The position numbers were made by a program, and so were the translations under genes. A stretch of 64,000 nt of DNA, taken from Rhodospirillaceae bacterium (GTDB taxonomy: Bacteria; Pseudomonadota; Alphaproteobacteria; Rhodospirillales; Rhodospirillaceae). Of the stretch, positions 1 to 64,000 are shown piece by piece (the first letter of the stretch is position 1; the number at the start of each line of letters is the position of its first letter). The notes under the pieces are model-generated. The model saw only the letters and a list, made by a program, of their open reading frames with translations, was not told where the DNA came from and did no database searches. The stretch lies in assembly GCA_040219235.1 (NCBI GenBank), contig JAVJSV010000011.1, forward strand, positions 992,001-1,056,000, in the 5' to 3' direction.

Positions 1-450
1 CACCAAATGGACGCGGGCAGACTGCACCCCTTCAATTGATCGAATGGTCCGCGCCAACTCACCTTCCAGGGCCCGGACCAAGTTCACGTTTTGCATGAAG
101 TTGGTTGCGCCGAGGGCATCCATATTGTCGAACAACTCGTAACCCACTGATCCACCGGTGGGGAGGGCTTGTTCAGCCATCTGGAGACGCACTTGCGTTA
201 CCTGGTCTGCGGGCACCATAATCTCAGCGCCATCTTCCTCGACCTGAAACTTGATCCCCGACAATTCCAACTGCCGCGTAATTTCACGCGAGTCGGTCGT
301 GCTGAGATTGCCGTAGAGCAATTCCATAGGTTGTGTGGAAAACCGCGTCGCAAAGAAGATAATGAATGCGATTAACCCGACAGCGACGCCTGCCATGGCG
401 GCCAATCGGGCAGGCCCAAGGTTTTTGAGCTGCTGCGTAAACGGATTCAC
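1..450 (-). CDS. fliF: Flagellar M-ring protein FliF (N-terminal part, cut by window edge)
   Basis: The minus-strand frame from a GTG at 450 runs open to the window edge and gives the first 150 residues of FliF. FliF forms the MS-ring of the flagellar basal body in the inner membrane. One membrane segment is visible near residues 17-36, followed by a stretch typical of the family: 'MELLYGNLS', 'ALPTGGSVGYELFD' and 'ALEGELARTIRSIEGVQSARVH', the start of the ring-building region. The GTG start is chosen because the N-terminus 'NPFTQQLKNLGPARLAAM' is typical of alphaproteobacterial FliF and no upstream ATG is in frame. It is divergent from nadQ. The remainder lies outside the window. Confidence 0.93.
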   Translation of the reverse strand, partial: MNPFTQQLKNLGPARLAAMAGVAVGLIAFIIFFATRFSTQPMELLYGNLSTTDSREITRQLELSGIKFQVEEDGAEIMVPADQVTQVRLQMAEQALPTGGSVGYELFDNMDALGATNFMQNVNLVRALEGELARTIRSIEGVQSARVHLV

Positions 451-616
451 GTTTGGTCCCTTTCCCAAATGGCCTAAAGTCTCTTGTCGTCCCAGACTTT
501 TCTGATCTTTCAGGCCAAAAAGCTTTTGTTGCCTCTAGGTTTGGACGTTAAGAGGGCTGAGTGAAGAAGACGTTAACACCCGGCAAGATTTGCCGGGTTA
601 TTGCTGATCGCAGTGG

Positions 617-1642
617 GTGGCTTATAAAATTCCTATGAAAAACCGACCAGAATCAGAGTCAGCAGAGGCCGTGGTGCTTGATCTCAGTGCTGTGATCGCG
701 ACGGTCACGTTGGATGAACCCCGGGTGCTGCTGGTTAAAGCCAGTGATCCCGCTAGCGAAGCCAGTGCGCGGCCACGGCTGCCGTTCGGGCCTTTTAACC
801 CATCTTCGGACCGGACCATGGAAGAGGGGTTGCGTCGTTGGGTTGAAAGTCAGACAGGATTAAATTTAGGATTTGTAGAGCAGCTTTATACTTTTGGAGA
901 CCGCTTTCGCGATCCTGTTGCCATTGCCGGCGGCGCACGCTCGATTACTGTTGGTTATGTGGCATTGGTGCGCCAATCCTCGGCGCGTCGTCCGGCTGGG
1001 TCGGACTGGTTTGACTGGTATCGGTTGTTTCCCTGGGAAGATTGGCGCAGCGGTCGGCCGAGTCTCATTGAGGATGTCATCCAGCCGGAGATTTTGCTGT
1101 GGGCGGCGTCCGCTGAGGATGCAAAATCCAAACGTTTGCGCCGTGAAAGAGCTGAAATTGCCTTTGGTTTCAATGATGTAGGGTGGGACGCCGACCGCGT
1201 GTTAGAGCGCTATGAACTGCTCTATGAAGCCGGATTGGTGGCCGAAACCGTTACCGACGGACGCATAAAAACGGGCGAAGGCCAGACTGAGGCGCATCCC
1301 CGGACGGGCCTGCCCTTACATCAGGATCATCGCAGAATTCTGGCGACGGCCCTTGGTCGGTTACGTGGCAAGATTAGGTATCGGCCAGTGATTTTTGAGG
1401 TTATGCCCCCGGCATTTACTCTTTTCCAACTGCAACGTGCTGTTGAGGGACTCGCAGGTGCGCCTTTGCACAAGCAAAATTTCAGACGCCTCGTTGCCGC
1501 TGAAGGACTCGTAGAACCGACGGGCCGAGTCTCAGCTGAGACTGGTGGTCGGCCTGCTGAATTGTTCAGATTTCGGCGGGATGTGGTGCGCGAAAGGCCA
1601 GCCCCTGGCGTGCGAATGCCGCGTGGAAGGCGCACAAAATAG
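617..1642 (+). CDS. nadQ: NadQ-type NAD biosynthesis regulator (Nudix-like domain plus winged helix)
   Basis: 341 aa. The N-terminal ~170 residues resemble a degenerate Nudix domain ('VVLDLSAVIATVTLDEPRVLLV', then 'EEGLRRWVESQTGL'), and the C-terminal part looks like a winged helix ('FTLFQLQRAVEGLAG...LHKQNFRRLV'). This is the architecture of alphaproteobacterial NadQ (COG4111-like), a predicted repressor of de novo NAD synthesis that sits next to nadA. Directly downstream are nadA and nadC, and a palindrome lies in the 197-bp gap. The start is GTG at 617; an in-frame ATG at 635 is a reasonable alternative because neither has a strong ribosome binding site. The function rests on family resemblance plus context. 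Confidence 0.8.
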   Translation: MAYKIPMKNRPESESAEAVVLDLSAVIATVTLDEPRVLLVKASDPASEASARPRLPFGPFNPSSDRTMEEGLRRWVESQTGLNLGFVEQLYTFGDRFRDPVAIAGGARSITVGYVALVRQSSARRPAGSDWFDWYRLFPWEDWRSGRPSLIEDVIQPEILLWAASAEDAKSKRLRRERAEIAFGFNDVGWDADRVLERYELLYEAGLVAETVTDGRIKTGEGQTEAHPRTGLPLHQDHRRILATALGRLRGKIRYRPVIFEVMPPAFTLFQLQRAVEGLAGAPLHKQNFRRLVAAEGLVEPTGRVSAETGGRPAELFRFRRDVVRERPAPGVRMPRGRRTK

Positions 1643-1788
1643 TCCTTTTCTATAATTTTAGCGTCTCATCCTGGCGTTGAGGTTGATACGAATATTGTCT
1701 ACCGCATTGGTTTTCTTGACTTCTTGATCGCGGATACCTACCTTCCGCTCATAGCGAGCATAAGCATGCCTTTTTTATAGGCTCCCCA

Positions 1789-1807
1789 TATGCTCAAAAT
1801 AAGTATA
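1789..1807. promoter_or_regulatory. Candidate NadQ operator upstream of nadA
   Basis: TATGCTCAAAATAAGTATA is an imperfect inverted repeat (arms TATGCT and AGTATA around a 7-bp centre) located 33 bp before the nadA start. A palindrome between the putative NAD-pool repressor gene and the first NAD synthesis gene is where a NadQ operator would be expected. A further inverted repeat, GCTC-ATAGC-GAGC, lies about 40 bp upstream. The assignment is inferred from position and symmetry. Confidence 0.5.
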
Positions 1808-1839
1808 AGTGTCATTTAATCGCAAATGAAAGTATTGGC

Positions 1840-2868
1840 ATGAACGCGTCAAATAGCGCTCCACTGGACTTAACCTATAACGAGGACATCCAAACGCGGA
1901 TGGCCCCTATGTACGAGCGGGTTAAAAAGGTCATTCCTGAAATTGAGTGGGCGGTTCACGCGCCAAAGATTGATGCGATCAATCGGCTCAAGGCTGAACG
2001 CAATGCCGTGATCCTGGGTCATAACTATATGACCCCAGAAATTTACCACTGTGTCGCAGACATTGTTGGCGACTCCTTGGCTCTTGCACGTCATGCGGTT
2101 GATACGGATGCGGATGTTATTGTTATGGCCGGCGTCCACTTTATGGCTGAGACGGCAAAGCTTATTAATCCCGATAAGACGGTTCTTATTCCCGATTTAC
2201 ATGCTGGGTGCTCCTTGGCCGCTTCTATCACGGGGGCAGATGTACGCCTGATGAAAGAGAAATACCCTGGTACGCCCGTTGTGACTTACGTGAACACATC
2301 AGCCGACGTTAAAGCAGAGTCTGACATCTGCTGCACGTCAGGCAATGCCAAGCAGATTATTGAATCTCTTGGCGTTGATCAGGTCATCATGCTGCCTGAC
2401 GAGTACCTAGCGCTAAACGTTGCGCGCGAAACCAATGTCAAAATTATAACGTGGAAAGGCCGCTGCGAGGTCCATGAACAATTTACGCCGCAGGATATTC
2501 GCGACTTCCGCGAGAATTATCCCGGTGTTGTTGTATTGGCACACCCAGAGTGTCCACCAGATGTGATTGACGAAGCAGATTACTCAGGCTCAACAGCGGG
2601 CATGGCCGATTATGTTGGTGAGCATAATCCGGGTCGTGTTGTGTTGGTGACGGAATGCTCCATGAGCGATAACGTTTCAGCTCAGTATCCCGATATTGAA
2701 TTCGTAAAACCCTGTAATTTGTGTCCGCACATGAAGCGCATCGAGTTGGATAACATTCTGACGGCATTGCAGAACATGGAACACGAAGTGACCATTGACC
2801 CAGCGATCGCAGGCAACGCACGACGCGCTGTTGACCGGATGTTGAATGGCTGGAAGCCTGGCGCTTAA
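1840..2868 (+). CDS. nadA: Quinolinate synthase NadA
   Basis: 342 aa, full length. NadA condenses iminoaspartate with dihydroxyacetone phosphate to quinolinate using an oxygen-sensitive [4Fe-4S] cluster. Visible signatures are '[10 protein letters not shown]' (61-70), 'HAGCSLA' with Cys124, '[11 protein letters not shown]' with Cys209, and 'CNLCPHMKR' with Cys292/295; Cys124, Cys209 and one of the last pair are the expected cluster ligands. nadC follows after 34 bp. No nadB (L-aspartate oxidase) lies between them, so the iminoaspartate donor must be encoded elsewhere. Expression is probably controlled through the palindrome at 1789-1807. Confidence 0.97.
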
Positions 2869-2902
2869 CGCCGTCTGATGCTGGGGGCTTGCAGGTATAC
2901 CA

Positions 2903-3760
2903 ATGACTGCGCCAGTTCGCCCGTTACCGCTTACGCTGCTTGACCCAATTATTCAGGTTGCGTTAGCCGAAGATATTGGCACGGCAGGTGATGTTACATC
3001 TGGATTGACGGTCCATCCGGGGACACAAGCCAGTGCTGAAATTGCCGCGCGGAAGTCCGGCGTTGTGGCGGGTGTTGCGATCGCGGCACGGGTGTTTGCG
3101 GCAGTTGATCCTGCTGTAACGACACAAATCTGCATTGAAGATGGTCAGAGTGTTAAGCCGGGCAGCGTTGTTCTACGTGTGTCAGGTTTGGCTCAGTCGC
3201 TATTGACAGCCGAGCGCACAGCCTTGAATTTTCTGGGTCATCTCTCTGGCGTTGCAACTGAAACACGTAAGCTTGTTGATGCCGTTGCACACACACAAGC
3301 GAGGATTTGCTGCACCCGTAAAACCACGCCTGGACTTCGGGCGCTCGAAAAATACGCCGTCAGATGTGGCGGCGGATATAACCATCGCTTTGGTTTGGGC
3401 GACGGTTTGTTGATTAAAGATAACCACGTTGTCGCAGCCCAGGGCGTTGCCGCTGCTGTGCGGCACGCCAAATCCAAAGTTGGGCATATGGTGAAGGTTG
3501 AAGTGGAAGTGGACCGCCTTGATCAAATCGAAGCCGCGTTGGAAGCCGGTGCGGACGTGATCATGCTGGACAATATGGATCCTGCGACCATGGCGCAGGC
3601 TGTGAAGCAGATAAATGGCAAAGCCATTGTTGAAGCTTCAGGGTCAATTACTTTAGACACCGTTGCCGCCGTTGCAGAAAGTGGCGTAGACGTCATTTCA
3701 GTCGGGTGGATCACCCATTCCGCACCCTGCCTTGATGTCGGCTTAGATTTTAAATCTTAA
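2903..3760 (+). CDS. nadC: Nicotinate-nucleotide pyrophosphorylase NadC
   Basis: 285 aa, normal family length. It converts quinolinate and PRPP to nicotinate mononucleotide, CO2 and PPi in the cytoplasm, the step after NadA. Signatures include 'LAEDIGTAGDVTS' near the N-terminus, 'ERTALNFLGHLSG', 'CTRKTTPGLR' (137-146), 'YAVRCGGGYNHRFGL', the 'KDNH' substrate-binding motif at 172-175, and 'DVIMLDNM' in the C-terminal barrel. It is the second gene of the NAD operon; the next gene starts 14 bp after its stop. Confidence 0.97.
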   Translation: MTAPVRPLPLTLLDPIIQVALAEDIGTAGDVTSGLTVHPGTQASAEIAARKSGVVAGVAIAARVFAAVDPAVTTQICIEDGQSVKPGSVVLRVSGLAQSLLTAERTALNFLGHLSGVATETRKLVDAVAHTQARICCTRKTTPGLRALEKYAVRCGGGYNHRFGLGDGLLIKDNHVVAAQGVAAAVRHAKSKVGHMVKVEVEVDRLDQIEAALEAGADVIMLDNMDPATMAQAVKQINGKAIVEASGSITLDTVAAVAESGVDVISVGWITHSAPCLDVGLDFKS

Positions 3761-3774
3761 CAGTAGAATTCTGA

Positions 3775-4656
3775 ATGACCCAACCAGCCATAAAACCCTC
3801 AGTTATCGAAAGTTGGATGAACATAGCCTCACAGGTGCCTGAGTATGAAGCGATTCTCCCTACTATACCTGATCTGCGGGCGTTTCTTTCTGACGATGTA
3901 TCGGCCAATAATCTGCATGAGAACCTAGCAAAGAATAGCTTGATTCAACAGGCTTGGCGAGATGGGGCTCAAAAGGGGCAAAGCTATTTTGTTGATGTCG
4001 GCCCGTACCTTGATCATGGCGGAGAAGTGGTCGTCAATATGGATAGTGCGAGATCGCTGTCAGAGTTTAAGGGGTCTTTAGTTGGTAAAGGCTCGAAAGT
4101 TTGGCAAAGACAAGTCGCAATGAATTTTGCAGCATATAAGGATACTTTGCTTGCCGGTCATGACAGCGTGGCAACAGTTGATCTATCCCCATTGTATATT
4201 GCGCTGTGGGTTCTTGATGATGTGTTCGAGATTCAGAGGCTAATTCCAACCACAGTCGAAAGTGTGTTGGATATAGGTTGTGGCGTAGGCGCGGCAAATA
4301 TTTTTATCAATCAAATAGGTCAACGTGCAAAAACGTTCTCGCTTATAGATACGGACGAAGAATCATTAAAATCGGCTCATCAGCTTTTAAGGGATAACGG
4401 ACTTAACATTAAGTCTCCTGACTTAATCGATACTTTCGACCTGATCATCTCTTTGAGATCTTGCTGCTTCTTATACGGATTTGATGAATATGAAGCCATC
4501 TTTCGCAACCAAACAAGAGAGGGCTCAGTGATTATTGTTGATGTCGGTCACGATAGAGTTGAAGAGACGCTCGCCTTCTTTGGTGAGCTTTGCTCTAGTG
4601 CACGAGTCTTGACCCAGGATGATGCCAACAACCACAGATACATATTCGTGCGGTGA
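3775..4656 (+). CDS. Putative SAM-dependent methyltransferase
   Basis: 293 aa. A Rossmann-type SAM-binding motif I is visible as 'VLDIGCGVGAANIF' near residues 164-177, followed by an acidic strand end 'SLIDTDEES' (motif II) and 'FDLIISLRSCCFLY'. The first ~150 residues resemble the N-terminal part of putative sugar O-methyltransferases, but the substrate is unknown. It starts 14 bp after nadC and is probably co-transcribed with it. A bidirectional terminator follows. There is no evidence that it acts in NAD metabolism; a role in modifying surface glycans is equally possible given the neighbouring glycosylation locus. Confidence 0.6.
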   Translation: MTQPAIKPSVIESWMNIASQVPEYEAILPTIPDLRAFLSDDVSANNLHENLAKNSLIQQAWRDGAQKGQSYFVDVGPYLDHGGEVVVNMDSARSLSEFKGSLVGKGSKVWQRQVAMNFAAYKDTLLAGHDSVATVDLSPLYIALWVLDDVFEIQRLIPTTVESVLDIGCGVGAANIFINQIGQRAKTFSLIDTDEESLKSAHQLLRDNGLNIKSPDLIDTFDLIISLRSCCFLYGFDEYEAIFRNQTREGSVIIVDVGHDRVEETLAFFGELCSSARVLTQDDANNHRYIFVR

Positions 4657-4687
4657 GCCGCGAATCAACTCATTTCCAACCACCAAA

Positions 4688-4722
4688 TAAAAACCCCAAA
4701 GCGATTAAGCTTCGGGGTTTTG
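4688..4722. terminator. Bidirectional intrinsic terminator between the NAD operon and flgE
   Basis: The stem AACCCC...GGGGTT (with AAGC/GCTT-like inner pairing) is flanked by an A-run on the left and a T-run on the right. It lies between two converging genes and can end transcription of the nadQ-side operon on the plus strand and of flgE on the minus strand. Confidence 0.8.
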
Positions 4723-4742
4723 TCTCGTTTATGCGTTTAGGC

Positions 4743-6620
4743 TTAACGCTTAATTCTCAGCAGTTCGTCCAGCATGTCATCAGATGTGGTGATCACCTTC
4801 GCGGCGGACGAATAGGCGCGCTGCGTGGTAATCATCCGCGTGAATTCTTGCCCGAGGTCCACCGTTGAGGCTTCAAGTGCGGCTGAGTTGACAGACCCCG
4901 CGCCAGCGTCCCCGGCTTCACGCAACACCGGGTTGCCTGAGAAGTCAGTTGAAATCCACACGTTGCCACTGACGTTACTCAGGCCGTTCGGATTGGTGAA
5001 GGTCGCTACGGGAATCTGGAAGACCGGGCGCGTTACACCGTTGTCGAACAGCGCTGTAACAATGCCGTCTTGTCCAACTGATACCCCAGCAAAGTTGCCG
5101 AACTTCGCACCATTTTGCTGCAAGAAGTTGAGCTGGAAGTTGCCAGAAAGCTGGGTGAGACCGTCAGGTGTGCCGTAGTTGCCGACAAACACTTCAATCG
5201 CTGGACTGTTTGAGTTGCCCGATTCCATGTTTTCAGCGCCGTTGGCCCAAACAATTTCCAAGGTATGCCGCGGCGAGTTCGCCTGCGAGGAATCGAGGCC
5301 GAACATGTTTTGGGCCGTGCCACTGCCGCTAAATTCAATCGCGTTTGTTCCTAAGGTACCTGCTGACAGATCGTACCAACCGGTCGTTGCACTGAGCAGC
5401 GGCACTGAGTATCCGGCGGTGTCATTTTGGAACACAACAGAGTCGCCGTCGGCGTCATTGATGTTTGCGGTAAAGGTCATGGCCACGTTGCCACCACCCG
5501 TTTCTGCAGCCTGATCGAACGTGATGCCATTTTCGCCAGAGATCCGGCGGGCCCAGTTGCCGGGAGGGGTTGGGGCAGCACCGAAGACCGTTGCATCGGT
5601 CAGGAAGGTGTCAACCCGGTCCGCCACTTCATCCAAAATCTGGCTTAATGTCCGACCTGCAACATCAACTTCAAGTGTCGTGTCTGTGGCACCAGGGTTG
5701 TAAACCGTGTCATCACCGCCGCCATCGTTCAGAATAATCGTCACGACGTCGCCGTCACCGGCCGTCATGTTGATGGTCCCTGTCATGGGTGAAGTGAATT
5801 GATCCAGGAAATCAAGGCGACCTGATGAGAAGTATGTTTCACCGTTCTGGCTGGACATCTCAATCACTGCGGATTGAGCAGGTTGCTCAACTGCGAAGTT
5901 CCAGTTGTTGGCCGCCGTCTTGCGGAATTCGTACGTCAGATTGTGTGGGTTGCCGAGAGAGTCAAAGATCAGGTTGTTGACCCGTTCTGACTCTCCGACC
6001 AACGCTTCGGCCGGTAAGTTCGCACCGATCGCGACCGTTGTGGTGGGGGAGGCGGTTCCACCAATCGTCTGCAGGTTGATCGGGCGCAAGTTGCGTTCGT
6101 CAATCACGTTATCGTTGATCAGAACCCGGTCGCCAGATTCGTTAATGTAGGACTTCATAAAGGTGTTGTTACCAACCTGAACTTGTGCGGCACCTTGGCT
6201 GCCGTCAAAGAAGCTCAATGGCCAGCCTTGCATATAATAGCCGCCAACGTTTTGCAGGAAACCTTCTTGGTCCACTCTGAATGACCCAGCGCGGGTGAAG
6301 ACAAATTGGTCGCCACGGGCAGGTTCGGCAGCTTCGTTCGCCACAAAAAATCCTTGGCCAGAGAGCGCGATATCCGTCGACGCGGTCGTGGCCTGCAGGA
6401 GGCCCTGTAAGTCGACACTTTGCCGCGGTGCAGATTGCACACCACCCGGTGAGTATTGCGTCAGGGACACCTGAGAAGTGACCAGGGTTTTGAAGTTCAC
6501 CTGAGTCGCCTTGTAACCAATCGTATTGATGTTGGTTACGTTATCAGCGATGGCGCCCATAGCGCTTGACTGTGCCTGCAGTCCTGAAACGCCTGAAAAT
6601 AAAGCCCCAAAAAGTGACAT
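4743..6620 (-). CDS. flgE: Flagellar hook protein FlgE
   Basis: 625 aa. FlgE polymerises into the hook that joins rod and filament. The N-terminal D0 signature is 'MSLFGALFSGVSGLQAQSS', followed by 'DNVTNINTIGYKATQVNF'. The C-terminus carries the axial-protein coiled region 'LEASTVDLGQEFTRMITTQR' and 'AKVITTSDDMLDELLRI'. It is longer than the ~400 aa enterobacterial protein because of an expanded Thr/Gly/Asn-rich central region (about 200-470). It is the last gene of fliK-flgD-flgE and ends at a bidirectional terminator. An 83-bp gap separates it from flgD and contains a CtrA-like site. Confidence 0.97.
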   Translation of the reverse strand: MSLFGALFSGVSGLQAQSSAMGAIADNVTNINTIGYKATQVNFKTLVTSQVSLTQYSPGGVQSAPRQSVDLQGLLQATTASTDIALSGQGFFVANEAAEPARGDQFVFTRAGSFRVDQEGFLQNVGGYYMQGWPLSFFDGSQGAAQVQVGNNTFMKSYINESGDRVLINDNVIDERNLRPINLQTIGGTASPTTTVAIGANLPAEALVGESERVNNLIFDSLGNPHNLTYEFRKTAANNWNFAVEQPAQSAVIEMSSQNGETYFSSGRLDFLDQFTSPMTGTINMTAGDGDVVTIILNDGGGDDTVYNPGATDTTLEVDVAGRTLSQILDEVADRVDTFLTDATVFGAAPTPPGNWARRISGENGITFDQAAETGGGNVAMTFTANINDADGDSVVFQNDTAGYSVPLLSATTGWYDLSAGTLGTNAIEFSGSGTAQNMFGLDSSQANSPRHTLEIVWANGAENMESGNSNSPAIEVFVGNYGTPDGLTQLSGNFQLNFLQQNGAKFGNFAGVSVGQDGIVTALFDNGVTRPVFQIPVATFTNPNGLSNVSGNVWISTDFSGNPVLREAGDAGAGSVNSAALEASTVDLGQEFTRMITTQRAYSSAAKVITTSDDMLDELLRIKR

Positions 6621-6683
6621 CTTATGTCTCCTTACGTGTGCCGCACACGGTTTGCCTGAAGTGGCAGATTGTCCTGGCGGCGG

Positions 6684-6698
6684 TTAATTTCTTCCTAA
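6684..6698. promoter_or_regulatory. CtrA-like site upstream of flgE
   Basis: TTAA-TTTCTTC-CTAA matches the CtrA pattern TTAA-N7-TTAA at 7 of 8 fixed positions. It lies 64 bp upstream of the flgE start, in the flgD-flgE gap. In many alphaproteobacteria CtrA activates flagellar genes. A single near-match can occur by chance, so support is moderate. Confidence 0.35.
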
Positions 6699-6703
6699 CG
6701 TGC

Positions 6704-7411
6704 TCAGCTTTGTTGCTGCTGCTCCGGTATGGTTTCACTGACAGATAAAATCTGCTGAATGGGCACTGCGACTTTGTCCATCAACAGCACGGTTGTTCCG
6801 TTCACATTGGTTAGGCCCGTGACCCGGCCAAATGTGGTGGTCCACGTTGGTACTTGCTCTTCACCCTTACCCAGAGCTGTTGCTTCTACGGAGTAGGTAC
6901 CATCCGGAAGCTGTTGTCCGGTGTCTTTGTGCGTTCCATCCCAGGTCAGCTCATGAACGCCTGCTGTGGTTTGTCCAGCCTCAGTGTGGACGATCTCGCC
7001 CGTACCGTCGCGAATAACCACGGTTGTGGCTGTGCTGTCTGCGCCCAGACCATAGGCCATGCGGGCAATGCCGTTCTGTAACGGCACTTGATCGCTGGCG
7101 GCTTCAATAGTTTCGCCCATGTAATTAACGGCGCTGGTCACGATGCTTTGTTGCGTCAAATCAACAACTTCGGACATGCTCTCGTTCAAATTGATCTGTT
7201 GCTCAACTTGCGCAAATTGAACCAGCTGATTGGTGAACTCTGTCGAGTCCATGGGTGAGAGAGGATCTTGGTTCTTTAGCTGGGATGTCAAAAGTGTCAG
7301 GAACGAATCTAAGTCTTTGGCAAGCTTGTTCCGGTCAGCATCCGAAGAACTCAGCGCCTGGCTGTTTGAGCCACCAATAAGGCCGGTAATATTTGTTGAA
7401 AGGTCAGACAT
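6704..7411 (-). CDS. flgD: Flagellar hook assembly (cap) protein FlgD
   Basis: 235 aa. FlgD caps the growing hook and is discarded afterwards. The N-terminal region contains the FlgD signature 'LDSFLTLLTSQLKNQDPLSPMDSTEF' followed by 'NQLVQFAQVEQQINLN'. The rest includes an Ig/FlgD-type fold with 'VRDGTGEIVHTEAGQTTAGVHELTWDGTHKDG'-like spacing and 'LPDGTYSVEATAL'. It sits between fliK (24-bp gap) and flgE, the usual arrangement of hook genes. Confidence 0.95.
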   Translation of the reverse strand: MSDLSTNITGLIGGSNSQALSSSDADRNKLAKDLDSFLTLLTSQLKNQDPLSPMDSTEFTNQLVQFAQVEQQINLNESMSEVVDLTQQSIVTSAVNYMGETIEAASDQVPLQNGIARMAYGLGADSTATTVVIRDGTGEIVHTEAGQTTAGVHELTWDGTHKDTGQQLPDGTYSVEATALGKGEEQVPTWTTTFGRVTGLTNVNGTTVLLMDKVAVPIQQILSVSETIPEQQQQS

Positions 7412-7435
7412 GGTTCTGCTCGCTCCTGTCGCGCT

Positions 7436-9220
7436 TTAGACCAGTTGATCCACACCGCCGCGAGAAGCGGCAGCGAACGCGCGGTCGTATTCTTCTTCAG
7501 CGATGAGAGACTCATCTGCTTCTTCGTCCGCATTGTCGTTGGCAGCCGGTCCGCTACCGTTTTTGGCGTTCTTGGCATTTTGCTCTGGCGTGTCGCTCTT
7601 TAAGGCAAAATGCAGATTGTTTGAGTCTGTTCTTAGGCCGGCATCTTGCAGCGCTTTCTCTAATCCACGAGCATCGCGTTGCAGAAGATCAAGAGTCTCT
7701 TTGGTGTCAGCTGTCACGAAGGCGCGGACCTTGCCGTCTTGTGAAAGTTCCATCTTCACTTCGATTTTTCCGAGGTTTTCAGGCCGCAGTTGAATGGTGA
7801 CGCGATCCAGACCGGCTTTAACGCCTTTGTTGATGTTCACCTTAATCTGCTCAACAACCTGCGAAGACGTAGGTGCAGGGGGGCGCTCTGCTCCGGTCGC
7901 TGCTTGCGCCGTTGGCGCAAAAGACGGACCACTTTGAAGCGCAGTCGCTTGCGCCGCTGGTTGTGGCGCACTTGTCGCACCAGAATTGGTTTGTCCGGTT
8001 CCGGCTTGACTCAATCCGCTGTCACCGCGCGCTGGTGTGCCAGAGAGCTCTGCGCGTGGCAGACCTGAAGCTGTCCCCGGCTGAGAAGGCTGTGTGTGAG
8101 GTTGCGGTGTAGACGTTGGGATGGGAGCGGCGGTCTGCACTGCGGGCTTCTCAGCCGGGGTGTTCGCATTGTTTAAGGCGGCGTTCGTCGCATTGCCGGT
8201 TCCAGCCTGGCCGTTGGCCGTGGAAACGGTACGGGAGTCACCAGCGTTATAACCGACAAAACGATTGAAGGGGCTTGGTTCAGTGGCTGTTTGATTGGCC
8301 TGTTGGCCGGTAACATTAACTTGCACTTGAGCACGTGTTGAGTCGCCAAGGCGCTTTGACAAGTCTTGTGACTGTGCCTGCGCAGCGGCTGAACGGCTTT
8401 CCGTTGATTGATTTTGAACACGCTCTTGCACCACCTGCTGCCCTTGTTGGGTTTGCGCTGGGTTGGCCTGTGCGGCTGTGGTTTGATTTGATGTTGTTTG
8501 CGTTTGGTTTGCTGCAGCGGCCGTTTGAACAGTCTGCGTTTGGGTCGGTGTCGCCGTTGTTTCAGTCTTAGTAGACTGCGCGGCTGCAATTTGTTGTACA
8601 CCAGCGTCAGCCTGCTGCTGCGATTGTACACCAGTCTGAGTCGTTCCGGTATCAGCGGCGGTAGCGACTTTTACTGTTTTATCAACGGTCGTGTTGGTAA
8701 CGATCGCTTCAACAGTTGTTTTAACTTGAGTCGTTGCTGCGGCAGCGGCGGCACCTTCGATAACGCTTAAGTCTGCACCAAAGCCATCACCTGCGACTTG
8801 TGGTTGGCCTTCTGCGTTGCCATCGGTGCTAGCGGCGGTTTGATCGTCGCCTGTGCCATCTGTGTCTTCGGACGTTTCCGAGTCTGATGACTCTGATGTG
8901 TTTTTGTCTGAGTCTTCGTTATCTGTGTCGTCGGCTTTGCGGGTATCGTCTTTATTGTCGTCACCCTCTGTCGCGTCGTCGCGGTCAGTTTTGTCAGCAT
9001 CGGTGTCATTAAGTTTGTGGCTATCACGCACCAGATCCCGGCTGTCATCCAGGCGCATCAACTCGCCTTCCGCGTTGCTCTTCGCACTGTCCAGGGAAGT
9101 TTTCTTGCCTGAAATTTGAACGAGCGCAGCAAACCCGTCGGCGACGTTGCGGAAGTCATCGGCAGACCCCGTAATTGGGTTGCGCTCAGTTTTGATCGTT
9201 ACGGCGTTGATGGCGTCCAT
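7436..9220 (-). CDS. fliK: Flagellar hook-length control protein FliK
   Basis: 594 aa. FliK measures hook length and switches export specificity from hook to filament proteins. The C-terminal conserved domain is clear: 'VTIQLRPENLGKIEVKMEL' followed by 'VRAFVTADTKETLDLLQRDA' and 'LEKALQDAGLRTDS' (about 465-545). The rest is low-complexity, as expected for the ruler: an extremely acidic Asp/Ser/Thr stretch near residues 65-125 and a Gln/Thr/Ala-rich stretch from about 165 to 440. The neighbours flgD and flgE support the call. Many long antisense frames in this gene are composition artefacts. Confidence 0.93.
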   Translation of the reverse strand: MDAINAVTIKTERNPITGSADDFRNVADGFAALVQISGKKTSLDSAKSNAEGELMRLDDSRDLVRDSHKLNDTDADKTDRDDATEGDDNKDDTRKADDTDNEDSDKNTSESSDSETSEDTDGTGDDQTAASTDGNAEGQPQVAGDGFGADLSVIEGAAAAAATTQVKTTVEAIVTNTTVDKTVKVATAADTGTTQTGVQSQQQADAGVQQIAAAQSTKTETTATPTQTQTVQTAAAANQTQTTSNQTTAAQANPAQTQQGQQVVQERVQNQSTESRSAAAQAQSQDLSKRLGDSTRAQVQVNVTGQQANQTATEPSPFNRFVGYNAGDSRTVSTANGQAGTGNATNAALNNANTPAEKPAVQTAAPIPTSTPQPHTQPSQPGTASGLPRAELSGTPARGDSGLSQAGTGQTNSGATSAPQPAAQATALQSGPSFAPTAQAATGAERPPAPTSSQVVEQIKVNINKGVKAGLDRVTIQLRPENLGKIEVKMELSQDGKVRAFVTADTKETLDLLQRDARGLEKALQDAGLRTDSNNLHFALKSDTPEQNAKNAKNGSGPAANDNADEEADESLIAEEEYDRAFAAASRGGVDQLV

Positions 9221-9454
9221 TTTGAAACCCTCTTGAATAACGTATTTGTGCGTTCACGCATGAATTCATCAAGAAGGATGCAATTGCTGGGCCAAACCGG
9301 AGGTCGGTGGCTAAGTCATTGTAAAAAAATAGAAAAGAGGATTTTTGGCTTGAGCCCGGGGAGAGAGTTTTTGGGCTGTTTGGAGGAATCTTATGCCGCA
9401 CTGGGCAGTTATTGCCGGGCTAAAATGACGTGTTAAGCTCTGGCGCGAGAGGTC

Positions 9455-10576
9455 TTAAGTTAGAAGGTCATAGGTGAAGGGACTGGTGACAAAACCAGCA
9501 AAGGCGTTAACGTAGTTTTCCTGCTGAATGCTGAGGTTCTCCAGATTGATCTGCATGGCTTGAACCTGCTGCTGGCCTTCAATGAGCAGCTTATTGACGT
9601 CGTCTGCCTGTTTCAGGCGCGCATTTGTCTTTTCCCCAGCCAAGCGGTCGAACTCGCGGTCGATGCGGTTCGAGTCAGACGCAACTTTTGCCTCTGCTTC
9701 AGCAATTTTACCTTCGCCAAGGGTCAAAAGCACTTCTGCCTTGTCAATTGCTTTCTGGGCACGAGAACGCCCTTCTGCTGTTGATAGGCCATCGTAAAAC
9801 CAGGAGGGCATCAGCTCAATACCGCTCCTTTTCAGCTTGCCGTTGAAGGTTTTTGGGTCGGCATCCGGGTCGACGCTGATTTGCAGCGTGATATCGTTCG
9901 TCTTTTCATCATGGTTGATCAGCGTGACCGCATTTCTTGTGGAGGCCGCACTGCTGATCACTTGATTGCCAACGGTTGTGGTTTTGAGCGCAACGCCTTG
10001 AATTTGAGAGAACTGTTGCAGCAGATCAACGCCGAGCTCGGGAATCCAGACGGTGCCGTCATTAACCTCAATGCGATAGTCAGATCCAATATGCGTGCCT
10101 TGAAGCAATGTTGTGCGAATGCCCAAATCACTGCGGTATTCCACCTGATTGGGTGTAAAGTCGTCACGATTGATGGCCCCGACAATATTAAAGCCTTTGC
10201 CGATTTTGTCGGCTTGGTCGTTGATTTTGTTAAAAGCGAGGTCAAACTGTGAGGCACGAAACTCAATATCTTCGTCCGATTCTCCAGCCTGCGCGACTGT
10301 CGTGCGGAGATCCAGCAACAACTCTCTTATTTTGTCAGCGGCCTCACGACCGGTTTCAACCCCAACACTGGCATTGTTGATTTGCGCTTTGACGGAAATA
10401 TAGCGGTCGCTCTGTGAATCAATGAGCGCTGCTTTTTCCGTAAAATTTTCGTCAATCGCGACTTTTTGTACAGCAAAGCGCATAGCGGCTGTATCGCGAA
10501 TTTGCTCAAAGAGAAAATTCGGGGTTGCAACAAAGACGCTCGTATTGTTTTGCGCGGCCTGAAGGATGCCTACCAC
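9455..10576 (-). CDS. Divergent flagellin/FlgL-like protein of unknown role
   Basis: 373 aa from a GTG start at 10576 with GGAG about 9 bp upstream. Residues ~70-135 follow the flagellin D1 helical pattern: 'SVGVETGREAADKIRELLLDL', then 'SQFDLAFNKINDQADKIGKGFN', which lines up with the flagellins' 'SQFNELRSQVDNLAEDSSFN'. The C-terminal 100 residues are heptad-rich coiled coil ending 'QINLENLSIQQENYVNAFAGFV'. The canonical flagellin N-terminus is absent. It lies upstream of fliK in the same orientation, 234 bp away. It may be a hook-associated or minor axial protein; the family is not recognised with certainty. Confidence 0.5.
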   Translation of the reverse strand: MVGILQAAQNNTSVFVATPNFLFEQIRDTAAMRFAVQKVAIDENFTEKAALIDSQSDRYISVKAQINNASVGVETGREAADKIRELLLDLRTTVAQAGESDEDIEFRASQFDLAFNKINDQADKIGKGFNIVGAINRDDFTPNQVEYRSDLGIRTTLLQGTHIGSDYRIEVNDGTVWIPELGVDLLQQFSQIQGVALKTTTVGNQVISSAASTRNAVTLINHDEKTNDITLQISVDPDADPKTFNGKLKRSGIELMPSWFYDGLSTAEGRSRAQKAIDKAEVLLTLGEGKIAEAEAKVASDSNRIDREFDRLAGEKTNARLKQADDVNKLLIEGQQQVQAMQINLENLSIQQENYVNAFAGFVTSPFTYDLLT

Positions 10577-10714
10577 TTTATTACTCCACGAAGCTTTCTT
10601 GCTCGCATAAGTTTGCGCTTCTGCGCACTAAATAAGGGCCGTACTAACCCTATTAACGCGTAGAAATTACCACGAGTTGCAAACTATTCCAACAAATCCC
10701 ATATCAGCCTCCGA

Positions 10715-12451
10715 TTACCAGGACCTTAACGCCTGGCAGATTTGGCTGAAAACGGGCCTCCAGTCGCCACGGTCAGGCTGCCGGAACAACCGCATACTGT
10801 CGTACCAGGCCGTGGTTTCTCGCCCGAGTCCCCAACGGTAATCGGGCATAAAGGGTAACAGGATCCAAGTGGGTTTACCCAGTGCGGCGGAGAGGTGGAT
10901 TACAGATGTATCCACACCGATCACCAGGTCGAGTTGATCAATAACCGCGGCGGTATCTGCGAAGGTCCTCACTTTGTCCTCGCATTGGAAAATAATCCGC
11001 TGCTCAGGGAAGGCAATGACATCTTTGCTCCGGGGGCCGACCTGAAGGGCGACAAAGTCTGCATCGGTTGAGTCAAACAGCGATAAAAAGGACTCGATGT
11101 CCACCTTCCGGCGTCCCTCAATTTTATTGTCTGGTGAGCCGGCCCAGACGAGACCAATGCGGCGTTTCCCGGTGTCGGCAAGGGTTAGTGACGCTGACCG
11201 TTGTGAAGGGGCAGCGAGATAACCTGCACTTGCCGGTGTTCGTGCCCCATTATAGTGGAGCAGCCTGGGGAGAGAGAGCAGGGGGGTATGGAGATCCGCA
11301 GCGGGCAATGTGGTTCCCGCCGGGACAATGGCATCAAGGCCGGGAAGATCTTTTAAGAGGTTCACCAAAGGCGGTTGGCATTCCAAAATGACCTGCCCGC
11401 CGTCTTTTGGAATATCAGATAGAAACCGTGAAAACTGAATCGTATCTCCAAAACCTTGCTCCGCATGCACCAGTACTGTTCGGCCATTCAGAGAATCCCC
11501 TGTCCAAGCAGGCATATCGAAGGCGCGTTTTGAGAACTCATCGAGATTCCAACGCCATTCAAGTTCTTCCCAGCCGCGCTGGAAACGACCGGTCAGCAGC
11601 AACAGCCATGCTAAATTATAATGCGCTTCTGTATTGTCCGGGTTCATCTTGAGGGCGCGATTTAAATCTGTTTCAGCGCCCTTAAGGTCCCCGACATGCA
11701 ATTTGCAGACAGCAAGGTTGGTTAAGGCATCCCAGCGGTCAGGGTGCGTGGTCAGCAGAATTTCTAAAACAGGTCCTGCTTCTTGAGGGCGCTCACGTTT
11801 GATGAGGAGTGTCGCTAGATTATAGGCGGCGTCCTGGTCTTTCGGGTTGAGCTTGAGCGCAGTCCTTAAAGCCTGCTCAGCCTCATCGCCTCGGCCCTGC
11901 AGTTCCAGAACATTGCCCAGATTTGCGTGGGCTACGGGCAATGACGGGTTAAGTGAAATTGCTTGGCGATAGTAGGATTCAGCCTCGGCATAGCGTTTCA
12001 AGGCGCGGCATGTGACGCCAAGGTCGTTTAAGATGTTTGTGTCTTGAGGGGTAAGTGCTTGCGCTTTTAAAAAACTGTCCAGGGCTTCTGTGCGCCGCGC
12101 GCACTTGAGCTCTGTCTTACCTTTGAGCCGCCAGAGAGCGCTCTCATTCGGAAACAGCGCCGCCGATTTTTCCAGGACGCTAAGGGCTTCTTCAAAACGG
12201 TCTGCCTTTGTCAGCGCCAAGGATAAGGCAATCTTGGCTTCAATACTGTCGTCTGGCTGGGCGGCAATGGTGAGATGACGCAGCGCCTCGTCTACCTGTT
12301 GTCGGTCCATGGCAATGAGGCCAAGGCCCAGGTTACAGAGCTCAAGAGAACCGCCCGAGGCCAAAGCGTTATCGTAGGCTTGCTTGGCCGCCGCAAGATC
12401 ACCAGACAAATACAAGGCACGGGCGCTGTTTATGTCTTCAGTGCTGGTCAT
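10715..12451 (-). CDS. TPR protein with C-terminal GT9-like glycosyltransferase domain
   Basis: 578 aa. Residues ~5-300 are tandem TPRs ('AHANLGNVLELQGRGDEAEQ', 'AAYNLATLLIKRERPQEAG', 'AHYNLAWLLLLTGRFQRGW'). The C-terminal half resembles the GT-B fold of family 9 glycosyltransferases: 'RTVLVHAEQGFGDTIQFSRF' and 'VIGVDTSVIHLSAALGKPTWILLP'. The combination resembles Caulobacter FlmG, in which TPRs bind flagellin and the C-terminal domain transfers sugar. It is divergent from a paralogue at 12556 with the same architecture. The donor sugar cannot be read from the sequence. Confidence 0.75.
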   Translation of the reverse strand: MTSTEDINSARALYLSGDLAAAKQAYDNALASGGSLELCNLGLGLIAMDRQQVDEALRHLTIAAQPDDSIEAKIALSLALTKADRFEEALSVLEKSAALFPNESALWRLKGKTELKCARRTEALDSFLKAQALTPQDTNILNDLGVTCRALKRYAEAESYYRQAISLNPSLPVAHANLGNVLELQGRGDEAEQALRTALKLNPKDQDAAYNLATLLIKRERPQEAGPVLEILLTTHPDRWDALTNLAVCKLHVGDLKGAETDLNRALKMNPDNTEAHYNLAWLLLLTGRFQRGWEELEWRWNLDEFSKRAFDMPAWTGDSLNGRTVLVHAEQGFGDTIQFSRFLSDIPKDGGQVILECQPPLVNLLKDLPGLDAIVPAGTTLPAADLHTPLLSLPRLLHYNGARTPASAGYLAAPSQRSASLTLADTGKRRIGLVWAGSPDNKIEGRRKVDIESFLSLFDSTDADFVALQVGPRSKDVIAFPEQRIIFQCEDKVRTFADTAAVIDQLDLVIGVDTSVIHLSAALGKPTWILLPFMPDYRWGLGRETTAWYDSMRLFRQPDRGDWRPVFSQICQALRSW

Positions 12452-12555
12452 CTGTGCGTTACTTACCCGTCATCCCGTCGTATGGTTCGGCTCCCAGACA
12501 TGACATAAGTAGCCTTAGTCTTGGCTGATCGCCTTTTCCACATGATAATCCCTCA

Positions 12556-14103
12556 ATGACAATAGACACAGACCTGATCGACGGCTTTTTGCAAGATGCG
12601 GAGGGTGCCATTGCCCGCAGCGCAATGAAGCAGGCAAAAGTTCTGTATCAAGGGGTGCTGCGTGTTGATGAAACCAATATCACCGCTTTAACTCAACTGG
12701 GTGCGTTGGCTTTTGCTGATGCAGATTTTCATCAAGCGCTGGTTTTTTATGGACTGGCTATTGAGCAAGAAAACCGGGACCCTGATATTCACCACGCTTT
12801 GGCGGCCGTGTACTGGAAGCTCGGTCAAACTGATAAGGCGGAGCGAGCGTTCGACACAGCTTTGCGGATTGAGCCAAATCACGAGCCAGCCCTGATGGAC
12901 AAAGCCCGGCTTTTACAGTCGCTCGGTAGACTGGATGAGTCTGAGCAGTTGTATTTGCAACTCACTTCAAAAAACACTTCGCGGGTGGATGCGATTTTCA
13001 ATCGTGGCGTCGTCATGTTTCGCAAGGGCAACTTGGTTGCGGCAGAGCGGTGGTTTCGCCAGGCTGCAAGACTCGACCCCAATGGGTCTCGACCGATGAT
13101 TAATTTGGCGCTGATTTATCGTTACTGGGGGCGCTATGAGGCGGCCCGCACGTTGCTGACCCAAGTTATTGAGCGCGACCCTGATCAAGTCGACGCCCAT
13201 TGGAATTTAGCGAACCTGGATCTTTTATTGGGCAACTTGAAAGACGGTTTTGTCCGCAAAGAATGGCGATTTAAGAGGGCGGGTTTCCTGCCGCCGCGGC
13301 GCGATCTGCCCATGTGGGATGGCTCCAGTGACACCGGCAAAGGCTTGCTCCTTGTTGTCGAGCAGGGGTTTGGCGATACCATCCAAATGGTGCGCTTTGC
13401 CAAAACCTTATCTGATCAGGGACACAGGGTCGGCATTGAGGCGCAACCAACGCTGCATGGCCTTTTATCGACTGTGCCCGGCATCTCTGATGTGCTGGCC
13501 CCAGGGGAGCCGTCTAATGAGTACAGCTATTGGCTGCCCATTATGTCGTTGCCAGCGGCGCTGGGTATTGAAGAAAACACAATCCCGCGGGCTGTACCCT
13601 ATGTGTCTGTGCCGGTAAAAACGCCGCGTCCACATTTGGGAGGCGCGGGCATAAAGGTTGGTTTGGTCTGGCGGGGAAATCCCAAGCATGAAACCGATCA
13701 TCTCAGATCCATACCGTTGTCCTTTTGGGGTGAGATCTTAAAGATCCCGGGTGTTGATTTTTATAGCCTTCAGGTTGGCACAGACGGTACAGAGCTTCAG
13801 GCTGCACAAAAGAAGTATAACATCACTGACGTTGCGCCAGAGTTAACAGATTTTAGTGCCACCGCTGCTTGGGTTAATCAGCTTGATTATGTGATTACGG
13901 TTGATACGGCCATGGCCCATCTCGCTGGTGCCATGAAAAAGCCGGTCTGGCTTTTGGTGTCACCGGCCAATGATTGGCGATGGATGAAGGGTCGGCATGA
14001 CTCGCCCTGGTACCGCACCCTGCACATCTTCCGCGCCGCGCGCATTGGGCGCTGGCATGATTTGATCAGCAAGGTTGCTCGCATACTGGAGCAACGCGTA
14101 TAA
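12556..14103 (+). CDS. TPR protein with C-terminal GT9-like glycosyltransferase domain (paralogue)
   Basis: 515 aa. It has the same architecture as the divergent neighbour at 10715-12451: N-terminal TPRs (to about residue 230, e.g. 'IHHALAAVYWKLGQTDKAER') and a C-terminal GT-B domain with 'LLLVVEQGFGDTIQMVRFAK' and 'ITVDTAMAHLAGAMKKPVWLL', ending 'DWRWMKGRHDSPWYRTLHIF'. Likely a cytoplasmic protein glycosyltransferase acting on flagellin or a flagellar component, inferred from location and the FlmG-like layout. A small unknown gene follows after a triple 14-bp repeat. Confidence 0.75.
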   Translation: MTIDTDLIDGFLQDAEGAIARSAMKQAKVLYQGVLRVDETNITALTQLGALAFADADFHQALVFYGLAIEQENRDPDIHHALAAVYWKLGQTDKAERAFDTALRIEPNHEPALMDKARLLQSLGRLDESEQLYLQLTSKNTSRVDAIFNRGVVMFRKGNLVAAERWFRQAARLDPNGSRPMINLALIYRYWGRYEAARTLLTQVIERDPDQVDAHWNLANLDLLLGNLKDGFVRKEWRFKRAGFLPPRRDLPMWDGSSDTGKGLLLVVEQGFGDTIQMVRFAKTLSDQGHRVGIEAQPTLHGLLSTVPGISDVLAPGEPSNEYSYWLPIMSLPAALGIEENTIPRAVPYVSVPVKTPRPHLGGAGIKVGLVWRGNPKHETDHLRSIPLSFWGEILKIPGVDFYSLQVGTDGTELQAAQKKYNITDVAPELTDFSATAAWVNQLDYVITVDTAMAHLAGAMKKPVWLLVSPANDWRWMKGRHDSPWYRTLHIFRAARIGRWHDLISKVARILEQRV

Positions 14104-14118
14104 ATCGCGGCAACGCCC

Positions 14119-14160
14119 GGGACTTAGAACCAGGGACTTAGAACCAGGGGCTTAGAATGA
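14119..14160. repeat. Three tandem 14-bp repeats spanning a start codon
   Basis: Units GGGACTTAGAACCA (14119-14132 and 14133-14146) and GGGGCTTAGAATGA (14147-14160) are tandem. The third, diverged unit contains the ATG of the next gene at 14157. A slippage duplication of a leader segment is the simplest reading; the copies would alter spacing or stop codons upstream of that gene. Confidence 0.85.
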
Positions 14161-14810
14161 GTGATGATATTCCGGTAATTTTTGCGCAGACGACGTTAAA
14201 GCCGCGACCTGTGGTGATATTTTTGTCAGCAACGCATGCGACCCAAATGGAGCAGTACGTAGTTGCAGGGTGGCGCGTTCTGCATGTACAGGATTTTAAG
14301 GGGTGCGACATTCCCCGAGATCTGCCGATAGATGTGTTCGACCCAGCATCTCTGGATGCTGCGCCTTGTCTTGTCATTGGTGACATCGTGCATTTGACTG
14401 ACGACTGGCGGCATATGGTGACGGTGTTCACGCCGGAGTCCGTTAAGATTAACGCAGCCTTTACAGAAGATGCGACGAAAGTAACCGAGGTGTCTGCTTT
14501 TCTGACAGACCAAAAGTACACCATGTGCGCGTCTTATTGGCGAAACGATAATTCGTTCGGCCATCGCATTCTTGATCGCATTGATGCGTTATCCGTGTTT
14601 CAACCAACGCCGTGGACCCAACTGAATCTTATTGGTTACAGGGAAACCGCAAAAGCCGCTGATATGGTGCGCTTTGGTCGGTTTTATGCGGGGCAGGAAC
14701 AGCGTATTGGAGACCTCGAAGTCAAAAGCGCCATCCGGGCAGATCACATCAGTCAACTAGAAGCAGCCATGATGGCCCTGCAAACGCGCCGCGATTCTTC
14801 AGAAGGTTGA
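14157..14810 (+). CDS. Hypothetical protein in glycosylation locus
   Basis: 217 aa with no family recognised. It looks soluble: an alpha/beta-like first half ('VVIFLSATHATQMEQYVVAGWRVLHVQDF') and a helical tail from about 185 with coiled-coil character ('EQRIGDLEVKSAIRADHISQ'). It begins 53 bp after the TPR-glycosyltransferase stop and is probably co-transcribed with it, which suggests a role in glycan modification or transfer, but nothing catalytic is visible. It converges with the gene ending at 14815. Confidence 0.55.
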   Translation: MSDDIPVIFAQTTLKPRPVVIFLSATHATQMEQYVVAGWRVLHVQDFKGCDIPRDLPIDVFDPASLDAAPCLVIGDIVHLTDDWRHMVTVFTPESVKINAAFTEDATKVTEVSAFLTDQKYTMCASYWRNDNSFGHRILDRIDALSVFQPTPWTQLNLIGYRETAKAADMVRFGRFYAGQEQRIGDLEVKSAIRADHISQLEAAMMALQTRRDSSEG

Positions 14811-14814
14811 TCGT

Positions 14815-16587
14815 TCAGGAAAGTGAGTTTAGGCGCTCTGCAAAGATATGCCACAAAGCCTGTCCGACCTGACCACCGATATAATCAGAGCGCCCAAGTC
14901 CGGCCTGGCGTGCCATGTCTTCAACGGCCTCGGCCATTTCCTCGCGCAAGTCTTGGTCGCGGCCCAATCGCACCGCGACGGATACATAATCATCCGGGGA
15001 TTGTGTGACCAACACTTCCAATTCGATTTCTTCAAGCAAGGCGGCGCTTTGCCGGCAGCGTGCTTGTGTGCCATCAAGCACGATAGGCGGGCAACCACAC
15101 ATCAAGGGGTCAATCACCGAGACGGCACCAGAGTAAGGGAAGCTATCGAGGTAGACATCGGCCAACTGAAGCAGGCCCAGAATAGGCGCACGCGAGGGCT
15201 GAGGCTCTAGTAAATGTAAGCGGTCAATGTCGATGCCAGCCGCCGTAAACCGCTGGTTTAGAAAACGCACAAAGCTGCGCCGCTGCGGATATTGCGCTGA
15301 CCAGTTTGGATTGAACGGATACAGCACAAGGTGAGAGCCGGGCGTGGCGCTGAGGATGTCGGTCCAGGCTTTCACGAGGTCAGGCCCAATTTTAAAAGCG
15401 TTCGCGCCAGACACATAGATGATGCCGTCTTCGGGTAGACTGAAGTCGCTGCGCGTCAAATCCTGTGGTTCGGTCGCGCTGTCGATAAACTGATAGTGGT
15501 TGGACGACCCTTCAATAAGAATAAGGTCTTCCGTGTACTCTTCCTCTGATCCCTCCAACTCATTCAAAGCGCCGTTGATGTAGTAGTCAACGGTATCAAA
15601 GCCGGTGGTTATCGGGCAGGCGTGCATCGCAACTTGCAGACGGGCGAGGCGCTGGGCCATGAGTTGTGTCCAGGGAAAGGAGCATGCATTGGTCAGGTTG
15701 GCCGCGCCGATAAGAATGTCTAAATCTTCCTGAACGATAATCTCTGCCGCCGCAGCAATGTCATCTACGGGCAGGGCGATTAACGCATCGGCTAAGTCAT
15801 CCACACCGCGGCTCACGCTATCTATGGCAGCGTCTGGCACGAAAGCGGTGATTGAAAATCTGTCTTTGGACAGACCAAATAGATGCCCTCGAATCGCGGC
15901 CATTTCTGACTGAGAGCCTGGACTTAAAATGCCAATGCTTAACTTTTCGGGCATGTCAGTAGGCCAGCTCACGGTGGCATCTCGCCTTACACCAGAGATA
16001 TCAAGGTGCTGCTGAATCAATTCAGCCCGTTGGATGGCGATCTGCTTGAGGGAAGTGTCTTCGCCGTAAACTGGCGTCAGGATAAAGGCGTCGAGAAATC
16101 CCGCCAGGACGGCGCGTCTAAAATCCGGCTCATCAATAACGCGGGCGGCTTTATGAATCTCTTCGACAGATTTCATCAGATGAGTCAGGGCTTGTCGCCG
16201 CGCACCATCCCGGTCAAAAAACTGCGGCAGGCCCAAGAAGGCTCTGACCATGGTTGCAACGATCTCTGTCGGAACGTCAATAAGTTCAAACGACCGTTCA
16301 ATCCGGTATGAGAACATAAACAACGACAGAGCGAGGTAGGCGCAGGATTTTCTTACTGGGTCGTGTTCTACGGTCAGCATGCGATGGCATCGCTCAGCGA
16401 CAGCCTGATCCGCTTTGGTCATACTCAGGTGGCGTAAACCTGAGTTGTACATGGTTGCCAGCGCATCGCCTGAGGCAGCGTTGCAAAGCGCGGATATTTT
16501 TTCCAGACGCGCATCGAGGCAAATTTCGGCAAGCTCTAACCTAAGAGCCCGCAACTTCGCTTCGGTTTCTGCATCCATATCAGCCAT
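14815..16587 (-). CDS. OGT-like (GT41-type) glycosyltransferase without TPRs
   Basis: 590 aa. The C-terminal half has the SPINDLY/OGT catalytic pattern: 'IIYVSGANAFKIGPDLVKAW' and 'ADVYLDSFPYSGAVSVIDPL' followed by 'MCGCPPIVLDG', equivalent to the 'DTFPYNG...T..EALWMGVP' motif of the other OGT-like proteins in this window. The N-terminal ~200 residues are helical but lack clear TPR consensus. Its start overlaps the waaA-like gene's end by 8 bp, so the two are probably translationally coupled. A protein-O-glycosylation role is inferred from the family and the flagellin context. Confidence 0.65.
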   Translation of the reverse strand: MADMDAETEAKLRALRLELAEICLDARLEKISALCNAASGDALATMYNSGLRHLSMTKADQAVAERCHRMLTVEHDPVRKSCAYLALSLFMFSYRIERSFELIDVPTEIVATMVRAFLGLPQFFDRDGARRQALTHLMKSVEEIHKAARVIDEPDFRRAVLAGFLDAFILTPVYGEDTSLKQIAIQRAELIQQHLDISGVRRDATVSWPTDMPEKLSIGILSPGSQSEMAAIRGHLFGLSKDRFSITAFVPDAAIDSVSRGVDDLADALIALPVDDIAAAAEIIVQEDLDILIGAANLTNACSFPWTQLMAQRLARLQVAMHACPITTGFDTVDYYINGALNELEGSEEEYTEDLILIEGSSNHYQFIDSATEPQDLTRSDFSLPEDGIIYVSGANAFKIGPDLVKAWTDILSATPGSHLVLYPFNPNWSAQYPQRRSFVRFLNQRFTAAGIDIDRLHLLEPQPSRAPILGLLQLADVYLDSFPYSGAVSVIDPLMCGCPPIVLDGTQARCRQSAALLEEIELEVLVTQSPDDYVSVAVRLGRDQDLREEMAEAVEDMARQAGLGRSDYIGGQVGQALWHIFAERLNSLS

Positions 16588-17872
16588 GATTGAGCCCCCT
16601 GGGCACCACTTTCAAGAGGTCCTGAATGGCGGCTAAGACGTCTCCCACCGCATCAGACCCGGTCAGCGCAATCTCTTTGGCGGCCAGGGCCAAAGCCTGT
16701 CTGGTGTCTGCGGAGCCAAATAGCGCACTAACCGTCATAGCCAGTTCATTTTCATTCGCCACCTGAAGGGCCATTTTTTTGCGCACCATCATTGCCGCAA
16801 CATCATCGAAATTTTCCATATGCGGGCCAAACACTATGGCACATTCGAAATGGGCTGGTTCAATAGGATTTTGGCCACCCTTAGCGCCGTCTCTAACGGT
16901 AAGGCTTTTTCCCATAAAAACGATAGGGGCCACGGTGAAGAAGGACCCTAACTCGCCGAGGGTGTCCGCCACATAAATACTGGTCGTGTTCGTAATCTCT
17001 TGACCGGCGCCACGGTGCACGATTTGCAGGTTTTCGTTTCTGCCTTGTTTGACAATCTCTGACCCGCGATGGGGATGGCGCGGCACAACTATGGTCAGAA
17101 CATTAGGATATTTATCGGCCAAGATTTTATGCACAGAGAAGATGATGTCTTCTTCGCCAGGGTGTGTGCTTGCAGCAAGCCACAGTGGTCGCTGACCAAT
17201 CATAGATTTTAGCTCGGCCACCGTTTTTTGGTCCACCGGCAGCGGCGGGGCCGCCAACTTCAAATTGCTGGCGACCTTGACTTGCCTGGCGCCGAGTGCA
17301 CGAAATTTCTCCGCGTGTTCGTTCGATTGTGCCAAAACCAGATCAATGCAGTTCATCACGGCTTTAGCTGCACCGGGAAATCGCGCCCAGCCTTTTACCG
17401 TGCGGCCTGACAAGCGCCCATTGATGATGAGAACTGGAACGCCGCCATCTTTCAGCGCGATTAGCGTGTTTGGCCACAGCTCTGATTCCATGCGAACGGC
17501 GATGTTGGGTTGCCAATGACTCAGAAATTTCGAAATCCAGGCCCGTCTGTCCATGGGGGCGAATTGATGAATAACCCGCGTGGGCAGGCGCTCTGCCATA
17601 AGGCGTGCACTGGTGGTTGTGCCGGTGGTCAGGAGAACATGCATTCCCGAGGTGTCGATTAGATTTTGAATGAGCGGCAATACAGCCAGAGACTCTCCAA
17701 CACTCGCGGCGTGGCACCACACCAGTACGCCCTCGGGGCGGCGCAGTGCAGACAGCCCTCGGCGTTCCGCCAATCGCAGGGGTTCTTCTTTGCCACGCCA
17801 TGATCTGACCCGCAGCAGAGCTCGCAAAGGCCACGCGGCAATATCCGTAAGAAAGGCGTAAAGAGAGAGCAT
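16580..17872 (-). CDS. waaA: 3-deoxy-D-manno-octulosonate transferase (WaaA/KdtA, GT30)
   Basis: 430 aa from ATG at 17872 (a TTG 9 bp upstream is less likely). WaaA transfers Kdo from CMP-Kdo to lipid A precursor at the inner membrane. Family signatures are visible: 'WCHAASVGESLAVLPLI' with the catalytic-base Glu, 'LLTTGTTTSARLM', 'ESELWPN', 'INGRLSG', 'VPRHPHRG' and 'GGQNPIEPAHF' (usually GGHNPLEPA). It is placed inside the flagellin glycosylation block and coupled to an OGT-like gene, not next to lpxK. It may be the housekeeping enzyme or a paralogue recruited to put a Kdo- or nonulosonate-type sugar on flagellin; the sequence does not decide. Confidence 0.85.
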   Translation of the reverse strand: MLSLYAFLTDIAAWPLRALLRVRSWRGKEEPLRLAERRGLSALRRPEGVLVWCHAASVGESLAVLPLIQNLIDTSGMHVLLTTGTTTSARLMAERLPTRVIHQFAPMDRRAWISKFLSHWQPNIAVRMESELWPNTLIALKDGGVPVLIINGRLSGRTVKGWARFPGAAKAVMNCIDLVLAQSNEHAEKFRALGARQVKVASNLKLAAPPLPVDQKTVAELKSMIGQRPLWLAASTHPGEEDIIFSVHKILADKYPNVLTIVVPRHPHRGSEIVKQGRNENLQIVHRGAGQEITNTTSIYVADTLGELGSFFTVAPIVFMGKSLTVRDGAKGGQNPIEPAHFECAIVFGPHMENFDDVAAMMVRKKMALQVANENELAMTVSALFGSADTRQALALAAKEIALTGSDAVGDVLAAIQDLLKVVPRGLNHG

Positions 17873-17958
17873 TAACGTCAAGCAGCCATATCAATATCTC
17901 CAGGCGCAGGACTGCGTCTGGGGTCGGCCGTCATTATGACGTGAAACGCAGGTTTTGG

Positions 17959-18249
17959 TTAGGACTTACCCGGGATGAGGTAGTCAACCATGGATTCAGC
18001 TTTTGGCGCTTCTTGGCCAGCGGCGGCGGCTTGTTCGCGGATCCAAGCTTTCGCTTCCTCAGCATCCACAGGTGTTTGCTTAAGAAGGATAGTCATGACA
18101 GCCTGAGTTGCAAACATATTGGCCGCCAGATCGTCAATTGCGCCAAGCAGCATCTCAAATTGATCTGTGTTTGATTCGGCCAGGCCCTCCATGTCGTCGG
18201 ACACCTTGGACAGAAGGCCTTTGACTTGGCTCATCATGAAATCGGACAT
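17959..18249 (-). CDS. Small hypothetical protein
   Basis: 96 aa, acidic and helical ('MSQVKGLLSKVSDDMEGLAE', 'MLLGAIDDLAANMFATQAVM'), with no family recognised and no signal or membrane segment. The start has a GGGAG sequence about 7 bp upstream (GAAAGGGAGTTTCC on the minus strand), which favours a real gene. It lies between the waaA-like gene and a divergent glycosyltransferase. Confidence 0.6.
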   Translation of the reverse strand: MSDFMMSQVKGLLSKVSDDMEGLAESNTDQFEMLLGAIDDLAANMFATQAVMTILLKQTPVDAEEAKAWIREQAAAAGQEAPKAESMVDYLIPGKS

Positions 18250-18402
18250 GGAAACTCCCTTTCTACACTGAGAGCGAACGCTGTTTTGTTCGCGTCATCT
18301 CGTCTGTTCTGCTGAAATCGCATACATTTATGATTTACAGCGTTAATTCTATACCCCACTCCTCTTTGCGTAATCCACTTTGGTAAACAAGCTCTTAAGG
18401 AT

Positions 18403-19590
18403 ATGTCGATGAAAGAGCCGATATCTCAGCCAGTTGTTATTGGATGGCAGGTCGGCGTGCCCAGCGGTTGGGGGACATATGGCTTGAACCTCGCGTTACA
18501 ACTCGCTCAAAAGGGGGTTGATATCGGTCTGCCTTTTCTCGCCAAAATCTTAAACTTAAGTGACACACAGCCAGACCTTTTGGCTTCAGCGATCGCGAAC
18601 CGCGAGCATTTCAGAAATACCGAAGGCAAAATCGAAGGCCAGACCGTCTCGGGAATTTTTCTGCGGGCTTTGGGCGACGGATTAGATTTTCCGCCCTTTT
18701 TAGATGGATGGTCGGCAGATATTGATATCGGTGTGGTGTTTTTTGAATCTGCGGACGTGCCCACAGAGAACCTGACGCGGGCTGCAGCTCTGAGGGCTGT
18801 TATTACGGGGTCGCAGTGGAACACAGATGTTTTGCGCGCAGCCGGTCTCAACAACGTTTTTAACTGTCCGCAAGGGATCGACCCTGCCCTGTTTTGTCCA
18901 GGCAGCAGGACGGGCCGTTTTCAAGATCGCTTCGCCGTTTTTTCCGGCGGCAAGCTCGAGTATCGCAAAGGCCAAGATTTGGTTGTTGCGGCGTTTAAAC
19001 AGTTTCAAAAACGCCACCCTGAAGCTCTGTTGGTGACGGCCTGGCAAAATCCATGGCCAGAGGCGGCGGACTCTCTGAAAATGTCTCCGCATATTTCTGG
19101 CGTGCCCCGCCGCACAGAAGACGGCCTGTTAAATATCAATGAGTGGTTGTTGGGCGAGGGGCTTGCGCCTGACTCCTTTATCGATCTCGGCGCCCTTGCC
19201 AATTCACAAACGCCAGCGGTCTTGCGGGAGATGGATGTTGCCGTGTTTCCAAGCCGCTGCGAGGGCGGAACGAATCTCGTGGCCATGGAAGCTATGGCCT
19301 GCAGTGTACCCACTATTCTCTCACGTAACACCGGGCACTTAGACTTGTTTGGGGATGACACGTGTTTTGGGATCGACTTGCAAATTCCTCTGGGTGAGGT
19401 CATGGGACGAAAAGATATGGAGGGTTGGGGCGAGTCTTCTATCGAAGAGATGGTGCAGAAGTTGGAACTGGCTTACGCCCATCGCGATCAGGCGAAACGC
19501 ATTGCCAGCAATGGCGCAAATTTTATGAAAGCATGGTCCTGGTCAACGCAGGTAGACCGGTTGCTGGATGTTCTCACAGACGTTTCTTGA
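18403..19590 (+). CDS. GT4-type (group 1) glycosyltransferase
   Basis: 395 aa. GT-B fold with N-terminal 'GWQVGVPSGWGTYGLNLALQL' (the glycine-rich acceptor-side loop) and the GT4 C-terminal signature 'FPSRCEGGTNLVAMEAMACSVPTI', whose Glu-x7-Glu spacing (EGGTNLVAME) is the donor-binding motif. 'FSGGKLEYRKGQDLVVAAF' is the linker strand at the start of the C-terminal domain. The ribosome binding site AAGGA is 5 bp before the ATG. It is flanked by flagellin-glycosylation candidates; substrate unknown. Confidence 0.8.
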   Translation: MSMKEPISQPVVIGWQVGVPSGWGTYGLNLALQLAQKGVDIGLPFLAKILNLSDTQPDLLASAIANREHFRNTEGKIEGQTVSGIFLRALGDGLDFPPFLDGWSADIDIGVVFFESADVPTENLTRAAALRAVITGSQWNTDVLRAAGLNNVFNCPQGIDPALFCPGSRTGRFQDRFAVFSGGKLEYRKGQDLVVAAFKQFQKRHPEALLVTAWQNPWPEAADSLKMSPHISGVPRRTEDGLLNINEWLLGEGLAPDSFIDLGALANSQTPAVLREMDVAVFPSRCEGGTNLVAMEAMACSVPTILSRNTGHLDLFGDDTCFGIDLQIPLGEVMGRKDMEGWGESSIEEMVQKLELAYAHRDQAKRIASNGANFMKAWSWSTQVDRLLDVLTDVS

Positions 19591-19606
19591 GTCCATATCT
19601 GCTGCG

Positions 19607-21583
19607 CTATTGCGTCGCACACCAGTTTTTCCAGGCTTCGCGAAGCTTCGCCTCAAACCCGGCAGCAAAAGTCGCGCCATTGCACAACGGTGAATGTGCC
19701 ACTTGATTTCGCATCTTGGCCCGCAGCTCGGCAAGGGCCGTGAGGTCTGACGCCAGTGAGGCTGCGCGTTCGACAAGTTCATCTCTCGAGCCAACAATAC
19801 AATCGTTATACCCTGTCGTGCTGAGATAAGTCGCCGCATGCCGTCCGGCAAAAGTCTCACCAGGCACTGTGAGCGTCGGCACTCCCATCCATAGGGCCTC
19901 ACAGGTTGTCAGTCCGCCCGAATACGGAAACGTATCTAAGGCCATATCCACACGGTTGTAGGTGTCGAGAAAAACGTGATGATCCGCACGCCCTTCAAAC
20001 GCAATGCGGTCTTGCGCAATACCATGCTTTTTAAAGCGCTTAAGTATTGGCGCTTGGACTACAGGGTCATCTAACCCACGAAAGCGCATCAGCAATTGAC
20101 TGTGGTCAACGGCTATTAGAACGCTGGCGAAGGTCTGAATAACGTCATCGTTGAGCTTGGCCGGGTTGTTGAGGCAGCCGAAGGTCACATGGCCATTTGT
20201 GCTGGCGGGCAGTGGCCCGACATCAGGCGCATCATCTGGTGGTGCATAACAGGTGTAGCCATTGGGCAGTTTCAACAAACGTTCCGTGTAATGTTTTTCA
20301 GCGTCACGCGGGAATTGATGCGCGTCGCCAATCACATAATTCATCATCGGTAATCCGGTGCTGCCGACATATCCGATCCAGCTCATCTGCACCGGGGCTG
20401 GCTGACGCGCGAACACGGCCAGTCTGTTGCCAGCGGTTTGGCCACTCATGTCAAACAGGATGTCGATACGCTCCGATGTGATGAACTGCGCCAGCGCTTC
20501 ATCGTTCAGTTGGGCAACATCATGCCAGGCTGAGCAGGCGGTTTCGATGCGTCGGCTGAGCACATCTTTAAAATCAACCGGGCGTGTGTTGAACACAACC
20601 GTTTCTAATGCGTGAGGAGAGGTGTTCTCAAAGAGGGGTGCGCTCAGATATCCCACCGGGTGCTTGCCAAAGTCGGGTGACACAAATCCGATCCTTAAGG
20701 TGCGGTCTGGGTCAGCATCAACGGGGGCAGGGTTTCCTGCCTCAAGGATTGTTGCGATGTGGAGCCAGTACCATTCGGTATGCGCTTCGGCCAAGCGCTT
20801 TGTTGTTATCCCCGGAACGTAGTGCAGTCCGCATAATCTGTTAGAGGCGTAGGCGGTGGACTCAGGCGCAAACTTCACGGCTTGATCGAACGCCTCCAGG
20901 GCTTCGTCGGACCGGGCCATATCACCCAGGAGGGTGCCGAGGCTATTCCACGCCATGGCGTAATCGGCCCGTGCAGCGATGGCGCGGCGCAGCAAGTATT
21001 CTGCTTCTCCCAGGTGACCCAGGTCGCGCTGCACGTTCGCCAGATTGTACAGGGCTTGGCTGTGATCCGGTTGGATATCTAAGGCTCGTTCGTATGCTGC
21101 AACCGCAGCTGTGGCCTCTCCCAAGTTCGTTAAGGTCAGGCCCAACTGACACCACGCCTGCGCGTGTTGGTCATCAAGTGCGATGGTTTTTGTGTACGCC
21201 TCTTTGGCGGCGGGCCAGTTTCTGAGTTTCCCGTACACATTGCCAAGATTGTAAATGATCGCTGGGTTGTCTGGCGCGTGACTGTGCGCGGCACGCAAGG
21301 CGCTTAAGGCATCGTCAAGTCTACTAAGTTCCAAAAGCACCGTCCCGAGGTTGGACTCAGCATCCGCAAAGGGCTGTTTGACGCTTACCGCTTGTTGCAA
21401 AAGTGCTGCCGCTGCCTCCGGCTGTCCGAGTTGGTAGGCAACAACACCCAGCATGTGCAGCGCATCAGGATGCCTTGGGTTAATTTCGAGTACAGCTTGA
21501 TACAAGTCGGCAGCATCAGCGAGATTACCAGACTGATATTTTTGTTGCGCGGCGGCAAAGGCGTCTTCCAGATTCTTAGTCAT
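19607..21583 (-). CDS. TPR plus OGT-type (GT41, SPINDLY-like) glycosyltransferase
   Basis: 658 aa. About eight TPRs occupy residues 5-270 ('ALHMLGVVAYQLGQPEAAAA', 'ALYNLANVQRDLGHLGEAEY'). The catalytic half begins 'LRIGFVSPDFGKHPVGYL' and contains 'IDILFDMSGQTAGNRLAVFA', 'VQMSWIGYVGSTGLP', 'TFGCLNNPAKLNDDVI' and 'ALDTFPYSGGLTTCEALWMG'. These are the hallmarks of bacterial O-GlcNAc-transferase-like enzymes that glycosylate Ser/Thr of cytoplasmic proteins. Last gene of a three-gene minus-strand unit (22571, 21593, 19607) that diverges from the first flagellin gene. Confidence 0.9.
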   Translation of the reverse strand: MTKNLEDAFAAAQQKYQSGNLADAADLYQAVLEINPRHPDALHMLGVVAYQLGQPEAAAALLQQAVSVKQPFADAESNLGTVLLELSRLDDALSALRAAHSHAPDNPAIIYNLGNVYGKLRNWPAAKEAYTKTIALDDQHAQAWCQLGLTLTNLGEATAAVAAYERALDIQPDHSQALYNLANVQRDLGHLGEAEYLLRRAIAARADYAMAWNSLGTLLGDMARSDEALEAFDQAVKFAPESTAYASNRLCGLHYVPGITTKRLAEAHTEWYWLHIATILEAGNPAPVDADPDRTLRIGFVSPDFGKHPVGYLSAPLFENTSPHALETVVFNTRPVDFKDVLSRRIETACSAWHDVAQLNDEALAQFITSERIDILFDMSGQTAGNRLAVFARQPAPVQMSWIGYVGSTGLPMMNYVIGDAHQFPRDAEKHYTERLLKLPNGYTCYAPPDDAPDVGPLPASTNGHVTFGCLNNPAKLNDDVIQTFASVLIAVDHSQLLMRFRGLDDPVVQAPILKRFKKHGIAQDRIAFEGRADHHVFLDTYNRVDMALDTFPYSGGLTTCEALWMGVPTLTVPGETFAGRHAATYLSTTGYNDCIVGSRDELVERAASLASDLTALAELRAKMRNQVAHSPLCNGATFAAGFEAKLREAWKNWCATQ

Positions 21584-21592
21584 GACGCACTC

Positions 21593-22516
21593 TTATGTGG
21601 CGTCGAAGTGGATCACTTCGGCATTGCTTTTTATGGTGTGAACGGCGGCCTCTTGAAAGCGGTCATAGAAATCGGCCAGCGCGGCTATGGCTGTTTCGTC
21701 CGGAGGAGCTCCTTCTTTCCCTGAAGTGCCATTGTCCAGAATAAATCCATAATGATGGGATATGAAGTTAAGTAGGAACGCCAACTGCCGGTTAGCTGCT
21801 GTGCCGTTACCCGCGTTGCTTTTACTTTGTTCCATCACATAGGCGATTAATGCATGGAAGAACAGGTATATGGTTTCATCCCAACGGGTCTCATGGTTTA
21901 CATGTAAGGCGATGGGGCTATTTAGGCTCTTAAGGTCACGCCCCGCCAAATAGGCGGTCAGCGGTAGCCAGTAATCCCAGAAGGGCATACCCATGGCAAA
22001 TGGACTGTCAGCAAAGACATCCACAACATCACGACTCATAATAAAGTAATCGTAGCCGACGGAAAATTTTGGGTTTGAAATTGGGGTTTTCACGTTGAAG
22101 GAGTCAGCCGTTGTGACGTCAACGCGGGGACCAAGCACGACGCACCCGTCGGCTGACTGCATTAGGAATTGCTTTAGCCCCGGCGCAGGCCGCAGAAAAA
22201 TATCTGCGTTGATAATCCCGACCGTATCTCCGGGGCTAGATTGCGTTTTGGCCGCTTGCAGCAGGTCATAAATATAGGGCACGGGCTTATGCGCGTATTG
22301 TTCTGCCGTCCGCTCTGCCACTACGAAATGGATGTTCGGATAGGTCGACTTGAACTGATCAATCTCTGCGGCTGTATTGACCGCAACCACGGTGATGTCA
22401 TTGTCGAGCCAAGATTGAACGGTCGTGGCTTGCACATCGCGCTCATCAATGGGCGATAGGCTTGTTGCCAAAACCAGGCGCGGTGCATTTTCACCACCGG
22501 ATTTTTGCTGTGTCAT
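21593..22516 (-). CDS. Putative GT-A-like glycosyltransferase / hypothetical
   Basis: 307 aa. The N-terminal half resembles a nucleotide-diphospho-sugar transferase: 'RLVLATSLSPIDERDVQATT', 'DITVVAVNTAAEI', and 'TVGIINADIFLRPAPGLKQF', where 'NADIFL' occupies the place of a DxD motif. The C-terminus is helical. It stands 9 bp upstream of the TPR-OGT gene and is therefore likely co-expressed with it. No named family could be assigned with certainty; sugar addition onto a protein-linked glycan is inferred. Confidence 0.5.
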   Translation of the reverse strand: MTQQKSGGENAPRLVLATSLSPIDERDVQATTVQSWLDNDITVVAVNTAAEIDQFKSTYPNIHFVVAERTAEQYAHKPVPYIYDLLQAAKTQSSPGDTVGIINADIFLRPAPGLKQFLMQSADGCVVLGPRVDVTTADSFNVKTPISNPKFSVGYDYFIMSRDVVDVFADSPFAMGMPFWDYWLPLTAYLAGRDLKSLNSPIALHVNHETRWDETIYLFFHALIAYVMEQSKSNAGNGTAANRQLAFLLNFISHHYGFILDNGTSGKEGAPPDETAIAALADFYDRFQEAAVHTIKSNAEVIHFDAT

Positions 22517-22570
22517 TTTGCGTGAGCGCTCCGGTGAAAACGATTTGTCCGCTGTGTTTGTGATGATGAG

Positions 22571-23455
22571 TTAGTCATGGTGCGTATTGGCTGTCATTAC
22601 TTTGGCCTGAAACTGCGACCTGTCCATACGTTCTAGCCCAGCTTCATCACGCAGCTGGTCGGCGAGACCAAAATACGTGTCCATAGGGGCAAGTCCACAA
22701 AAGTGTCCAATCGCTCCAGCCCATGTTTCGGTTCTACCGCCTGCGACCTGCTTGATGACCTGCAAGTCGCCGACGGTCAAATCCATAACACCCTCAATCA
22801 TATTCGGTGTGGTCACCTGAAGCCGGTGTGTTGTGGTGGGGCGGAAAGGGGCAATCCCGAGCATGGCCAGCGCGCAGGCAAAGAAGGGTTCATCTGCATA
22901 TTCAGCGTCATGCTTGTAAGGGTAGCTGATCTCATCGCGATGGGGCCCCTCGAATAGTTCAATAGCGGTATTAAACACACGCTCTGAGGCCGCGCTGTTT
23001 TCAAAGTACATCACGCCGGCATTGAAGACGGTTAGTTCAGGCACATTGACCAACTGACAGAGAACAGCCGCATCTTTAACGCCAAGTGAGCAGGCAAAGA
23101 CGGGGCCGGTTTTTTGCGGGCGCCCCTCGACCGCAAAGGGATGACCTCGATACTGCCGCCAGAAAAACTCGATTTTGGTGTTAAAAAGCAGGCAATCAGC
23201 ATCGATATACATCGTCCGCTCATAGGGAGAGGCGCCGAAAAGAAGCGTTTTGGCCATAGCACCGCGCAGGTTCGGGTGATCTTCGAGCCTAATAATCTGG
23301 TCGAAAAAGCGTGTATAAGCCTCGGGAACAGGCGTTTCGGGACTAATAACCACGCTCACGGGCCTTGGCTCCAGGCGCTTGACTGAAATAGCAAAGTTCG
23401 CGGCCAGATCCAGGTAGCGCGGGTCGTGGAGGGCGAGCAGCAGATAGCCTTCCAT
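22571..23455 (-). CDS. GT8-like glycosyltransferase
   Basis: 294 aa. A GT-A fold is suggested by 'YLLLALHDPRYLDLAANFAI' at the N-terminus, and a DxD motif by 'YERTMYIDADCLLFNTKIEF' (metal- and nucleotide-sugar-binding, about residues 79-98), then 'FNAGVMYFEN', as in GT8 and related enzymes. First gene of the three-gene minus-strand unit with 21593 and 19607, divergent from the first flagellin. Likely extends a glycan attached by the downstream OGT-type enzyme; that order is inference. Confidence 0.65.
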   Translation of the reverse strand: MEGYLLLALHDPRYLDLAANFAISVKRLEPRPVSVVISPETPVPEAYTRFFDQIIRLEDHPNLRGAMAKTLLFGASPYERTMYIDADCLLFNTKIEFFWRQYRGHPFAVEGRPQKTGPVFACSLGVKDAAVLCQLVNVPELTVFNAGVMYFENSAASERVFNTAIELFEGPHRDEISYPYKHDAEYADEPFFACALAMLGIAPFRPTTTHRLQVTTPNMIEGVMDLTVGDLQVIKQVAGGRTETWAGAIGHFCGLAPMDTYFGLADQLRDEAGLERMDRSQFQAKVMTANTHHD

Positions 23456-23614
23456 CAGAGTGTGGCTTCTTCTGGTCTAAGTAACTGAAACCATTCATCT
23501 ATTTTCCTGATTTCAATGGGGGCTGGAGGCCCAAAAACATCAAAAAACATTAGGATACCGCCCCGCTTAATCTACTGAAGTTTAGTGTATCGCCTATTAC
23601 GTGTGAAAAAAGCA

Positions 23615-23643
23615 TTGACAGTTAACAGGACGTTAACGTAAGA
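23615..23643 (+). promoter_or_regulatory. Flagellin 1 promoter region with perfect CtrA-type site
   Basis: TTAA-CAGGACG-TTAA at 23622-23636 is an exact TTAA-N7-TTAA, the CtrA recognition pattern. It directly follows a TTGACA hexamer (23615-23620), and a weak -10-like TAAGAG lies 18-19 bp further on. The site is 109-123 bp upstream of the first flagellin ATG and 160 bp from the divergent glycosyltransferase gene. Control by CtrA is inferred from the motif. Confidence 0.5.
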
Positions 23644-23744
23644 GGGTAGCGTTCGTATTCCTGAAAGGGAATGTATGGAGAATCCGTACACAGCGAACAA
23701 GACAGAAACGTCGATAACCTGGTCCTAGAAAAGGAGCAACCAAA

Positions 23745-24632
23745 ATGGGTGATATTTCCCTATCGAATGCGACACGCACAAACCTGCTGTCGCTCCAAAG
23801 AACCACCAATCTTATTGGCCGAACTCAAGAGCGTCTGGCAACAGGCCTCAAAGTTAACAGTGCCATTGACGATGCCTTGGCCTTCTTTAAGGCTCGTAAC
23901 CTCAACGCCCGTGCGTCTGACTTGTCGTCCATTAAAGACAGCATCACCGACGGTATTAACGTTATTCGGTCTGCTATTCAGGGTTTGGAAGCCATTGAAT
24001 CCACCCTTAAGCAGCTTAAAGCTATTGCACAATCCGCTATTTCGTCACCGGAAAGCTCGACCCGTGCAAAACTGGCAAGCCAGTTCAACGAACTGCGGTC
24101 TCAGGTTGATAACCTGGCCGAAGACTCCAGCTTCAACGGCACAAATCTGCTGAAAAACTCCTCTGAGGCATTCGCAGCGGGTGCTGATAACCTGACTGTT
24201 AAGTTTAACGAACGTCAGGATACCGCCCTAAACCAGATCGTCGTGTCCGGTGTGTCCGCCACTGACTTTGCCTCTATCATAGCATCGTCTGCAACAGCGA
24301 CCGGGACAGCCGGGTCGGCCACTGTTTGGGGACAAACTGGCTCAGCCGCTGTGTCCGCCATCAACGCGGCAATCCGCGGCATCGACTCTGCTCTTGTGAC
24401 TGTGCGTCAGGTTGCGCAGAACTTGGGTACCAACTCATCCTTGTTGGAAATCCGTAGAGACTTCACGGCCAACCTGGTCAACACACTGCGTGGCGGTGCA
24501 TCTGAGCTCGTCAACGCTGACCTTAACGAAGAATCGGCTAACCTTCTGTCACTGCAAACCAGACAGCAGCTTGGTACGATTTCGCTCTCGATCGCGCAGC
24601 AGTCTGAACAGTCCGTCTTGCGGTTGTTCTAA
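23745..24632 (+). CDS. Flagellin (copy 1)
   Basis: 295 aa. A short flagellin made of D0/D1 helices only, without the large D2/D3 domains of enteric FliC. Conserved parts: N-terminal 'TRTNLLSLQRTTNLIGRTQE', 'SQFNELRSQVDNLAEDSSFN', and C-terminal 'DLNEESANLLSLQTRQQLGT' ending 'EQSVLRLF'. The centre ('ASSATATGTAGSATVWGQTG', ~183-202) is Ser/Thr/Ala-rich and is the likely exposed, O-glycosylated part. Preceded by AAAAGGAG and by a CtrA-type promoter site. First of four tandem paralogues. Confidence 0.96.
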   Translation: MGDISLSNATRTNLLSLQRTTNLIGRTQERLATGLKVNSAIDDALAFFKARNLNARASDLSSIKDSITDGINVIRSAIQGLEAIESTLKQLKAIAQSAISSPESSTRAKLASQFNELRSQVDNLAEDSSFNGTNLLKNSSEAFAAGADNLTVKFNERQDTALNQIVVSGVSATDFASIIASSATATGTAGSATVWGQTGSAAVSAINAAIRGIDSALVTVRQVAQNLGTNSSLLEIRRDFTANLVNTLRGGASELVNADLNEESANLLSLQTRQQLGTISLSIAQQSEQSVLRLF

Positions 24633-24668
24633 GACTAAAGACGCTTTTGATCTAGGACACTCAATCGG

Positions 24669-24698
24669 GGCGACGTACCGCATGGTGCGTCGCCTCGT
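24669..24698 (+). terminator. Hairpin between flagellin genes 1 and 2
   Basis: GGCGACGTACC-GCAT-GGTGCGTCGCC forms an 11-bp stem (one T-G wobble) with a tetraloop, followed by a short T-rich stretch (TCGTTTCTTATT). It can act as a weak terminator or as an mRNA 3'-end stabiliser, giving flagellin 1 its own transcript. Confidence 0.6.
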
Positions 24699-24780
24699 TT
24701 CTTATTATAAAGAGTTTCTTAGGGTCATTGAGCTATTCAGCGGTCGTGCCCCCACTTAGAGGGGTGAAAAGGAGCAGGTT

Positions 24781-25689
24781 ATGGGAGATATCTCGCTATC
24801 TAATGCCACTCGGACAAACCTTTTGTCCTTGCAGCGCACAACGTCACTGATTGGCCGCACGCAAGAGCGGTTGGCAACGGGCCTTAAAGTGAACAGCGCC
24901 ATTGATGATGCGCTGGCCTTCTTTAAAGCGCGCAATTTGAATAGTCGCGCGCAGGACCTTTCAACCATTAAAGACGAGATTTCTAACGGCATCAGCGTCA
25001 TTCGGGCCTCAATTCAGGGCTTGGAGGCCATCGAGTCTGTTTTGAAGCAGATGAAAGCTGTCGCGCAATCGGCTATTTCTTCGCCGGAAAGCTCAACCCG
25101 GGCAAAATTGGCAAGCCAGTTCAATGAGTTAAGGTCTCAAGTCGACAACTTGACGGAGGACGCCCGTTTCAATGGCGTCAACCTTTTGAAAAACTCGACA
25201 AATACGTTTGAAGCAGGCGCGGATAACCTCACCGTTCGATTCAACGAGCGTATGGATGACACACCTGGAACGGATACCGGGCCGCGAAACCAATTGATCG
25301 TGTCTGGTGTGTCTGCGGCTGACTTTGCGACCATCGTTGCAAGTTCCGCGACGGCAACCGGTGCCGCTGGGTCGGCTACGGTCTGGGGGCAAACCGGAAC
25401 GGCAGCTGTGTCAGCCATTAACGCGGCAATCCGCGGCATCGACTCTGCATTGGTTACGGTGCGTCAAGTTGCACAAAACTTGGGTACAAACTCATCTTTG
25501 CTGGAAATTCGCAGGGACTTTACTCAAAACCTCGTCAACACGCTTCGGGGTGGGGCGTCTGAGTTGATCAACGCCGACTTGAACGAAGAATCGGCCAACC
25601 TCTTGTCTCTTCAAACCCGGCAGCAATTGGGTACAATTTCTTTGTCTATTGCCCAGCAATCAGAACAGTCGGTTCTCAGACTCTTCTAA
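24781..25689 (+). CDS. Flagellin (copy 2)
   Basis: 302 aa, a close paralogue of copies 1 and 3. It has the same D0/D1-only layout, with an insertion 'DDTPGTDTGPRNQLIVSGVS' before the Ser/Thr-rich centre and the C-terminus 'SIAQQSEQSVLRLF'. The leader contains AAAAGGAG 5-6 bp before the ATG. It is followed by a strong terminator. Tandem flagellins are usual in alphaproteobacteria and can form different filament segments. Confidence 0.96.
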   Translation: MGDISLSNATRTNLLSLQRTTSLIGRTQERLATGLKVNSAIDDALAFFKARNLNSRAQDLSTIKDEISNGISVIRASIQGLEAIESVLKQMKAVAQSAISSPESSTRAKLASQFNELRSQVDNLTEDARFNGVNLLKNSTNTFEAGADNLTVRFNERMDDTPGTDTGPRNQLIVSGVSAADFATIVASSATATGAAGSATVWGQTGTAAVSAINAAIRGIDSALVTVRQVAQNLGTNSSLLEIRRDFTQNLVNTLRGGASELINADLNEESANLLSLQTRQQLGTISLSIAQQSEQSVLRLF

Positions 25690-25715
25690 ATTAAGCGCAG
25701 TTTTCTCTTGGTTTG

Positions 25716-25747
25716 GCGGCGGGCTTTGGCCCGCCGCTTTTTTTTTA
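25716..25747 (+). terminator. Strong intrinsic terminator after flagellin 2
   Basis: GCGGCGGGC-TTTG-GCCCGCCGC followed by ten T residues. The same hairpin recurs after flagellin 3. Confidence 0.93.
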
Positions 25748-25923
25748 TTTTTCCCCTAAGAACAAAAAAATTCATCCGGTTAACCTTTCGTTTGGGTTTT
25801 CCCCCTAAATCGGATGGCATGACGTCGCAACGTTAGTTGCAAAAGCTCAAGCATTTAGAGCCAAAGCCCGCGGCGCCTTGTTAGTGGTCTTAAAGTCCCT
25901 GAACCTAGAAAGGGGGAAACAAC

Positions 25924-26835
25924 ATGTCCGGAGATATTTCACTCTCGACGGCGACGCGAACAAACCTTTTGTCGTTGCAAAGAACTACAAGTCTAATTGG
26001 TCGCACCCAAGAACGCTTGGCGACTGGCCTCAAAGTGAACAACGCGATTGATGATGCGTTGGCCTTCTTTAAATCCCGTAACTTGAATGCACGTGCTGAA
26101 GATTTGGCATCCATTAAGGATGAAATTTCCAACGGTATTAGTGTCATTAGGGCGGCTGTCCAAGGTCTTGAAGCCATCGAGTCCACACTGAAGCAGATGA
26201 AAGCCTTGGCGCAGTCCGCCATTTCATCTCCAGAAAGTTCGACTCGTGCGAAACTGGCCAGCCAGTTCAACGAATTGCGCTCACAGGTTGACAACTTGGC
26301 AGAGGACTCCAGCTTTAACGGGACCAACCTGCTGAAGAACAACACCACCGAATTCCAAGCTGGTGCAGACAACCTCACCGTTAAATTTAACGAACGTCAG
26401 GATGACACACCTGGAACAGCGACCGGTCCATTGAACCAGTTGGTCGTCTCCGGTGTTTCAGCCACTGACTTTGCCTCCATCGTTGCGAGCTCGGCCACAG
26501 CCACCGGTGTTGCCGGATCGGCAAACGTCTGGGGACAAACCGGAACAGCTGCCATCAGTGCAATTAACGCGCAGATCCGTTCTATCGACTCGGCGTTGAT
26601 TACCGTGCGTCAGGTTGCTCAGGAATTGGGTACCAACTCTTCAATGTTGGAAATTCGTCGTAACTTTACGGCTGATTTGATCAACACGCTGAGAGGCGGT
26701 GCTTCTGATTTGGTCAACGCTGACCTCAACGAAGAATCTGCGAACTTGCTCTCGCTGCAAACACGTCAGCAGTTGGGTACGATTTCGCTTTCCATCGCGC
26801 AGCAGTCTGAACAGGCCGTTCTGCGACTCTTCTAA
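25924..26835 (+). CDS. Flagellin (copy 3)
   Basis: 303 aa, the longest of the four. The N-terminus 'MSGDISLSTATRTNLLSLQR' has one extra residue. It shares the 'DDTPGTATGPLNQLVVSGVS' segment with copy 2 and ends 'SEQAVLRLF'. AGAAAGGGGG precedes the ATG. It is flanked by two near-identical terminators, so it is probably monocistronic with its own promoter in the 234-bp upstream gap, which contains TTAACCTTTCG. Confidence 0.96.
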   Translation: MSGDISLSTATRTNLLSLQRTTSLIGRTQERLATGLKVNNAIDDALAFFKSRNLNARAEDLASIKDEISNGISVIRAAVQGLEAIESTLKQMKALAQSAISSPESSTRAKLASQFNELRSQVDNLAEDSSFNGTNLLKNNTTEFQAGADNLTVKFNERQDDTPGTATGPLNQLVVSGVSATDFASIVASSATATGVAGSANVWGQTGTAAISAINAQIRSIDSALITVRQVAQELGTNSSMLEIRRNFTADLINTLRGGASDLVNADLNEESANLLSLQTRQQLGTISLSIAQQSEQAVLRLF

Positions 26836-26862
26836 GGTTTCTTTAGCTCGAAACCAACTTAA

Positions 26863-26891
26863 GCGGCGGGCTTTGGCCCGCCGCTTTTTTA
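26863..26891 (+). terminator. Strong intrinsic terminator after flagellin 3
   Basis: GCGGCGGGC-TTTG-GCCCGCCGC plus a T6 run, identical in the stem-loop to the terminator after flagellin 2. Confidence 0.93.
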
Positions 26892-27097
26892 TTGCGTTCC
26901 TTGTTGTTTCGGCCTGCTTTTGTGCAGAAAAACTGTTTCGCCCTTTAACCTTTTATTCGCCATTCAGGCATAAGACTCGAAGTCTAAGAAAAGGTTTGGG
27001 TTGAGTTTCTGTAACCTCAGAACTCAGCATAACAACATCAATGGACGTGACCGGATAGTCGGCAGATAAGTTTCCAGTTGCGGCACGAGGCGGAACA

Positions 27098-27991
27098 ATG
27101 GGTGATATAACCTTATCAACGGCGACACGCACCAACCTGCTCTCCCTGCAGCGCACCACGTCGCTGATTGGCCGCACGCAAGAACGGCTTGCCACAGGTC
27201 TCAAGGTCAACAGTGCAATTGATGATGCCCTGTCATTTTTTAAGGCGCGTAACCTCAACAGCCGCGCCGCCGATCTGCAAAACATCAAGGACGGAATCAC
27301 CGACGGCATCAATGTGATTAGGGCCTCCATTCAAGGTCTCGAGGGCATGGAAGCTGTCTTGAAACAGATGAAAGCCCTGGCCCAGTCCGCTATTTCCGCG
27401 CCGGAAAGTTCGACGCGTGGCAAACTGGCCAGCCAGTTTAATGAGCTGCGCAGTCAGGTTGATAACCTGGCAGAGGACTCCAGTTTCAATGGTATCAATT
27501 TGCTCAAGAATTCTACGTCCGCGTTTGAAGCTGGTGCCGATACGTTGACGGTTAAGTTTAATGAGCGGACCGAGCGTGTCTCGATCAACCAATTGATCAT
27601 CAGTGGCATCAGTGCGACAGACTTTAATACCATGGTCGGAATTTCAGCCGTTGCAACCGGAACGCCCGGAGACTCGACGGTTTGGGGGCAAACTGGAACC
27701 GCTGCTGTACGGGCGATCAATGCCGCGATCCGCGCCATCGACTCCGCGTTGATCACGGTGCGTCAGTCTGCACAGGCCCTTGGCACGAACTCGGCGTTGC
27801 TCGAAATTCGCAGATCGTTCACGGAAGACATTGTGAATACGCTTAAGGGGGGCGCGTCAGACCTGGTCAACGCTGACCTCAATGAAGAATCGGCAAACCT
27901 TTTATCGCTGCAAACGCGCCAGCAGCTTGGCACAATTTCGCTGTCTATTGCCCAGCAGTCTGAGCAGGCCATCCTAAGACTGTTCGGGTAA
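27098..27991 (+). CDS. Flagellin (copy 4)
   Basis: 297 aa, the most diverged copy. It has 'LEGMEAVLKQMKALAQSAIS' and 'NTMVGISAVATGTPGDSTVW' in place of the conserved 'ASSATATG' segment, and ends 'SEQAILRLFG'. No strong terminator is seen in the 217 bp before flbT, so some read-through into flbT-flaF is possible. The leader holds TTTAACCTTTTATTCG and GGCAGATAAG, of uncertain meaning. Confidence 0.96.
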   Translation: MGDITLSTATRTNLLSLQRTTSLIGRTQERLATGLKVNSAIDDALSFFKARNLNSRAADLQNIKDGITDGINVIRASIQGLEGMEAVLKQMKALAQSAISAPESSTRGKLASQFNELRSQVDNLAEDSSFNGINLLKNSTSAFEAGADTLTVKFNERTERVSINQLIISGISATDFNTMVGISAVATGTPGDSTVWGQTGTAAVRAINAAIRAIDSALITVRQSAQALGTNSALLEIRRSFTEDIVNTLKGGASDLVNADLNEESANLLSLQTRQQLGTISLSIAQQSEQAILRLFG

Positions 27992-28208
27992 AGCTGACTA
28001 ACAAACCCCTCTTTCCCTGATGACGTCATCTGATCTTGTCCGGCCTGTCACTGGGCACTTCCGTTTTTGGTCAAAACTGTGTAGAAGTCGGGCCACGAAT
28101 ATGACGTCGCATAAGCTCTCTAACCCGCTTATTCTTTGGCTTTTTAGGGGTCAGAGTTAAGTAAGTTAACCTTTTTTTTCCTTTATCCTGCGATGTCTAA
28201 GGGTAGAT

Positions 28209-28601
28209 ATGCCGCTGAAACTGACATTAAAGCCCAACGAGAAAGTTCTGATTGGGACGTCTGTCATCGCCAACGGGCCGAATAAGACCGAATTTGTCGT
28301 TCTGAACCGCGTTCCGGTGGTGCGGCAAAAAGATATAATTACTGAGGAAGACGCAGATACAATTGCGAAAAAGCTCTATGTCACCATCCTCAATATGTAT
28401 ATCAACCCAGCGCAAGAAAAGGACTACCACGGCATCTACTTTTTACTCATGCGGCAGATGATTTTGATGCCCATAGATGCCAAGGCAATTGATATGATGG
28501 TGGAAATGTCACAGCGGATACTCGAAGGCGACCATTACCGAGCATTGAAGCTGTGCCGACAGCTTATTAAGCTTGAGGCGGAGGCTCTAAAGAATGTCTA
28601 A
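28209..28601 (+). CDS. flbT: Flagellin mRNA regulator FlbT
   Basis: 130 aa. In Caulobacter FlbT binds the 5' leader of flagellin mRNA and represses its translation until the hook is complete. The typical start 'MPLKLTLKPNEKVLIGTSVI' and the middle 'LNRVPVVRQKDIITEEDADT' match the family, as does 'LEGDHYRALKLCRQLIKLEA' near the end. It sits directly after the flagellins and overlaps flaF by 8 bp. Translational coupling of the pair is likely. Confidence 0.93.
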   Translation: MPLKLTLKPNEKVLIGTSVIANGPNKTEFVVLNRVPVVRQKDIITEEDADTIAKKLYVTILNMYINPAQEKDYHGIYFLLMRQMILMPIDAKAIDMMVEMSQRILEGDHYRALKLCRQLIKLEAEALKNV

Positions 28602-29037
28602 AGATAAATACGCAGCTTATTCTCAGCAGCAGAAACAGAATCTGACGCCACGAGAAGTTGAGGCCATGGCCTTTACCAAAGCGGCTTTGCTTCTTGAAGA
28701 TGCGAAGAAGGTCTCCGGCAATATCGATGAGTTCTCGCGCGCTTTGCGATTTAATCATCTGTTGTGGACCATCATGCAGGCCGACATCACGGAAGAAGAA
28801 AACCAACTCCCGCCGGAGATTAAGGCCAACGTGATGAGCCTTAGTATTTTTGTTGATAAGCAAACCACCAAGGCGCTGCGCTCGGCCAACAGCAACGATC
28901 TTGATGTGCTGATCAATATTAACCGTAATCTTGCAGCAGGCTTACGAACGAATCCAGGGGACCAAGCGGCAATTGATGCCAATGCAGCCGCTGCAGCTAC
29001 CGTCCCGGGCGGCACAACCCCGGTCGACAGCGCCTGA
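28594..29037 (+). CDS. flaF: Flagellar regulator FlaF
   Basis: 147 aa. FlaF works with FlbT and is needed for flagellin secretion or translation in Caulobacter. Family features: 'EAMAFTKAALLLEDAKKVSG', 'ALRFNHLLWTIMQADITEEE', and 'LPPEIKANVMSLSIFVDKQT'. The last ~35 residues are an Ala/Pro/Thr-rich tail. Its ATG lies within the end of flbT. A second FlaF-like gene is at 46752-47102. Confidence 0.92.
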   Translation: MSKDKYAAYSQQQKQNLTPREVEAMAFTKAALLLEDAKKVSGNIDEFSRALRFNHLLWTIMQADITEEENQLPPEIKANVMSLSIFVDKQTTKALRSANSNDLDVLININRNLAAGLRTNPGDQAAIDANAAAAATVPGGTTPVDSA

Positions 29038-29101
29038 TCTCTTGCCCTGAGGCTAAACCAGTTATGGCGCAGCCTGTGAAGATGAAAAGCCGCCGTTTGG
29101 T

Positions 29102-31879
29102 ATGACAGCCGGTCAAGGAACTTCACCTCTTCTCAGCCAAGCTGTGTCTTACCTGCAAGAGGGTGATGCGGAGTCCGCTGATCTTCTATTAGAGACCTAT
29201 CTGGCCCGAAAGCCAGAAGATACCCAGGCTTTGTTTATTGCCGCGCTCTGTCGGCATGCGCTGGGGGACAATGACGCGGCCATCGCACATTTAAAGAAAT
29301 CACTCACACTGGCACCTCAGGAAGTGCGTGCTGCGATGCAGCTTGCCTCAATCTACGCCGATCTTGGTCAAGCGCATGAGGCTCTCACCACCTTGGATGA
29401 TGCTGTTGCCGTGGTGCCAAATGATATCGAGTTGGTGTTGGCTAAGGCTGCCTTGCATCGCCGCTTTGGGGATGCAGTTGCTGCGGAGGCGACCGCTGAG
29501 TTGGCTCTTAGAATCAGCCCCAATATGGCGCGGGCGCATTATGCTTTGGGGTTGGCGAAGGCGCAGCGCCGTCATCCTTCAGGCGCAAGGCTGGCCTTTC
29601 AAAAAGCAGTCGAACTCGATCCCGCTTTTGCAGACGCCTGGGTCAATCTGGGTGTGGTGGAAAAAGGTGTTGGCGATCTGACAAGCGCCGCCAATAGTTT
29701 CCAGCAGGCTTTGAAACTCAAGCCGGATGATCCGGTGGCGCACAACAATTTTGGCAATCTTCTATTAGAACAGCGTACCTTTGATGCGGCGTTGAAATCG
29801 TATCACCGCGCTGTTGCCCTTGATCCCCATTACCTTGATGCCAAGGTGAACCTGGCGCTTGCTTTGCGCGAGTCTGGGGATGTGGATGGCTGCATCGTCG
29901 CCCTGAAAAAGGTATTGCAAGAACACCCGAATCAAGCATCTGTTTTAAATGCTTATGGCAATGCTCTGCGCCAGGCTGAACGGTTTAAAGAGGCCCAACA
30001 CGCCTTAGAGAGCGCCCTTGAGCTTGAGCCTGAGAATGCAGAAGTGCTCAACAACCTTGGCTTGGTTCTCGCCCTGCTGGGTGAGCGTTTTACGGCTGCG
30101 GATATGTTTGAGCGGGCCTGTGCGCTACGCCCGGACATGCCCGTTCTGGCCAATAATTATGGCACGCTGCTGCTGAAGATGTTTGACCTTGAAGCGGCAA
30201 TTTATCAATTGGCGCGGGCTGTTTCACTCGACTCCACGTATCTGGATGCTCTGGTTAATCTGGGGGTCGCGCATTTCATGCGGGGCAATTATGACGAGGC
30301 CATTCGCGCTTATCGCCAAACGCTGAGTATCGATTCCTATAATGCGTTTGCGCATTATAGCCTTGGGGTGGCGCTGCTTGAACAACAGGATCTGACGGAA
30401 GCGGTTAAAGAGATTGAGTACGCCTTGATCGTTAACCCTCATAACGTCATGGCGCGTAATACACTTGGCGTGGCTCTGTTGGAACAACACCGCATTAAAG
30501 AAGCGCGCACGGCTATGGCGACCGCGGCTGAGGCCGACACCATGTCTGCGCCGGTCTATGCGTCAAATCATTTGTTCACCAGTCTGTACCAGCCTGATGT
30601 AGATAACGATGAATTGTACCGCATCCATTGCGATTTCGGACGCCGGTTCACCAGCGGTGAAATTGACCAGACGCGGCCTCATGCTAACCCGCGTGATTTA
30701 AACCGCAAGCTTCGCCTCGCCTATATGTCACCCGATTTTCGTGGTCATTCCGTGTCACACTTTATGGAAGCATTGTTGGAAAAGCATGACCGCTCGGCCT
30801 TTGAGGTTATTCTGTATTCGAACACTACGCGCATCGATAAGATTACGCAGGCTATGGAGCGGGCGGCAAATGTTTGGGTGGAAACCGCTGGTTTGACAGA
30901 TGCGGCTTTGGTCGAGAGGATTCGATCCGATCGTGTTGATGTTTTGGTCAACCTTGGTGGACATACGTCCGGCAACAGATTGCCTGCGTGCGGTCATAAA
31001 CCAGCGCCGGTCCAGATTGAATATCTTGGATATCCCGATACCAGTGGTGTTACGGCTATGGATTATCGCATCACGGATGAGCGTGCAGACCCAAAGGGTG
31101 AGGCTGAGTCGCGCAGTATTGAAACGCTTCTGCGACTGCCAGAGTGTTTTCATTGTTACCGCCCGACCTCAAAAGCACCCAGCACCGCGCCCGCGCCGCA
31201 CCTAGAGCGCGGATATGTCACGTTCGGGTCGTTTAATGTGCTGCCGAAACTCAATGCAAACGTGGTTGAAGCGTGGTCTGAAATCTTAAAACATGTTCCG
31301 AAGTCTCGCTTGTACCTCAAGTGCAAACAGCTCAAAACAGAAAGCGTCCGCGACCGGGTTCTCGGATATTTTTCAGATGCGGGTATCGAGGCTTCCCGCA
31401 TCAGCATGGAGGCGTTCGTACCTTCTGTGAAAGATCATCTCGGGCGGTATGCGGGCGTTGACCTTGCCCTGGATACGTTTCCCTATAACGGCACCACCAC
31501 CACATGCGAGGCGCTGTGGATGGGGGTGCCTGTACTGACTGTCCTGGGCGACCGCCACAGCGGGCGTGTGGGGCTAAGTCTATTGAGCGCAGCAGGGCTG
31601 GACGAAGAGTTCGTGGCGCCTGATATTGAAACGTACGTTGCAAAAGCGATTGCGTGGGGAAAGTCACCTGAACGCCTGGCCGAAATTCGTGGCACGTTGC
31701 GGGGGCAGATGAAAACCTCACCCCTGCGCAACGAAGTCGAATTTACCCGTACGCTTGAGGCTTTATATCGTACCGCGTGGCAGGCCTGGTGTGAGGGGCC
31801 GGAAACTTTCGAGCATAAGGCACCACGGCCTTTACGCACCGATGACTCCGTCCAAAGTGTTCTGGCCAAAGTGGTTTAA
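29102..31879 (+). CDS. Large TPR plus OGT-type (GT41) glycosyltransferase
   Basis: 925 aa. Roughly 480 residues of tandem TPRs ('ADAWVNLGVVEKGVGDLTSA', 'PVAHNNFGNLLLEQRTFDAA', 'AEVLNNLGLVLALLGERFTA') precede the catalytic region: 'LRLAYMSPDFRGHSVSHFME', 'VDVLVNLGGHTSGNRLPACG', 'VQIEYLGYPDTSGVTAMDYR', 'TFGSFNVLPKLNANVVEAWS' and 'LALDTFPYNGTTTTCEALWM'. This is the SPINDLY/OGT layout. It follows flaF by 64 bp, so it may belong to the flagellin regulatory transcript. Flagellin O-glycosylation is inferred. Confidence 0.92.
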   Translation: MTAGQGTSPLLSQAVSYLQEGDAESADLLLETYLARKPEDTQALFIAALCRHALGDNDAAIAHLKKSLTLAPQEVRAAMQLASIYADLGQAHEALTTLDDAVAVVPNDIELVLAKAALHRRFGDAVAAEATAELALRISPNMARAHYALGLAKAQRRHPSGARLAFQKAVELDPAFADAWVNLGVVEKGVGDLTSAANSFQQALKLKPDDPVAHNNFGNLLLEQRTFDAALKSYHRAVALDPHYLDAKVNLALALRESGDVDGCIVALKKVLQEHPNQASVLNAYGNALRQAERFKEAQHALESALELEPENAEVLNNLGLVLALLGERFTAADMFERACALRPDMPVLANNYGTLLLKMFDLEAAIYQLARAVSLDSTYLDALVNLGVAHFMRGNYDEAIRAYRQTLSIDSYNAFAHYSLGVALLEQQDLTEAVKEIEYALIVNPHNVMARNTLGVALLEQHRIKEARTAMATAAEADTMSAPVYASNHLFTSLYQPDVDNDELYRIHCDFGRRFTSGEIDQTRPHANPRDLNRKLRLAYMSPDFRGHSVSHFMEALLEKHDRSAFEVILYSNTTRIDKITQAMERAANVWVETAGLTDAALVERIRSDRVDVLVNLGGHTSGNRLPACGHKPAPVQIEYLGYPDTSGVTAMDYRITDERADPKGEAESRSIETLLRLPECFHCYRPTSKAPSTAPAPHLERGYVTFGSFNVLPKLNANVVEAWSEILKHVPKSRLYLKCKQLKTESVRDRVLGYFSDAGIEASRISMEAFVPSVKDHLGRYAGVDLALDTFPYNGTTTTCEALWMGVPVLTVLGDRHSGRVGLSLLSAAGLDEEFVAPDIETYVAKAIAWGKSPERLAEIRGTLRGQMKTSPLRNEVEFTRTLEALYRTAWQAWCEGPETFEHKAPRPLRTDDSVQSVLAKVV

Positions 31880-31935
31880 GTATCATGAGGCCCGTCATGA
31901 AAAAACATTGTAAACAATGGTCATGAATATTCATC

Positions 31936-33882
31936 ATGGATGACCGGCTGGCCCTCGCCATCAAGTACTACCAGTCGAATTTGGACGCGCAGGCGTCGCT
32001 CCTGGTGGCCGAGGTTATGGCCGAGCCGGATCCACCGGCCGAAGCGATCAGTATCTCTGCGACCCTGGCCTTCGAGCGCCGCGATCTGCAGAGTGCGCTT
32101 ACCTATTGCGACCTACTGTTAACCAAAACGCCAGATGACGGCTATGCACTGTTGCTCAAAGGACGTGTTTTGTCTGATCTTGGCGACCAGCAGGGCGCCC
32201 TTCAAACGCTTGCACAGGCGGTTGATGTTGAGCCGGGCTTAGCGGCAGCTCACTACAATCTTGGTTGGGTGCGTGAGCGCATTGGAGATATCTCTGGTGC
32301 AATCACCGCGTATCAGAGCGCTGTAGCCCGGCAAGACCCCTATCCAGTGGCCTGGAATAATCTTGGCCTAGCGTTCGAGCGCACTGGCGATGCAGCCGCC
32401 GCCGCGGATGCGTTTCAAAACGCGATAGATCAGTTTCCCGCGTTCTCAATAGCCCATAACAACTTGGGGGCTTTGCGTGCCGCTGGTGGCCAGTTTCACG
32501 CGGCAGCTCAAGCGTACGGCACGGCTTTATCCGCGAACCCGGACAATATAGATGCGGCCACCAACCAAGGTGTAGCGCTGCTGGAGCAGGGCGATATCAC
32601 AGCGGCTGTTGCCGTATTCGAGTCCGTTCTCGATAAAGTGCCCGATCATCCACCAGCGATAGATAACACACTGTATGCCGAGATGTATCGCGCAGATGAC
32701 CCCGCTGACATCCGTCGTCGTCATGACACAGTTGGCGATCGTCTGCCTCCGTCTGCTCAAACCCCAAAAGCATTAGCGAGAAAAATTGAACGCCCCATTC
32801 GCGTTGGATTTATTTCACCAGATTTTCGGCGGCATTCTGTTAGCCGGTTCGCGTTGCCGCTGATCCAGGCCATCGACCCTGCCAAAATATCCGTCATTTT
32901 GTGCAGTGATGTGCGTGAACCGGACGATGTGACCCAGGCTTACAGGTCTGTTGCGGCTGAATGGATAGAGCTTTCAGATAAACCGGATGATGAGGTGATC
33001 GCACGCGTGCGAGATACCAAGCTTGATGTGGTGGTTGATCTTGCCGGTCATACCACGGGCAATAGACTGCGGGCGCTGTCGTCTCGTGTCGCACCGGTTC
33101 AAATCACCGGTCTAGGCTATCCCGGGCCATCAGGCGTGCCAGCCATAGATTATTGGTTATGTGATGAGATCACCAATCCTCCCGCCGAAGGCAATAACTT
33201 TGATCGAGATCGCCCTTTGTATTTGAATACGGGCTTACATGTTTTTGCACCGCCAACGGACTGTCCCCCGGTCTTGTCTTTACCGTTATTGGAAAATGGC
33301 CATGTGACCTTCGGCTCGTTCAATAAGGCCGCCAAAATCTCTGATCAAACGGTTGCATTGTGGGCGCGAGTGCTGCGCGAGCTTCCTGATGCGCGTCTTC
33401 TGTTGAAAGCGCGTGCCTTCACCGAAGATGAAACGGCAAACACTCTTAAAGCCCGCTTTAGCGCAGCAGGGGTTTCGGCAGATCGCATTCAAACCATGGG
33501 ATGGGCCATCGAAGATACGGACCATCTTGCCTTATATCAACGCGTCGATGTTGCATTGGATACCTTTCCCTATAATGGCACCACCACAACCTGTGAGGCG
33601 CTGTGGATGGGTGTGCCGGTGGTGACGTTACGGGGAAACAGTCATGCAGCGCGGGTTGGCGCCAGTCTATTGACCTCAGCCGGTCTGAGCGATCATATTG
33701 CCGCGACGCCGGACGCATTTATTCACAAAGCCGTTGCCTTAGCCAAAAATACCACTACTTTAAAAGGTCTGCGTGAAAGCCTCCGAGATCAACTTTTAGA
33801 AAGTCGCCTGACAGATGCGGTTGGGGCCGCGCGCTCCTTTGAAGACGCAATCGAACGCGCCCTCGAGCAAACCCTCAAGTAA
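31936..33882 (+). CDS. TPR plus OGT-type (GT41) glycosyltransferase
   Basis: 648 aa. About seven TPRs to residue ~260 ('AAHYNLGWVRERIGDISGAI', 'PVAWNNLGLAFERTGDAAAA') and a catalytic half starting 'IRVGFISPDFRRHSVSRFAL' with 'LDVVVDLAGHTTGNRLRALS', 'TFGSFNKAAKISDQTVALWA' and 'VALDTFPYNGTTTTCEALWM'. A paralogue of the 925 aa protein 57 bp upstream. It converges with flgL, 9 bp away. Possibly modifies another flagellin copy or another residue. Confidence 0.9.
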   Translation: MDDRLALAIKYYQSNLDAQASLLVAEVMAEPDPPAEAISISATLAFERRDLQSALTYCDLLLTKTPDDGYALLLKGRVLSDLGDQQGALQTLAQAVDVEPGLAAAHYNLGWVRERIGDISGAITAYQSAVARQDPYPVAWNNLGLAFERTGDAAAAADAFQNAIDQFPAFSIAHNNLGALRAAGGQFHAAAQAYGTALSANPDNIDAATNQGVALLEQGDITAAVAVFESVLDKVPDHPPAIDNTLYAEMYRADDPADIRRRHDTVGDRLPPSAQTPKALARKIERPIRVGFISPDFRRHSVSRFALPLIQAIDPAKISVILCSDVREPDDVTQAYRSVAAEWIELSDKPDDEVIARVRDTKLDVVVDLAGHTTGNRLRALSSRVAPVQITGLGYPGPSGVPAIDYWLCDEITNPPAEGNNFDRDRPLYLNTGLHVFAPPTDCPPVLSLPLLENGHVTFGSFNKAAKISDQTVALWARVLRELPDARLLLKARAFTEDETANTLKARFSAAGVSADRIQTMGWAIEDTDHLALYQRVDVALDTFPYNGTTTTCEALWMGVPVVTLRGNSHAARVGASLLTSAGLSDHIAATPDAFIHKAVALAKNTTTLKGLRESLRDQLLESRLTDAVGAARSFEDAIERALEQTLK

Positions 33883-33890
33883 TCTTAGAT

Positions 33891-35489
33891 CTAGAGGAAG
33901 TTGTTCAGCGACAGGTTTTGAATACGGGCCAAAGTTGCGAAAGAAATCTCCAGGGCACGCACGTCATCTTGCAATCGCACAGCGGCTTCAGTGATATCCA
34001 CGTTTTCCAATTCGATCTGACGCTGACCCAGAAACCCGTCGAACTGTTTCATATTTTCCTTGGCATCAAAGATAATCTTTTGATTGATCGCCAAGCGTTG
34101 GGCGACATCTTGAACGTCGCTGGGTTTCTCGGTGGATTGCGGCGAATGTTCAATGGCGTTGTTTAAGAGCTCTAAGGCATCAACAGCCCGCTGCTGGTTG
34201 TTGATCAGATCGCCCTGTAAGACTTGGCCAATGGCCCGGATGGCTTTCTCAAAAGCAGGGTCGAGGCCGTTGACACCAAACTTAATGACCCGGTTTTCAC
34301 TTACCCGGTGTTCAGTTTCCAACCGGTCACCGCGGTAATAAGGGGCGGAATCTAAGGTGATGTCTTCGCCACTTGTATCTAAAACCTGCCCGGTCACCCA
34401 CATCACGTCGCCGGATACCACAGCCGGTGTCGCTGCGTTCATATCGAGTGGAATGGCGGCAATCTCTGCGTTGGTAGGCCAGCGCACCGTGTAAGGGCCG
34501 TCATTGGTTACGTCATCACCAGACAAAAACATTGTCGTGCCGTCGGGAACGGCCAAATTGATGTTCACGCCAACGGCGGCCAGTTCTGTACCTGCCGTGA
34601 CCGTTTGATCCAGTGTGATCTGCGTACCGTCACCAGAGACAGCGGTCACTGTATATACACCATTGTTGTCTGTCGCACCGGCCCCGGCTATTTCAGTGCC
34701 GTTGATCAGGATTGTCTGGCCAACCGTCACATTGTTAAAGGCGTTCTGGTTGGAGGAAGTGATAACGCCAGCACTATTAACGTTAGAAAAGGTCAAATCA
34801 CCGAAGCTGTTGGAATCCAATGTCGCGGTAATCAAATCTCCAGCTGCAGCGCCGGTGATTCGCGTCACATCGGTGTCTTCGCCTTTTACGGGGATGTTTT
34901 CATTGGTGTAAGTGACCGTGACATCTTCAAACTTGGCCTGGCTCAAGTGGGCCGTGCGAGTTGTCGCGTAGGTTCGCTCAATGCCATCATAGTCCTGCTG
35001 GAATTCTGTGACATTGTCATAAGGGATGGATACGGGGGGACTGTCCGTTTTGCCACCGCCAAACAAATACTTTCCATCAATTTTCAGGTTGAGGAAAAAC
35101 TCCATGTCGTTCAGGGCGGAGAAGGCACGTTCCTGAATGTCGGTCACGGCGGCCACATCCTCATTCGAGGGGTTTCTCAGGTCACGACTGGTGAATGAGA
35201 TCATCTCAGACCTCAGCAGGCGTAGTACTTCGTCCATGGATTCTATGGTGGTGACCATGGCTTTGGCATTTGTTTCGGCGATGGAGTTATTTTTGACGTA
35301 CTGGTCAAGCCGTGCGCGTTCGCCCTCAATGCTAATCAAACGGAAACTGTCTGACGCGATGCCCGAATAGGTCTGAGATTTCTTCTCCGTTCCAATTTGA
35401 GTCTGGGCATCAAACACTTTGACCTGCGTTTGAAGCATGCGATTAACCATGGCTTGGTTGTTCGCGAAGGTAGATATGCGTGAAACCAT
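33891..35489 (-). CDS. flgL: Flagellar hook-associated protein FlgL (HAP3)
   Basis: 532 aa. FlgL joins hook and filament together with FlgK. N-terminus 'MVSRISTFANNQAMVNRMLQ' and 'IASDSFRLISIEGERARLDQ', and C-terminus 'LQDDVRALEISFATLARIQN' followed by 'LSLNNFL', are characteristic. An insert of ~200 residues (about 180-390), rich in Asp/Gly/Thr/Val with Ig-like beta pattern ('VGQTILINGTEIAGAG'), makes it much longer than the ~317 aa enteric protein. Last gene of the flgI-flgJ-flgN-flgK-flgL unit. Confidence 0.92.
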   Translation of the reverse strand: MVSRISTFANNQAMVNRMLQTQVKVFDAQTQIGTEKKSQTYSGIASDSFRLISIEGERARLDQYVKNNSIAETNAKAMVTTIESMDEVLRLLRSEMISFTSRDLRNPSNEDVAAVTDIQERAFSALNDMEFFLNLKIDGKYLFGGGKTDSPPVSIPYDNVTEFQQDYDGIERTYATTRTAHLSQAKFEDVTVTYTNENIPVKGEDTDVTRITGAAAGDLITATLDSNSFGDLTFSNVNSAGVITSSNQNAFNNVTVGQTILINGTEIAGAGATDNNGVYTVTAVSGDGTQITLDQTVTAGTELAAVGVNINLAVPDGTTMFLSGDDVTNDGPYTVRWPTNAEIAAIPLDMNAATPAVVSGDVMWVTGQVLDTSGEDITLDSAPYYRGDRLETEHRVSENRVIKFGVNGLDPAFEKAIRAIGQVLQGDLINNQQRAVDALELLNNAIEHSPQSTEKPSDVQDVAQRLAINQKIIFDAKENMKQFDGFLGQRQIELENVDITEAAVRLQDDVRALEISFATLARIQNLSLNNFL

Positions 35490-35517
35490 TGTCTATGTCC
35501 TCCTGATTCTAACCGTC

Positions 35518-37689
35518 TTAAACCAGGTTATTGAGAATATCGAAAAGCTGTTGGGTCGTTGAAATCACTTTGGCGGATGCCGCGTAAGTTTGTTCAAACA
35601 CCAACAACTGGCTGAGTTCTTCGTCCAAGTTGACGCCACTGATTTCTGAGTGCTTCAACTCAAGCGCGCCTTTGATGTCTTTCTGAAATTGAAAATCTGT
35701 GTTCGCTGCGGCTCCCAGTGTTGAGGCGCGGGAGACAATCTGAGAGGCATAATCTGCAAACGTGTTGTTGCCGCCGGAAAGTCCGCCCGCTGCATTAAAC
35801 GATGTCTGAGAACTCATCAAAGCAGCCAGTTCGACAGCCACTTCATTGTCCCCAGGGGACAGGAAGTAACGGCCGGTTAAGTTATCAAACTGCACGCGCC
35901 CGCGGGAAATGGTGCTGGGATCGTCTTTCAATGTGCTTGAAACATCCAGCAACTGTGACGTCGCGACTTCAGACACGTCCAGCCCTAGGGCGTCAATGGC
36001 GTCGCGCCCCACGGTTTGAGTGATCAGAACCTGCTCCCCTTGAATTTGCTGAATACGCAGCTTCTGTCCATTTCCGTCAGGCACCACTTCTGCTTCAAGG
36101 CGCTGGTTCAGGGTGTTGTCTGAATTAATGGCATCGGCAATATCCTGCAGGCTGTCACCCGGGGCGACGTCAATCGTCCCAATGGGAGCGGTAGCAGGGT
36201 CGTTGGTTTCGTCGTAGAAGGTCAGCGTGCGTGTGGCCGTTGTGCCGAGCGTAAAGTTGTTAGGCTTAAAGTTGGATTCATAAAACGATAATTTAGGCGC
36301 TGTGGTGAAGAAGTCATTCAAACCAAAGAAGTTTGAAAACCCTTTATGGGTTTGGTCATCGACACCGTCGCCGTCCAAATCAAACTCAATGGTAATGTCT
36401 TCGGACTCACTGCCTTTCACGGCAGATGTTTCATCCCGAAAGGCAATTCCATAAGCTTCTGTGCCCAGGCTGTATTCTAACTTTCCAGCTGCGTTCACGG
36501 CGACCGTGGCGTTGGCCAATTGCGGGTCTTGGGCGGCAATGTATGTCTGAATAGCGGTGGCCATGGCATCCACCGTGCCTGTGGTAAAGCCCAAATCGGC
36601 CCCAAGCTTGGTCGAAAAGGCTTCGCTGCCGTCGGTGTTGTACAACACGATGCTGACATCACCATCGGTGATGTCTATTTCTTGCGTTGCTGAGTCCAAG
36701 AACGTCCGTGTTCCCAGTCCTTGTGTGTTTACGGTCGGATAGGCTGTGCCCCGGTTATGCACCAGGTTCACTTCTTCCATCAGATTGCGCGACATCTCAT
36801 CAAGTTGTGACTGCATCTCAGGCAATGTGCGGTCCCGCATTTCAATCAGGCCGGCAAGTTTGCCACTGCGAATATCGTTGGTGAGGTCCAGAACACCGGC
36901 AAAAATACCGTTGAAATCGCCCCCGGCGTAAGTGTGCTCCGGGTTCACCCGGTTCAAAGCAACGTGGCTCATGTTGACGGGCTGGCTGTCAACCAGCGTC
37001 GTGCCGTCTTTTGTGAAAACCGTCACGGCACCCGTTTGTGTAAAGAAGTATTGAATGTCGATAATTTCAGACAGCTTGCTCAGGGCGACATCGCGCTTAT
37101 CTTCATAATCCTCAGTCTGGCGGTCTGTTGCCGACCCAAGTGAGATTTGATCATTCAAGCTCGAGATCGTCTGCATGAGATTGTTCATCTCAAGGACATT
37201 GCGTTCAATTTCACGGTCAGCGTCCAAGCGCAGACCCTGAACGGTATCACTCATGCGCTGCAATTGAGAGGCAACGCTGATCCCGGACTGAACTGTTGAA
37301 AGGTGAGTTGCTGGCTTTTCGACTTCTGTGGAAAGCAACTCAAACTCGTTCGCCATTTTGGTGACGGTATGGGCAATTGAATTGTTGGATTGTGGCGTTC
37401 CGAAAGTGTCGGAAATCCGGTTGAAGTAAGTATTTTTGGTTTGGAGTAAACCAAATCCGCCAAGTTCATTGCGCAGATCTTCCAGCAGGTTCTGGTCAAC
37501 GTTACTGCGAATGTCCCCGACAAAAACACCAGCGCCGGCCCCCGCAAGAATCCGTGATGACGGATCAAGAATCTTCCGCGTGTAACCAGGCGTATTTACG
37601 TTGGCAATGTTGTGCGAAATCGTACTTAAACCCGCTTGTGCGGTGTTAAGTCCGGAGACCGCCGTATTAAGGGCCAGTGTTAACGACAT
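35518..37689 (-). CDS. flgK: Flagellar hook-associated protein FlgK (HAP1)
   Basis: 723 aa. Starts 'MSLTLALNTAVSGLNTAQAG', then 'ISHNIANVNTPGYTRKILD', the axial-protein D0 motif, and ends 'LLVFEQTYAASAKVISTTQQ' and 'LFDILNNLV'. It is longer than enteric FlgK (~547 aa) through its central domain. It lies 28 bp before flgL on the minus strand and 43 bp after the FlgN-like gene. Confidence 0.95.
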   Translation of the reverse strand: MSLTLALNTAVSGLNTAQAGLSTISHNIANVNTPGYTRKILDPSSRILAGAGAGVFVGDIRSNVDQNLLEDLRNELGGFGLLQTKNTYFNRISDTFGTPQSNNSIAHTVTKMANEFELLSTEVEKPATHLSTVQSGISVASQLQRMSDTVQGLRLDADREIERNVLEMNNLMQTISSLNDQISLGSATDRQTEDYEDKRDVALSKLSEIIDIQYFFTQTGAVTVFTKDGTTLVDSQPVNMSHVALNRVNPEHTYAGGDFNGIFAGVLDLTNDIRSGKLAGLIEMRDRTLPEMQSQLDEMSRNLMEEVNLVHNRGTAYPTVNTQGLGTRTFLDSATQEIDITDGDVSIVLYNTDGSEAFSTKLGADLGFTTGTVDAMATAIQTYIAAQDPQLANATVAVNAAGKLEYSLGTEAYGIAFRDETSAVKGSESEDITIEFDLDGDGVDDQTHKGFSNFFGLNDFFTTAPKLSFYESNFKPNNFTLGTTATRTLTFYDETNDPATAPIGTIDVAPGDSLQDIADAINSDNTLNQRLEAEVVPDGNGQKLRIQQIQGEQVLITQTVGRDAIDALGLDVSEVATSQLLDVSSTLKDDPSTISRGRVQFDNLTGRYFLSPGDNEVAVELAALMSSQTSFNAAGGLSGGNNTFADYASQIVSRASTLGAAANTDFQFQKDIKGALELKHSEISGVNLDEELSQLLVFEQTYAASAKVISTTQQLFDILNNLV

Positions 37690-37732
37690 TGTCGTTGTCC
37701 TTTAAAAATAGTCTGTTTGGCCTGACCTGCGA

Positions 37733-38293
37733 TCAGGTCACCTCGTTAAAGCTAACGGCCATGTGGCGCTTAACTGTGACATGGCCGTCAAGCTGCGCTT
37801 CTTTGGAATAAGATGTGGATTTCCGCTCTTGTTTTTCACGCACGGAGTCCACAACAGATTTCATGAATGAATTGATGACTTGGATGTTGGCCTTAAGCAG
37901 GCTGGCGTTGTCTTTCATCAATTCCGTGAGACGAGAAGCAGATTGAATCAGCGCGTTGCGTTTCGGTTCTTCCATATCTTTCAGAAGCTTAGGATTGCGG
38001 TGAAACGCATTCATTTGCTGTTGATACAGGCGCGCCAAGTCTTGCTTGCGCTCGCCGAGCACATGCACGTCCTGCACGCGGTGCTTTTTTAGAGCGACGT
38101 TTTCTTTCATCAGCAAGTCATTGAGCTGCCGAATAATCTGAAATACGTCTTCGCCTTTATCGCGCGGTGGCAAGTGATCCAGGCGACCATTCGGCCCCCG
38201 CTGACGGACAGCCTGTTGGCCCATGCGATTGCCGGGCGCAGATTGCTGGCCAGGTTGGCGCAGACGAGGGGGCATCTTTGGATGTGCATTCAT
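37733..38293 (-). CDS. flgN: FlgN-like export chaperone
   Basis: 186 aa. A basic, Pro/Gln-rich N-terminus (1-45) is followed by a long amphipathic helical region ('DVFQIIRQLNDLLMKENVAL', 'LKANIQVINSFMKSVVDSVR'), as expected for FlgN, which holds FlgK and FlgL in the cytoplasm before export. The position directly upstream of flgK-flgL strongly supports the call. Sequence conservation in this family is low, so the name rests on helical pattern plus context. The start is 1 bp after the flgJ stop. Confidence 0.7.
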   Translation of the reverse strand: MNAHPKMPPRLRQPGQQSAPGNRMGQQAVRQRGPNGRLDHLPPRDKGEDVFQIIRQLNDLLMKENVALKKHRVQDVHVLGERKQDLARLYQQQMNAFHRNPKLLKDMEEPKRNALIQSASRLTELMKDNASLLKANIQVINSFMKSVVDSVREKQERKSTSYSKEAQLDGHVTVKRHMAVSFNEVT

Positions 38294-38294
38294 G

Positions 38295-38780
38295 TCAGAT
38301 CACCCTTTCAATGGTTGAAGCTGTCGCCGAGATTGGCGCGATAGGCGCACCAGCGGCTCCAGGAATTTTCGCAGCACTGGCGGGCAGAGCAGCGGCGGTC
38401 GCTGCAGCGGCGGCTGCCGCGCTCGAAGAGGTTGCGTTAACAGGTGAAGTTTCGTTTTGAGATTGAATCAAAGACTTCATGACCGCGTCCGCAATGCCAA
38501 TAGAGCCGCTTTTGACCATCTCTTTGCCGTACTCTTGGTTGAGCATCGAGCGCCAAACGTCTTCCGCATGGCCGCCGCCAAACATGCCGCCGGAGTCAAT
38601 ATCGGTGTTCATGTATTCAAGCATTTGCCCGATAAAAAACGACTCAAACTCTTTGCCGGCGGCGCGGGCCTGTTCTTCGGTCATCGCATTTTTTGCGCTC
38701 GCCTGACCGGAAACACGGTTCTGCGTGCCGGCGCTATAGGCATCACTGGCCTGAGAGAGAAGGGCTGCTGGATCAAGCAT
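38295..38780 (-). CDS. flgJ: Rod-binding protein FlgJ (N-terminal domain only)
   Basis: 161 aa. It contains the rod-binding region 'EFESFFIGQMLEYMNTDIDS', 'GGGHAEDVWRSMLNQEYGKE' and 'SIGIADAVMKSLIQSQ', but no muramidase domain, as is usual in alphaproteobacteria; rod penetration through peptidoglycan then needs a separate enzyme. An Ala/Ser-rich tail follows. It overlaps flgI by a TAATG junction. Confidence 0.88.
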   Translation of the reverse strand: MLDPAALLSQASDAYSAGTQNRVSGQASAKNAMTEEQARAAGKEFESFFIGQMLEYMNTDIDSGGMFGGGHAEDVWRSMLNQEYGKEMVKSGSIGIADAVMKSLIQSQNETSPVNATSSSAAAAAAATAAALPASAAKIPGAAGAPIAPISATASTIERVI

Positions 38781-39949
38781 TACATCACCTCAATTTCAGC
38801 ATGCAGGGCCCCAGACGCTTTGATGGCCTGCAGAATAGAAATCATGTCACGGGGGCCGACCCCGAGAGAGTTCAAGCCGTTGACCAGGTCTTGTAAGTTC
38901 ACGCCGCCGTTCACCACTTGCAGGCGCCGTTCCTCGTCTTCATCAATTTCAATTTGTGTGCGCGGAACAACAACCGTCTCACCCGCTTCAGAGAATGGTG
39001 CCGGTTGCGAGACCTGCGGCGTTTCTGTGACACGAATGGTCAGGTTGCCTTGGGCAATGGCCACTTGTGAAATCCGCACGCCATCGCCAATCACAATCAC
39101 GCCGGTCGATTCATCGATGACAACGCGCGCCGGCAGATCCGGTTCAATGCGCAACTGTTCAATGTCTGTGACCAAGTTAACGACCGAGGTCGCGTAGCCT
39201 TGGGGCACTTGCAATTGCACTGTACCGGGGTCCATCGCTACCGCAGCCGTGGTGCCGAGGAACGCGTTAATGGCGTCAGACATTCGGCGCGCTGTTGTAA
39301 AGTCTGGGTTGTGTAGACCGATTTTCATGGAAACGAGGTCCTCCAGCGCAAAATCGATTTCTCGCTCAACAATGCCGCCGGCAGGAATGCGGCCATTGGT
39401 GGGCACGCCCCGCGAGACAACTTCAGCCGCGCCCTGCACGACAAAGCCACCGACTTGAACAGGGCCTTGGGCCACGGCGTAGACTTCGCCATCGGCCCCA
39501 ATCAGCGGGGTCACCGCCAACATGCCGCCTTGCAGGCTCTCGGCATCGCCTAAGGAACTCACGGTGATGTCGACTCGTGTGCCCTGACGGGCGAAGGGGG
39601 GCATTGTCGCGGTGACCAGCACCGCTGCAATGTTGTCAGTCCTCAGGGTGCTGTCCCGGGTGTTGACGCCGAGGCGCTCCAACATACCAATCAGGCTTTC
39701 CCGTGTGGCGGCCATGTTCCTCAGTTCGTCGCCGGTGCCTTGCAGGCCCGTGACCAGGCCGTAGCCCACCAGCAGGTTGTCGCGGACCCCTTCGAAGGTG
39801 GCGATGTCCTTAATACGTGAAGACGCCTCGGCGTGGCTGGCACTGGCCAAAATCATGGCAGCCAGCACCACATGCATCCCGATCATCCAAACCCGGTTGA
39901 TCAGGTCTTGCGGTGCTAAGGCTTCTGTTATGCGACGCAGATCTAACAT
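38780..39949 (-). CDS. flgI: Flagellar P-ring protein FlgI
   Basis: 389 aa from ATG 39949, preceded by GAGG 8 bp upstream; a TTG 30 bp further out is less likely. FlgI forms the periplasmic P-ring. A signal peptide is visible ('MIGMHVVLAAMILASASHAE'), followed by 'RIKDIATFEGVRDNLLVGYG', 'LVTGLQGTGDELRN', 'VTATMPPFARQGTRVDITVS' and the C-terminal 'LQDLVNGLNSLGVGPRDMIS'. First gene of a minus-strand unit and divergent from fliX. Confidence 0.95.
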   Translation of the reverse strand: MLDLRRITEALAPQDLINRVWMIGMHVVLAAMILASASHAEASSRIKDIATFEGVRDNLLVGYGLVTGLQGTGDELRNMAATRESLIGMLERLGVNTRDSTLRTDNIAAVLVTATMPPFARQGTRVDITVSSLGDAESLQGGMLAVTPLIGADGEVYAVAQGPVQVGGFVVQGAAEVVSRGVPTNGRIPAGGIVEREIDFALEDLVSMKIGLHNPDFTTARRMSDAINAFLGTTAAVAMDPGTVQLQVPQGYATSVVNLVTDIEQLRIEPDLPARVVIDESTGVIVIGDGVRISQVAIAQGNLTIRVTETPQVSQPAPFSEAGETVVVPRTQIEIDEDEERRLQVVNGGVNLQDLVNGLNSLGVGPRDMISILQAIKASGALHAEIEVM

Positions 39950-40118
39950 TCTGTCCTCTTTTTCGCTCCTGCCTCCCAAATCGCACCAAAAATAGAGGTC
40001 CGATCGGGAATACGTTTTCCCGTTCCCTCATATGCGAAAATCATGCCATCCTGGGTTCTGAGCTAACCCTATGGAAATAAAAGATTTTCTGTCGGGCTGA
40101 GAGTGTGTAGAGTGGCTT

Positions 40119-40126
40119 TTAACCAT
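40119..40126 (+). promoter_or_regulatory. CtrA half-site-like octamer in the flgI-fliX divergent region
   Basis: TTAACCAT, the strong CtrA half-site word, lies 109 bp before fliX and 170 bp before flgI. The second half (TGAG after 7 bp) is poor. In Caulobacter fliX and flgI are also divergent. Weak evidence by itself. Confidence 0.25.
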
Positions 40127-40234
40127 GCCTGAGCGGCTTTGACCCGGCAGTTATTGCCCAGTGGACGGCAGCCCGGACCATGGTATTGAAGAGTATGTGA
40201 TGAGACGTTTTCAAACCGCAGGCGGATCACTTCT

Positions 40235-40690
40235 ATGGCGATGAAGGTGGGCGGGCCCAGTGGCCCTTCGCGCATTCAAACCACTAAGACCGACAAGGCA
40301 AAAAAATCCGGGAAACCGGGAGAATTTGCCTCGCATCTGCGTCGCGTGGACGCCGCAACGGGCGAAGAAATTGCCCCCGCCGAGCGCGCGAGCCCAGTCG
40401 CTGATGTTGGGGGCATCCTGGCGGCCCAGTCCGTCGCTCCTCAAACCGGCACCATGCCAGACTATTCTGAGCGTAAACGCCGGGCGCGCAAGGGGGAGGA
40501 TATCCTCGACCGCCTGGAAGAAGTGCGCCGAGGTCTTCTCATGGGGAATGTTCCCAAAGAGAAGCTCGCCGCCCTCGCCAGACTGGTCCGCGAGAAGCGC
40601 GAAAAGGGGGCTGATCCGTTGATCTCGCAGTTATTGGACGAGATTGAGCTGCGGGCAGAGGTCGAATTGGCCAAGTTGTCCAGACGTTAG
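40235..40690 (+). CDS. fliX: Flagellar assembly regulator FliX
   Basis: 151 aa. In Caulobacter FliX couples early flagellar assembly to activation of later genes through FlbD. The conserved C-terminal part is 'KRRARKGEDILDRLEEVRRG', 'LLMGNVPKEKLAALARLVRE' and 'DPLISQLLDEIELRAEVELA'; the N-terminal half is a basic, poorly conserved linker. Divergent from flgI, as in other alphaproteobacteria. dksA follows 184 bp downstream. Confidence 0.9.
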   Translation: MAMKVGGPSGPSRIQTTKTDKAKKSGKPGEFASHLRRVDAATGEEIAPAERASPVADVGGILAAQSVAPQTGTMPDYSERKRRARKGEDILDRLEEVRRGLLMGNVPKEKLAALARLVREKREKGADPLISQLLDEIELRAEVELAKLSRR

Positions 40691-40874
40691 GCCAGATTGT
40701 CCAAACGCGGCCAAAAATATTTATAAATGAAATCAATAGCTTAGAAGGTTCCGCCTTTGTCATGTAAACTGAAATGACAAGGTTGTGAATTGAGCCTGAT
40801 TCCCTATTGCCGCAGCAAAACCCTGTCCCTATAGTCCCGCGCCATCAACCCAACCACTCATGGCTCAGGGGCTT

Positions 40875-41291
40875 ATGACTGTCAATCTTCCACCAGATTA
40901 CCGTCCGACCAAAAAAGAAGAGTTCATGAATGCCAAGCAGCAGGAGTACTTCCGTCAGAAGTTGCTCGCCTGGCGCAGTGAACTGATGAAGGAAACCGAG
41001 GAAACCCTCGAGAGCCTTCAAGATGGCGGATTGCAAGAGCCAGACCTGGCTGACCGGGCGACGGCGGAAATGGAACGCTCGTTGGAGCTGCGCACCCGAG
41101 ATCGCGCCCGCAAGCTGATCTCAAAAATCGAGGCGGCGCTCGCCCGGATTGAAGAGGGCACGTACGGCTATTGCGAAGAAACCGATGAGCCCATCAGCCT
41201 CAAGCGTCTTGAAGCGCGGCCCATCGCAACGCTGAGCCTGGAAGCGCAAGAGCGGCATGAGCGGATGGAACGAACGCACCGTTCAGAATAA
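40875..41291 (+). CDS. dksA: DksA/TraR-family RNA polymerase-binding regulator
   Basis: 138 aa from ATG 40875, preceded by AGGGG; the N-terminus 'MTVNLPPDYRPTKKEEFMNA' matches alphaproteobacterial DksA. It binds the RNA polymerase secondary channel and acts with ppGpp. The coiled coil spans 'YFRQKLLAWRSELMKETEET' to 'DLADRATAEMERSLELRTRD'. Of the four zinc cysteines of E. coli DksA only the first is kept ('YGYCEETDEPI'), as is common in this class. Adjacent to fliX. A 23-bp tandem duplication covers the end of the gene. Confidence 0.93.
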   Translation: MTVNLPPDYRPTKKEEFMNAKQQEYFRQKLLAWRSELMKETEETLESLQDGGLQEPDLADRATAEMERSLELRTRDRARKLISKIEAALARIEEGTYGYCEETDEPISLKRLEARPIATLSLEAQERHERMERTHRSE

Positions 41292-41315
41292 AACGAACGC
41301 ACCGTTCAGAGTAAA
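41270..41315. repeat. 23-bp tandem duplication across the dksA stop
   Basis: ACGAACGCACCGTTCAGA-ATAAA (41270-41292) is repeated at 41293-41315 with one change (GTAAA). The first copy encodes the last residues and stop of dksA; the second is non-coding. Looks like a recent slippage event. Confidence 0.9.
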
Positions 41316-41389
41316 AACCAATCCGGCGCAAGATAAACGCTTACGCCAATAGCCTTTTGCAAAAGCCTGCAATGCAATAGAACGCCGTC

Positions 41390-42595
41390 ATGACCTATGA
41401 TGCAATTATCCTGGGCGCGGGCGGTGCCGGCCTGATGGCCGCGGCGACGGCAGGCCAGTCGGGTGCACGCGTCCTGCTGCTGGATCACGCCGATGCGCCG
41501 GGCAAGAAAATCCTCATTTCCGGCGGTGGGCGCTGCAACTTTACCAACATGGGCATCGCGCCCGCGTGTTTCCTGTCTGAAAATCCGCATTTCGCCAAGT
41601 CGGCGCTCAGCCGCTACACCCAGTGGGACTTCCTCGCCCTGGTCGAGCGCTATCAAATCGCCTGGCATGAAAAAACCCTGGGCCAGTTGTTCTGCGATGG
41701 TTCCGCCCGGCAGATCGTCGCGATGCTGTTGGACGAATGCCAGCAGGCCAGCGGTGCCGGAAACGTAGATATTGTGCTCTCAACAGACATTGGTGAGATC
41801 AGCCACACGGACGGACAGTTCAGGGTCGGGTCTTACACAGCCCCACAGCTCGTCATTGCCACCGGCGGGCCGTCGATCCCTAAAATGGGCGCCACGGGCC
41901 GCGCCTACGCCATCGCCAAACAGTTTGGGGTGGACGTCGTTACGCCACGTCCCGCTTTGGTGCCGTTCACCCTCGGCCCGGACCAGCAGATGTTCCGCGA
42001 GATCTCGGGCATGGCCTGTCCGGCGGTCGCAACGGTCAGCACACAGGCTGGCGACGTGGCGTTTGAAGAAGCGGTGTTGTTCACCCACAGGGGGTTATCC
42101 GGTCCTGCGATCCTTCAGGTCTCATCCTACTGGACGCCCGGTCAGCCCATCTCGCTACAACTGGTGGACGATGCCGCCGCCAAATTGCGCGATGCCAAAC
42201 GCCGCATGCCGCGCGCCCACCTCAAAGCCGCTCTGGCCGAGTTGTTGCCCAAGCGCTTGGCCGAAGCGCTGGCCACCCGCATTGGTGTCACGACGGACAT
42301 TACCACCGAGTTAGCCAACGTGGCTGACGCCGTGCTGGACACCGCAGCTGAAAGCCTCAGCCACCTGACGTTCAAGCCGTCCGGCACCGAAGGCTATGCC
42401 AAGGCCGAGGTCACCGCTGGCGGCATCAGCACCGCTGCGCTGTCGTCCAAAACCATGGAAGTGCGCGCCGTGCCCGGGTTGTATGCCATCGGCGAAGCGG
42501 TCGATGTCACCGGCTGGCTCGGCGGCTATAACTTTCAATGGGCCTGGTCGTCGGGCGTCGCGGCGGGTCAGGCGATCGCCGAGCGAAGAGGGTAA
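41390..42595 (+). CDS. HI0933-like FAD-dependent oxidoreductase (BaiN/RdsA family)
   Basis: 401 aa. Dinucleotide-binding start 'YDAIILGAGGAGLMAAATAG', then 'KILISGGGRCNFTNMG', the family hallmark, 'LVIATGGPSIPKMGATGRAY', and at the end 'LYAIGEAVDVTGWLGGYNFQ' and 'WAWSSGVAAGQAIA'. A widespread flavoprotein family of uncertain physiological reaction. It is GC-rich like the flagellar genes and marks the left edge of the accessory region. Confidence 0.9.
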   Translation: MTYDAIILGAGGAGLMAAATAGQSGARVLLLDHADAPGKKILISGGGRCNFTNMGIAPACFLSENPHFAKSALSRYTQWDFLALVERYQIAWHEKTLGQLFCDGSARQIVAMLLDECQQASGAGNVDIVLSTDIGEISHTDGQFRVGSYTAPQLVIATGGPSIPKMGATGRAYAIAKQFGVDVVTPRPALVPFTLGPDQQMFREISGMACPAVATVSTQAGDVAFEEAVLFTHRGLSGPAILQVSSYWTPGQPISLQLVDDAAAKLRDAKRRMPRAHLKAALAELLPKRLAEALATRIGVTTDITTELANVADAVLDTAAESLSHLTFKPSGTEGYAKAEVTAGGISTAALSSKTMEVRAVPGLYAIGEAVDVTGWLGGYNFQWAWSSGVAAGQAIAERRG

Positions 42596-42709
42596 AGGAT
42601 GAGGCGAAGTGTGGGGGAGGGTGGCTAAGGCAAATTTACTGATGTCAGGGTAAAATTTTAGACTCAACCAATTTATTTTGAATGAACTGTTTATCAAATA
42701 TCATTTATT

Positions 42710-43549
42710 CTAAGTCTCTAGTAACTTTGGTCGTGTTCTTGCTGGACCGTCAAGTTTGAGTTGCAGTTCTTCCAAAATCTCTCTCGGTTCTGGAGGAGAA
42801 CCTTCTCTCAAAGAGTTTTGAATTTCATCCCATTCTGAGAATACAATATTTGGTTCTTTCATCTTATAACTTTTACCAGTTTTGAAAATCGGATAGCTCA
42901 ACCATGTTAATTCACTATTCGATTGTGTAGTCGTTTTGAATTCAGGAAGTGCACGAAAAAACTGATTATCTACGACGACAAAGAATTTCTTACCCCAACG
43001 TCGGAAGATCGGAACTTTCAGTTGTAGTTGTGGCACGAGACGTTTTTGTGCAGATGATCTAAAATCTGCTCGCCGCTCCGAATTTGGAAGGTCTAACTTT
43101 CGGTGTTCGAGAAAATAATTCAGAGGAGAACGAACCTCTTCGCCTGAAAAGTAGACGGCTTGAACTTCTACAGCGGCAAAATCGCAAATCTTTCCGGCCT
43201 CTATTTTTCCAAGTAGATAATCGATTTTTCCGATTTTTCGTTCCGGCTTACCTTCTTCTCCAGTTTCAATTTTTAGAATTCTAATTTCCGGAAAAACACC
43301 AAATGAAACACCTTCGCCAAATGCAAGCGAGGCCGCGTCATAAAAGCACCGGTCATCTTCAATAAACCGAACAGGACAAAGCGAGGCCGCTTCTAAACCG
43401 TCAGAGAGCGAACAAATTCCTATTGGGTTTGTTTTGCTGGATTTCGTGCACGCGCTATTGCGGAAAGGGCAAAGCTTAGCGTTGCGGGCATTCCATGCTA
43501 TCTCGGACTGATCTTCAACGCCAAATCCAAACACTTCAGAAATTAGCAT
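42710..43549 (-). CDS. NotI-family type II restriction endonuclease
   Basis: 279 aa. The four-cysteine iron-binding cluster of R.NotI is present: Cys27 and Cys34 ('LCPFRNSACT'), Cys46 ('GIC') and Cys58 ('LCPVR'). The nuclease core shows 'KIDYLL' (Asp110) and 'FAAVEVQAVYFSG' with Glu128 and Gln130, the E-x-Q arrangement in which NotI replaces the usual PD-(D/E)xK lysine. It follows the C5 methyltransferase gene with an 18-bp gap. Base composition is much AT-richer than the flanking genes, which suggests horizontal gain. Cleavage site cannot be read from the sequence. Confidence 0.8.
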   Translation of the reverse strand: MLISEVFGFGVEDQSEIAWNARNAKLCPFRNSACTKSSKTNPIGICSLSDGLEAASLCPVRFIEDDRCFYDAASLAFGEGVSFGVFPEIRILKIETGEEGKPERKIGKIDYLLGKIEAGKICDFAAVEVQAVYFSGEEVRSPLNYFLEHRKLDLPNSERRADFRSSAQKRLVPQLQLKVPIFRRWGKKFFVVVDNQFFRALPEFKTTTQSNSELTWLSYPIFKTGKSYKMKEPNIVFSEWDEIQNSLREGSPPEPREILEELQLKLDGPARTRPKLLET

Positions 43550-43567
43550 GGTGCGTCAATCCTAAAG

Positions 43568-44713
43568 TTAGGCTGCTACGTCAGTCAGCACCCTGTCTCC
43601 TTGCTTAGCCGACATAGAAGCTTCGATAACAGCTCTAGCGATACTACGTCCAAGAATGGGAGGAACTGCATTACCTACTTGAACGTATTGTTCGGTCTTT
43701 GAGCCAAAAAACTGAAACGAATCTGGAAATGATTGAATACGGGCAGCCTCTCTGACTGAAATGGTTCGCTCTTGCTCAGGATGAATGAACGCCCCCCAAT
43801 GCAAATCACACTTAGTTAATATGGTTGAAGAGAGGCCGTCCCAACGCATACGCCCATATCGCTTTGTGTGATCACTGCGTTTAGCGCGCTTCATGCCTTC
43901 GGGAAGCAGATCGACCGGAATGTCACGCCAGCTTCCACCTGCTGGAATATGCTTTAAACGTTCAATGTTTACCGCTCCTAGCTTAGGCGCAGCGTGATTT
44001 AGCACGCGAGTTGCACTTCCTCGCAGCTCTCTTTGGTAAGAAGAAAATGGTCCAGTTGAGTATGGCAAATCGCCTTTGTCTTCACCGTTTTTTAGCTGTG
44101 GTAAATCCGATAAGGCATCATGTATCGTTACAAACGGTAGTAGCCCTTTGCCATGTGTTTTTACCGGCCAGATGATCGGTTTTCCCAGCCGATTCCCTAT
44201 AAAAACGACACGGCGCCGTTCTTGTGGTATTCCATATTCTTCCGCACGAAGAACGTTATTTTCAATATTGTATCCTCTCTTCTTAAACCCTTCCATAATT
44301 GAGGAGACGACTGCACCGCTACTAATTGAAGTGATGCCTGTTACGTTTTCCATAACAATCCACTCAGGGCGTATTTGGTCAACAATCCGAAGATATTCAT
44401 GGAAGAGCTGACTACGTTCGTCGTGTATTCCGCGCTGATGATTGTAAACACTAAATGCTTGGCAGGGTGGACCACCAATAAGGCATGAAAGTTCGCCTTT
44501 TTTGAGTCCAGCCGATTTGAGGAAGTCTGTTCCGGAAATTTTAGCAACCGACCCCGGCAATAAAATTGCTTCAGGGTGCGTGGCAGAAAAAGTTCTACTA
44601 GCTGCTTCGTCAATGTCGTTACCAGCCAGAACCTGGAAACCAGCCTGTCGAAAGCCTTCAGAAAGTCCGCCTGCTCCGCAGAATAAATCAATCGCTGTTG
44701 GTCTCTTATCCAT
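43568..44713 (-). CDS. DNA (cytosine-5-)-methyltransferase, partner of the NotI-like enzyme
   Basis: 381 aa. All main C5-MTase motifs are visible: I 'IDLFCGAGGLSEGFRQAG' (8-25), IV 'GGPPCQAFSVYNHQRG' with catalytic Cys84, VI 'MENVTGI' (121-127), VIII 'QERRRVVFIGNR', IX around 'RMRWDGLSSTILTK' and X 'QVGNAVPPILGRSIARA'. It methylates cytosine in the site cut by the adjacent endonuclease. AT-rich, transcribed on the minus strand upstream of the nuclease gene. Confidence 0.93.
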   Translation of the reverse strand: MDKRPTAIDLFCGAGGLSEGFRQAGFQVLAGNDIDEAASRTFSATHPEAILLPGSVAKISGTDFLKSAGLKKGELSCLIGGPPCQAFSVYNHQRGIHDERSQLFHEYLRIVDQIRPEWIVMENVTGITSISSGAVVSSIMEGFKKRGYNIENNVLRAEEYGIPQERRRVVFIGNRLGKPIIWPVKTHGKGLLPFVTIHDALSDLPQLKNGEDKGDLPYSTGPFSSYQRELRGSATRVLNHAAPKLGAVNIERLKHIPAGGSWRDIPVDLLPEGMKRAKRSDHTKRYGRMRWDGLSSTILTKCDLHWGAFIHPEQERTISVREAARIQSFPDSFQFFGSKTEQYVQVGNAVPPILGRSIARAVIEASMSAKQGDRVLTDVAA

Positions 44714-44846
44714 TTTTGATAACCTTAAAGCTTATTTGTTCGCATTATGTTCTCATTGTGGGGCTCAGTCAATTAGGGTTTATATTGTTGCGTACGGTCC
44801 CTTGGGAACGTCCTAATGCCCTTAACCACTTCTTCTTAATGACAAC

Positions 44847-45401
44847 TTACTTCGCTTCCGGTTTAAACCGCCATTCGCGCCAGCGTTTGCCATCGCGGTG
44901 TTCAAACACCACCAGGGTTTTGATCGACCGCCGCCCGCCGTCTTCGGTTTCAAAAAAGTCTTCTTCAATCTGCACCAGGGTGTTGTCGGTCAGGCCCCAT
45001 TTGTACACGTTGGCCCCCAGCCATTTGCCGGTGCCAAACACGCCGCCCACGGCCTCGCGCACCTGGGCGATGCCCTTCACGCGTTCTTCCGCGCCCTCGG
45101 CGGTGATTTCGTACATGGTGAATTCTTCGTCCAGACCTTGCAGCGCGCCTTCAATGTCCATGGCCTGAAACGACGCCTCTGATTTGGCGATGATCTCGGC
45201 GTAGGGGTTGTCGTCTTCATAAAACCGGCTTTGGGCATGTTCAAAACCGCCAGCCGTGATTTCCGTGCTTTCGGTTGTCTCGCTGTTGTCGCTGTGGTCC
45301 TCGGCGGGGTCGGTGTCGCAGGCGGCAACGGCAACCAGGGCAGAAACAACCACCAAACTCCGGGTGAACCGGCTGAAGCATTTTAACGTGTTGAGCAGCA
45401 T
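44847..45401 (-). CDS. Putative lipoprotein with SnoaL/NTF2-like domain
   Basis: 184 aa. Lipoprotein signal peptide with lipobox 'VAVAAC' (Cys29), an acidic Ser/Thr linker (30-55), then an NTF2/SnoaL/DUF4440-like fold ('IIAKSEASFQAMDIEGALQG', 'TLVVFEHRDGKRWREWRFKP'). Starts 9 bp after the neighbouring reductase-like gene, so the two form an operon. Substrate unknown. Confidence 0.7.
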   Translation of the reverse strand: MLLNTLKCFSRFTRSLVVVSALVAVAACDTDPAEDHSDNSETTESTEITAGGFEHAQSRFYEDDNPYAEIIAKSEASFQAMDIEGALQGLDEEFTMYEITAEGAEERVKGIAQVREAVGGVFGTGKWLGANVYKWGLTDNTLVQIEEDFFETEDGGRRSIKTLVVFEHRDGKRWREWRFKPEAK

Positions 45402-45410
45402 GGGACTCTC

Positions 45411-46253
45411 CTACTTCTTCTGTGTGGCGAGAAATTTCTCAATCTCGGCCTGCGGATTCATAATGGTGTCGGAATACAAACCAATGGCTTGGTTCAAATA
45501 GTCCGGCCCTTGCAAGTGATCGAGGATGAAGGCGGCGAAGTCTGCATAGGTGATGATGCGTGCGCCGGGCGTATCGTTGGTGGTGTTGAATTGCATGTCC
45601 CCACGCGCCGGTTCTTCCACCATGAAGCCGGGGCGCAGCAAAATGTACTCCAGCCCGCTGGCGGCAATCATCTCTTCCATCTCGTACATGTCGTTGTACA
45701 AGTGCCGCGCATTCCACCGCCACATCTCGGTCATGTGGTTTGGTGTCGGCCCGAGTCCTGGCCCCGGCGCTGGTTTGGGCGCGTTGACATCGGCGCGATG
45801 TTCCACCCCGGTGGAGCTGGCCATGATCAACCGCGCATTACCTTTGCTCTTCATGGCGGCGATCAGGTTGGTGGCCATCACCGTGTAAATGTCCACCGGG
45901 CCGACTTCCGCCATGGGGTCGTCAGGCGCGCCGCGTCCCACCATGGAAACAACCACTTCATCGCCGTTCAGCATGTTTTCCAGTGAGGCGCGGTCGCGCA
46001 CATCGCCCTCAAACATCTCAAGGTTCTCGTGTTCAATGCCCAGCTTCGACGGCGTGCGGGCCAGGCCCTTAATTTTGTATCCGGCGGCGAGACCCTGGCG
46101 GATAATTTCCCGGCCCGAGCGCGACGTCGCGCCGATCAGCGCGATGGTCGGCTTATCGCCCCGGGCGTCGCTGCGATCTTGGGCCAATGCGCCGCGCGAT
46201 ACAGCGACGGTGATCACTGCGGCGGATGCGTATAAGAAACCCCTGCGGTGCAT
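45411..46253 (-). CDS. Tat-exported NAD(P)-binding SDR-like (NmrA/atypical) protein
   Basis: 280 aa from ATG 46253. The N-terminus 'MHRRGFLYASAAVITVAVSR' followed by 'GALAQ' is a twin-arginine signal (RRGFL). The mature part begins 'KPTIALIGATSRSGREIIRQ', a nucleotide-binding TGxxGxxG-like loop, and continues 'KIKGLARTPSKL' and 'LEMFEGDVRDRASLENMLNG', as in NmrA-like atypical SDRs. Export of a folded, cofactor-bearing protein fits Tat. Reaction unknown. Confidence 0.8.
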   Translation of the reverse strand: MHRRGFLYASAAVITVAVSRGALAQDRSDARGDKPTIALIGATSRSGREIIRQGLAAGYKIKGLARTPSKLGIEHENLEMFEGDVRDRASLENMLNGDEVVVSMVGRGAPDDPMAEVGPVDIYTVMATNLIAAMKSKGNARLIMASSTGVEHRADVNAPKPAPGPGLGPTPNHMTEMWRWNARHLYNDMYEMEEMIAASGLEYILLRPGFMVEEPARGDMQFNTTNDTPGARIITYADFAAFILDHLQGPDYLNQAIGLYSDTIMNPQAEIEKFLATQKK

Positions 46254-46468
46254 AATAAATCCTTTCCAAGACAGGCTAAATGCCCGCCAACATGATCTTA
46301 GAGGATTCTGCGGCAACAAAGCCATAGGACGGCAAGGGATATGACGGCGGATATGATGGCGGAAATGATGGTGGCCTATCCGTGCAGTGGGTACTGGGGT
46401 TTAGAGGAGGATTGGGTGTTTTAGGAAGTACACTGAGCGCCAGGTTTTCTCCTCTACTGTTTTATTTA

Positions 46469-46501
46469 CCCTGGACCCTCGGGTTAAACCCGAGGGTGAC
46501 A
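46469..46501. repeat. REP-like palindrome, copy 1
   Basis: CCCTGGA-[CCCTCGGGTT/AAACCCGAGGG]-TGACA: a 33-bp unit with a near-perfect GC-rich stem. The second copy (46540-46572) has the same ends in inverted orientation. Similar dispersed palindromes occur in many alphaproteobacterial genomes. Confidence 0.75.
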
Positions 46502-46539
46502 AATCGAGTTATATTTTGCGCCTTTGTTTTACCCCATCC

Positions 46540-46572
46540 TGTCATGCTCGGATTTAGTCCGAGCATCCAGGG
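46540..46572. repeat. REP-like palindrome, copy 2 (inverted)
   Basis: TGTCA-[TGCTCGGA..TCCGAGCA]-TCCAGGG. In the reverse direction it starts CCCTGGA and ends TGACA, as copy 1. Stem bases differ from copy 1 on both strands so that pairing is kept. Confidence 0.75.
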
Positions 46573-46597
46573 CAATAATCACGGTGTGGATTTTAAC

Positions 46598-46639
46598 CGC
46601 GCGGACTCGGCGCAAAAAACCAACGCGCGGACTCGGCGC
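46598..46639. repeat. Direct 16-bp repeat
   Basis: CGCGCGGACTCGGCGC occurs exactly at 46598-46613 and 46624-46639, each followed by an A-rich run. Non-coding, just downstream (minus-strand sense) of the flaF2 terminator. Confidence 0.85.
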
Positions 46640-46642
46640 CAT

Positions 46643-46676
46643 AAAAAAAGGCGTCTCCTTTCGGAAACGCCTCTTT
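46643..46676 (-). terminator. Intrinsic terminator downstream of the second flaF
   Basis: GGCGTTTCC-GAAA-GGAGACGCC followed by seven T on the minus strand. On the plus strand it also ends in a short T-run. It lies 75 bp beyond the flaF-like stop. Confidence 0.85.
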
Positions 46677-46751
46677 TGAGGTTCGCGGACCTGGGCGTCA
46701 GACCAAGCGCTCCCGGGGGAGGGCGGGCCGTTCGCCGCTCAACGAGCGTTG

Positions 46752-47102
46752 TTAGCTCGCTTTGCTTTCCAACAGACCTTCAGCAATCTGAAGGTTGGTG
46801 TTGGCCAGGGCTTCAAGGGTTTTGTCGTTTGAGCCGTCTTGCATTTCAAATGTTTTTTGTGCGACGAAGTGGCTCAACCGGCTCAGATTGGCTTTGACCT
46901 CGGTCGGCAGCGGATTGCCTTCACGCTCGACCAGGGTGCGAATTCCGACCCAGAGTTGCAGATTCTTATCGAGAGCGGCGGCAAGGCGACGCTCGTCTTT
47001 GGTTTCCTGCGCTTGGGAGATCTCAAGAGCGGCCTGGGTGAGGGCGAAGGCGTCCTCTTCAAGCATGCTCATTTCAGTTTTGATGTTCGACATAAATGTC
47101 AT
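46752..47102 (-). CDS. Second FlaF-like protein
   Basis: 116 aa from ATG 47102 with AGGGG upstream. The core 'AFALTQAALEISQAQETKDE' and 'LDKNLQLWVGIRTLVEREG', then 'LPTEVKANLSRLSHFVAQKT', aligns with FlaF at 28594 ('LPPEIKANVMSLSIFVDKQT'). It lacks the FlaF N-terminal 'YAAYSQQ' segment and the long C-terminal tail. It stands alone without flbT, 18 kb from the flagellins, with its own terminator. A separate flagellin-secretion or regulatory role is possible. Confidence 0.75.
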   Translation of the reverse strand: MTFMSNIKTEMSMLEEDAFALTQAALEISQAQETKDERRLAAALDKNLQLWVGIRTLVEREGNPLPTEVKANLSRLSHFVAQKTFEMQDGSNDKTLEALANTNLQIAEGLLESKAS

Positions 47103-47451
47103 CCGTTTTCCCCTATACAAGGATCGTTGATCACAGGCCCGCGGCCTTTTAACGCTTCTAACGTCACCATTTATGCCCCCGGAGTGTTAACAAATGGTTT
47201 TAGTGGGTAAGAAATCGTATGGCGGGCAAAAGAGGCGCGGAAAATGATCTCCGAAATTCCATAAAATCTATTTATAACAGTGACTTATGATTTTTATTTT
47301 CGACTCACGCCGACCTTGAAAAAAGAGCAACAGCGAGGTTTTAGCCTCTCTCAAAGGGCGCAAAAAGGGGCTAATTGGCGGGACTCGGTGGATCAAAATA
47401 GACCCGGAAAGCCCCGCTCATAGGGTGGAGTCGGAATATTTCACGCAACGG
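47103..47451. other. Gene-free gap upstream of the second flaF
   Basis: About 350 bp. It presumably holds the flaF2 promoter, but no convincing promoter, RNA gene or repeat could be picked out; A/T-rich in its middle part (47255-47300). Confidence 0.4.
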
Positions 47452-48024
47452 CTAAAGCGGCTTAGCCACGACTGCAATGAACCAAGGTTTGCGAACGGTA
47501 TGGATAATATCGAACTTTTTTGAAAGCGCTTCAGTCCACCAGTCACCCGACTGGATTGTCAGGTGGGCATTGCGGCCATCTGGCAAAGTCTTTTTGGCGG
47601 CACGTGTTGCGATGTATAAGAAAGCTGCTTTCTCAGCTTTAGTAGCAATGTGCGCAATGACCGAGTCCAGTGCCTCGGGCTCTACGTGCTCTAAGACGTC
47701 AGAACATAAAACGATATCCGCCGCTGGGGGCTCTGCGTTTTTATCGCTGATGGCCGGATCATATTCGTAGACGATCAGGTCGCTACCTTTTTGCCTCAGC
47801 GCTTCTGAAAAAGTGCCCTTACCACATCCATAATCCAAGACAGTTTTGTAACCATTGTCCTGGCTCAGTTGAATAATGTCATTGGCATACTTCCAGCCTG
47901 AATTTCCGTATAACTTGTCCTTGTGGAGCTCTGTGTTTAGGGCTGCATAATCAGACGAAATCAATTCCGGATTAATTTTGTTCTGTTTCACAGTAGATCT
48001 TTCAAGGCATAGGGAGCAAAGCAC
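47452..48024 (-). CDS. Class I SAM-dependent methyltransferase
   Basis: 190 aa. Motif I 'TVLDYGCGKGTFSEALRQKG', then 'VYEYDPAI' and 'ADIVLCSDVLEHVEPEALDS' (motif with H-E/D), typical of Methyltransf_11/23-type small-molecule methyltransferases. GTG start at 48024; a GTG at 47991 would give a shorter protein starting 'MKQNKINPEL'. Moderately AT-rich. Substrate unknown; stands alone between flaF2 and an aminotransferase. Confidence 0.75.
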   Translation of the reverse strand: MLCSLCLERSTVKQNKINPELISSDYAALNTELHKDKLYGNSGWKYANDIIQLSQDNGYKTVLDYGCGKGTFSEALRQKGSDLIVYEYDPAISDKNAEPPAADIVLCSDVLEHVEPEALDSVIAHIATKAEKAAFLYIATRAAKKTLPDGRNAHLTIQSGDWWTEALSKKFDIIHTVRKPWFIAVVAKPL

Positions 48025-48184
48025 AGGCAGTATTGTTGTGTTTATCTCACAGGTATCAACTCAGGATACTTCGTATTTTAACTATAGCGAGCTCAACTGT
48101 AAGATATAAGAAGAACTTCAGAGTGAGTCTTGGAGGTTGCGTCCGTTTTACCAAAAATATGGCTTTGGGCCTTATTGTGCTGAA

Positions 48185-49351
48185 CTAACCAACCAAATAG
48201 TCCCCAATCCGGCGCACGGCTTCTTCGATATTCTCCAAGGATGCTGCGTAAGAAAAGCGGATGAAGTCACCGCCATGAATCCCGAAGCTGGAGCCCGGCA
48301 CAGTGGCCACGCCGGTGTTCTCCAATATCTCGGCCTGGAGTGCTTTGCCCGTACGACCTGTGCCTGCGATGTTGGGGAACACATAAAACGCGCCGCCGGG
48401 CGCGATACACTCAAACCCCGGCAGGGCGTTGAGCAGTGGTACGATAACGCGGCGGCGTTGATCAAACGCGGTCATCATGGTGGTCACGCTGTCTTGCGGT
48501 CCGGTCAGGGCGGCGATGCCGGCAAACTGGGTGGGTGCGTTGACGCAGGAATGGTTGTTGACCGCCAAGCGTGTGATTTTGTCGATCAACGTATCGGGCC
48601 ACACCGAGAAGCCAAGGCGCCAGCCGGTCATCGCGTAGGTTTTGGACCAGCCATCCAGCAGGATGAGACGGTCACGGATCTCTGGTTTGTTCAGAAAGCT
48701 GACGTGGCTGCGCCCGTCATACAGCATGTTGCTGTAAATTTCGTCAGACATAACGGCGATGTCGGGCCAGTCCGCCAGTCCGGCCACCAGGGTGTCCACT
48801 TCGCTTTGCGGGGTTATACCACCGGTTGGGTTGCCCGGTGAGTTGACGATGATCAGGTTGGTGCGCGTGGTGATGTTGGCCAGCACGTCCTCGGCGGAAA
48901 AGGCAAAGTCGTTGTCCATCCGCAGCGGAATCGGCACAGGCGTCGCGCCGGTAAACTCAATCATTGAGCGATAAATCGGAAACCCGGGGTCGGGGTACAT
49001 GATCTCACGGCCGGGTGCGCCAAACATCAGGATGGCGAAAAACATGGTCGGCTTGCCACCGGGCATGATCATTACGTTATCCGGGTTTACTTCGGCGTCA
49101 TGGCGCTTGTACAGATCCGCCGCTACGGCTTCGCGCAGCGGCAGAATACCATTGGCAGGCGTGTAGCCGTGCTGGCCGTCGCGCAGGGCTTTAACTGCCG
49201 CCTCAACAATATGCGCTGGCGTTTTGAAGTCCGGTTGGCCGATGCCGAGGTTGATGATGTCCTGGCCCGCGCGGGCCAGTTGCTCGGCCCGGGCCAAAAC
49301 TTCAAAGGCAGTCTCGGTGCCGAGGCGGCTCATATTTTCGACAAGATTCAT
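48185..49351 (-). CDS. PLP-dependent aminotransferase (class I/II)
   Basis: 388 aa. The aspartate-aminotransferase-type fold I signature is complete: 'INLGIGQPDFKTP', 'VNSPGNPTGG', 'SDEIYSNMLYDG', the PLP lysine in 'DGWSKTYAMTGWRLGF', and 'GAFYVFPN' with 'FIRFSYA' carrying the carboxylate-binding Arg. Substrate not determinable. Its upstream side borders the truncated RHS gene, 75 bp away. Confidence 0.9.
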   Translation of the reverse strand: MNLVENMSRLGTETAFEVLARAEQLARAGQDIINLGIGQPDFKTPAHIVEAAVKALRDGQHGYTPANGILPLREAVAADLYKRHDAEVNPDNVMIMPGGKPTMFFAILMFGAPGREIMYPDPGFPIYRSMIEFTGATPVPIPLRMDNDFAFSAEDVLANITTRTNLIIVNSPGNPTGGITPQSEVDTLVAGLADWPDIAVMSDEIYSNMLYDGRSHVSFLNKPEIRDRLILLDGWSKTYAMTGWRLGFSVWPDTLIDKITRLAVNNHSCVNAPTQFAGIAALTGPQDSVTTMMTAFDQRRRVIVPLLNALPGFECIAPGGAFYVFPNIAGTGRTGKALQAEILENTGVATVPGSSFGIHGGDFIRFSYAASLENIEEAVRRIGDYLVG

Positions 49352-49426
49352 GGCTTTTTGTGTCCCACGTTCACAATGGTGTTTCAGTTTTCAGGCACGG
49401 TCATAGCAAAAAAGCGGGCGGGGTGC

Positions 49427-50910
49427 ATGGTCTCAGTCGTCGCACCTCGGCGACCTTCGGCAACGGGCGCGTTAAAACTTACGACTACGAAGCAGATTCT
49501 GCCCTTAAGTCCATCACCCACCAAAACTTAATCGAGACGTCTCCTGGCGAGGTGCACGATGCAGTGTGGGTCTTCAATTATTCGCCCGCCAATCAAGTGT
49601 CATCGAAGTCCCTGCCGATCGATTTTATTTATAGAACCGCCAGCGCGGTGGATGATGACTATGTCGTCAACGGCCTCAACCAGTATACTGCCATCAAAGG
49701 CCAAGCCGTTACCTACGATGCCAACGGCAACCTCATCACCTCCGGCATCTGGGCGTATACCTACGATGCAGAAAACCGCCTCGTTACTGCCACCAATGGG
49801 CTAATTACGGCCACCTATGTTTATGGCCCGCTGGATCGGCGTATTGCCAAAACGGTCACCACCTCTGGCGGCAACCCAGTTGAAACCCGTTATCTCTATG
49901 CGGGTAGTGATGTCATTGCAGAGTTTACGGGTGGTGGCACATTGCTGCGGCAATATGTCCATGGCCCGCAGGTGGATGAGCCGGTGGTCATGCTTGATCC
50001 CACCCAGCCTGTCGCCGATGAACAGGTGCAGTATTATCATGCCGACCATGCGGGCACCGTGGTGGCCACCTCAGACAATGTGGGCAACCTGGCGGAGAAA
50101 TACTCTTACTCGTCCTTTGGGGAAGTAGGCATAGAGGGGGTGGAAGGCAACCCCTATCGCTTCGCGGGCCGACGTCTGGACCCGGAAACAGGCCTCTATT
50201 TCTACCGTGCACGGTACTATAACGCGTCCCTCGGACGCTTCCTGCAGATCGACCCCATCGGCTATCAAGACAGCATGGGATTGTATCAATATGCCCTGAA
50301 TGATCCGCTTAATAGGATTGATCCCAGCGGAACACTAGTCATATGGGTAGAAGCTGATGCAATTGCAAACCTTGGCGTAACACCTGTTGAGGTCAATGGT
50401 TCGACGGGCTTTTACTTAAGTATACCTACGTCAAGAGGGCAGAAATTTAGTTTTGGGCCATATGTTGCTGGCGGTGCTGGTCTGGGCGTGCACGACGGTG
50501 TAGCTGCAGATTTTGGTTTTCTACAGGGCGATGTGCGAGATTTCCAAGGTCCTTCAGTTGAAGTCTCTGGTGATTTCGGAATATTTGGTTTTGGCGCGCA
50601 GCTTCCTCTAAATTCAGATGGTAAACCTATTGGAGACAAATTAGGATTTTCGGCAGGGTTTGGCCCGCAGATTGGTGGGTCGATATTGGTGAAGAATACT
50701 GAAGTGTTCCCGTGGGCAGGCTTTGACCCATCTACCGAAAGCAATAGTACAGACAGTGGCAGTTCTAATAGTGAAGGCACAGCAGGCAATAGTAGTGTTT
50801 CGTCTACGGTGAATGTAGGAAATGTAATGCAAGGTGCAAATGATAGGCGTGACGCAAACCAAATTTCTGGCTCAGTTTGTATCCGTTTGCGCGCAGCGCT
50901 TTGTTTTTAG
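49427..50910 (+). pseudogene. 5'-truncated RHS-repeat gene with variable C-terminal tip
   Basis: The RHS reading frame starts abruptly at 49427 ('LSRRTSATFGNGRVKTYDYE') and lacks the thousands of bases that normally precede it; any ATG/GTG upstream encodes non-RHS sequence. YD-repeats ('YDANGNLITSGIWAYTYDAE'), then the core-end 'RYYNASLGRFLQIDPIGYQD', 'YQYALNDPLNRIDPSG' mark the tip junction. The ~190-residue tip is Gly/Ser/Asn-rich ('FGFGAQLPLNSDGKPIGDKL'), AT-rich and unrecognised. Probably not expressed as a secreted toxin without its N-terminus. Confidence 0.8.
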
Positions 50911-51004
50911 TAACTCAGCTAACGATGTCAAAAATGTGTTTTTGCTATAAGTTCAGTGATGTTCGTGGCCTATGAGTTGAATTACTAAATTGAGGAATAC
51001 CTAA

Positions 51005-51262
51005 ATGTCTAAGGAGCGCAGGTTATCTATTTATTGGCGAGTAGTTCAGATAGAACGGGAAAAAAATAAAATTTTTCTGCTTTTTAAGTACTATATTATT
51101 GCCTTAGTCATGGGCCTAATCGCTTATGTTGAATACCTGTTTGTTGATATAGAAATGCTGCCGACGGTTATATTGTTGTCATGGATAATATTTGCGGTTA
51201 TTTTCGGTGTATTGAATTTCAGACATTATTATCGACAGTTGAAAAAAGAAGAGAACGCATGA
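51005..51262 (+). CDS. Small two-helix membrane protein, candidate immunity partner of the RHS tip
   Basis: 85 aa. Two hydrophobic segments, about 25-43 ('LLFKYYIIALVMGLIAYVEY') and 51-70 ('MLPTVILLSWIIFAVIFGVL'), flanked by charged ends. GAGGA lies about 10 bp before the ATG. It sits 94 bp after the RHS tip stop, where Rhs loci keep their immunity gene, and shares the AT-rich composition of the tip. No family recognised; the immunity role is inferred from place only. Confidence 0.45.
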   Translation: MSKERRLSIYWRVVQIEREKNKIFLLFKYYIIALVMGLIAYVEYLFVDIEMLPTVILLSWIIFAVIFGVLNFRHYYRQLKKEENA

Positions 51263-51271
51263 CTCTAATGG

Positions 51272-51803
51272 GCCGGGGGCTCCAGTCTCCGGGTGATCTT
51301 CGAGCATGACGCCCTCAACCGCATGTCTGAAATCTGCGAGGCGGATACGCCTGCCGAACATACAGCCATTGTCTGTACCGATCCGGACTCTTACGTAAGC
51401 TATCTCTACGATGGTCTCAGTCGTCGCACCTCGGCGACCTTCGGCAATGGGCGCGTTAAAACTTACGACTACGAAGCAGATTCTGCCCTTAAGTCCATCA
51501 CCCATCAAAACTTGATTGAGACCTCCCCGGGTGAAACGCACGACGCCGTGTGGGCCTTCAATTACACACCGGCCAATCAGGTCTCTTCTAAGTCCCTGCC
51601 GTTGGATTTTATCTACAGAACCGCCAGCGCGGTGGATGATGACTATGTCGTCAACGGCCTCAACCAGTATACCGCCATCAAAGGCCAAGCCGTTACCTAC
51701 GATGCCAATGGCAATCTCACAACGTCTGGCATCTGGGCGTATACCTACGATGCAGAAAACCGCCTGATTACCGCCACCTATGTTTATGGCCCGTTAGATC
51801 GGC
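51272..51803 (+). pseudogene. Orphan RHS core fragment (second copy)
   Basis: Carries RHS sequence 'VIFEHDALNRMSEICEADTP' and 'YLYDGLSRRTSATFGNG', then repeats the first copy: 51411-51803 is nearly identical to 49427-49840, minus 21 bp. It diverges right after 'YVYGPLDR' into AT-rich sequence without RHS features. No start codon with a ribosome binding site and no tip. Typical of a displaced Rhs core fragment left after recombination. Confidence 0.8.
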
Positions 51804-51871
51804 CATTTTTCGTTTGCCTAACTTATTCAAATAAACTGTTTTGTAATTTCCAGCATAAGAGAATTATAACA

Positions 51872-51879
51872 ATTAAATT
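51872..51879. repeat. Target site duplication, left (ATTAAATT)
   Basis: ATTAAATT directly precedes the left end of the IS1595-type element and recurs at 53915-53922 directly after its right end. Eight bp is the usual duplication length for this family. Confidence 0.88.
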
Positions 51880-51907
51880 CAGGTTTATCCCCTTGAAACA
51901 CGGTGGG
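51880..51907 (+). repeat. Left terminal inverted repeat of the IS1595-type element
   Basis: Shares TTATCCCCTTGA, CACGGT and GG at equal spacing with the right end; the outermost five bases differ. Confidence 0.85.
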
Positions 51908-51943
51908 ATTCACTTTCTACTTCCATGGGTGTAAGGTGTGGGA

Positions 51944-52882
51944 ATGTCAAAAACCGCTGCAATTGTACGCTATGACGGTCCGGCGCTAGCCGGACACTCT
52001 ATGGATGTGGCCGATTTGGCTCCAGCCCTTCTGGCATTGTCGGGACTCGTCAAAACCGCCAACAGAAAATTCAACGGCGGTCGGTCGTCGGTAAAAGTTT
52101 TGGTGAACGTCGATACTGAACAACAGTGCTTTCAGTTTTATATTGAGATTGCACAGACCCTTCTCCAGCAGGCCGCCCTTCTTGTTCAAGACGAACGCGT
52201 TGCAACAGCCAAAGAAATTGCCGAATGGATTGGTTTAATCGGTGGGACCGCCTTAAGTGGCGGCGGCATTTTTCAACTTTATAAGTGGCTTGCTAAGAAC
52301 AAGGTTTCATCCCTGGAGCAGCTTGAAATTCAGGAGGGGGACGACAACGTAATCCTAAAGAATGTCAACAATAGCGGATCAATTACCGTCAATAAGAACA
52401 CGTACCTGATGATGGGTGAGCCGTCCGTACTTAAGAATGTGAAATCGGTCATTAAACCGCTAACAGGAACGGGCTACGAGAAACTTCAATTTGAACATGA
52501 CGATGTCGTGAGTGAAGAAATATCGGTGGCCGAAGGAATTGAAATGGATGGAATGGAGTTCGGGCTTCAAGAGCCGCAAGAGCGTGTGAATAAAACTACT
52601 TTCCCGGCTAAAGTTAAGGTTAAGAAACCGGACCTTATCGGAGATTCAAAATGGTCTGTAATCTTCGATAAGACTATAGATGTTAAGGTCGAGGATGCTG
52701 AATGGTTGGATCGCTTCCATGCCAATGAGGTGCAGGTGCCTGCTGGCAGCTACCTTTCTGTTGACCTAAGAATTGAGATACGATTGGACGACAAGAACGA
52801 CCCGGTAGGGGATCCGAGTTATTTTGTATCTACCGTTCATGATGTTATTCCGCCCGCTAAGCAGGATGATTTGTTCGACTAA
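51944..52882 (+). CDS. Unrecognised passenger protein of the IS1595-type element
   Basis: 312 aa from ATG 51944 (a GTG 6 bp upstream is possible). Starts 'MSKTAAIVRYDGPALAGHSM' followed by 'DVADLAPALLALSGLVKTAN', which reads as a conserved family start. Residues ~95-118 ('EWIGLIGGTALSGGGIFQLY') are hydrophobic and glycine-rich and may enter or touch a membrane. The C-terminal half is beta-rich and charged ('KWSVIFDKTIDVKVEDAEWL'). No enzymatic motif is visible. Its stop overlaps the next start (TAATG). It lies inside the element boundaries, so it moves with it. Function unknown; a defence or stress role would be speculation. Confidence 0.75.
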   Translation: MSKTAAIVRYDGPALAGHSMDVADLAPALLALSGLVKTANRKFNGGRSSVKVLVNVDTEQQCFQFYIEIAQTLLQQAALLVQDERVATAKEIAEWIGLIGGTALSGGGIFQLYKWLAKNKVSSLEQLEIQEGDDNVILKNVNNSGSITVNKNTYLMMGEPSVLKNVKSVIKPLTGTGYEKLQFEHDDVVSEEISVAEGIEMDGMEFGLQEPQERVNKTTFPAKVKVKKPDLIGDSKWSVIFDKTIDVKVEDAEWLDRFHANEVQVPAGSYLSVDLRIEIRLDDKNDPVGDPSYFVSTVHDVIPPAKQDDLFD

Positions 52883-53100
52883 TGCCACGAATTACGCTCA
52901 AAAAGGCCCTGAAAGAGGGTAAACTCGACCAGTTCATCTCCGAACACGACAAGGACGGTGATGGAGACGTTGACGAGTTCGACGCTGCTATTTCTTCAAT
53001 GGTTCAAAAGTCGAAAGCAACTCAGGGAACATCGTCTCAGGACACTTCCGGCGATTGTGACGAAACTCAAACTCGTCCGCGTAAAGATCAAGGTACTTAG
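52882..53100 (+). CDS. EF-hand miniprotein, second passenger gene
   Basis: 72 aa. Contains one canonical EF-hand calcium loop, Asp23-x-Asp25-x-Asp27-Gly28-x-Val30-Asp31-x-x-Asp34, between short helices ('LKEGKLDQFISEH' and 'EFDAAISSMVQK'). Translationally coupled to the 312 aa gene through TAATG, and its last 113 bp run antisense to the transposase end. The tail (45-72) is Ser/Thr/Gln-rich and may be encoded by transposase-derived sequence. Single EF-hand proteins normally need to pair, so a dimer or a partner is likely. Confidence 0.65.
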   Translation: MPRITLKKALKEGKLDQFISEHDKDGDGDVDEFDAAISSMVQKSKATQGTSSQDTSGDCDETQTRPRKDQGT

Positions 53101-53863
53101 ACGAGACGTGGACGTGAGTGCCACGGATGCTGTTTTTCAGCCTTGCCCAATATGACTCCATTGAATTGGTAGTCACGTCACCACGAGCGTATTCCTTGCG
53201 GCCATGGTCAACCGTTTCGTGTTTATAGCCACGCTTAGACAGACTCTTGTAGGCGTGTGCTTCGTCTGTGTTGATGGTTGAACCCTTAACCACATTAGCC
53301 TCAATAATCGGCAAAAGCGTCTTGGCTTGTGAGTTAGGGACGACCTGGGTTTGAACGTCACCGTCGCGCTGTACCATGCCAAGAACGATTGCTTTGTTAC
53401 CCACGACCTTGAAACCGCCGCCAATGCCCTTTCTACGGCCACTAAACATGCTCTCGTCGATCTCGACTGTGCCGGATAACGGTTCGTCCCCATCCACCCT
53501 GGACATATGCTCACGGATAACCTTAGCCATACGCCAAGCCGCTTTGTAGGTAACGCCCAACTGGCGCTCTAGTTCCTTGGCAGCAACACCATGGCGGGAC
53601 GTGGTAAACATCCAGATCGCATAGAACCAAAGCTGTAGGGACGTGCGCGAGCGGTGAAACGGCGTATCTACGCAGGGATATTCATGATGCCCGCACCACT
53701 GGCAGGAATAAGCCCGCCGATTAGTGAGCGGGTACCACTTTCCTTGTTTCTCACACTTGGGGCAAACGTAATCAGAACCATAACGGGCCTCGAATAGATG
53801 ATCTAAACAGGCTTGATCACTGGGGAACTGCTTGAAAAAGTCTCTAAGGGTCTGTGTTTTCAT
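52988..53863 (-). CDS. IS1595-family (ISXO2-like) transposase
   Basis: 291 aa. N-terminal zinc ribbon Cys34-x2-Cys37 ... Cys54-x2-Cys57, then an IS1595 DDE-type core: Asp136 ('VEIDESMFSGRRKG'), Asp200 ('INTDEAHAYKSL') and the 'NSMESYWARLKNSIRGTH' motif with Glu236, followed by 'EFEFRHNRR'. Intact, without frameshift, so the element may be active. Its end runs antisense into the EF-hand gene. Confidence 0.95.
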   Translation of the reverse strand: MKTQTLRDFFKQFPSDQACLDHLFEARYGSDYVCPKCEKQGKWYPLTNRRAYSCQWCGHHEYPCVDTPFHRSRTSLQLWFYAIWMFTTSRHGVAAKELERQLGVTYKAAWRMAKVIREHMSRVDGDEPLSGTVEIDESMFSGRRKGIGGGFKVVGNKAIVLGMVQRDGDVQTQVVPNSQAKTLLPIIEANVVKGSTINTDEAHAYKSLSKRGYKHETVDHGRKEYARGDVTTNSMESYWARLKNSIRGTHVHVSSKYLDLYADEFEFRHNRRKCPETMFPELLSTFEPLKK

Positions 53864-53886
53864 GATGGTTAGATATTACAAAAACA

Positions 53887-53914
53887 CCTACCGTGCGTCA
53901 AGGGGATAATCACC
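53887..53914 (-). repeat. Right terminal inverted repeat of the IS1595-type element
   Basis: Reverse strand reads GGTGATTATCCCCTTGACGC then ACGGTAGG, matching the left end in 19 of about 28 positions. Confidence 0.85.
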
Positions 53915-53922
53915 ATTAAATT
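53915..53922. repeat. Target site duplication, right (ATTAAATT)
   Basis: Exact copy of 51872-51879 at the outer edge of the right inverted repeat. Confidence 0.88.
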
Positions 53923-53965
53923 TGTTGATAGCAAGATCTTTTTCCATCAGGCCAGAAAAATCTTA

Positions 53966-54075
53966 GTGCATGGGCTCGTTCCAAGGGGTGCAGCTAAGGC
54001 GCTTCCATGGGCTCGTTTCCCCGATCATACGTGCATGGGCTCGTTTGAACTGAACCAGTCGTGCATGGGCTCGTT
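53966..54075. repeat. Four dispersed copies of CATGGGCTCGTT
   Basis: The word CATGGGCTCGTT occurs at 53969, 54006, 54034 and 54064 (preceded by GTG in three of them). Distances between starts are 37, 28 and 30 bp, and the sequence between copies differs. No gene is visible in this stretch. Confidence 0.85.
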
Positions 54076-54136
54076 CCACCGTCGAGCCCCACAACAAAAA
54101 ATCTCGTTCCACCGTCGAGCCCCACAACAAAAAATC
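54071..54136. repeat. Tandem 33-bp direct repeat
   Basis: The unit beginning TCGTTCCACCGTCGAGCCCC occupies 54071-54103 and is repeated exactly at 54104-54136; its first copy begins inside the last CATGGGCTCGTT word. The remaining ~60 bp up to the flgH terminator hold nothing recognisable. Confidence 0.9.
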
Positions 54137-54196
54137 TCAAACCTCGACTCAATCCTTAAAAAGCCAGATATCGACCCAAGATCGGGTCTCAAAAGC

Positions 54197-54230
54197 ACAA
54201 AAAAAGACCGGTGGGAACATGTCCCACCGG
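54197..54230 (-). terminator. Intrinsic terminator of the flgFGAH unit
   Basis: On the minus strand CCGGTGGGAC-ATG-TTCCCACCGG followed by TCTTTTTTTGTG. It lies 199 bp beyond the flgH stop and marks the right edge of the accessory region. Confidence 0.85.
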
Positions 54231-54428
54231 CGAGTTTGCTTCTGCGCCGCAACAGGCCATGACAGTTGCTACGGCAGGTGTGATCGTTCGGAGTCGTCAA
54301 GACCTAAAATCTGTCAGAGTGGACCGATCTGCATCACACCGGAAGGATCTCGGTGCGTGCCTGGGGGGCGACGGAGGCGGAACATTCTGTTCGCGCTGGT
54401 GTTGAACCCGTCGCCGCACCCTGGCGTG

Positions 54429-55181
54429 TTAGAAGGGAAAGACGATGTCGAAGATCTGTTGTCCGTAGCGAGGTTGCTGGACATCAGACAGGCTGCCACG
54501 TCCACCATAGGAGATGCGCGCTTCGGCGATCTTGTCCCAGGTGATTGTGTTGGTGGAGCCGACATCCTCAGGCCGGATGACGCCGGCCACTGTCAGTTCA
54601 CGAAGCTCGTCGTTGACGCGCACTTCCTGGCGTCCGGCGATGGCCAGATTACCGTTCGGCAAAATCTGAAGCACGACCGCAGCCAGACGGATGTTGATGC
54701 TTTCATCCCGCGCGATGTTGCCAGAGCCGCGATAGTTGCTGCCGCTGCTGATATCCAACGCTGGGGTCTGGTTGCTGCCGGGCAGAATACGGTTCTGGGC
54801 GTTGAACAGGTTGCCCACACTCAGGGTCTCAGAGACGTTGTCTCTGGTCCGCTGGGACTCATTGTTCAGGGTCGCGCTTTCGTTCTGAATGTTGACGATG
54901 ACCGTCAGAACATCACCGATATCGCTGGCGCGCTGATCCTTGAAGAAGGCGCGTGCGCCGGGACGCCACAGCGAGTTGGCATTCGGCGCCAGCACCTGGG
55001 GTGTCGGCATCGGCATGCTCACTGGGCGATAATTGTTGTCTGTTGTCGGGTTGACGACAGGGGTCATGGCGGGCGGCTGCCCCACACGGGAGAGCCGTTC
55101 CATGTTGCTGCATCCTGATAGCGCGGTTGCGCCGATGAGAAGAGCAGCTAGCGTTTTAAGTGTTGAGCGAGGGACGTTCAT
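54429..55181 (-). CDS. flgH: Flagellar L-ring protein FlgH
   Basis: 250 aa. Outer-membrane lipoprotein that forms the L-ring. Lipobox 'ALSGCSNM' (Cys23); then 'NSLWRPGARAFFKDQRASDI', 'GDVLTVIVNIQNESATLNNE', 'LPNGNLAIAGRQEVRVNDEL' and 'RELTVAGVIRPEDVGSTNTI', all characteristic, and the end 'QPRYGQQIFDIVFPF'. Last gene of flgF-flgG-flgA-flgH. The long antisense frame over this gene is not considered real. Confidence 0.96.
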   Translation of the reverse strand: MNVPRSTLKTLAALLIGATALSGCSNMERLSRVGQPPAMTPVVNPTTDNNYRPVSMPMPTPQVLAPNANSLWRPGARAFFKDQRASDIGDVLTVIVNIQNESATLNNESQRTRDNVSETLSVGNLFNAQNRILPGSNQTPALDISSGSNYRGSGNIARDESINIRLAAVVLQILPNGNLAIAGRQEVRVNDELRELTVAGVIRPEDVGSTNTITWDKIAEARISYGGRGSLSDVQQPRYGQQIFDIVFPF

Positions 55182-55235
55182 GGCCTTTGTCCTTTTTTCT
55201 CTTAGTTTTAATTACTGATTTGCGATTTGCAGGCG

Positions 55236-56618
55236 TTACTGCATTGCTGTTTGTAGAGAGTCCACGCGGACCGTGTCGGCATCGACGATGGTCGCGAGGA
55301 TGGTCTTGTTCGACAGCGTGTTGACGACTTTGATCGTTTCATTGGCGCCGCCTTTTTCCAGCGCCTTGCCTTTGGCCGATAGCTGCATGTAGGGCGTATT
55401 CAGCTTGATGGTCACGATCTTGCCGCGATCCACCATAATCGGGGTGCGCAGGTCGCGGTCGCGGAACGCCTGACCGGCTCTGACCGTGCGGCGTGCAACC
55501 AGGCCCTCAATATCGTAATCGTCGTAAAGAACGTCGCCATTGATCTCGTGTTCATTCACGGTCACCCAATGATAGTCTCTGTCGGTTACCAATGTGCCCC
55601 GGCGGATATCGCGGATGGCCACTGGAATTTCGACGGGCACGACGGAATGCACATCTGAACTGCGGATTGGCGCACCCGAGGGCAAGAATCGCCGGGGAGA
55701 CAGCCCAATCAGGCGGTTCATGTCGGTGATCACGTTGTCAGATAAATCACTCTGATTGACCGTCACCCATTGCAGATGCGCCGTGGTGATTTTTGCATCC
55801 TCGCGCAGGTTCTGCACGGGCACTGGAATATCGACTAAAGAGACACGAATAACATCTGTATCGCGCACCGGTTCACCCGAGCGGATATACGTGCGCGGGC
55901 TTTTGCCAACCAGCAAGCGGGGGTCCATGATGGTGTCGCGATAGACGTTGTCCGCTTTAATATCGACCAGCGTGATCATGTCATCGGTGATCAGGGTATT
56001 CTTGCTGATATTCTGCTTCAGAGTTGGCACGGTCACGGTTGGGAACGCCAGGCCACGCACGGGAATAAATTGTGCAGACGGGGCCCCCCGGGGCACTTCA
56101 ATCACAGCCGAAAACACACGGCTTTCTGCGTCGAAGTAAGGCTCACGGATGCCAATTTCGGGTGCAACATCGGTTGAAACAGTAACGCTACTCAGCGGTG
56201 TTACGACTTCTAAACCATAGTTGCTGGGCAGCCCATGAAGGGCGAGTTCACCACGCAGGTGATCCAGAATTTCGCTTTGGCTAATGGTCTGACCTTCACG
56301 ATACACCGTGGCCCGGTCGTAGGTGTTCGATGGACGCCAATCAATGCCGTAGGTGCGAGCTAAATCTGAAAGCCACTTGGCCCCAAGCACAAACCGCTGG
56401 CCGGGTTCTGGCGCCTTGGCGACAGCCTTTTCAGGGCGCATGATATCGCCTTCAAAAAGGTCGCCTAATGTCACGACCGGCCCAGTAACGGTCACTGACG
56501 GACGCAGGTCTGCTGTAAAGTCGTGAATGTCAGCTTGAGCGTTGCCTGCGATTGCAACACTTGCAACGGCCGTCAGGCAAAACACAAAAGCTAAAAGTGA
56601 ACGATGAACCAGGTTCAT
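55236..56618 (-). CDS. flgA: P-ring assembly chaperone FlgA, with expanded SAF-type repeats
   Basis: 460 aa, about twice the enteric FlgA (~220 aa). Signal peptide to about residue 30 ('LLAFVFCLTAVASVAIAGNA'). After an N-terminal domain, three related blocks follow: 'LAFPTVTVPTLKQNISKNTL', 'VSLVDIPVPVQNLREDAKIT' and 'HSVVPVEIPVAIRDIRRGTL', each followed by an 'xxWVTVN/DIK..V..D...L(I/V)G..PRR..(R/P)SG.P(I/V)R..DV' pattern. The last part 'VDRGKIVTIKLNTPYMQLSA' and 'KGKALEKGGANETIKVVNTL' is the usual FlgA C-terminus. It acts in the periplasm in P-ring formation. Confidence 0.92.
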   Translation of the reverse strand: MNLVHRSLLAFVFCLTAVASVAIAGNAQADIHDFTADLRPSVTVTGPVVTLGDLFEGDIMRPEKAVAKAPEPGQRFVLGAKWLSDLARTYGIDWRPSNTYDRATVYREGQTISQSEILDHLRGELALHGLPSNYGLEVVTPLSSVTVSTDVAPEIGIREPYFDAESRVFSAVIEVPRGAPSAQFIPVRGLAFPTVTVPTLKQNISKNTLITDDMITLVDIKADNVYRDTIMDPRLLVGKSPRTYIRSGEPVRDTDVIRVSLVDIPVPVQNLREDAKITTAHLQWVTVNQSDLSDNVITDMNRLIGLSPRRFLPSGAPIRSSDVHSVVPVEIPVAIRDIRRGTLVTDRDYHWVTVNEHEINGDVLYDDYDIEGLVARRTVRAGQAFRDRDLRTPIMVDRGKIVTIKLNTPYMQLSAKGKALEKGGANETIKVVNTLSNKTILATIVDADTVRVDSLQTAMQ

Positions 56619-56639
56619 GGCTGTTTCCTATAAGCTCCG

Positions 56640-57431
56640 TTAGACCATCTGGTTGACGGTGGACGACATTTCGTCGGCAGTTTGAATGACCTTCGAGTTC
56701 ATTTCGTAGGCCCGCTGCGCACTGATCAGATCGGTGATTTCAGACACCACGTTGACGTTGGAGGTCTCCAGGAAGCCCTGCAAAATTGTGCCAAATCCAG
56801 GGTCACCGGGAACGCCTGTGTTCTCGTTGCCCGAGGCCGGGGTCAGCAGGAACAGGTTGTCCCCAATGGCTTCAAGGCCGGCTTCGTTGGGGAAGGTGGC
56901 AAGCTGCAACTGACCTGCGGATTGCGGGTCTGTGACGCCATCTTGTTTATAGAAAACTTCGCCCTGCTGGTTGACCGAGATCGAAATCGCGTCCACTGGA
57001 ACAGCGGACAATCCTTGAACCAAAAAGCCGTCATGGGTCACAACTTCGCCGTCCGGGCTTAACTGAAACGAGCCGTCTCGGGTGTAGCCGGTTTCACCAT
57101 CTGGCAAATCAATCTGGAAATAGCCACGGCCTTGAATGGCTAAGTCGAGGCTGTTTTCCGTCGAGAGCATGCTGCCCTGCTCGGTGATGCGATACACGGC
57201 AGCGGTTTTAACACCCAGGCCGAGTTGCACCCCAGCGGGGACGATGGTGCCAGCGTCGGAAGACGTCGACCCGACACGCCGTAAATCTTGATACAGCAAG
57301 TCATTAAATTCTGTTCGCCGCCGGGTGTAGGCGGTGGTGTTCATGTTGGCGATGTTGTTGGAGATAACCTCCACATTCGTCTGCATCGCTAGCATGCCGG
57401 TTCCGGCAATGTTTAAAGCTCGGATACTCAT
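56640..57431 (-). CDS. flgG: Distal rod protein FlgG
   Basis: 263 aa. Starts 'MSIRALNIAGTGMLAMQTNV', then 'VISNNIANMNTTAYTRRRTE', the rod/hook D0 signature, and 'FNDLLYQDLRRVGS', the FlgG-specific insertion; ends 'EITDLISAQRAYEMNSKVIQ' and 'TADEMSSTVNQMV'. Builds the distal rod. Second in flgF-flgG-flgA-flgH, 34 bp after flgF. Confidence 0.96.
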   Translation of the reverse strand: MSIRALNIAGTGMLAMQTNVEVISNNIANMNTTAYTRRRTEFNDLLYQDLRRVGSTSSDAGTIVPAGVQLGLGVKTAAVYRITEQGSMLSTENSLDLAIQGRGYFQIDLPDGETGYTRDGSFQLSPDGEVVTHDGFLVQGLSAVPVDAISISVNQQGEVFYKQDGVTDPQSAGQLQLATFPNEAGLEAIGDNLFLLTPASGNENTGVPGDPGFGTILQGFLETSNVNVVSEITDLISAQRAYEMNSKVIQTADEMSSTVNQMV

Positions 57432-57465
57432 GGCTGTTCCCTCGCTTCCCTTCTATTGAATTCTG

Positions 57466-58209
57466 TTAAGCAACTTTGCGCGTGAAGACGTCGGCGGCTT
57501 TTTTCTTCCGTTCGTCTTCCGTCTTGACCATATTATTAATGTCTTGGTACGCGCGGTTTAGCGCGATCATCCGGGTCATTTCTACGACACCGTTTACATT
57601 CGAATCTTCAAGTGCCCCTTGAGCAATGCGGGGGCGCTCAATATCTATAGACGGTTGCCCAGCAACAGCACGAAACAACGTGCCGTCAACCTGTTGCAGG
57701 TCGCGTGGGTCTGTAAAGTTGACCACACGAATACGGTCGACTTCTTCGGCATTGACGATGATGGCACCATCCCCATTGATGGTAATTTCATCAACGCTGG
57801 CGTCCAAAGTGATCGGAGTGTTGTTTGTGGAGAGAAGGGGAAGCCCTTCCTGGTTCACAATTTGCCCGTTGATATCCAGAGTAAAGTTTCCGGCGCGTGT
57901 GAAGTTTTCACCTTCAACGCCTTCAACAACAAAATAACCCTCGCCCTGAATGGCGAGATCAAGCGTGTTGTTGGTGTGGCGCAGCGGTCCCTGGGTCATA
58001 TCCCGGACCAAGCCGAAGTCTTGGGTGAAAGCGATCTTGTCTTTAAAGGGCCGCTCATCAGACCTTACTTTGACAAGGTATTCACTGAACAGAACGTCGG
58101 ATCCCTTAAAGCCAATGGTGTTCACATTGGCGAGGTTGTTTGAAACCACCTCAAGCTGGTTCCACAAAGCGTTCTGTCGCGAAAGCGAAATATACGTTGT
58201 ATTATCCAT
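57466..58209 (-). CDS. flgF: Proximal rod protein FlgF
   Basis: 247 aa. Begins 'MDNTTYISLSRQNALWNQLE' and 'VVSNNLANVNTIGFKGSDVL', then 'NNTLDLAIQGEGYFVVEGVE', typical of FlgF; C-terminus 'GVVEMTRMIALNRAYQDINN'. First gene of the minus-strand rod/ring operon and divergent from fliL. Confidence 0.95.
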   Translation of the reverse strand: MDNTTYISLSRQNALWNQLEVVSNNLANVNTIGFKGSDVLFSEYLVKVRSDERPFKDKIAFTQDFGLVRDMTQGPLRHTNNTLDLAIQGEGYFVVEGVEGENFTRAGNFTLDINGQIVNQEGLPLLSTNNTPITLDASVDEITINGDGAIIVNAEEVDRIRVVNFTDPRDLQQVDGTLFRAVAGQPSIDIERPRIAQGALEDSNVNGVVEMTRMIALNRAYQDINNMVKTEDERKKKAADVFTRKVA

Positions 58210-58572
58210 GGCCTACCTTCTTTGCGCTTTTTGCGCGTTTATTCAGGCCAAAAGGAATGCACAAAGCATGCCAACTCTAAAAAACTATGTTTTATAATGC
58301 CTTAGGGATAAAGGAGTGGCCGGAAAGCTGGTCTAAGGGGAGTTCTCCGCCGGGTGAGGCGGGCAACTCTTGCCCCCCGGTCTTGGAGGCTCGCGTGATC
58401 ACCGGCCCAGATTCAATATATTATTAACCAAACCTGCCTAGGTTCTGATTTGGGCCTTTGATTATAGGCTCAGTTTTTTAGGCTCGCCTGTGGGGGGTGT
58501 GGCCGCGCCCCGTGCTACACTCTTATAACACTATGATAAGAGAAAAGCCGTTGGGCTAAGGGAGAATGTGGG
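58210..58572. other. Divergent intergenic region flgF / fliL
   Basis: 363 bp with no gene. It must hold both promoters. A perfect inverted repeat is found at 58520-58542 near fliL. A TTAACC half-site occurs at 58429, without a second half. GC-rich stretch GGGGAGTTCTCCGCC...GGGCGG around 58335-58380 may fold but has no T-run. Confidence 0.5.
58520..58542. promoter_or_regulatory. Perfect inverted repeat before fliL
   Basis: CTCTTAT-AACACTATG-ATAAGAG, 7-bp arms around a 9-bp centre, ends 30 bp upstream of the fliL ATG and contains a TATAAC -10-like word. Could be an operator for the fliL-fliM operon. Confidence 0.45.
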
Positions 58573-59154
58573 ATGTCTGAAGATCTTGATGAAGATTTTG
58601 ATGACGACGTAGATTTCGATTCCGGCGGCTATGACGAAGGTGGCGGGAAAAAGCGTCTCATCCTTCTTGTCGTATTGCCGCTTCTGCTGGTGATCGGTGG
58701 AGCTGCTGGTGCGTATTTCTCTGGCTTAGCAGACCCTTTACTGGCAATGCTCGGCGGTGAAGAACCTGCTGCTACCGAAGAAATATCGGACGGCGAAATG
58801 TCTGGTGATGCTGGTGGTGGTCTGGGTGCAGGCGGCGCACCGGTTGGCTCGGCGATTTTTTATGACCTACCGGAAATGCTGGTTAATCTGAATACGCCTG
58901 GCCGTACCCGTAACTTCCTGAAGATGCGCGTTAGCCTTGAGCTTGCGAATGAGAATGATATTACGACCATTGAAATGGTGTTGCCCCGGATCGTAGATAA
59001 TTTTCAGGTCTATCTGCGCGAATTGCGTATGGAAGACTTACAGGGTGCTGCCGGCATGTATCGATTACGCGAGGAACTGTTGAACAGGGTCAATTCTGCT
59101 GTTCAGCCGGCGCGGGTTAATGATGTGCTTTTTAAAGAAATGATCGTACAATAA
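58573..59154 (+). CDS. fliL: Flagellar basal-body-associated protein FliL
   Basis: 193 aa. Acidic cytoplasmic start ('MSEDLDEDFDDDVDFDSGGY'), one membrane helix at about 31-52 ('LILLVVLPLLLVIGGAAGAY'), then a periplasmic domain with 'FYDLPEMLVNLNTPGRTRNF', 'LKMRVSLEL', 'LPRIVDNFQVYLRELRMEDL' and 'GMYRLREELLNRVN', the conserved FliL core that surrounds the stator. Followed by fliM after 36 bp. Confidence 0.95.
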   Translation: MSEDLDEDFDDDVDFDSGGYDEGGGKKRLILLVVLPLLLVIGGAAGAYFSGLADPLLAMLGGEEPAATEEISDGEMSGDAGGGLGAGGAPVGSAIFYDLPEMLVNLNTPGRTRNFLKMRVSLELANENDITTIEMVLPRIVDNFQVYLRELRMEDLQGAAGMYRLREELLNRVNSAVQPARVNDVLFKEMIVQ

Positions 59155-59190
59155 TATCAATAAAAACAGCGCTTTAGCGGAAAAACGATA

Positions 59191-60351
59191 ATGGTTCCAC
59201 CCAGCGAAGATGAAACGCCCGGAGAAGACGACGAAGACCTTATGGCCGAATGGGAAGCCATGGCGTCTGACGGCGGGGATGATGGTGATGGAGATGAAGC
59301 TGACTCCATGGCCGCCGAATGGGAGGCTATGCTCGGCGGCGATGATGATAGCGATGATATGGCCTCTATGGGTGGCCGTGAGTCGACCCGCGTTCTCAAT
59401 CAGGACGAAATCGACAGTCTTTTAGGGTTTGATGAAGCCTCAGACGAGGGCATGGACCGGGCTGGTATTCAGGCCATACTGAATTCAGCGCTGGTTTCCT
59501 ATGAACGTCTGCCCATGCTTGAGGTGGTGTTCGACCGCCTCGTCCGCATGATGACGACCTCTCTGCGTAATTTTACCTCCGACAACGTTGAAGTCTCGTT
59601 GGATGATATTCTCTCTCAGCGGTTCGGCGATTACCTGAACTCTATTCCGCTGCCCGCCATGTTGACGGTTTTCAAGGCAGAAGAGTGGGATAATTACGGC
59701 CTGATGACCGTGGATTCATCGATGATCTACTCCATCGTTGATGTGTTGCTTGGTGGTCGTCGCGGCACTGCGGCTATGCGTGTTGAGGGTCGTCCGTACA
59801 CCACAATTGAACGGACCCTGGTCGAACGCATGATTCATGTGGTTTTGGCTGATTTATCAGCCGCCTTTGATCCGTTGTCGCCGGTCACGTTCCGTTTTGA
59901 CCGTCTTGAAACAAATCCGCGATTTGCGACAATTTCCCAGCCTTCTAATGCGGCGATCGTGGCGCGTCTACGCATTGATATGGAAGACCGTGGGGGGCGC
60001 TTAGAAATCCTAATCCCATTTGCAACACTGGAGCCGGTGCGCGAACTCCTACTTCAGATGTTCATGGGTGAGAAATTTGGCCGTGACTCCATCTGGGAAA
60101 CCCACCTTGCAGAAGAAATGTGGTTTACGGAGGTTGGGCTTGAGGCCGTCCTTGACACTCAAATTATGTCCTTGAAAAAGGTTCTGGATCTGGAAGTTGG
60201 CTCTCGTCTTATGCTCAATACCGAACCCGATTCAGCGGTAGAATTGCGCTGTGGGGATGTTCCGATGTTTGAGGGGCGGATGGGCCGTCGGGGCAATAAC
60301 ATTGCAATCCGCGTCGATCACAAGAAGAAAAAGGCCGTTGCGCAGAGCTAA
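59191..60351 (+). CDS. fliM: Flagellar motor switch protein FliM
   Basis: 386 aa. The C-ring component that binds phosphorylated CheY. The CheY-binding segment is 'VLNQDEIDSLLGFDEA' (~68-83), normally at the very N-terminus; here it is preceded by a ~65 residue acidic extension with two 'MA(A)EWEAM' motifs (~18 and ~40). The middle domain includes 'PLPAMLTVFKAEEWDNYGLM', 'LLGGRRG' and 'YTTIERTLVERMIHVVLADL'; the C-terminal SpoA-like domain ends 'DVPMFEGRMGRRGNNIAIRV'. Confidence 0.96.
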   Translation: MVPPSEDETPGEDDEDLMAEWEAMASDGGDDGDGDEADSMAAEWEAMLGGDDDSDDMASMGGRESTRVLNQDEIDSLLGFDEASDEGMDRAGIQAILNSALVSYERLPMLEVVFDRLVRMMTTSLRNFTSDNVEVSLDDILSQRFGDYLNSIPLPAMLTVFKAEEWDNYGLMTVDSSMIYSIVDVLLGGRRGTAAMRVEGRPYTTIERTLVERMIHVVLADLSAAFDPLSPVTFRFDRLETNPRFATISQPSNAAIVARLRIDMEDRGGRLEILIPFATLEPVRELLLQMFMGEKFGRDSIWETHLAEEMWFTEVGLEAVLDTQIMSLKKVLDLEVGSRLMLNTEPDSAVELRCGDVPMFEGRMGRRGNNIAIRVDHKKKKAVAQS

Positions 60352-60522
60352 GCCCAGGAAAAAAAGGCGCTAGCAGCGTTTCAATATCCCTAGGGTTTAA
60401 CTCTTTATTATGGGCTTTGACCTATATCTTTCAGGTGATTAGAGATCTCCCGACCAGTGTAGTTTAAAAAAGCAGGTCAAAGTGGCACAACATTCGCTGC
60501 CAAACCGGTGTGAGGCTGACAA

Positions 60523-61188
60523 ATGATGGACATCCCCTTCGACACGATTATGGACTTAGTCATCATCTTTTTGCTTTTGCCAACCATTATATACGCGGTG
60601 ATCCTGAACCGTAGATTGAATGCCCTTAGAAACTCCCGAGACGAACTGGCTAAAGTTGTTAGTAGCTTCAATGAAGCGACAATGCGTGCTGAAGCAGGCA
60701 TTCCAAAACTCAAAAAAGCCACACTCGACGCCAATAATGCCCTGCAGGAGCGTGTTGAGAAGGCACATGCCCTCCGCGATGACCTTGCCTTTATGGTTGA
60801 GCGGGCCGAAGAAACCGCCGATCGTTTAGAAGGCGCAGTCAGAACAACGCGGACGGTGGATGCCCCTCAGGCGGCTCCCGCAGCGACCAGTCCTATTCGT
60901 TCTGCTCCACCACGATCTGCTCCACTTCGCGCTGTTTCTCCGCAGGGTGACCCCGCCGTAAATGCGCGCACGCTTGCCGGCGCGGCAATGGCAGCGAGCG
61001 ATGATGACGGAGAACTGGATTTGCGCGCGGCCATTGGTGCTGCAAGGGCTGAGGCTAAGGTGAGCGGCCAACGCGAACCTGGCCCCGTTTTTGGCTCACC
61101 GCGCCCCCTTGCTGAGGCTATGCCAGTTGAAGATGAGCGCTCAGAGGCCGAGCGTGAGCTTCTTAAAGCGTTACAATCAGCACGCTGA
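60523..61188 (+). CDS. DUF6468-like membrane-anchored protein in the flagellar cluster
   Basis: 221 aa. N-terminal membrane helix (about 8-27, 'TIMDLVIIFLLLPTIIYAVI'), then 'LNRRLNALRNSRDELAKVVS' and a coiled-coil region to about 110. The rest is a Pro/Ala/Arg-rich linker and a short C-terminal 'EAERELLKALQSAR'. Proteins with this layout follow fliM in Rhodospirillales and are annotated DUF6468; exact function unknown, presumably flagellar. Ribosome binding site GAGG 8 bp upstream. Confidence 0.65.
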   Translation: MMDIPFDTIMDLVIIFLLLPTIIYAVILNRRLNALRNSRDELAKVVSSFNEATMRAEAGIPKLKKATLDANNALQERVEKAHALRDDLAFMVERAEETADRLEGAVRTTRTVDAPQAAPAATSPIRSAPPRSAPLRAVSPQGDPAVNARTLAGAAMAASDDDGELDLRAAIGAARAEAKVSGQREPGPVFGSPRPLAEAMPVEDERSEAERELLKALQSAR

Positions 61189-61221
61189 TAAAACCCAGTT
61201 TTTATGGTATCGTAACTTACT

Positions 61222-62112
61222 ATGAGCATCACCAAACGTCATCCTAGGCCCAGCCAACCCAAGGGCGGAAATCCTACGAGAAAAAAACCTCGTGGGGTTT
61301 CAAAGAAGAAGGTGCGACGGCGTGGCCCGATTGTTCGGATATTGCCACTCCTTATTCTCGTGGCGATTTTTGTCCTGGGTTTTCGCGTGACCGTGGTTGT
61401 TAATGATGTTCAGACTCTCATGGCCTCCGTGGATGTTTCTCAGCCTAGTGCTGTTGCTCAAGAAGGGGCTGGAGCACGAGTTGAGGATGGTGCAACGGCC
61501 ACCACAACCGATCAGATTGCCCAGGCTCAAGCCACTGCTCAGACCACTGCGGCTCAGCCAAATACGGAACCTGGTGCCGACGGCACGACGGAGGCGGAAC
61601 CAGCGGCAAATTCCGAAGATAATGTTGGCGTATTAGATGCCCCAAATCAAAACGTTGCTGAATTCAGCACTGACCCGCAAACTTTTACGCAGTCCGAATT
61701 GGAACTCTTGCAACGTTTATCGGAACGCAGGAAGGTCATTGAGGCACAAGCACAAGAAAACAAAGCCCGTGAGGCAATGCTTCGGGCTGCTGAAGCGCGT
61801 ATTGATGGCAAAATCGCAGAACTCCAGCAGCTTGAGCAAACCTTGTCAGATTTGGTGGCTGAGGCTGATGGTCAACAGAAAGCCAAAATTGAACAACTCG
61901 TTCGTATTTATGGCGCTATGAAGCCTAAGGATGCGGCACGGATTTTCAATGATCTGGATATGCCGATCCTACTGACAGTTGTTGAAGGCATGAAAGAGAA
62001 CAAAGTCGCTCCTATTCTTGCTGATATGGATGCGATGAAAGCCACAGCGGTGACCGAGGCGCTGTCTATGCGTAAACTCATTCCTGGTATCAATGACGAC
62101 CCTCAGGGCTAA
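61222..62112 (+). CDS. motE: MotE-like / MgtE-N-domain flagellar protein
   Basis: 296 aa. Basic N-terminus with one membrane helix at about 37-57 ('IVRILPLLILVAIFVLGFRV'), a low-complexity Ala/Thr/Gln linker (~80-150), a coiled coil ('LQRLSERRKVIEAQAQENKA', 'EARIDGKIAELQQLEQTLSD') and a C-terminal MgtE-N/FliG-like module with 'MKPKDAARIFNDLDMPILLT' and 'PILADMDAMKATAVTEAL'. This is the layout of MotE, a periplasmic chaperone for MotC in rhizobia. The gene name is tentative. Confidence 0.7.
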   Translation: MSITKRHPRPSQPKGGNPTRKKPRGVSKKKVRRRGPIVRILPLLILVAIFVLGFRVTVVVNDVQTLMASVDVSQPSAVAQEGAGARVEDGATATTTDQIAQAQATAQTTAAQPNTEPGADGTTEAEPAANSEDNVGVLDAPNQNVAEFSTDPQTFTQSELELLQRLSERRKVIEAQAQENKAREAMLRAAEARIDGKIAELQQLEQTLSDLVAEADGQQKAKIEQLVRIYGAMKPKDAARIFNDLDMPILLTVVEGMKENKVAPILADMDAMKATAVTEALSMRKLIPGINDDPQG

Positions 62113-62241
62113 CAGCCGCTCTCGGACGGCTCCCTGTTGGTATCACCTGTTAGCGACCCATGTTACTGCCAAAAATCGGAGCATCAGTCGTCGTAACATG
62201 CGGAATTTAAAAGAAAATTCTAAAAATCGCGAACCTATAAA

Positions 62242-62256
62242 TTAACCGGTCGCTAA
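62242..62256 (+). promoter_or_regulatory. CtrA-like site upstream of the cheY-like gene
   Basis: TTAA-CCGGTCG-CTAA matches TTAA-N7-TTAA at 7 of 8 positions, 60 bp before the GTG of the receiver gene, in a 203-bp gap that otherwise holds no feature. Confidence 0.35.
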
Positions 62257-62315
62257 CCAATGATCCCTAACATCCAATCTGCGGTCCGTCTGTCTCGATC
62301 AGATAAGAGAAGGCC

Positions 62316-62708
62316 GTGACGAGCTCTGCGAAACGCCGGTCCGCCCTTGTGGTTGATGATCTGGACGTTATGCGCCGGTCCGTTGCCAACCTTCTCCGCA
62401 AACAGGATTTTGGCCCTGTCGACGAAGTGTCATCAGGTCCGGACGCCCTTGATCGAATAGCGGCTGCAGGTGGGTATGACCTGATTGTGTCGGATTGGAA
62501 TATGGATCCGATGACAGGGTTGGAACTGTTGAAAGCAGTGCGTGCTGATCCTCAGCATTCACAGTCTGTTTTTGTTCTGATGACGGCCGAACCCACTGAA
62601 GCGAAACAGGCAGTCGCCGAAGCTGCCGGTGTCTCAGGGTTCTTGGTTAAGCCGTTTGCGGCGCCAACCTTGGTCTCTGAGATCAAAAAACATTTCGGCT
62701 GCGATTAA
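62316..62708 (+). CDS. CheY-like single-domain response regulator
   Basis: 130 aa from GTG 62316 with AGAAGG 4-9 bp upstream. A stand-alone receiver with all key residues: Asp14-Asp15 ('LVVDDLDVMR'), phospho-acceptor Asp60 ('IVSDWNMDPMTG'), Thr90 ('VLMTAEP') and Lys112 ('FLVKPFAAP'). It may bind FliM directly, the gene for which is 2 kb upstream, or act in flagellar gene control. Followed by a MotB-like gene after 42 bp. Confidence 0.9.
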   Translation: MTSSAKRRSALVVDDLDVMRRSVANLLRKQDFGPVDEVSSGPDALDRIAAAGGYDLIVSDWNMDPMTGLELLKAVRADPQHSQSVFVLMTAEPTEAKQAVAEAAGVSGFLVKPFAAPTLVSEIKKHFGCD

Positions 62709-62750
62709 CGGGTTCGCTGTTGGGCTCGTGGGGAAAGAGGCAAAGCAGAA

Positions 62751-63464
62751 ATGGCTGTCCGAGGCGAACTTGGGACCCCATTTTCCATACCCATCGCTGC
62801 TGCACCACGGCGCGGCGACCAAAGCCTATGGCTGTTTCTCTCACTCTACTTACTGTTATTTGCCTTCTTTATTGTTCTGAACAGTTTCTCGACCTTTGAC
62901 TCTGGCCGCCGGGATGCTGTCATCAACAGCGTGTTGGACGCTTTCGCTCAAATTTCCGGACCTGGCATCCAGCAAGACCTGGGTGGGACGACCGGCAATG
63001 AGTTTCAGGCCCGGCGTTTCCAGGATGCTGTGACGGATATTTTTGAATCTGCAATTCCATTGGCAAACCTCCGGGTCGCAATTACCGGAACACGAATGGA
63101 AGTTGATGTGCCATCGCAAGTCTTTTTTGAAGATGACAGTGTGGTGGTCCGCAATCCGCTGCCAATGCTGGATCGCATCGTTGCCACCGTAAGTTCGCCG
63201 CCATTTGGGACGGCCTATGAACTGTCCGTAATCGCCCGGGTGCCGGCGCAAGACAGTGAGACGCTGCCCATAAATATGACGACGGATATTGCCCGCGTAG
63301 GAAATATTGCACGCGCTCTGGATGCGCGCGGAATGCCCCCTAAGTCATTATCGATTGGTCTTGATGAAGGCGACAGTAGCGCTTTCACGCTCATCTTTTT
63401 CGCCGTAGAAGAGGGCGCAGATCGGGTTGTTATGCCAAGCCGGTCCGGTCCGGGTGTGCCATGA
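62751..63464 (+). CDS. MotB-like protein lacking the ion-binding aspartate
   Basis: 237 aa. One N-terminal membrane helix 'SLWLFLSLYLLLFAFFIVLN' (~25-44), in the position of the MotB stator helix. Relative to the 'FF' pair (39-40), the MotB aspartate (E. coli Asp32, eight residues before) is Ser31 here. The periplasmic part (~50-237) resembles only loosely the OmpA/MotB domain ('LRVAITGTRMEVDVPSQVFF', 'YELSVIARVPA'). Stop overlaps the next ATG (ATGA). It may be a non-conducting partner of the next protein. Confidence 0.65.
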   Translation: MAVRGELGTPFSIPIAAAPRRGDQSLWLFLSLYLLLFAFFIVLNSFSTFDSGRRDAVINSVLDAFAQISGPGIQQDLGGTTGNEFQARRFQDAVTDIFESAIPLANLRVAITGTRMEVDVPSQVFFEDDSVVVRNPLPMLDRIVATVSSPPFGTAYELSVIARVPAQDSETLPINMTTDIARVGNIARALDARGMPPKSLSIGLDEGDSSAFTLIFFAVEEGADRVVMPSRSGPGVP

Positions 63465-64000
63465 TTTTAAGTACATTACACATGTCAGATTTAACCTCCC
63501 TTCAGCATGATATGGGGCTTGCCGTAGAATTTGGAGAGCCTAAAAGGGACCGTTCATCGGTTGCCTGGTTACTCACATTCAGTGATCTGGTTCTTCTGCT
63601 GCTGACATTCTTCATATTGTTGTTTGCCATGTCTGATATTGATCTGGGGAGATACGGTGCCCTGTCACGATCTACAGGTTTATCGTTGTCTGACCCGTTG
63701 CGCGATGAGACTCAATCGCCAACAACCAACTTCACCATTCCACAACAGGACTTGCCTCGTGCGGCAGATCTCGGGTTTTTGAAAGCCGTTGTCTCAGATG
63801 CGCTCTCAAAAGACGCTCGCTTTGGCCGTGTTTCAACACGGCTGACGGAAGAGTATCTGGTTCTTTCACTCCCTGGCTCGTTGCTGTTTGAGGCTGGGTC
63901 CGCCACTATTGGAGAACAAGCTCGTTCTGCTCTGTTTGATCTGGCAGGTTTATTGAGTGCCTTAGAAAATGAGGTTGCCGTGACGGGGCATGTTGGGCCT
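63461..64000 (+). CDS. MotB-like stator protein (5' part, cut by window edge)
   Basis: At least 180 residues, open at the window end. A canonical MotB helix 'AWLLTFSDLVLLLLTFFILL' (~35-54) contains Asp42, eight residues before 'FF', matching the ion-binding Asp of MotB. The periplasmic part starts the OmpA-like domain ('LVLSLPGSLLFEAGSATIGE', 'QARSALFDLAGLLSA', 'VAVTGHVGP'). ATG 63461 overlaps the previous stop; an in-frame ATG at 63482 would give 'MSDLTSLQHD'. The rest lies outside the window. Confidence 0.8.
   Translation, partial: MILSTLHMSDLTSLQHDMGLAVEFGEPKRDRSSVAWLLTFSDLVLLLLTFFILLFAMSDIDLGRYGALSRSTGLSLSDPLRDETQSPTTNFTIPQQDLPRAADLGFLKAVVSDALSKDARFGRVSTRLTEEYLVLSLPGSLLFEAGSATIGEQARSALFDLAGLLSALENEVAVTGHVGP

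What the first reader, a model, noticed from the sequence alone, without database searches (positions are those of the whole stretch)
51880..53914. IS1595-type element carrying two passenger genes
The element boundaries can be read directly: inverted ends sharing TTATCCCCTTGA/CACGGT and an exact 8-bp duplication ATTAAATT on both sides. Inside are an intact ISXO2-like transposase and, on the opposite strand, two coupled genes that are not needed for transposition. IS1595-family members with passengers are known in outline, but the cargo here was not recognised. A mobile unit delivering an unknown two-gene module is a good candidate for an undescribed system.
Basis: partly seen in the sequence, partly recalled or inferred. 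Interest (0 to 1): 0.85.

Follow-up and report, generated by a model that had tools for sequence, protein, structure and literature searches.

The report
Jumping gene shuttling candidate phage-defence cargo
A small bacterial jumping gene of the IS1595 family carries, besides its own transposase and a conserved small gene, one exchangeable cargo gene; in this genome and in relatives the cargo often resembles candidate anti-phage defence genes, so the element looks like a tiny shuttle that swaps and spreads such genes.

Summary
In detail: window 51880-53914 is an intact 2,035-bp IS1595-family element with inverted ends (21/30), an exact 8-bp duplication and an intact transposase. The interpretation changes. 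(1) The 312-aa cargo belongs to recorded families: NCBIfam NF053583 (LAPAL) and PADLOC candidate defence family PDC-S42. (2) The small "EF-hand" gene is not cargo: homologues at the same place occur in 27 of 33 related elements. (3) Cargo is exchangeable: a second copy in this genome has a 99% identical transposase and the same small gene but another, very divergent LAPAL protein. Elsewhere the slot holds LAPAL, DUF7946/7947, proteases, a methylase and others; at least 12 of 40 cargo ORFs match PADLOC models, against 2 to about 7 of 80 flanking ORFs (visible rows only). (4) One cargo-bearing element occurs as two identical 2,434-bp copies with different duplications. (5) Both copies here sit in the centre of a palindrome heading a host repeat; intact paralogues serve as empty sites. 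Anti-phage function is inferred, not shown. IS with passengers are known; I rate this a new variant.

The parts
51872..51879 (.). left copy of the 8-bp target duplication ATTAAATT
   Evidence: sequence
53915..53922 (.). right copy of the 8-bp target duplication ATTAAATT
   Evidence: sequence
51880..53914 (.). complete IS1595-family element, 2,035 bp
51880..51909 (+). cargo-side terminal inverted repeat (30 bp compared)
   Evidence: 21 of 30 positions match the other end
53885..53914 (-). transposase-side terminal inverted repeat; carries the -35 hexamer of a putative transposase promoter (TTGACG-17-TAATAT, 53901 to 53873)
   Evidence: a -35 match of 5/6 or better at this end in 32 of 33 elements, at the cargo end in 16 of 33 (no shuffle control; promoter-like sites in the region are at chance level)
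52988..53863 (-). IS1595 (ISXO2-like) transposase, 291 aa, intact
   Evidence: PF12762, PF12760, NF033547
51944..52882 (+). exchangeable cargo gene: LAPAL-family protein, 312 aa (NF053583; PADLOC PDC-S42; phrog_3243)
   Evidence: structure model
51867..51879 (.). left arm and centre of the target palindrome TAACAA-TTAAAT-TTGTTG, interrupted by the insertion
53923..53927 (.). remaining right arm of the target palindrome

Best explanation
This is a transporter insertion sequence of the IS1595 family: a single-transposase unit that moves an exchangeable cargo gene lying between its fixed module (transposase plus conserved small gene) and the far inverted repeat. Shown by sequence: transposase, ends and 8-bp duplication; a second copy in the same genome with the same transposase and small gene but another cargo; identical cargo-bearing copies at two sites in another genome; insertion of both local copies into the centre of a host palindrome. 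Inferred: the cargo acts as a superinfection-exclusion or anti-phage protein. I think an OB-like C-terminal domain most likely binds a nucleic acid of the invader (or a host nucleic-acid or ribosome target) and the rest of the protein turns this into growth arrest; this mechanism is a guess of about 0.25. In the window the small gene is probably translated from the cargo message by coupling and, I infer, either tunes the cargo or links cargo expression to control of the transposase, because its message runs antisense into the transposase 3' end.
For: Family: NF053583 189 bits, cut-off 60; PDC-S42 1e-46. PDCs were proposed by 'guilt by embedding' and most await tests (PMC12988326, 12 of 18 passages seen; PDC-S42 not named in them). 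In all three annotated phages found, LAPAL adjoins the integrase, once also next to a 'putative superinfection immunity protein'. Exchange: window and L008 share 1,036 bp at 95% over transposase and small gene, but only 26 bp inside the cargo-side end; transposases differ by 39 synonymous and 3 non-synonymous changes, the small gene outside the overlap by 10 and 2. The L008 cargo matches NF053583 at 3.5e-15 (56.2 bits, just under the cut-off) and PDC-S42 at 3.9e-10. Movement: L091 and L092, 2,434 bp, 0 differences, duplications TCGAGAAA and TAGAGTTA. Small gene in 27 of 33 elements, leave-one-out 13 of 13. PADLOC: at least 12 of 40 cargo ORFs at 1e-4, against 2 to about 7 of 80 sampled flanking ORFs judged from 25 of 39 families shown. 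LAPAL profile at E <= 1e-4: 4 of 43 cargo ORFs, 0 of 157 flanking ORFs; two of the four, window and L037, are in the profile itself, so L200 and L008 are the independent ones.
Against: I read nothing that shows anti-phage activity of LAPAL/PDC-S42, and NCBIfam calls it a putative phage structural protein. In L106 a LAPAL gene lies between ORFs I read as tail genes. Clustering near integrases was not significant: of 40 viral records 25 had an integrase, 9 within 5 kb, 6.15 expected, p 0.14. Up to 28 of 40 cargo ORFs have no PADLOC match in the rows shown, and 14 families of the flank control were not shown. No PDB fold at E <= 0.001; the SSB match is E 0.0073, TM 0.19 by query and 0.50 by target, and the aligned range is not given, so its placing on the C-terminus is my reading of the strand order. 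Cargo and small gene abut or overlap within 10 bases in 12 of 16 elements where both were listed, but are about 190-470 bases apart in L008, L096, L100 and L101, so coupling is not general. The small-gene model is poor (pLDDT 64.5). The hydrophobic Gly-rich segment, the most hydrophobic 15-mer in 41 of 56 family members, is not so in the window protein.
Confidence: 0.6

Rival explanations
1. The cargo is neutral or selfish accessory DNA: the IS picks up any short gene between small gene and far end, and defence-like families appear because they are common on mobile DNA in general.
For: Cargo is very mixed and up to 28 of 40 cargo ORFs show no PADLOC match in the rows given. Some flanking ORFs match PADLOC too.
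Against: The same families recur in different elements: LAPAL in 4; DUF7946/7947 in L075 and L087 with a shortened relative in L094; related trypsin-like proteases in L088 and L099; one gene pair in L091/L092, L095 and L201. LAPAL is rare in the class (6 of 385 genomes including the window's own) yet sits in both copies here.
Confidence: 0.2
2. LAPAL is a phage structural or morphogenesis protein picked up from a prophage, with no role in the present host.
For: NCBIfam name; L106; nearest rows to the window protein in the tree are viral-contig proteins L131-L133 (support 96/71); in an Ewingella plasmid a LAPAL gene lies a few kb from a tail fibre gene and SOS-type genes.
Against: In the three annotated phages it adjoins the integrase, not the structural operon. 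On the Vibrio plasmid pAQU2 no phage gene is listed in the 14.5 kb shown. The four IS-borne copies do not form one clade against the six bacterial ones, which suggests more than one uptake.
Confidence: 0.15
3. Cargo plus small gene is a toxin-antitoxin or addiction pair that stabilises the IS, with the small gene as a general antitoxin.
For: Abutting or overlapping frames in 12 of 16 elements; selection on the small gene; some cargos are TA-like: IrrE-type peptidase in L090 and a Cas2-like protein in L105 (VapD likeness is recalled).
Against: One antitoxin for unrelated cargos would be unusual; in 4 of 16 elements, L008 among them, the frames are far apart; six of 33 elements lack a detectable small gene.
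Confidence: 0.1

Closest known systems
Transporter IS (tIS): IS with passenger genes, discussed with the IS1595 family (Siguier et al. 2009, seen only as a citation; 'transporter ISs' in passages of PMC3129680, tIS in passages of PMC7986276 and PMC12888890)
   Same: one transposase, short inverted ends, target duplication, passenger gene inside
   Different: here a tight transposase clade shares a conserved antisense small gene next to an exchangeable cargo slot rich in defence-like families; my searches found no description of that
LAPAL family NF053583 / PADLOC PDC-S42 / phrog_3243
   Same: the 312-aa cargo matches all three profiles
   Different: carried by an insertion sequence; the relatives I looked at lie on phage-like contigs, plasmids or bacterial contigs where the transposase query found no IS1595
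DUF7946-DUF7947 proteins (PF25678, PF25679)
   Same: cargo of sibling elements L075 and L087; 63-column profile match of the N-terminus to LAPAL (E 0.00056, hhalign probability 30%); L087 also matches PDC-S42 at 4.5e-5
   Different: homology to LAPAL is weak and not established
ISPa75 with fosZ (IS66 family tIS; PMC12888890, passages)
   Same: IS carrying a captured passenger gene between its ends
   Different: another IS family with three IS ORFs; a resistance gene as cargo
Sbash gp30/gp31 and lambda RexAB prophage exclusion (PMC6426596, passages)
   Same: lysogeny-expressed gene pair that excludes other phages; a model for what a LAPAL accessory gene may do
   Different: no relation tested; the window cargo has no Pfam match at E <= 1, so no DUF4747

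Membership tests
IS1595 family | DDE_Tnp_IS1595 catalytic domain with N-terminal zinc ribbon | tested here: met
   PF12762 140.3 bits (cut-off 27), PF12760 39.1 bits (cut-off 25.4), NF033547 201.1 bits (cut-off 75)
IS1595 family | terminal inverted repeats and 8-bp target duplication (8 bp as a family mark is recalled) | tested here: met
   IR 21/30, TSD 8/8; 29 of 33 elements 8/8
IS1595 family | assignment to a named ISfinder subgroup | not tested
   ISfinder sequences not on hand; plasmid transposases annotated as named elements (ISAcr1, ISCsp2, IS1595) are 28-31% identical in the rows listed
transporter IS (tIS) | gene not needed for transposition enclosed by the ends and moved with the IS | tested here: met
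   cargo between ends; identical cargo-bearing copies at two sites in another genome; dispensability inferred from cargo exchange
LAPAL family NF053583 | profile score above the curated cut-off | tested here: met
   189 bits, cut-off 60; the L008 cargo has 56.2 bits, just below
PADLOC PDC-S42 | profile match | tested here: met
   1e-46 over residues 1-310
PADLOC PDC-S42 | embedding of family members within known defence systems | not tested
   the window copy lies in an IS beside an RHS-like fragment and flagellar genes; embedding of other members was not examined
anti-phage defence system | reduces phage infection | not testable with these tools
   needs an experiment
EF-hand protein | EF-hand domain above cut-off and conserved calcium loop | tested here: not met
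   14 bits, cut-off 25.4; loop absent in most of the aligned small-gene products, by eye
phage structural protein (NCBIfam wording) | encoded in the structural module of phages | tested here: inconclusive
   beside the integrase in 3 of 3 annotated phages; between tail-type ORFs in L106

The most novel reading that the evidence does not exclude
A clade of IS1595 elements is a dedicated shuttle for compact anti-phage genes: a fixed module (transposase, antisense small gene) with an interchangeable cargo slot, in which the small protein is a common partner or regulator of unrelated defence effectors, and whose transposase in this host homes to the palindromic head of a dispersed repeat family. 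(Lowered from 0.30 on checking, because cargo and small gene are far apart in L008 and three other elements.)
Probability: 0.27. Interest if true: 0.85.

Novelty: new variant of a known kind. Interest (0 to 1): 0.62.

Why it matters
Defence genes are known to travel on prophages, plasmids and large islands (established knowledge). A roughly 2-kb single-transposase element with a swappable slot would be a very small vehicle, able to place such a gene without a phage or an island, and it gives a simple way to find new candidates: read the cargo slot of every element of this clade. It also gives a testable context for LAPAL/PDC-S42 and DUF7946/7947, for which I found no known function.

Tried and rejected
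EF-hand/dockerin reading of the small gene: sub-threshold hits only, loop not conserved. The 312-aa protein alone found no relatives in viral contigs, plasmids or phages; other members or alignments did. LAPAL as a lysogeny-module gene: seen in 3 annotated phages, not significant over 25 records. Structure: no PDB sequence match at E <= 1, no PDB fold at E <= 0.001; three BFVD hits at E <= 0.001 are uncharacterised phage proteins (one of them a DUF6575 domain protein), and the Pipsqueaks one could not be tied to a tested gene from the passages read. A membrane-pore reading of the Gly-rich segment is left open. An orthologous empty site could not be shown because the RHS-like stretch is absent beside flgH in relatives. 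A general hairpin preference of the clade: flank symmetry above background (mean 4.83 against 3.68 of 14 pairs, p 0.00025), but mostly from the three nearest bases, so palindrome targeting is claimed only for this host. Rfam: no match at gathering threshold in 51500-54400. Paper searches: 'PDC-S42' 0 papers; 'IS1595'+'anti-phage'+'cargo' 0; 'DUF7946' 0; 'IS1595'+'passenger gene' 15 (listing; three of them, PMC7986276, PMC12888890 and PMC3129680, then seen in passages); listings; PMC12561309, PMC6426596, PMC12629846 and PMC12988326 seen in passages. No paper was read whole, and the library lacks most subscription papers and bioRxiv.
Full report
What is there. The window holds a complete IS1595-family element at 51880-53914, flanked by ATTAAATT on both sides. 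The ends match at 21 of 30 positions. The transposase is intact and matches the family's catalytic and zinc-ribbon models. On the other strand lie a 312-aa gene and a 72-aa gene, overlapping by one base; the last 113 bases of the small gene lie antisense over the transposase 3' end.

What the cargo is. The 312-aa protein matches NCBIfam NF053583 (LAPAL, 'putative phage structural protein', 1.2e-55), PADLOC PDC-S42 (1e-46) and phrog_3243 (9.5e-33), and nothing in Pfam at E <= 1. PDCs are candidates found by 'guilt by embedding', most awaiting experiments (PMC12988326, passages; PDC-S42 itself is not named there). The family is widespread on viral contigs: two alignment-based scans gave 15 and 55 encoding loci, with overlap and near-identical copies. 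In the three annotated phages found, the gene adjoins the integrase: Listeria vB_LmoS_188 (also next to a putative superinfection immunity gene), Lactobacillus A2 and Bifidobacterium PMBT6. Of 40 viral records searched, 25 had an integrase match, and closeness to it was not significant (9 within 5 kb, 6.15 expected, p 0.14). In L106 the gene lies between ORFs I read as tail genes, and on an Ewingella plasmid a tail fibre gene lies a few kb away. An AlphaFold model from 56 sequences is good (pLDDT 89.3, pTM 0.75). The best PDB matches are the mitochondrial SSB Rim1 (E 0.0073) and a translation initiation factor (E 0.016); none is below 0.001. The order of strands and helix in residues 214-302 is that of an OB fold, by my reading; the output does not give the aligned range. 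This suggests, but does not show, nucleic-acid binding.

A second copy with another cargo. In the same genome, contig C8, lies a 2,265-bp element (L008) with its own 8-bp duplication, a 99% identical transposase and the same small gene. DNA similarity covers 1,036 bp from the small gene to the transposase-side end, and 40 bp at the far end, of which 26 are inside the element and the rest in the target; between them the cargo differs. The L008 cargo is a 283-aa protein that is still a remote LAPAL relative (NF053583 3.5e-15, under the cut-off; PDC-S42 3.9e-10). The transposases differ by 39 synonymous and 3 non-synonymous changes, the small gene outside the overlap by 10 and 2: both have diverged for some time under selection, so this is not a fresh duplication. 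In L008 the cargo ends 266 bases from the small gene, with an antisense ORF between, so tight coupling as in the window is not kept there.

The clade. A search of 385 genomes of the class found the transposase in 105 at E <= 0.001. The best matches are at about 46-57% identity; below that most full-length matches have less than 40%. A phylum-wide sample of 398 genomes gave 5 with E <= 1e-60, all of the same class, the window's own among them. Named relatives are in a gammaproteobacterial, a verrucomicrobial and a Rhodospirillales assembly and on plasmids of Sulfitobacter and a Geminicoccaceae bacterium. Of 40 loci examined, the window included, boundaries were found for 33, and 29 have an 8/8 duplication; L022, L078, L083, L086, L089, L102 and L103 were dropped because no boundary was found. 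Duplication identity entered the choice of boundaries, and for L087 I took the second-ranked candidate, so the number is not independent. Sizes run from 1.2 to 4.6 kb.

Small gene. A profile of 13 small-gene products finds a match at E <= 0.001 in 27 of 33 elements; 13 of 13 training elements are found again when left out. The matches at that level all lie antisense at the transposase end. It is missing from L020, L084, L085, L088, L097 and L099. In L088 and L099 the protease cargo runs on into the same place and ends in a similar tail, which I read as a fusion by eye; the profile does not support it (E 8.9 and 0.59). Loci with more distant transposases (L022, L023, L072-L074) gave no match at E <= 1, nor did the partial L070 and L071. 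In 12 of 16 elements where both genes were listed, cargo and small gene abut or overlap within 10 bases; in L008, L096, L100 and L101 they are about 190-470 bases apart.

Cargo. The slot holds LAPAL proteins in 4 elements (window, L008, L037 which is the same locus as L021, and L200), DUF7946/7947 proteins in L075 and L087 with a shortened relative in L094, related trypsin-like proteases in L088 and L099 (PDC-S45), an N6-methylase with specificity domain (L084, and L085 at 96%), an IrrE-like peptidase (L090), a Cas2-like protein (L105), a recurring gene pair (L091/L092, L095, L201; two members match PDC-M24B weakly) and many unknowns, several with hydrophobic stretches by eye. Against PADLOC at 1e-4 at least 12 of 40 cargo ORFs match (L085 and L092 left out as duplicates), counted from the 25 families shown of 46. 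Of 80 flanking ORFs sampled from 150, between 2 and about 7 match, judged from the 25 families shown of 39. The output gives no per-protein total, so the contrast is approximate; the unseen rows could raise either side, and flanks of mobile elements are no neutral background. A LAPAL profile hits 4 of 43 cargo ORFs and 0 of 157 flanking ORFs at E <= 1e-4; the window and L037 proteins are part of that profile, so L200 and L008 are the independent hits. A tree of 64 LAPAL proteins does not group the four IS-borne ones as one clade against six bacterial ones (3 changes, forced by supported branches); 54 viral rows were not counted, three changes may be one gain and two losses, and the L008 branch is very long.

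Movement with cargo. In genome G473 two copies, L091 and L092, are identical over all 2,434 bp and have different duplications (TCGAGAAA, TAGAGTTA). This is the best evidence that cargo moves with the element; an assembly artefact is not excluded.

Promoter. At the transposase end a -35-like hexamer (5/6 or better) lies inside the inverted repeat in 32 of 33 elements, mostly at the same position; at the cargo end in 16 of 33 (no shuffle control). For the window the promoter-like site is 53901-53873, although such sites in the region are no more frequent than chance (2 found, 2.1 expected).

Target. Joined flanks of the window insertion align at 78% over 204 columns to a stretch of contig C4 without an element; 19 of the aligned bases lie left of the junction. 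That stretch is a palindrome TAACAA-N6-TTGTTA followed about 36-50 bases on by a dispersed repeat (GTGCATGGGCTCGTT...), which has about 20 other matches in the genome. The palindrome pattern occurs at 8 places (reversed control pattern 0), six of them within about 120 bases of repeat matches; of ten repeat loci fetched, four carry the exact palindrome. Both elements of this genome lie in the centre of slightly different copies: TAACAA-TTAAAT-TTGTTG (window) and TAACAA-ATTAAA-TTGTAA (L008). Over 29 elements only a weak preference is visible (C, A before; T, G after the 8 bp). None of 6 same-genus genomes has the cargo; FlgH was found in 2 of these 6, and there none of the element's DNA lies beside it.

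How it most likely works. The transposase, perhaps from a promoter in its own end, moves the unit into AT-rich, here palindromic, sites. The cargo is expressed towards the transposase; its message can continue through the small gene into the antisense of the transposase 3' end, which could damp transposition while the cargo is made. Cargo is replaced between the far repeat and the start of the small gene. I infer that the cargo's benefit is protection against phages: LAPAL is a recorded candidate defence family, an accessory gene of temperate phages, and its neighbours in the same slot are often defence-like. No experiment supports this yet.

Novelty. IS with passenger genes are known and were discussed with the IS1595 family (Siguier et al. 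2009, seen only as a citation; 'transporter ISs' in PMC3129680, passages). In the library searched no paper holds IS1595, anti-phage and cargo together, none names PDC-S42 and none DUF7946. The parts I found no description of are the conserved small gene, the exchangeable slot rich in defence-like families, and the palindromic repeat as target in this host.

Noticed in passing
window 53966-54083: Dispersed repeat of four GTGCATGGGCTCGTT units (spacing 37, 28, 30), in several copies headed by the palindrome TAACAA-N6-TTGTTA; about 20 other matches in the genome and a 72-bp match at 76% near flgH in a same-genus genome (L197). No Rfam match at gathering threshold. Function unknown.
   Followed up: partly
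window 49360-50910 and 51293-51934: Two near-repeats of an RHS/YD-repeat type gene (name recalled), the second cut short just before the element; no DNA match beside flgH in G001, G003 and G011.
   Followed up: no
L088, L099: Trypsin-like protease cargos (PDC-S45) whose C-terminal tail resembles the small gene product by eye; the profile does not confirm it.
   Followed up: no
L084, L085: 96% identical 787-aa methylase/specificity cargos in elements of two genomes, with a small gene in the usual place that the profile does not recognise.
   Followed up: no
L020, 5746-6111: A second, partial IS1595 transposase in the same verrucomicrobial contig.
   Followed up: no
L008:3438-3683 (-): 82-aa ORF with two hydrophobic stretches, antisense between cargo and small gene of the second copy; no family above cut-off.
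   Followed up: no
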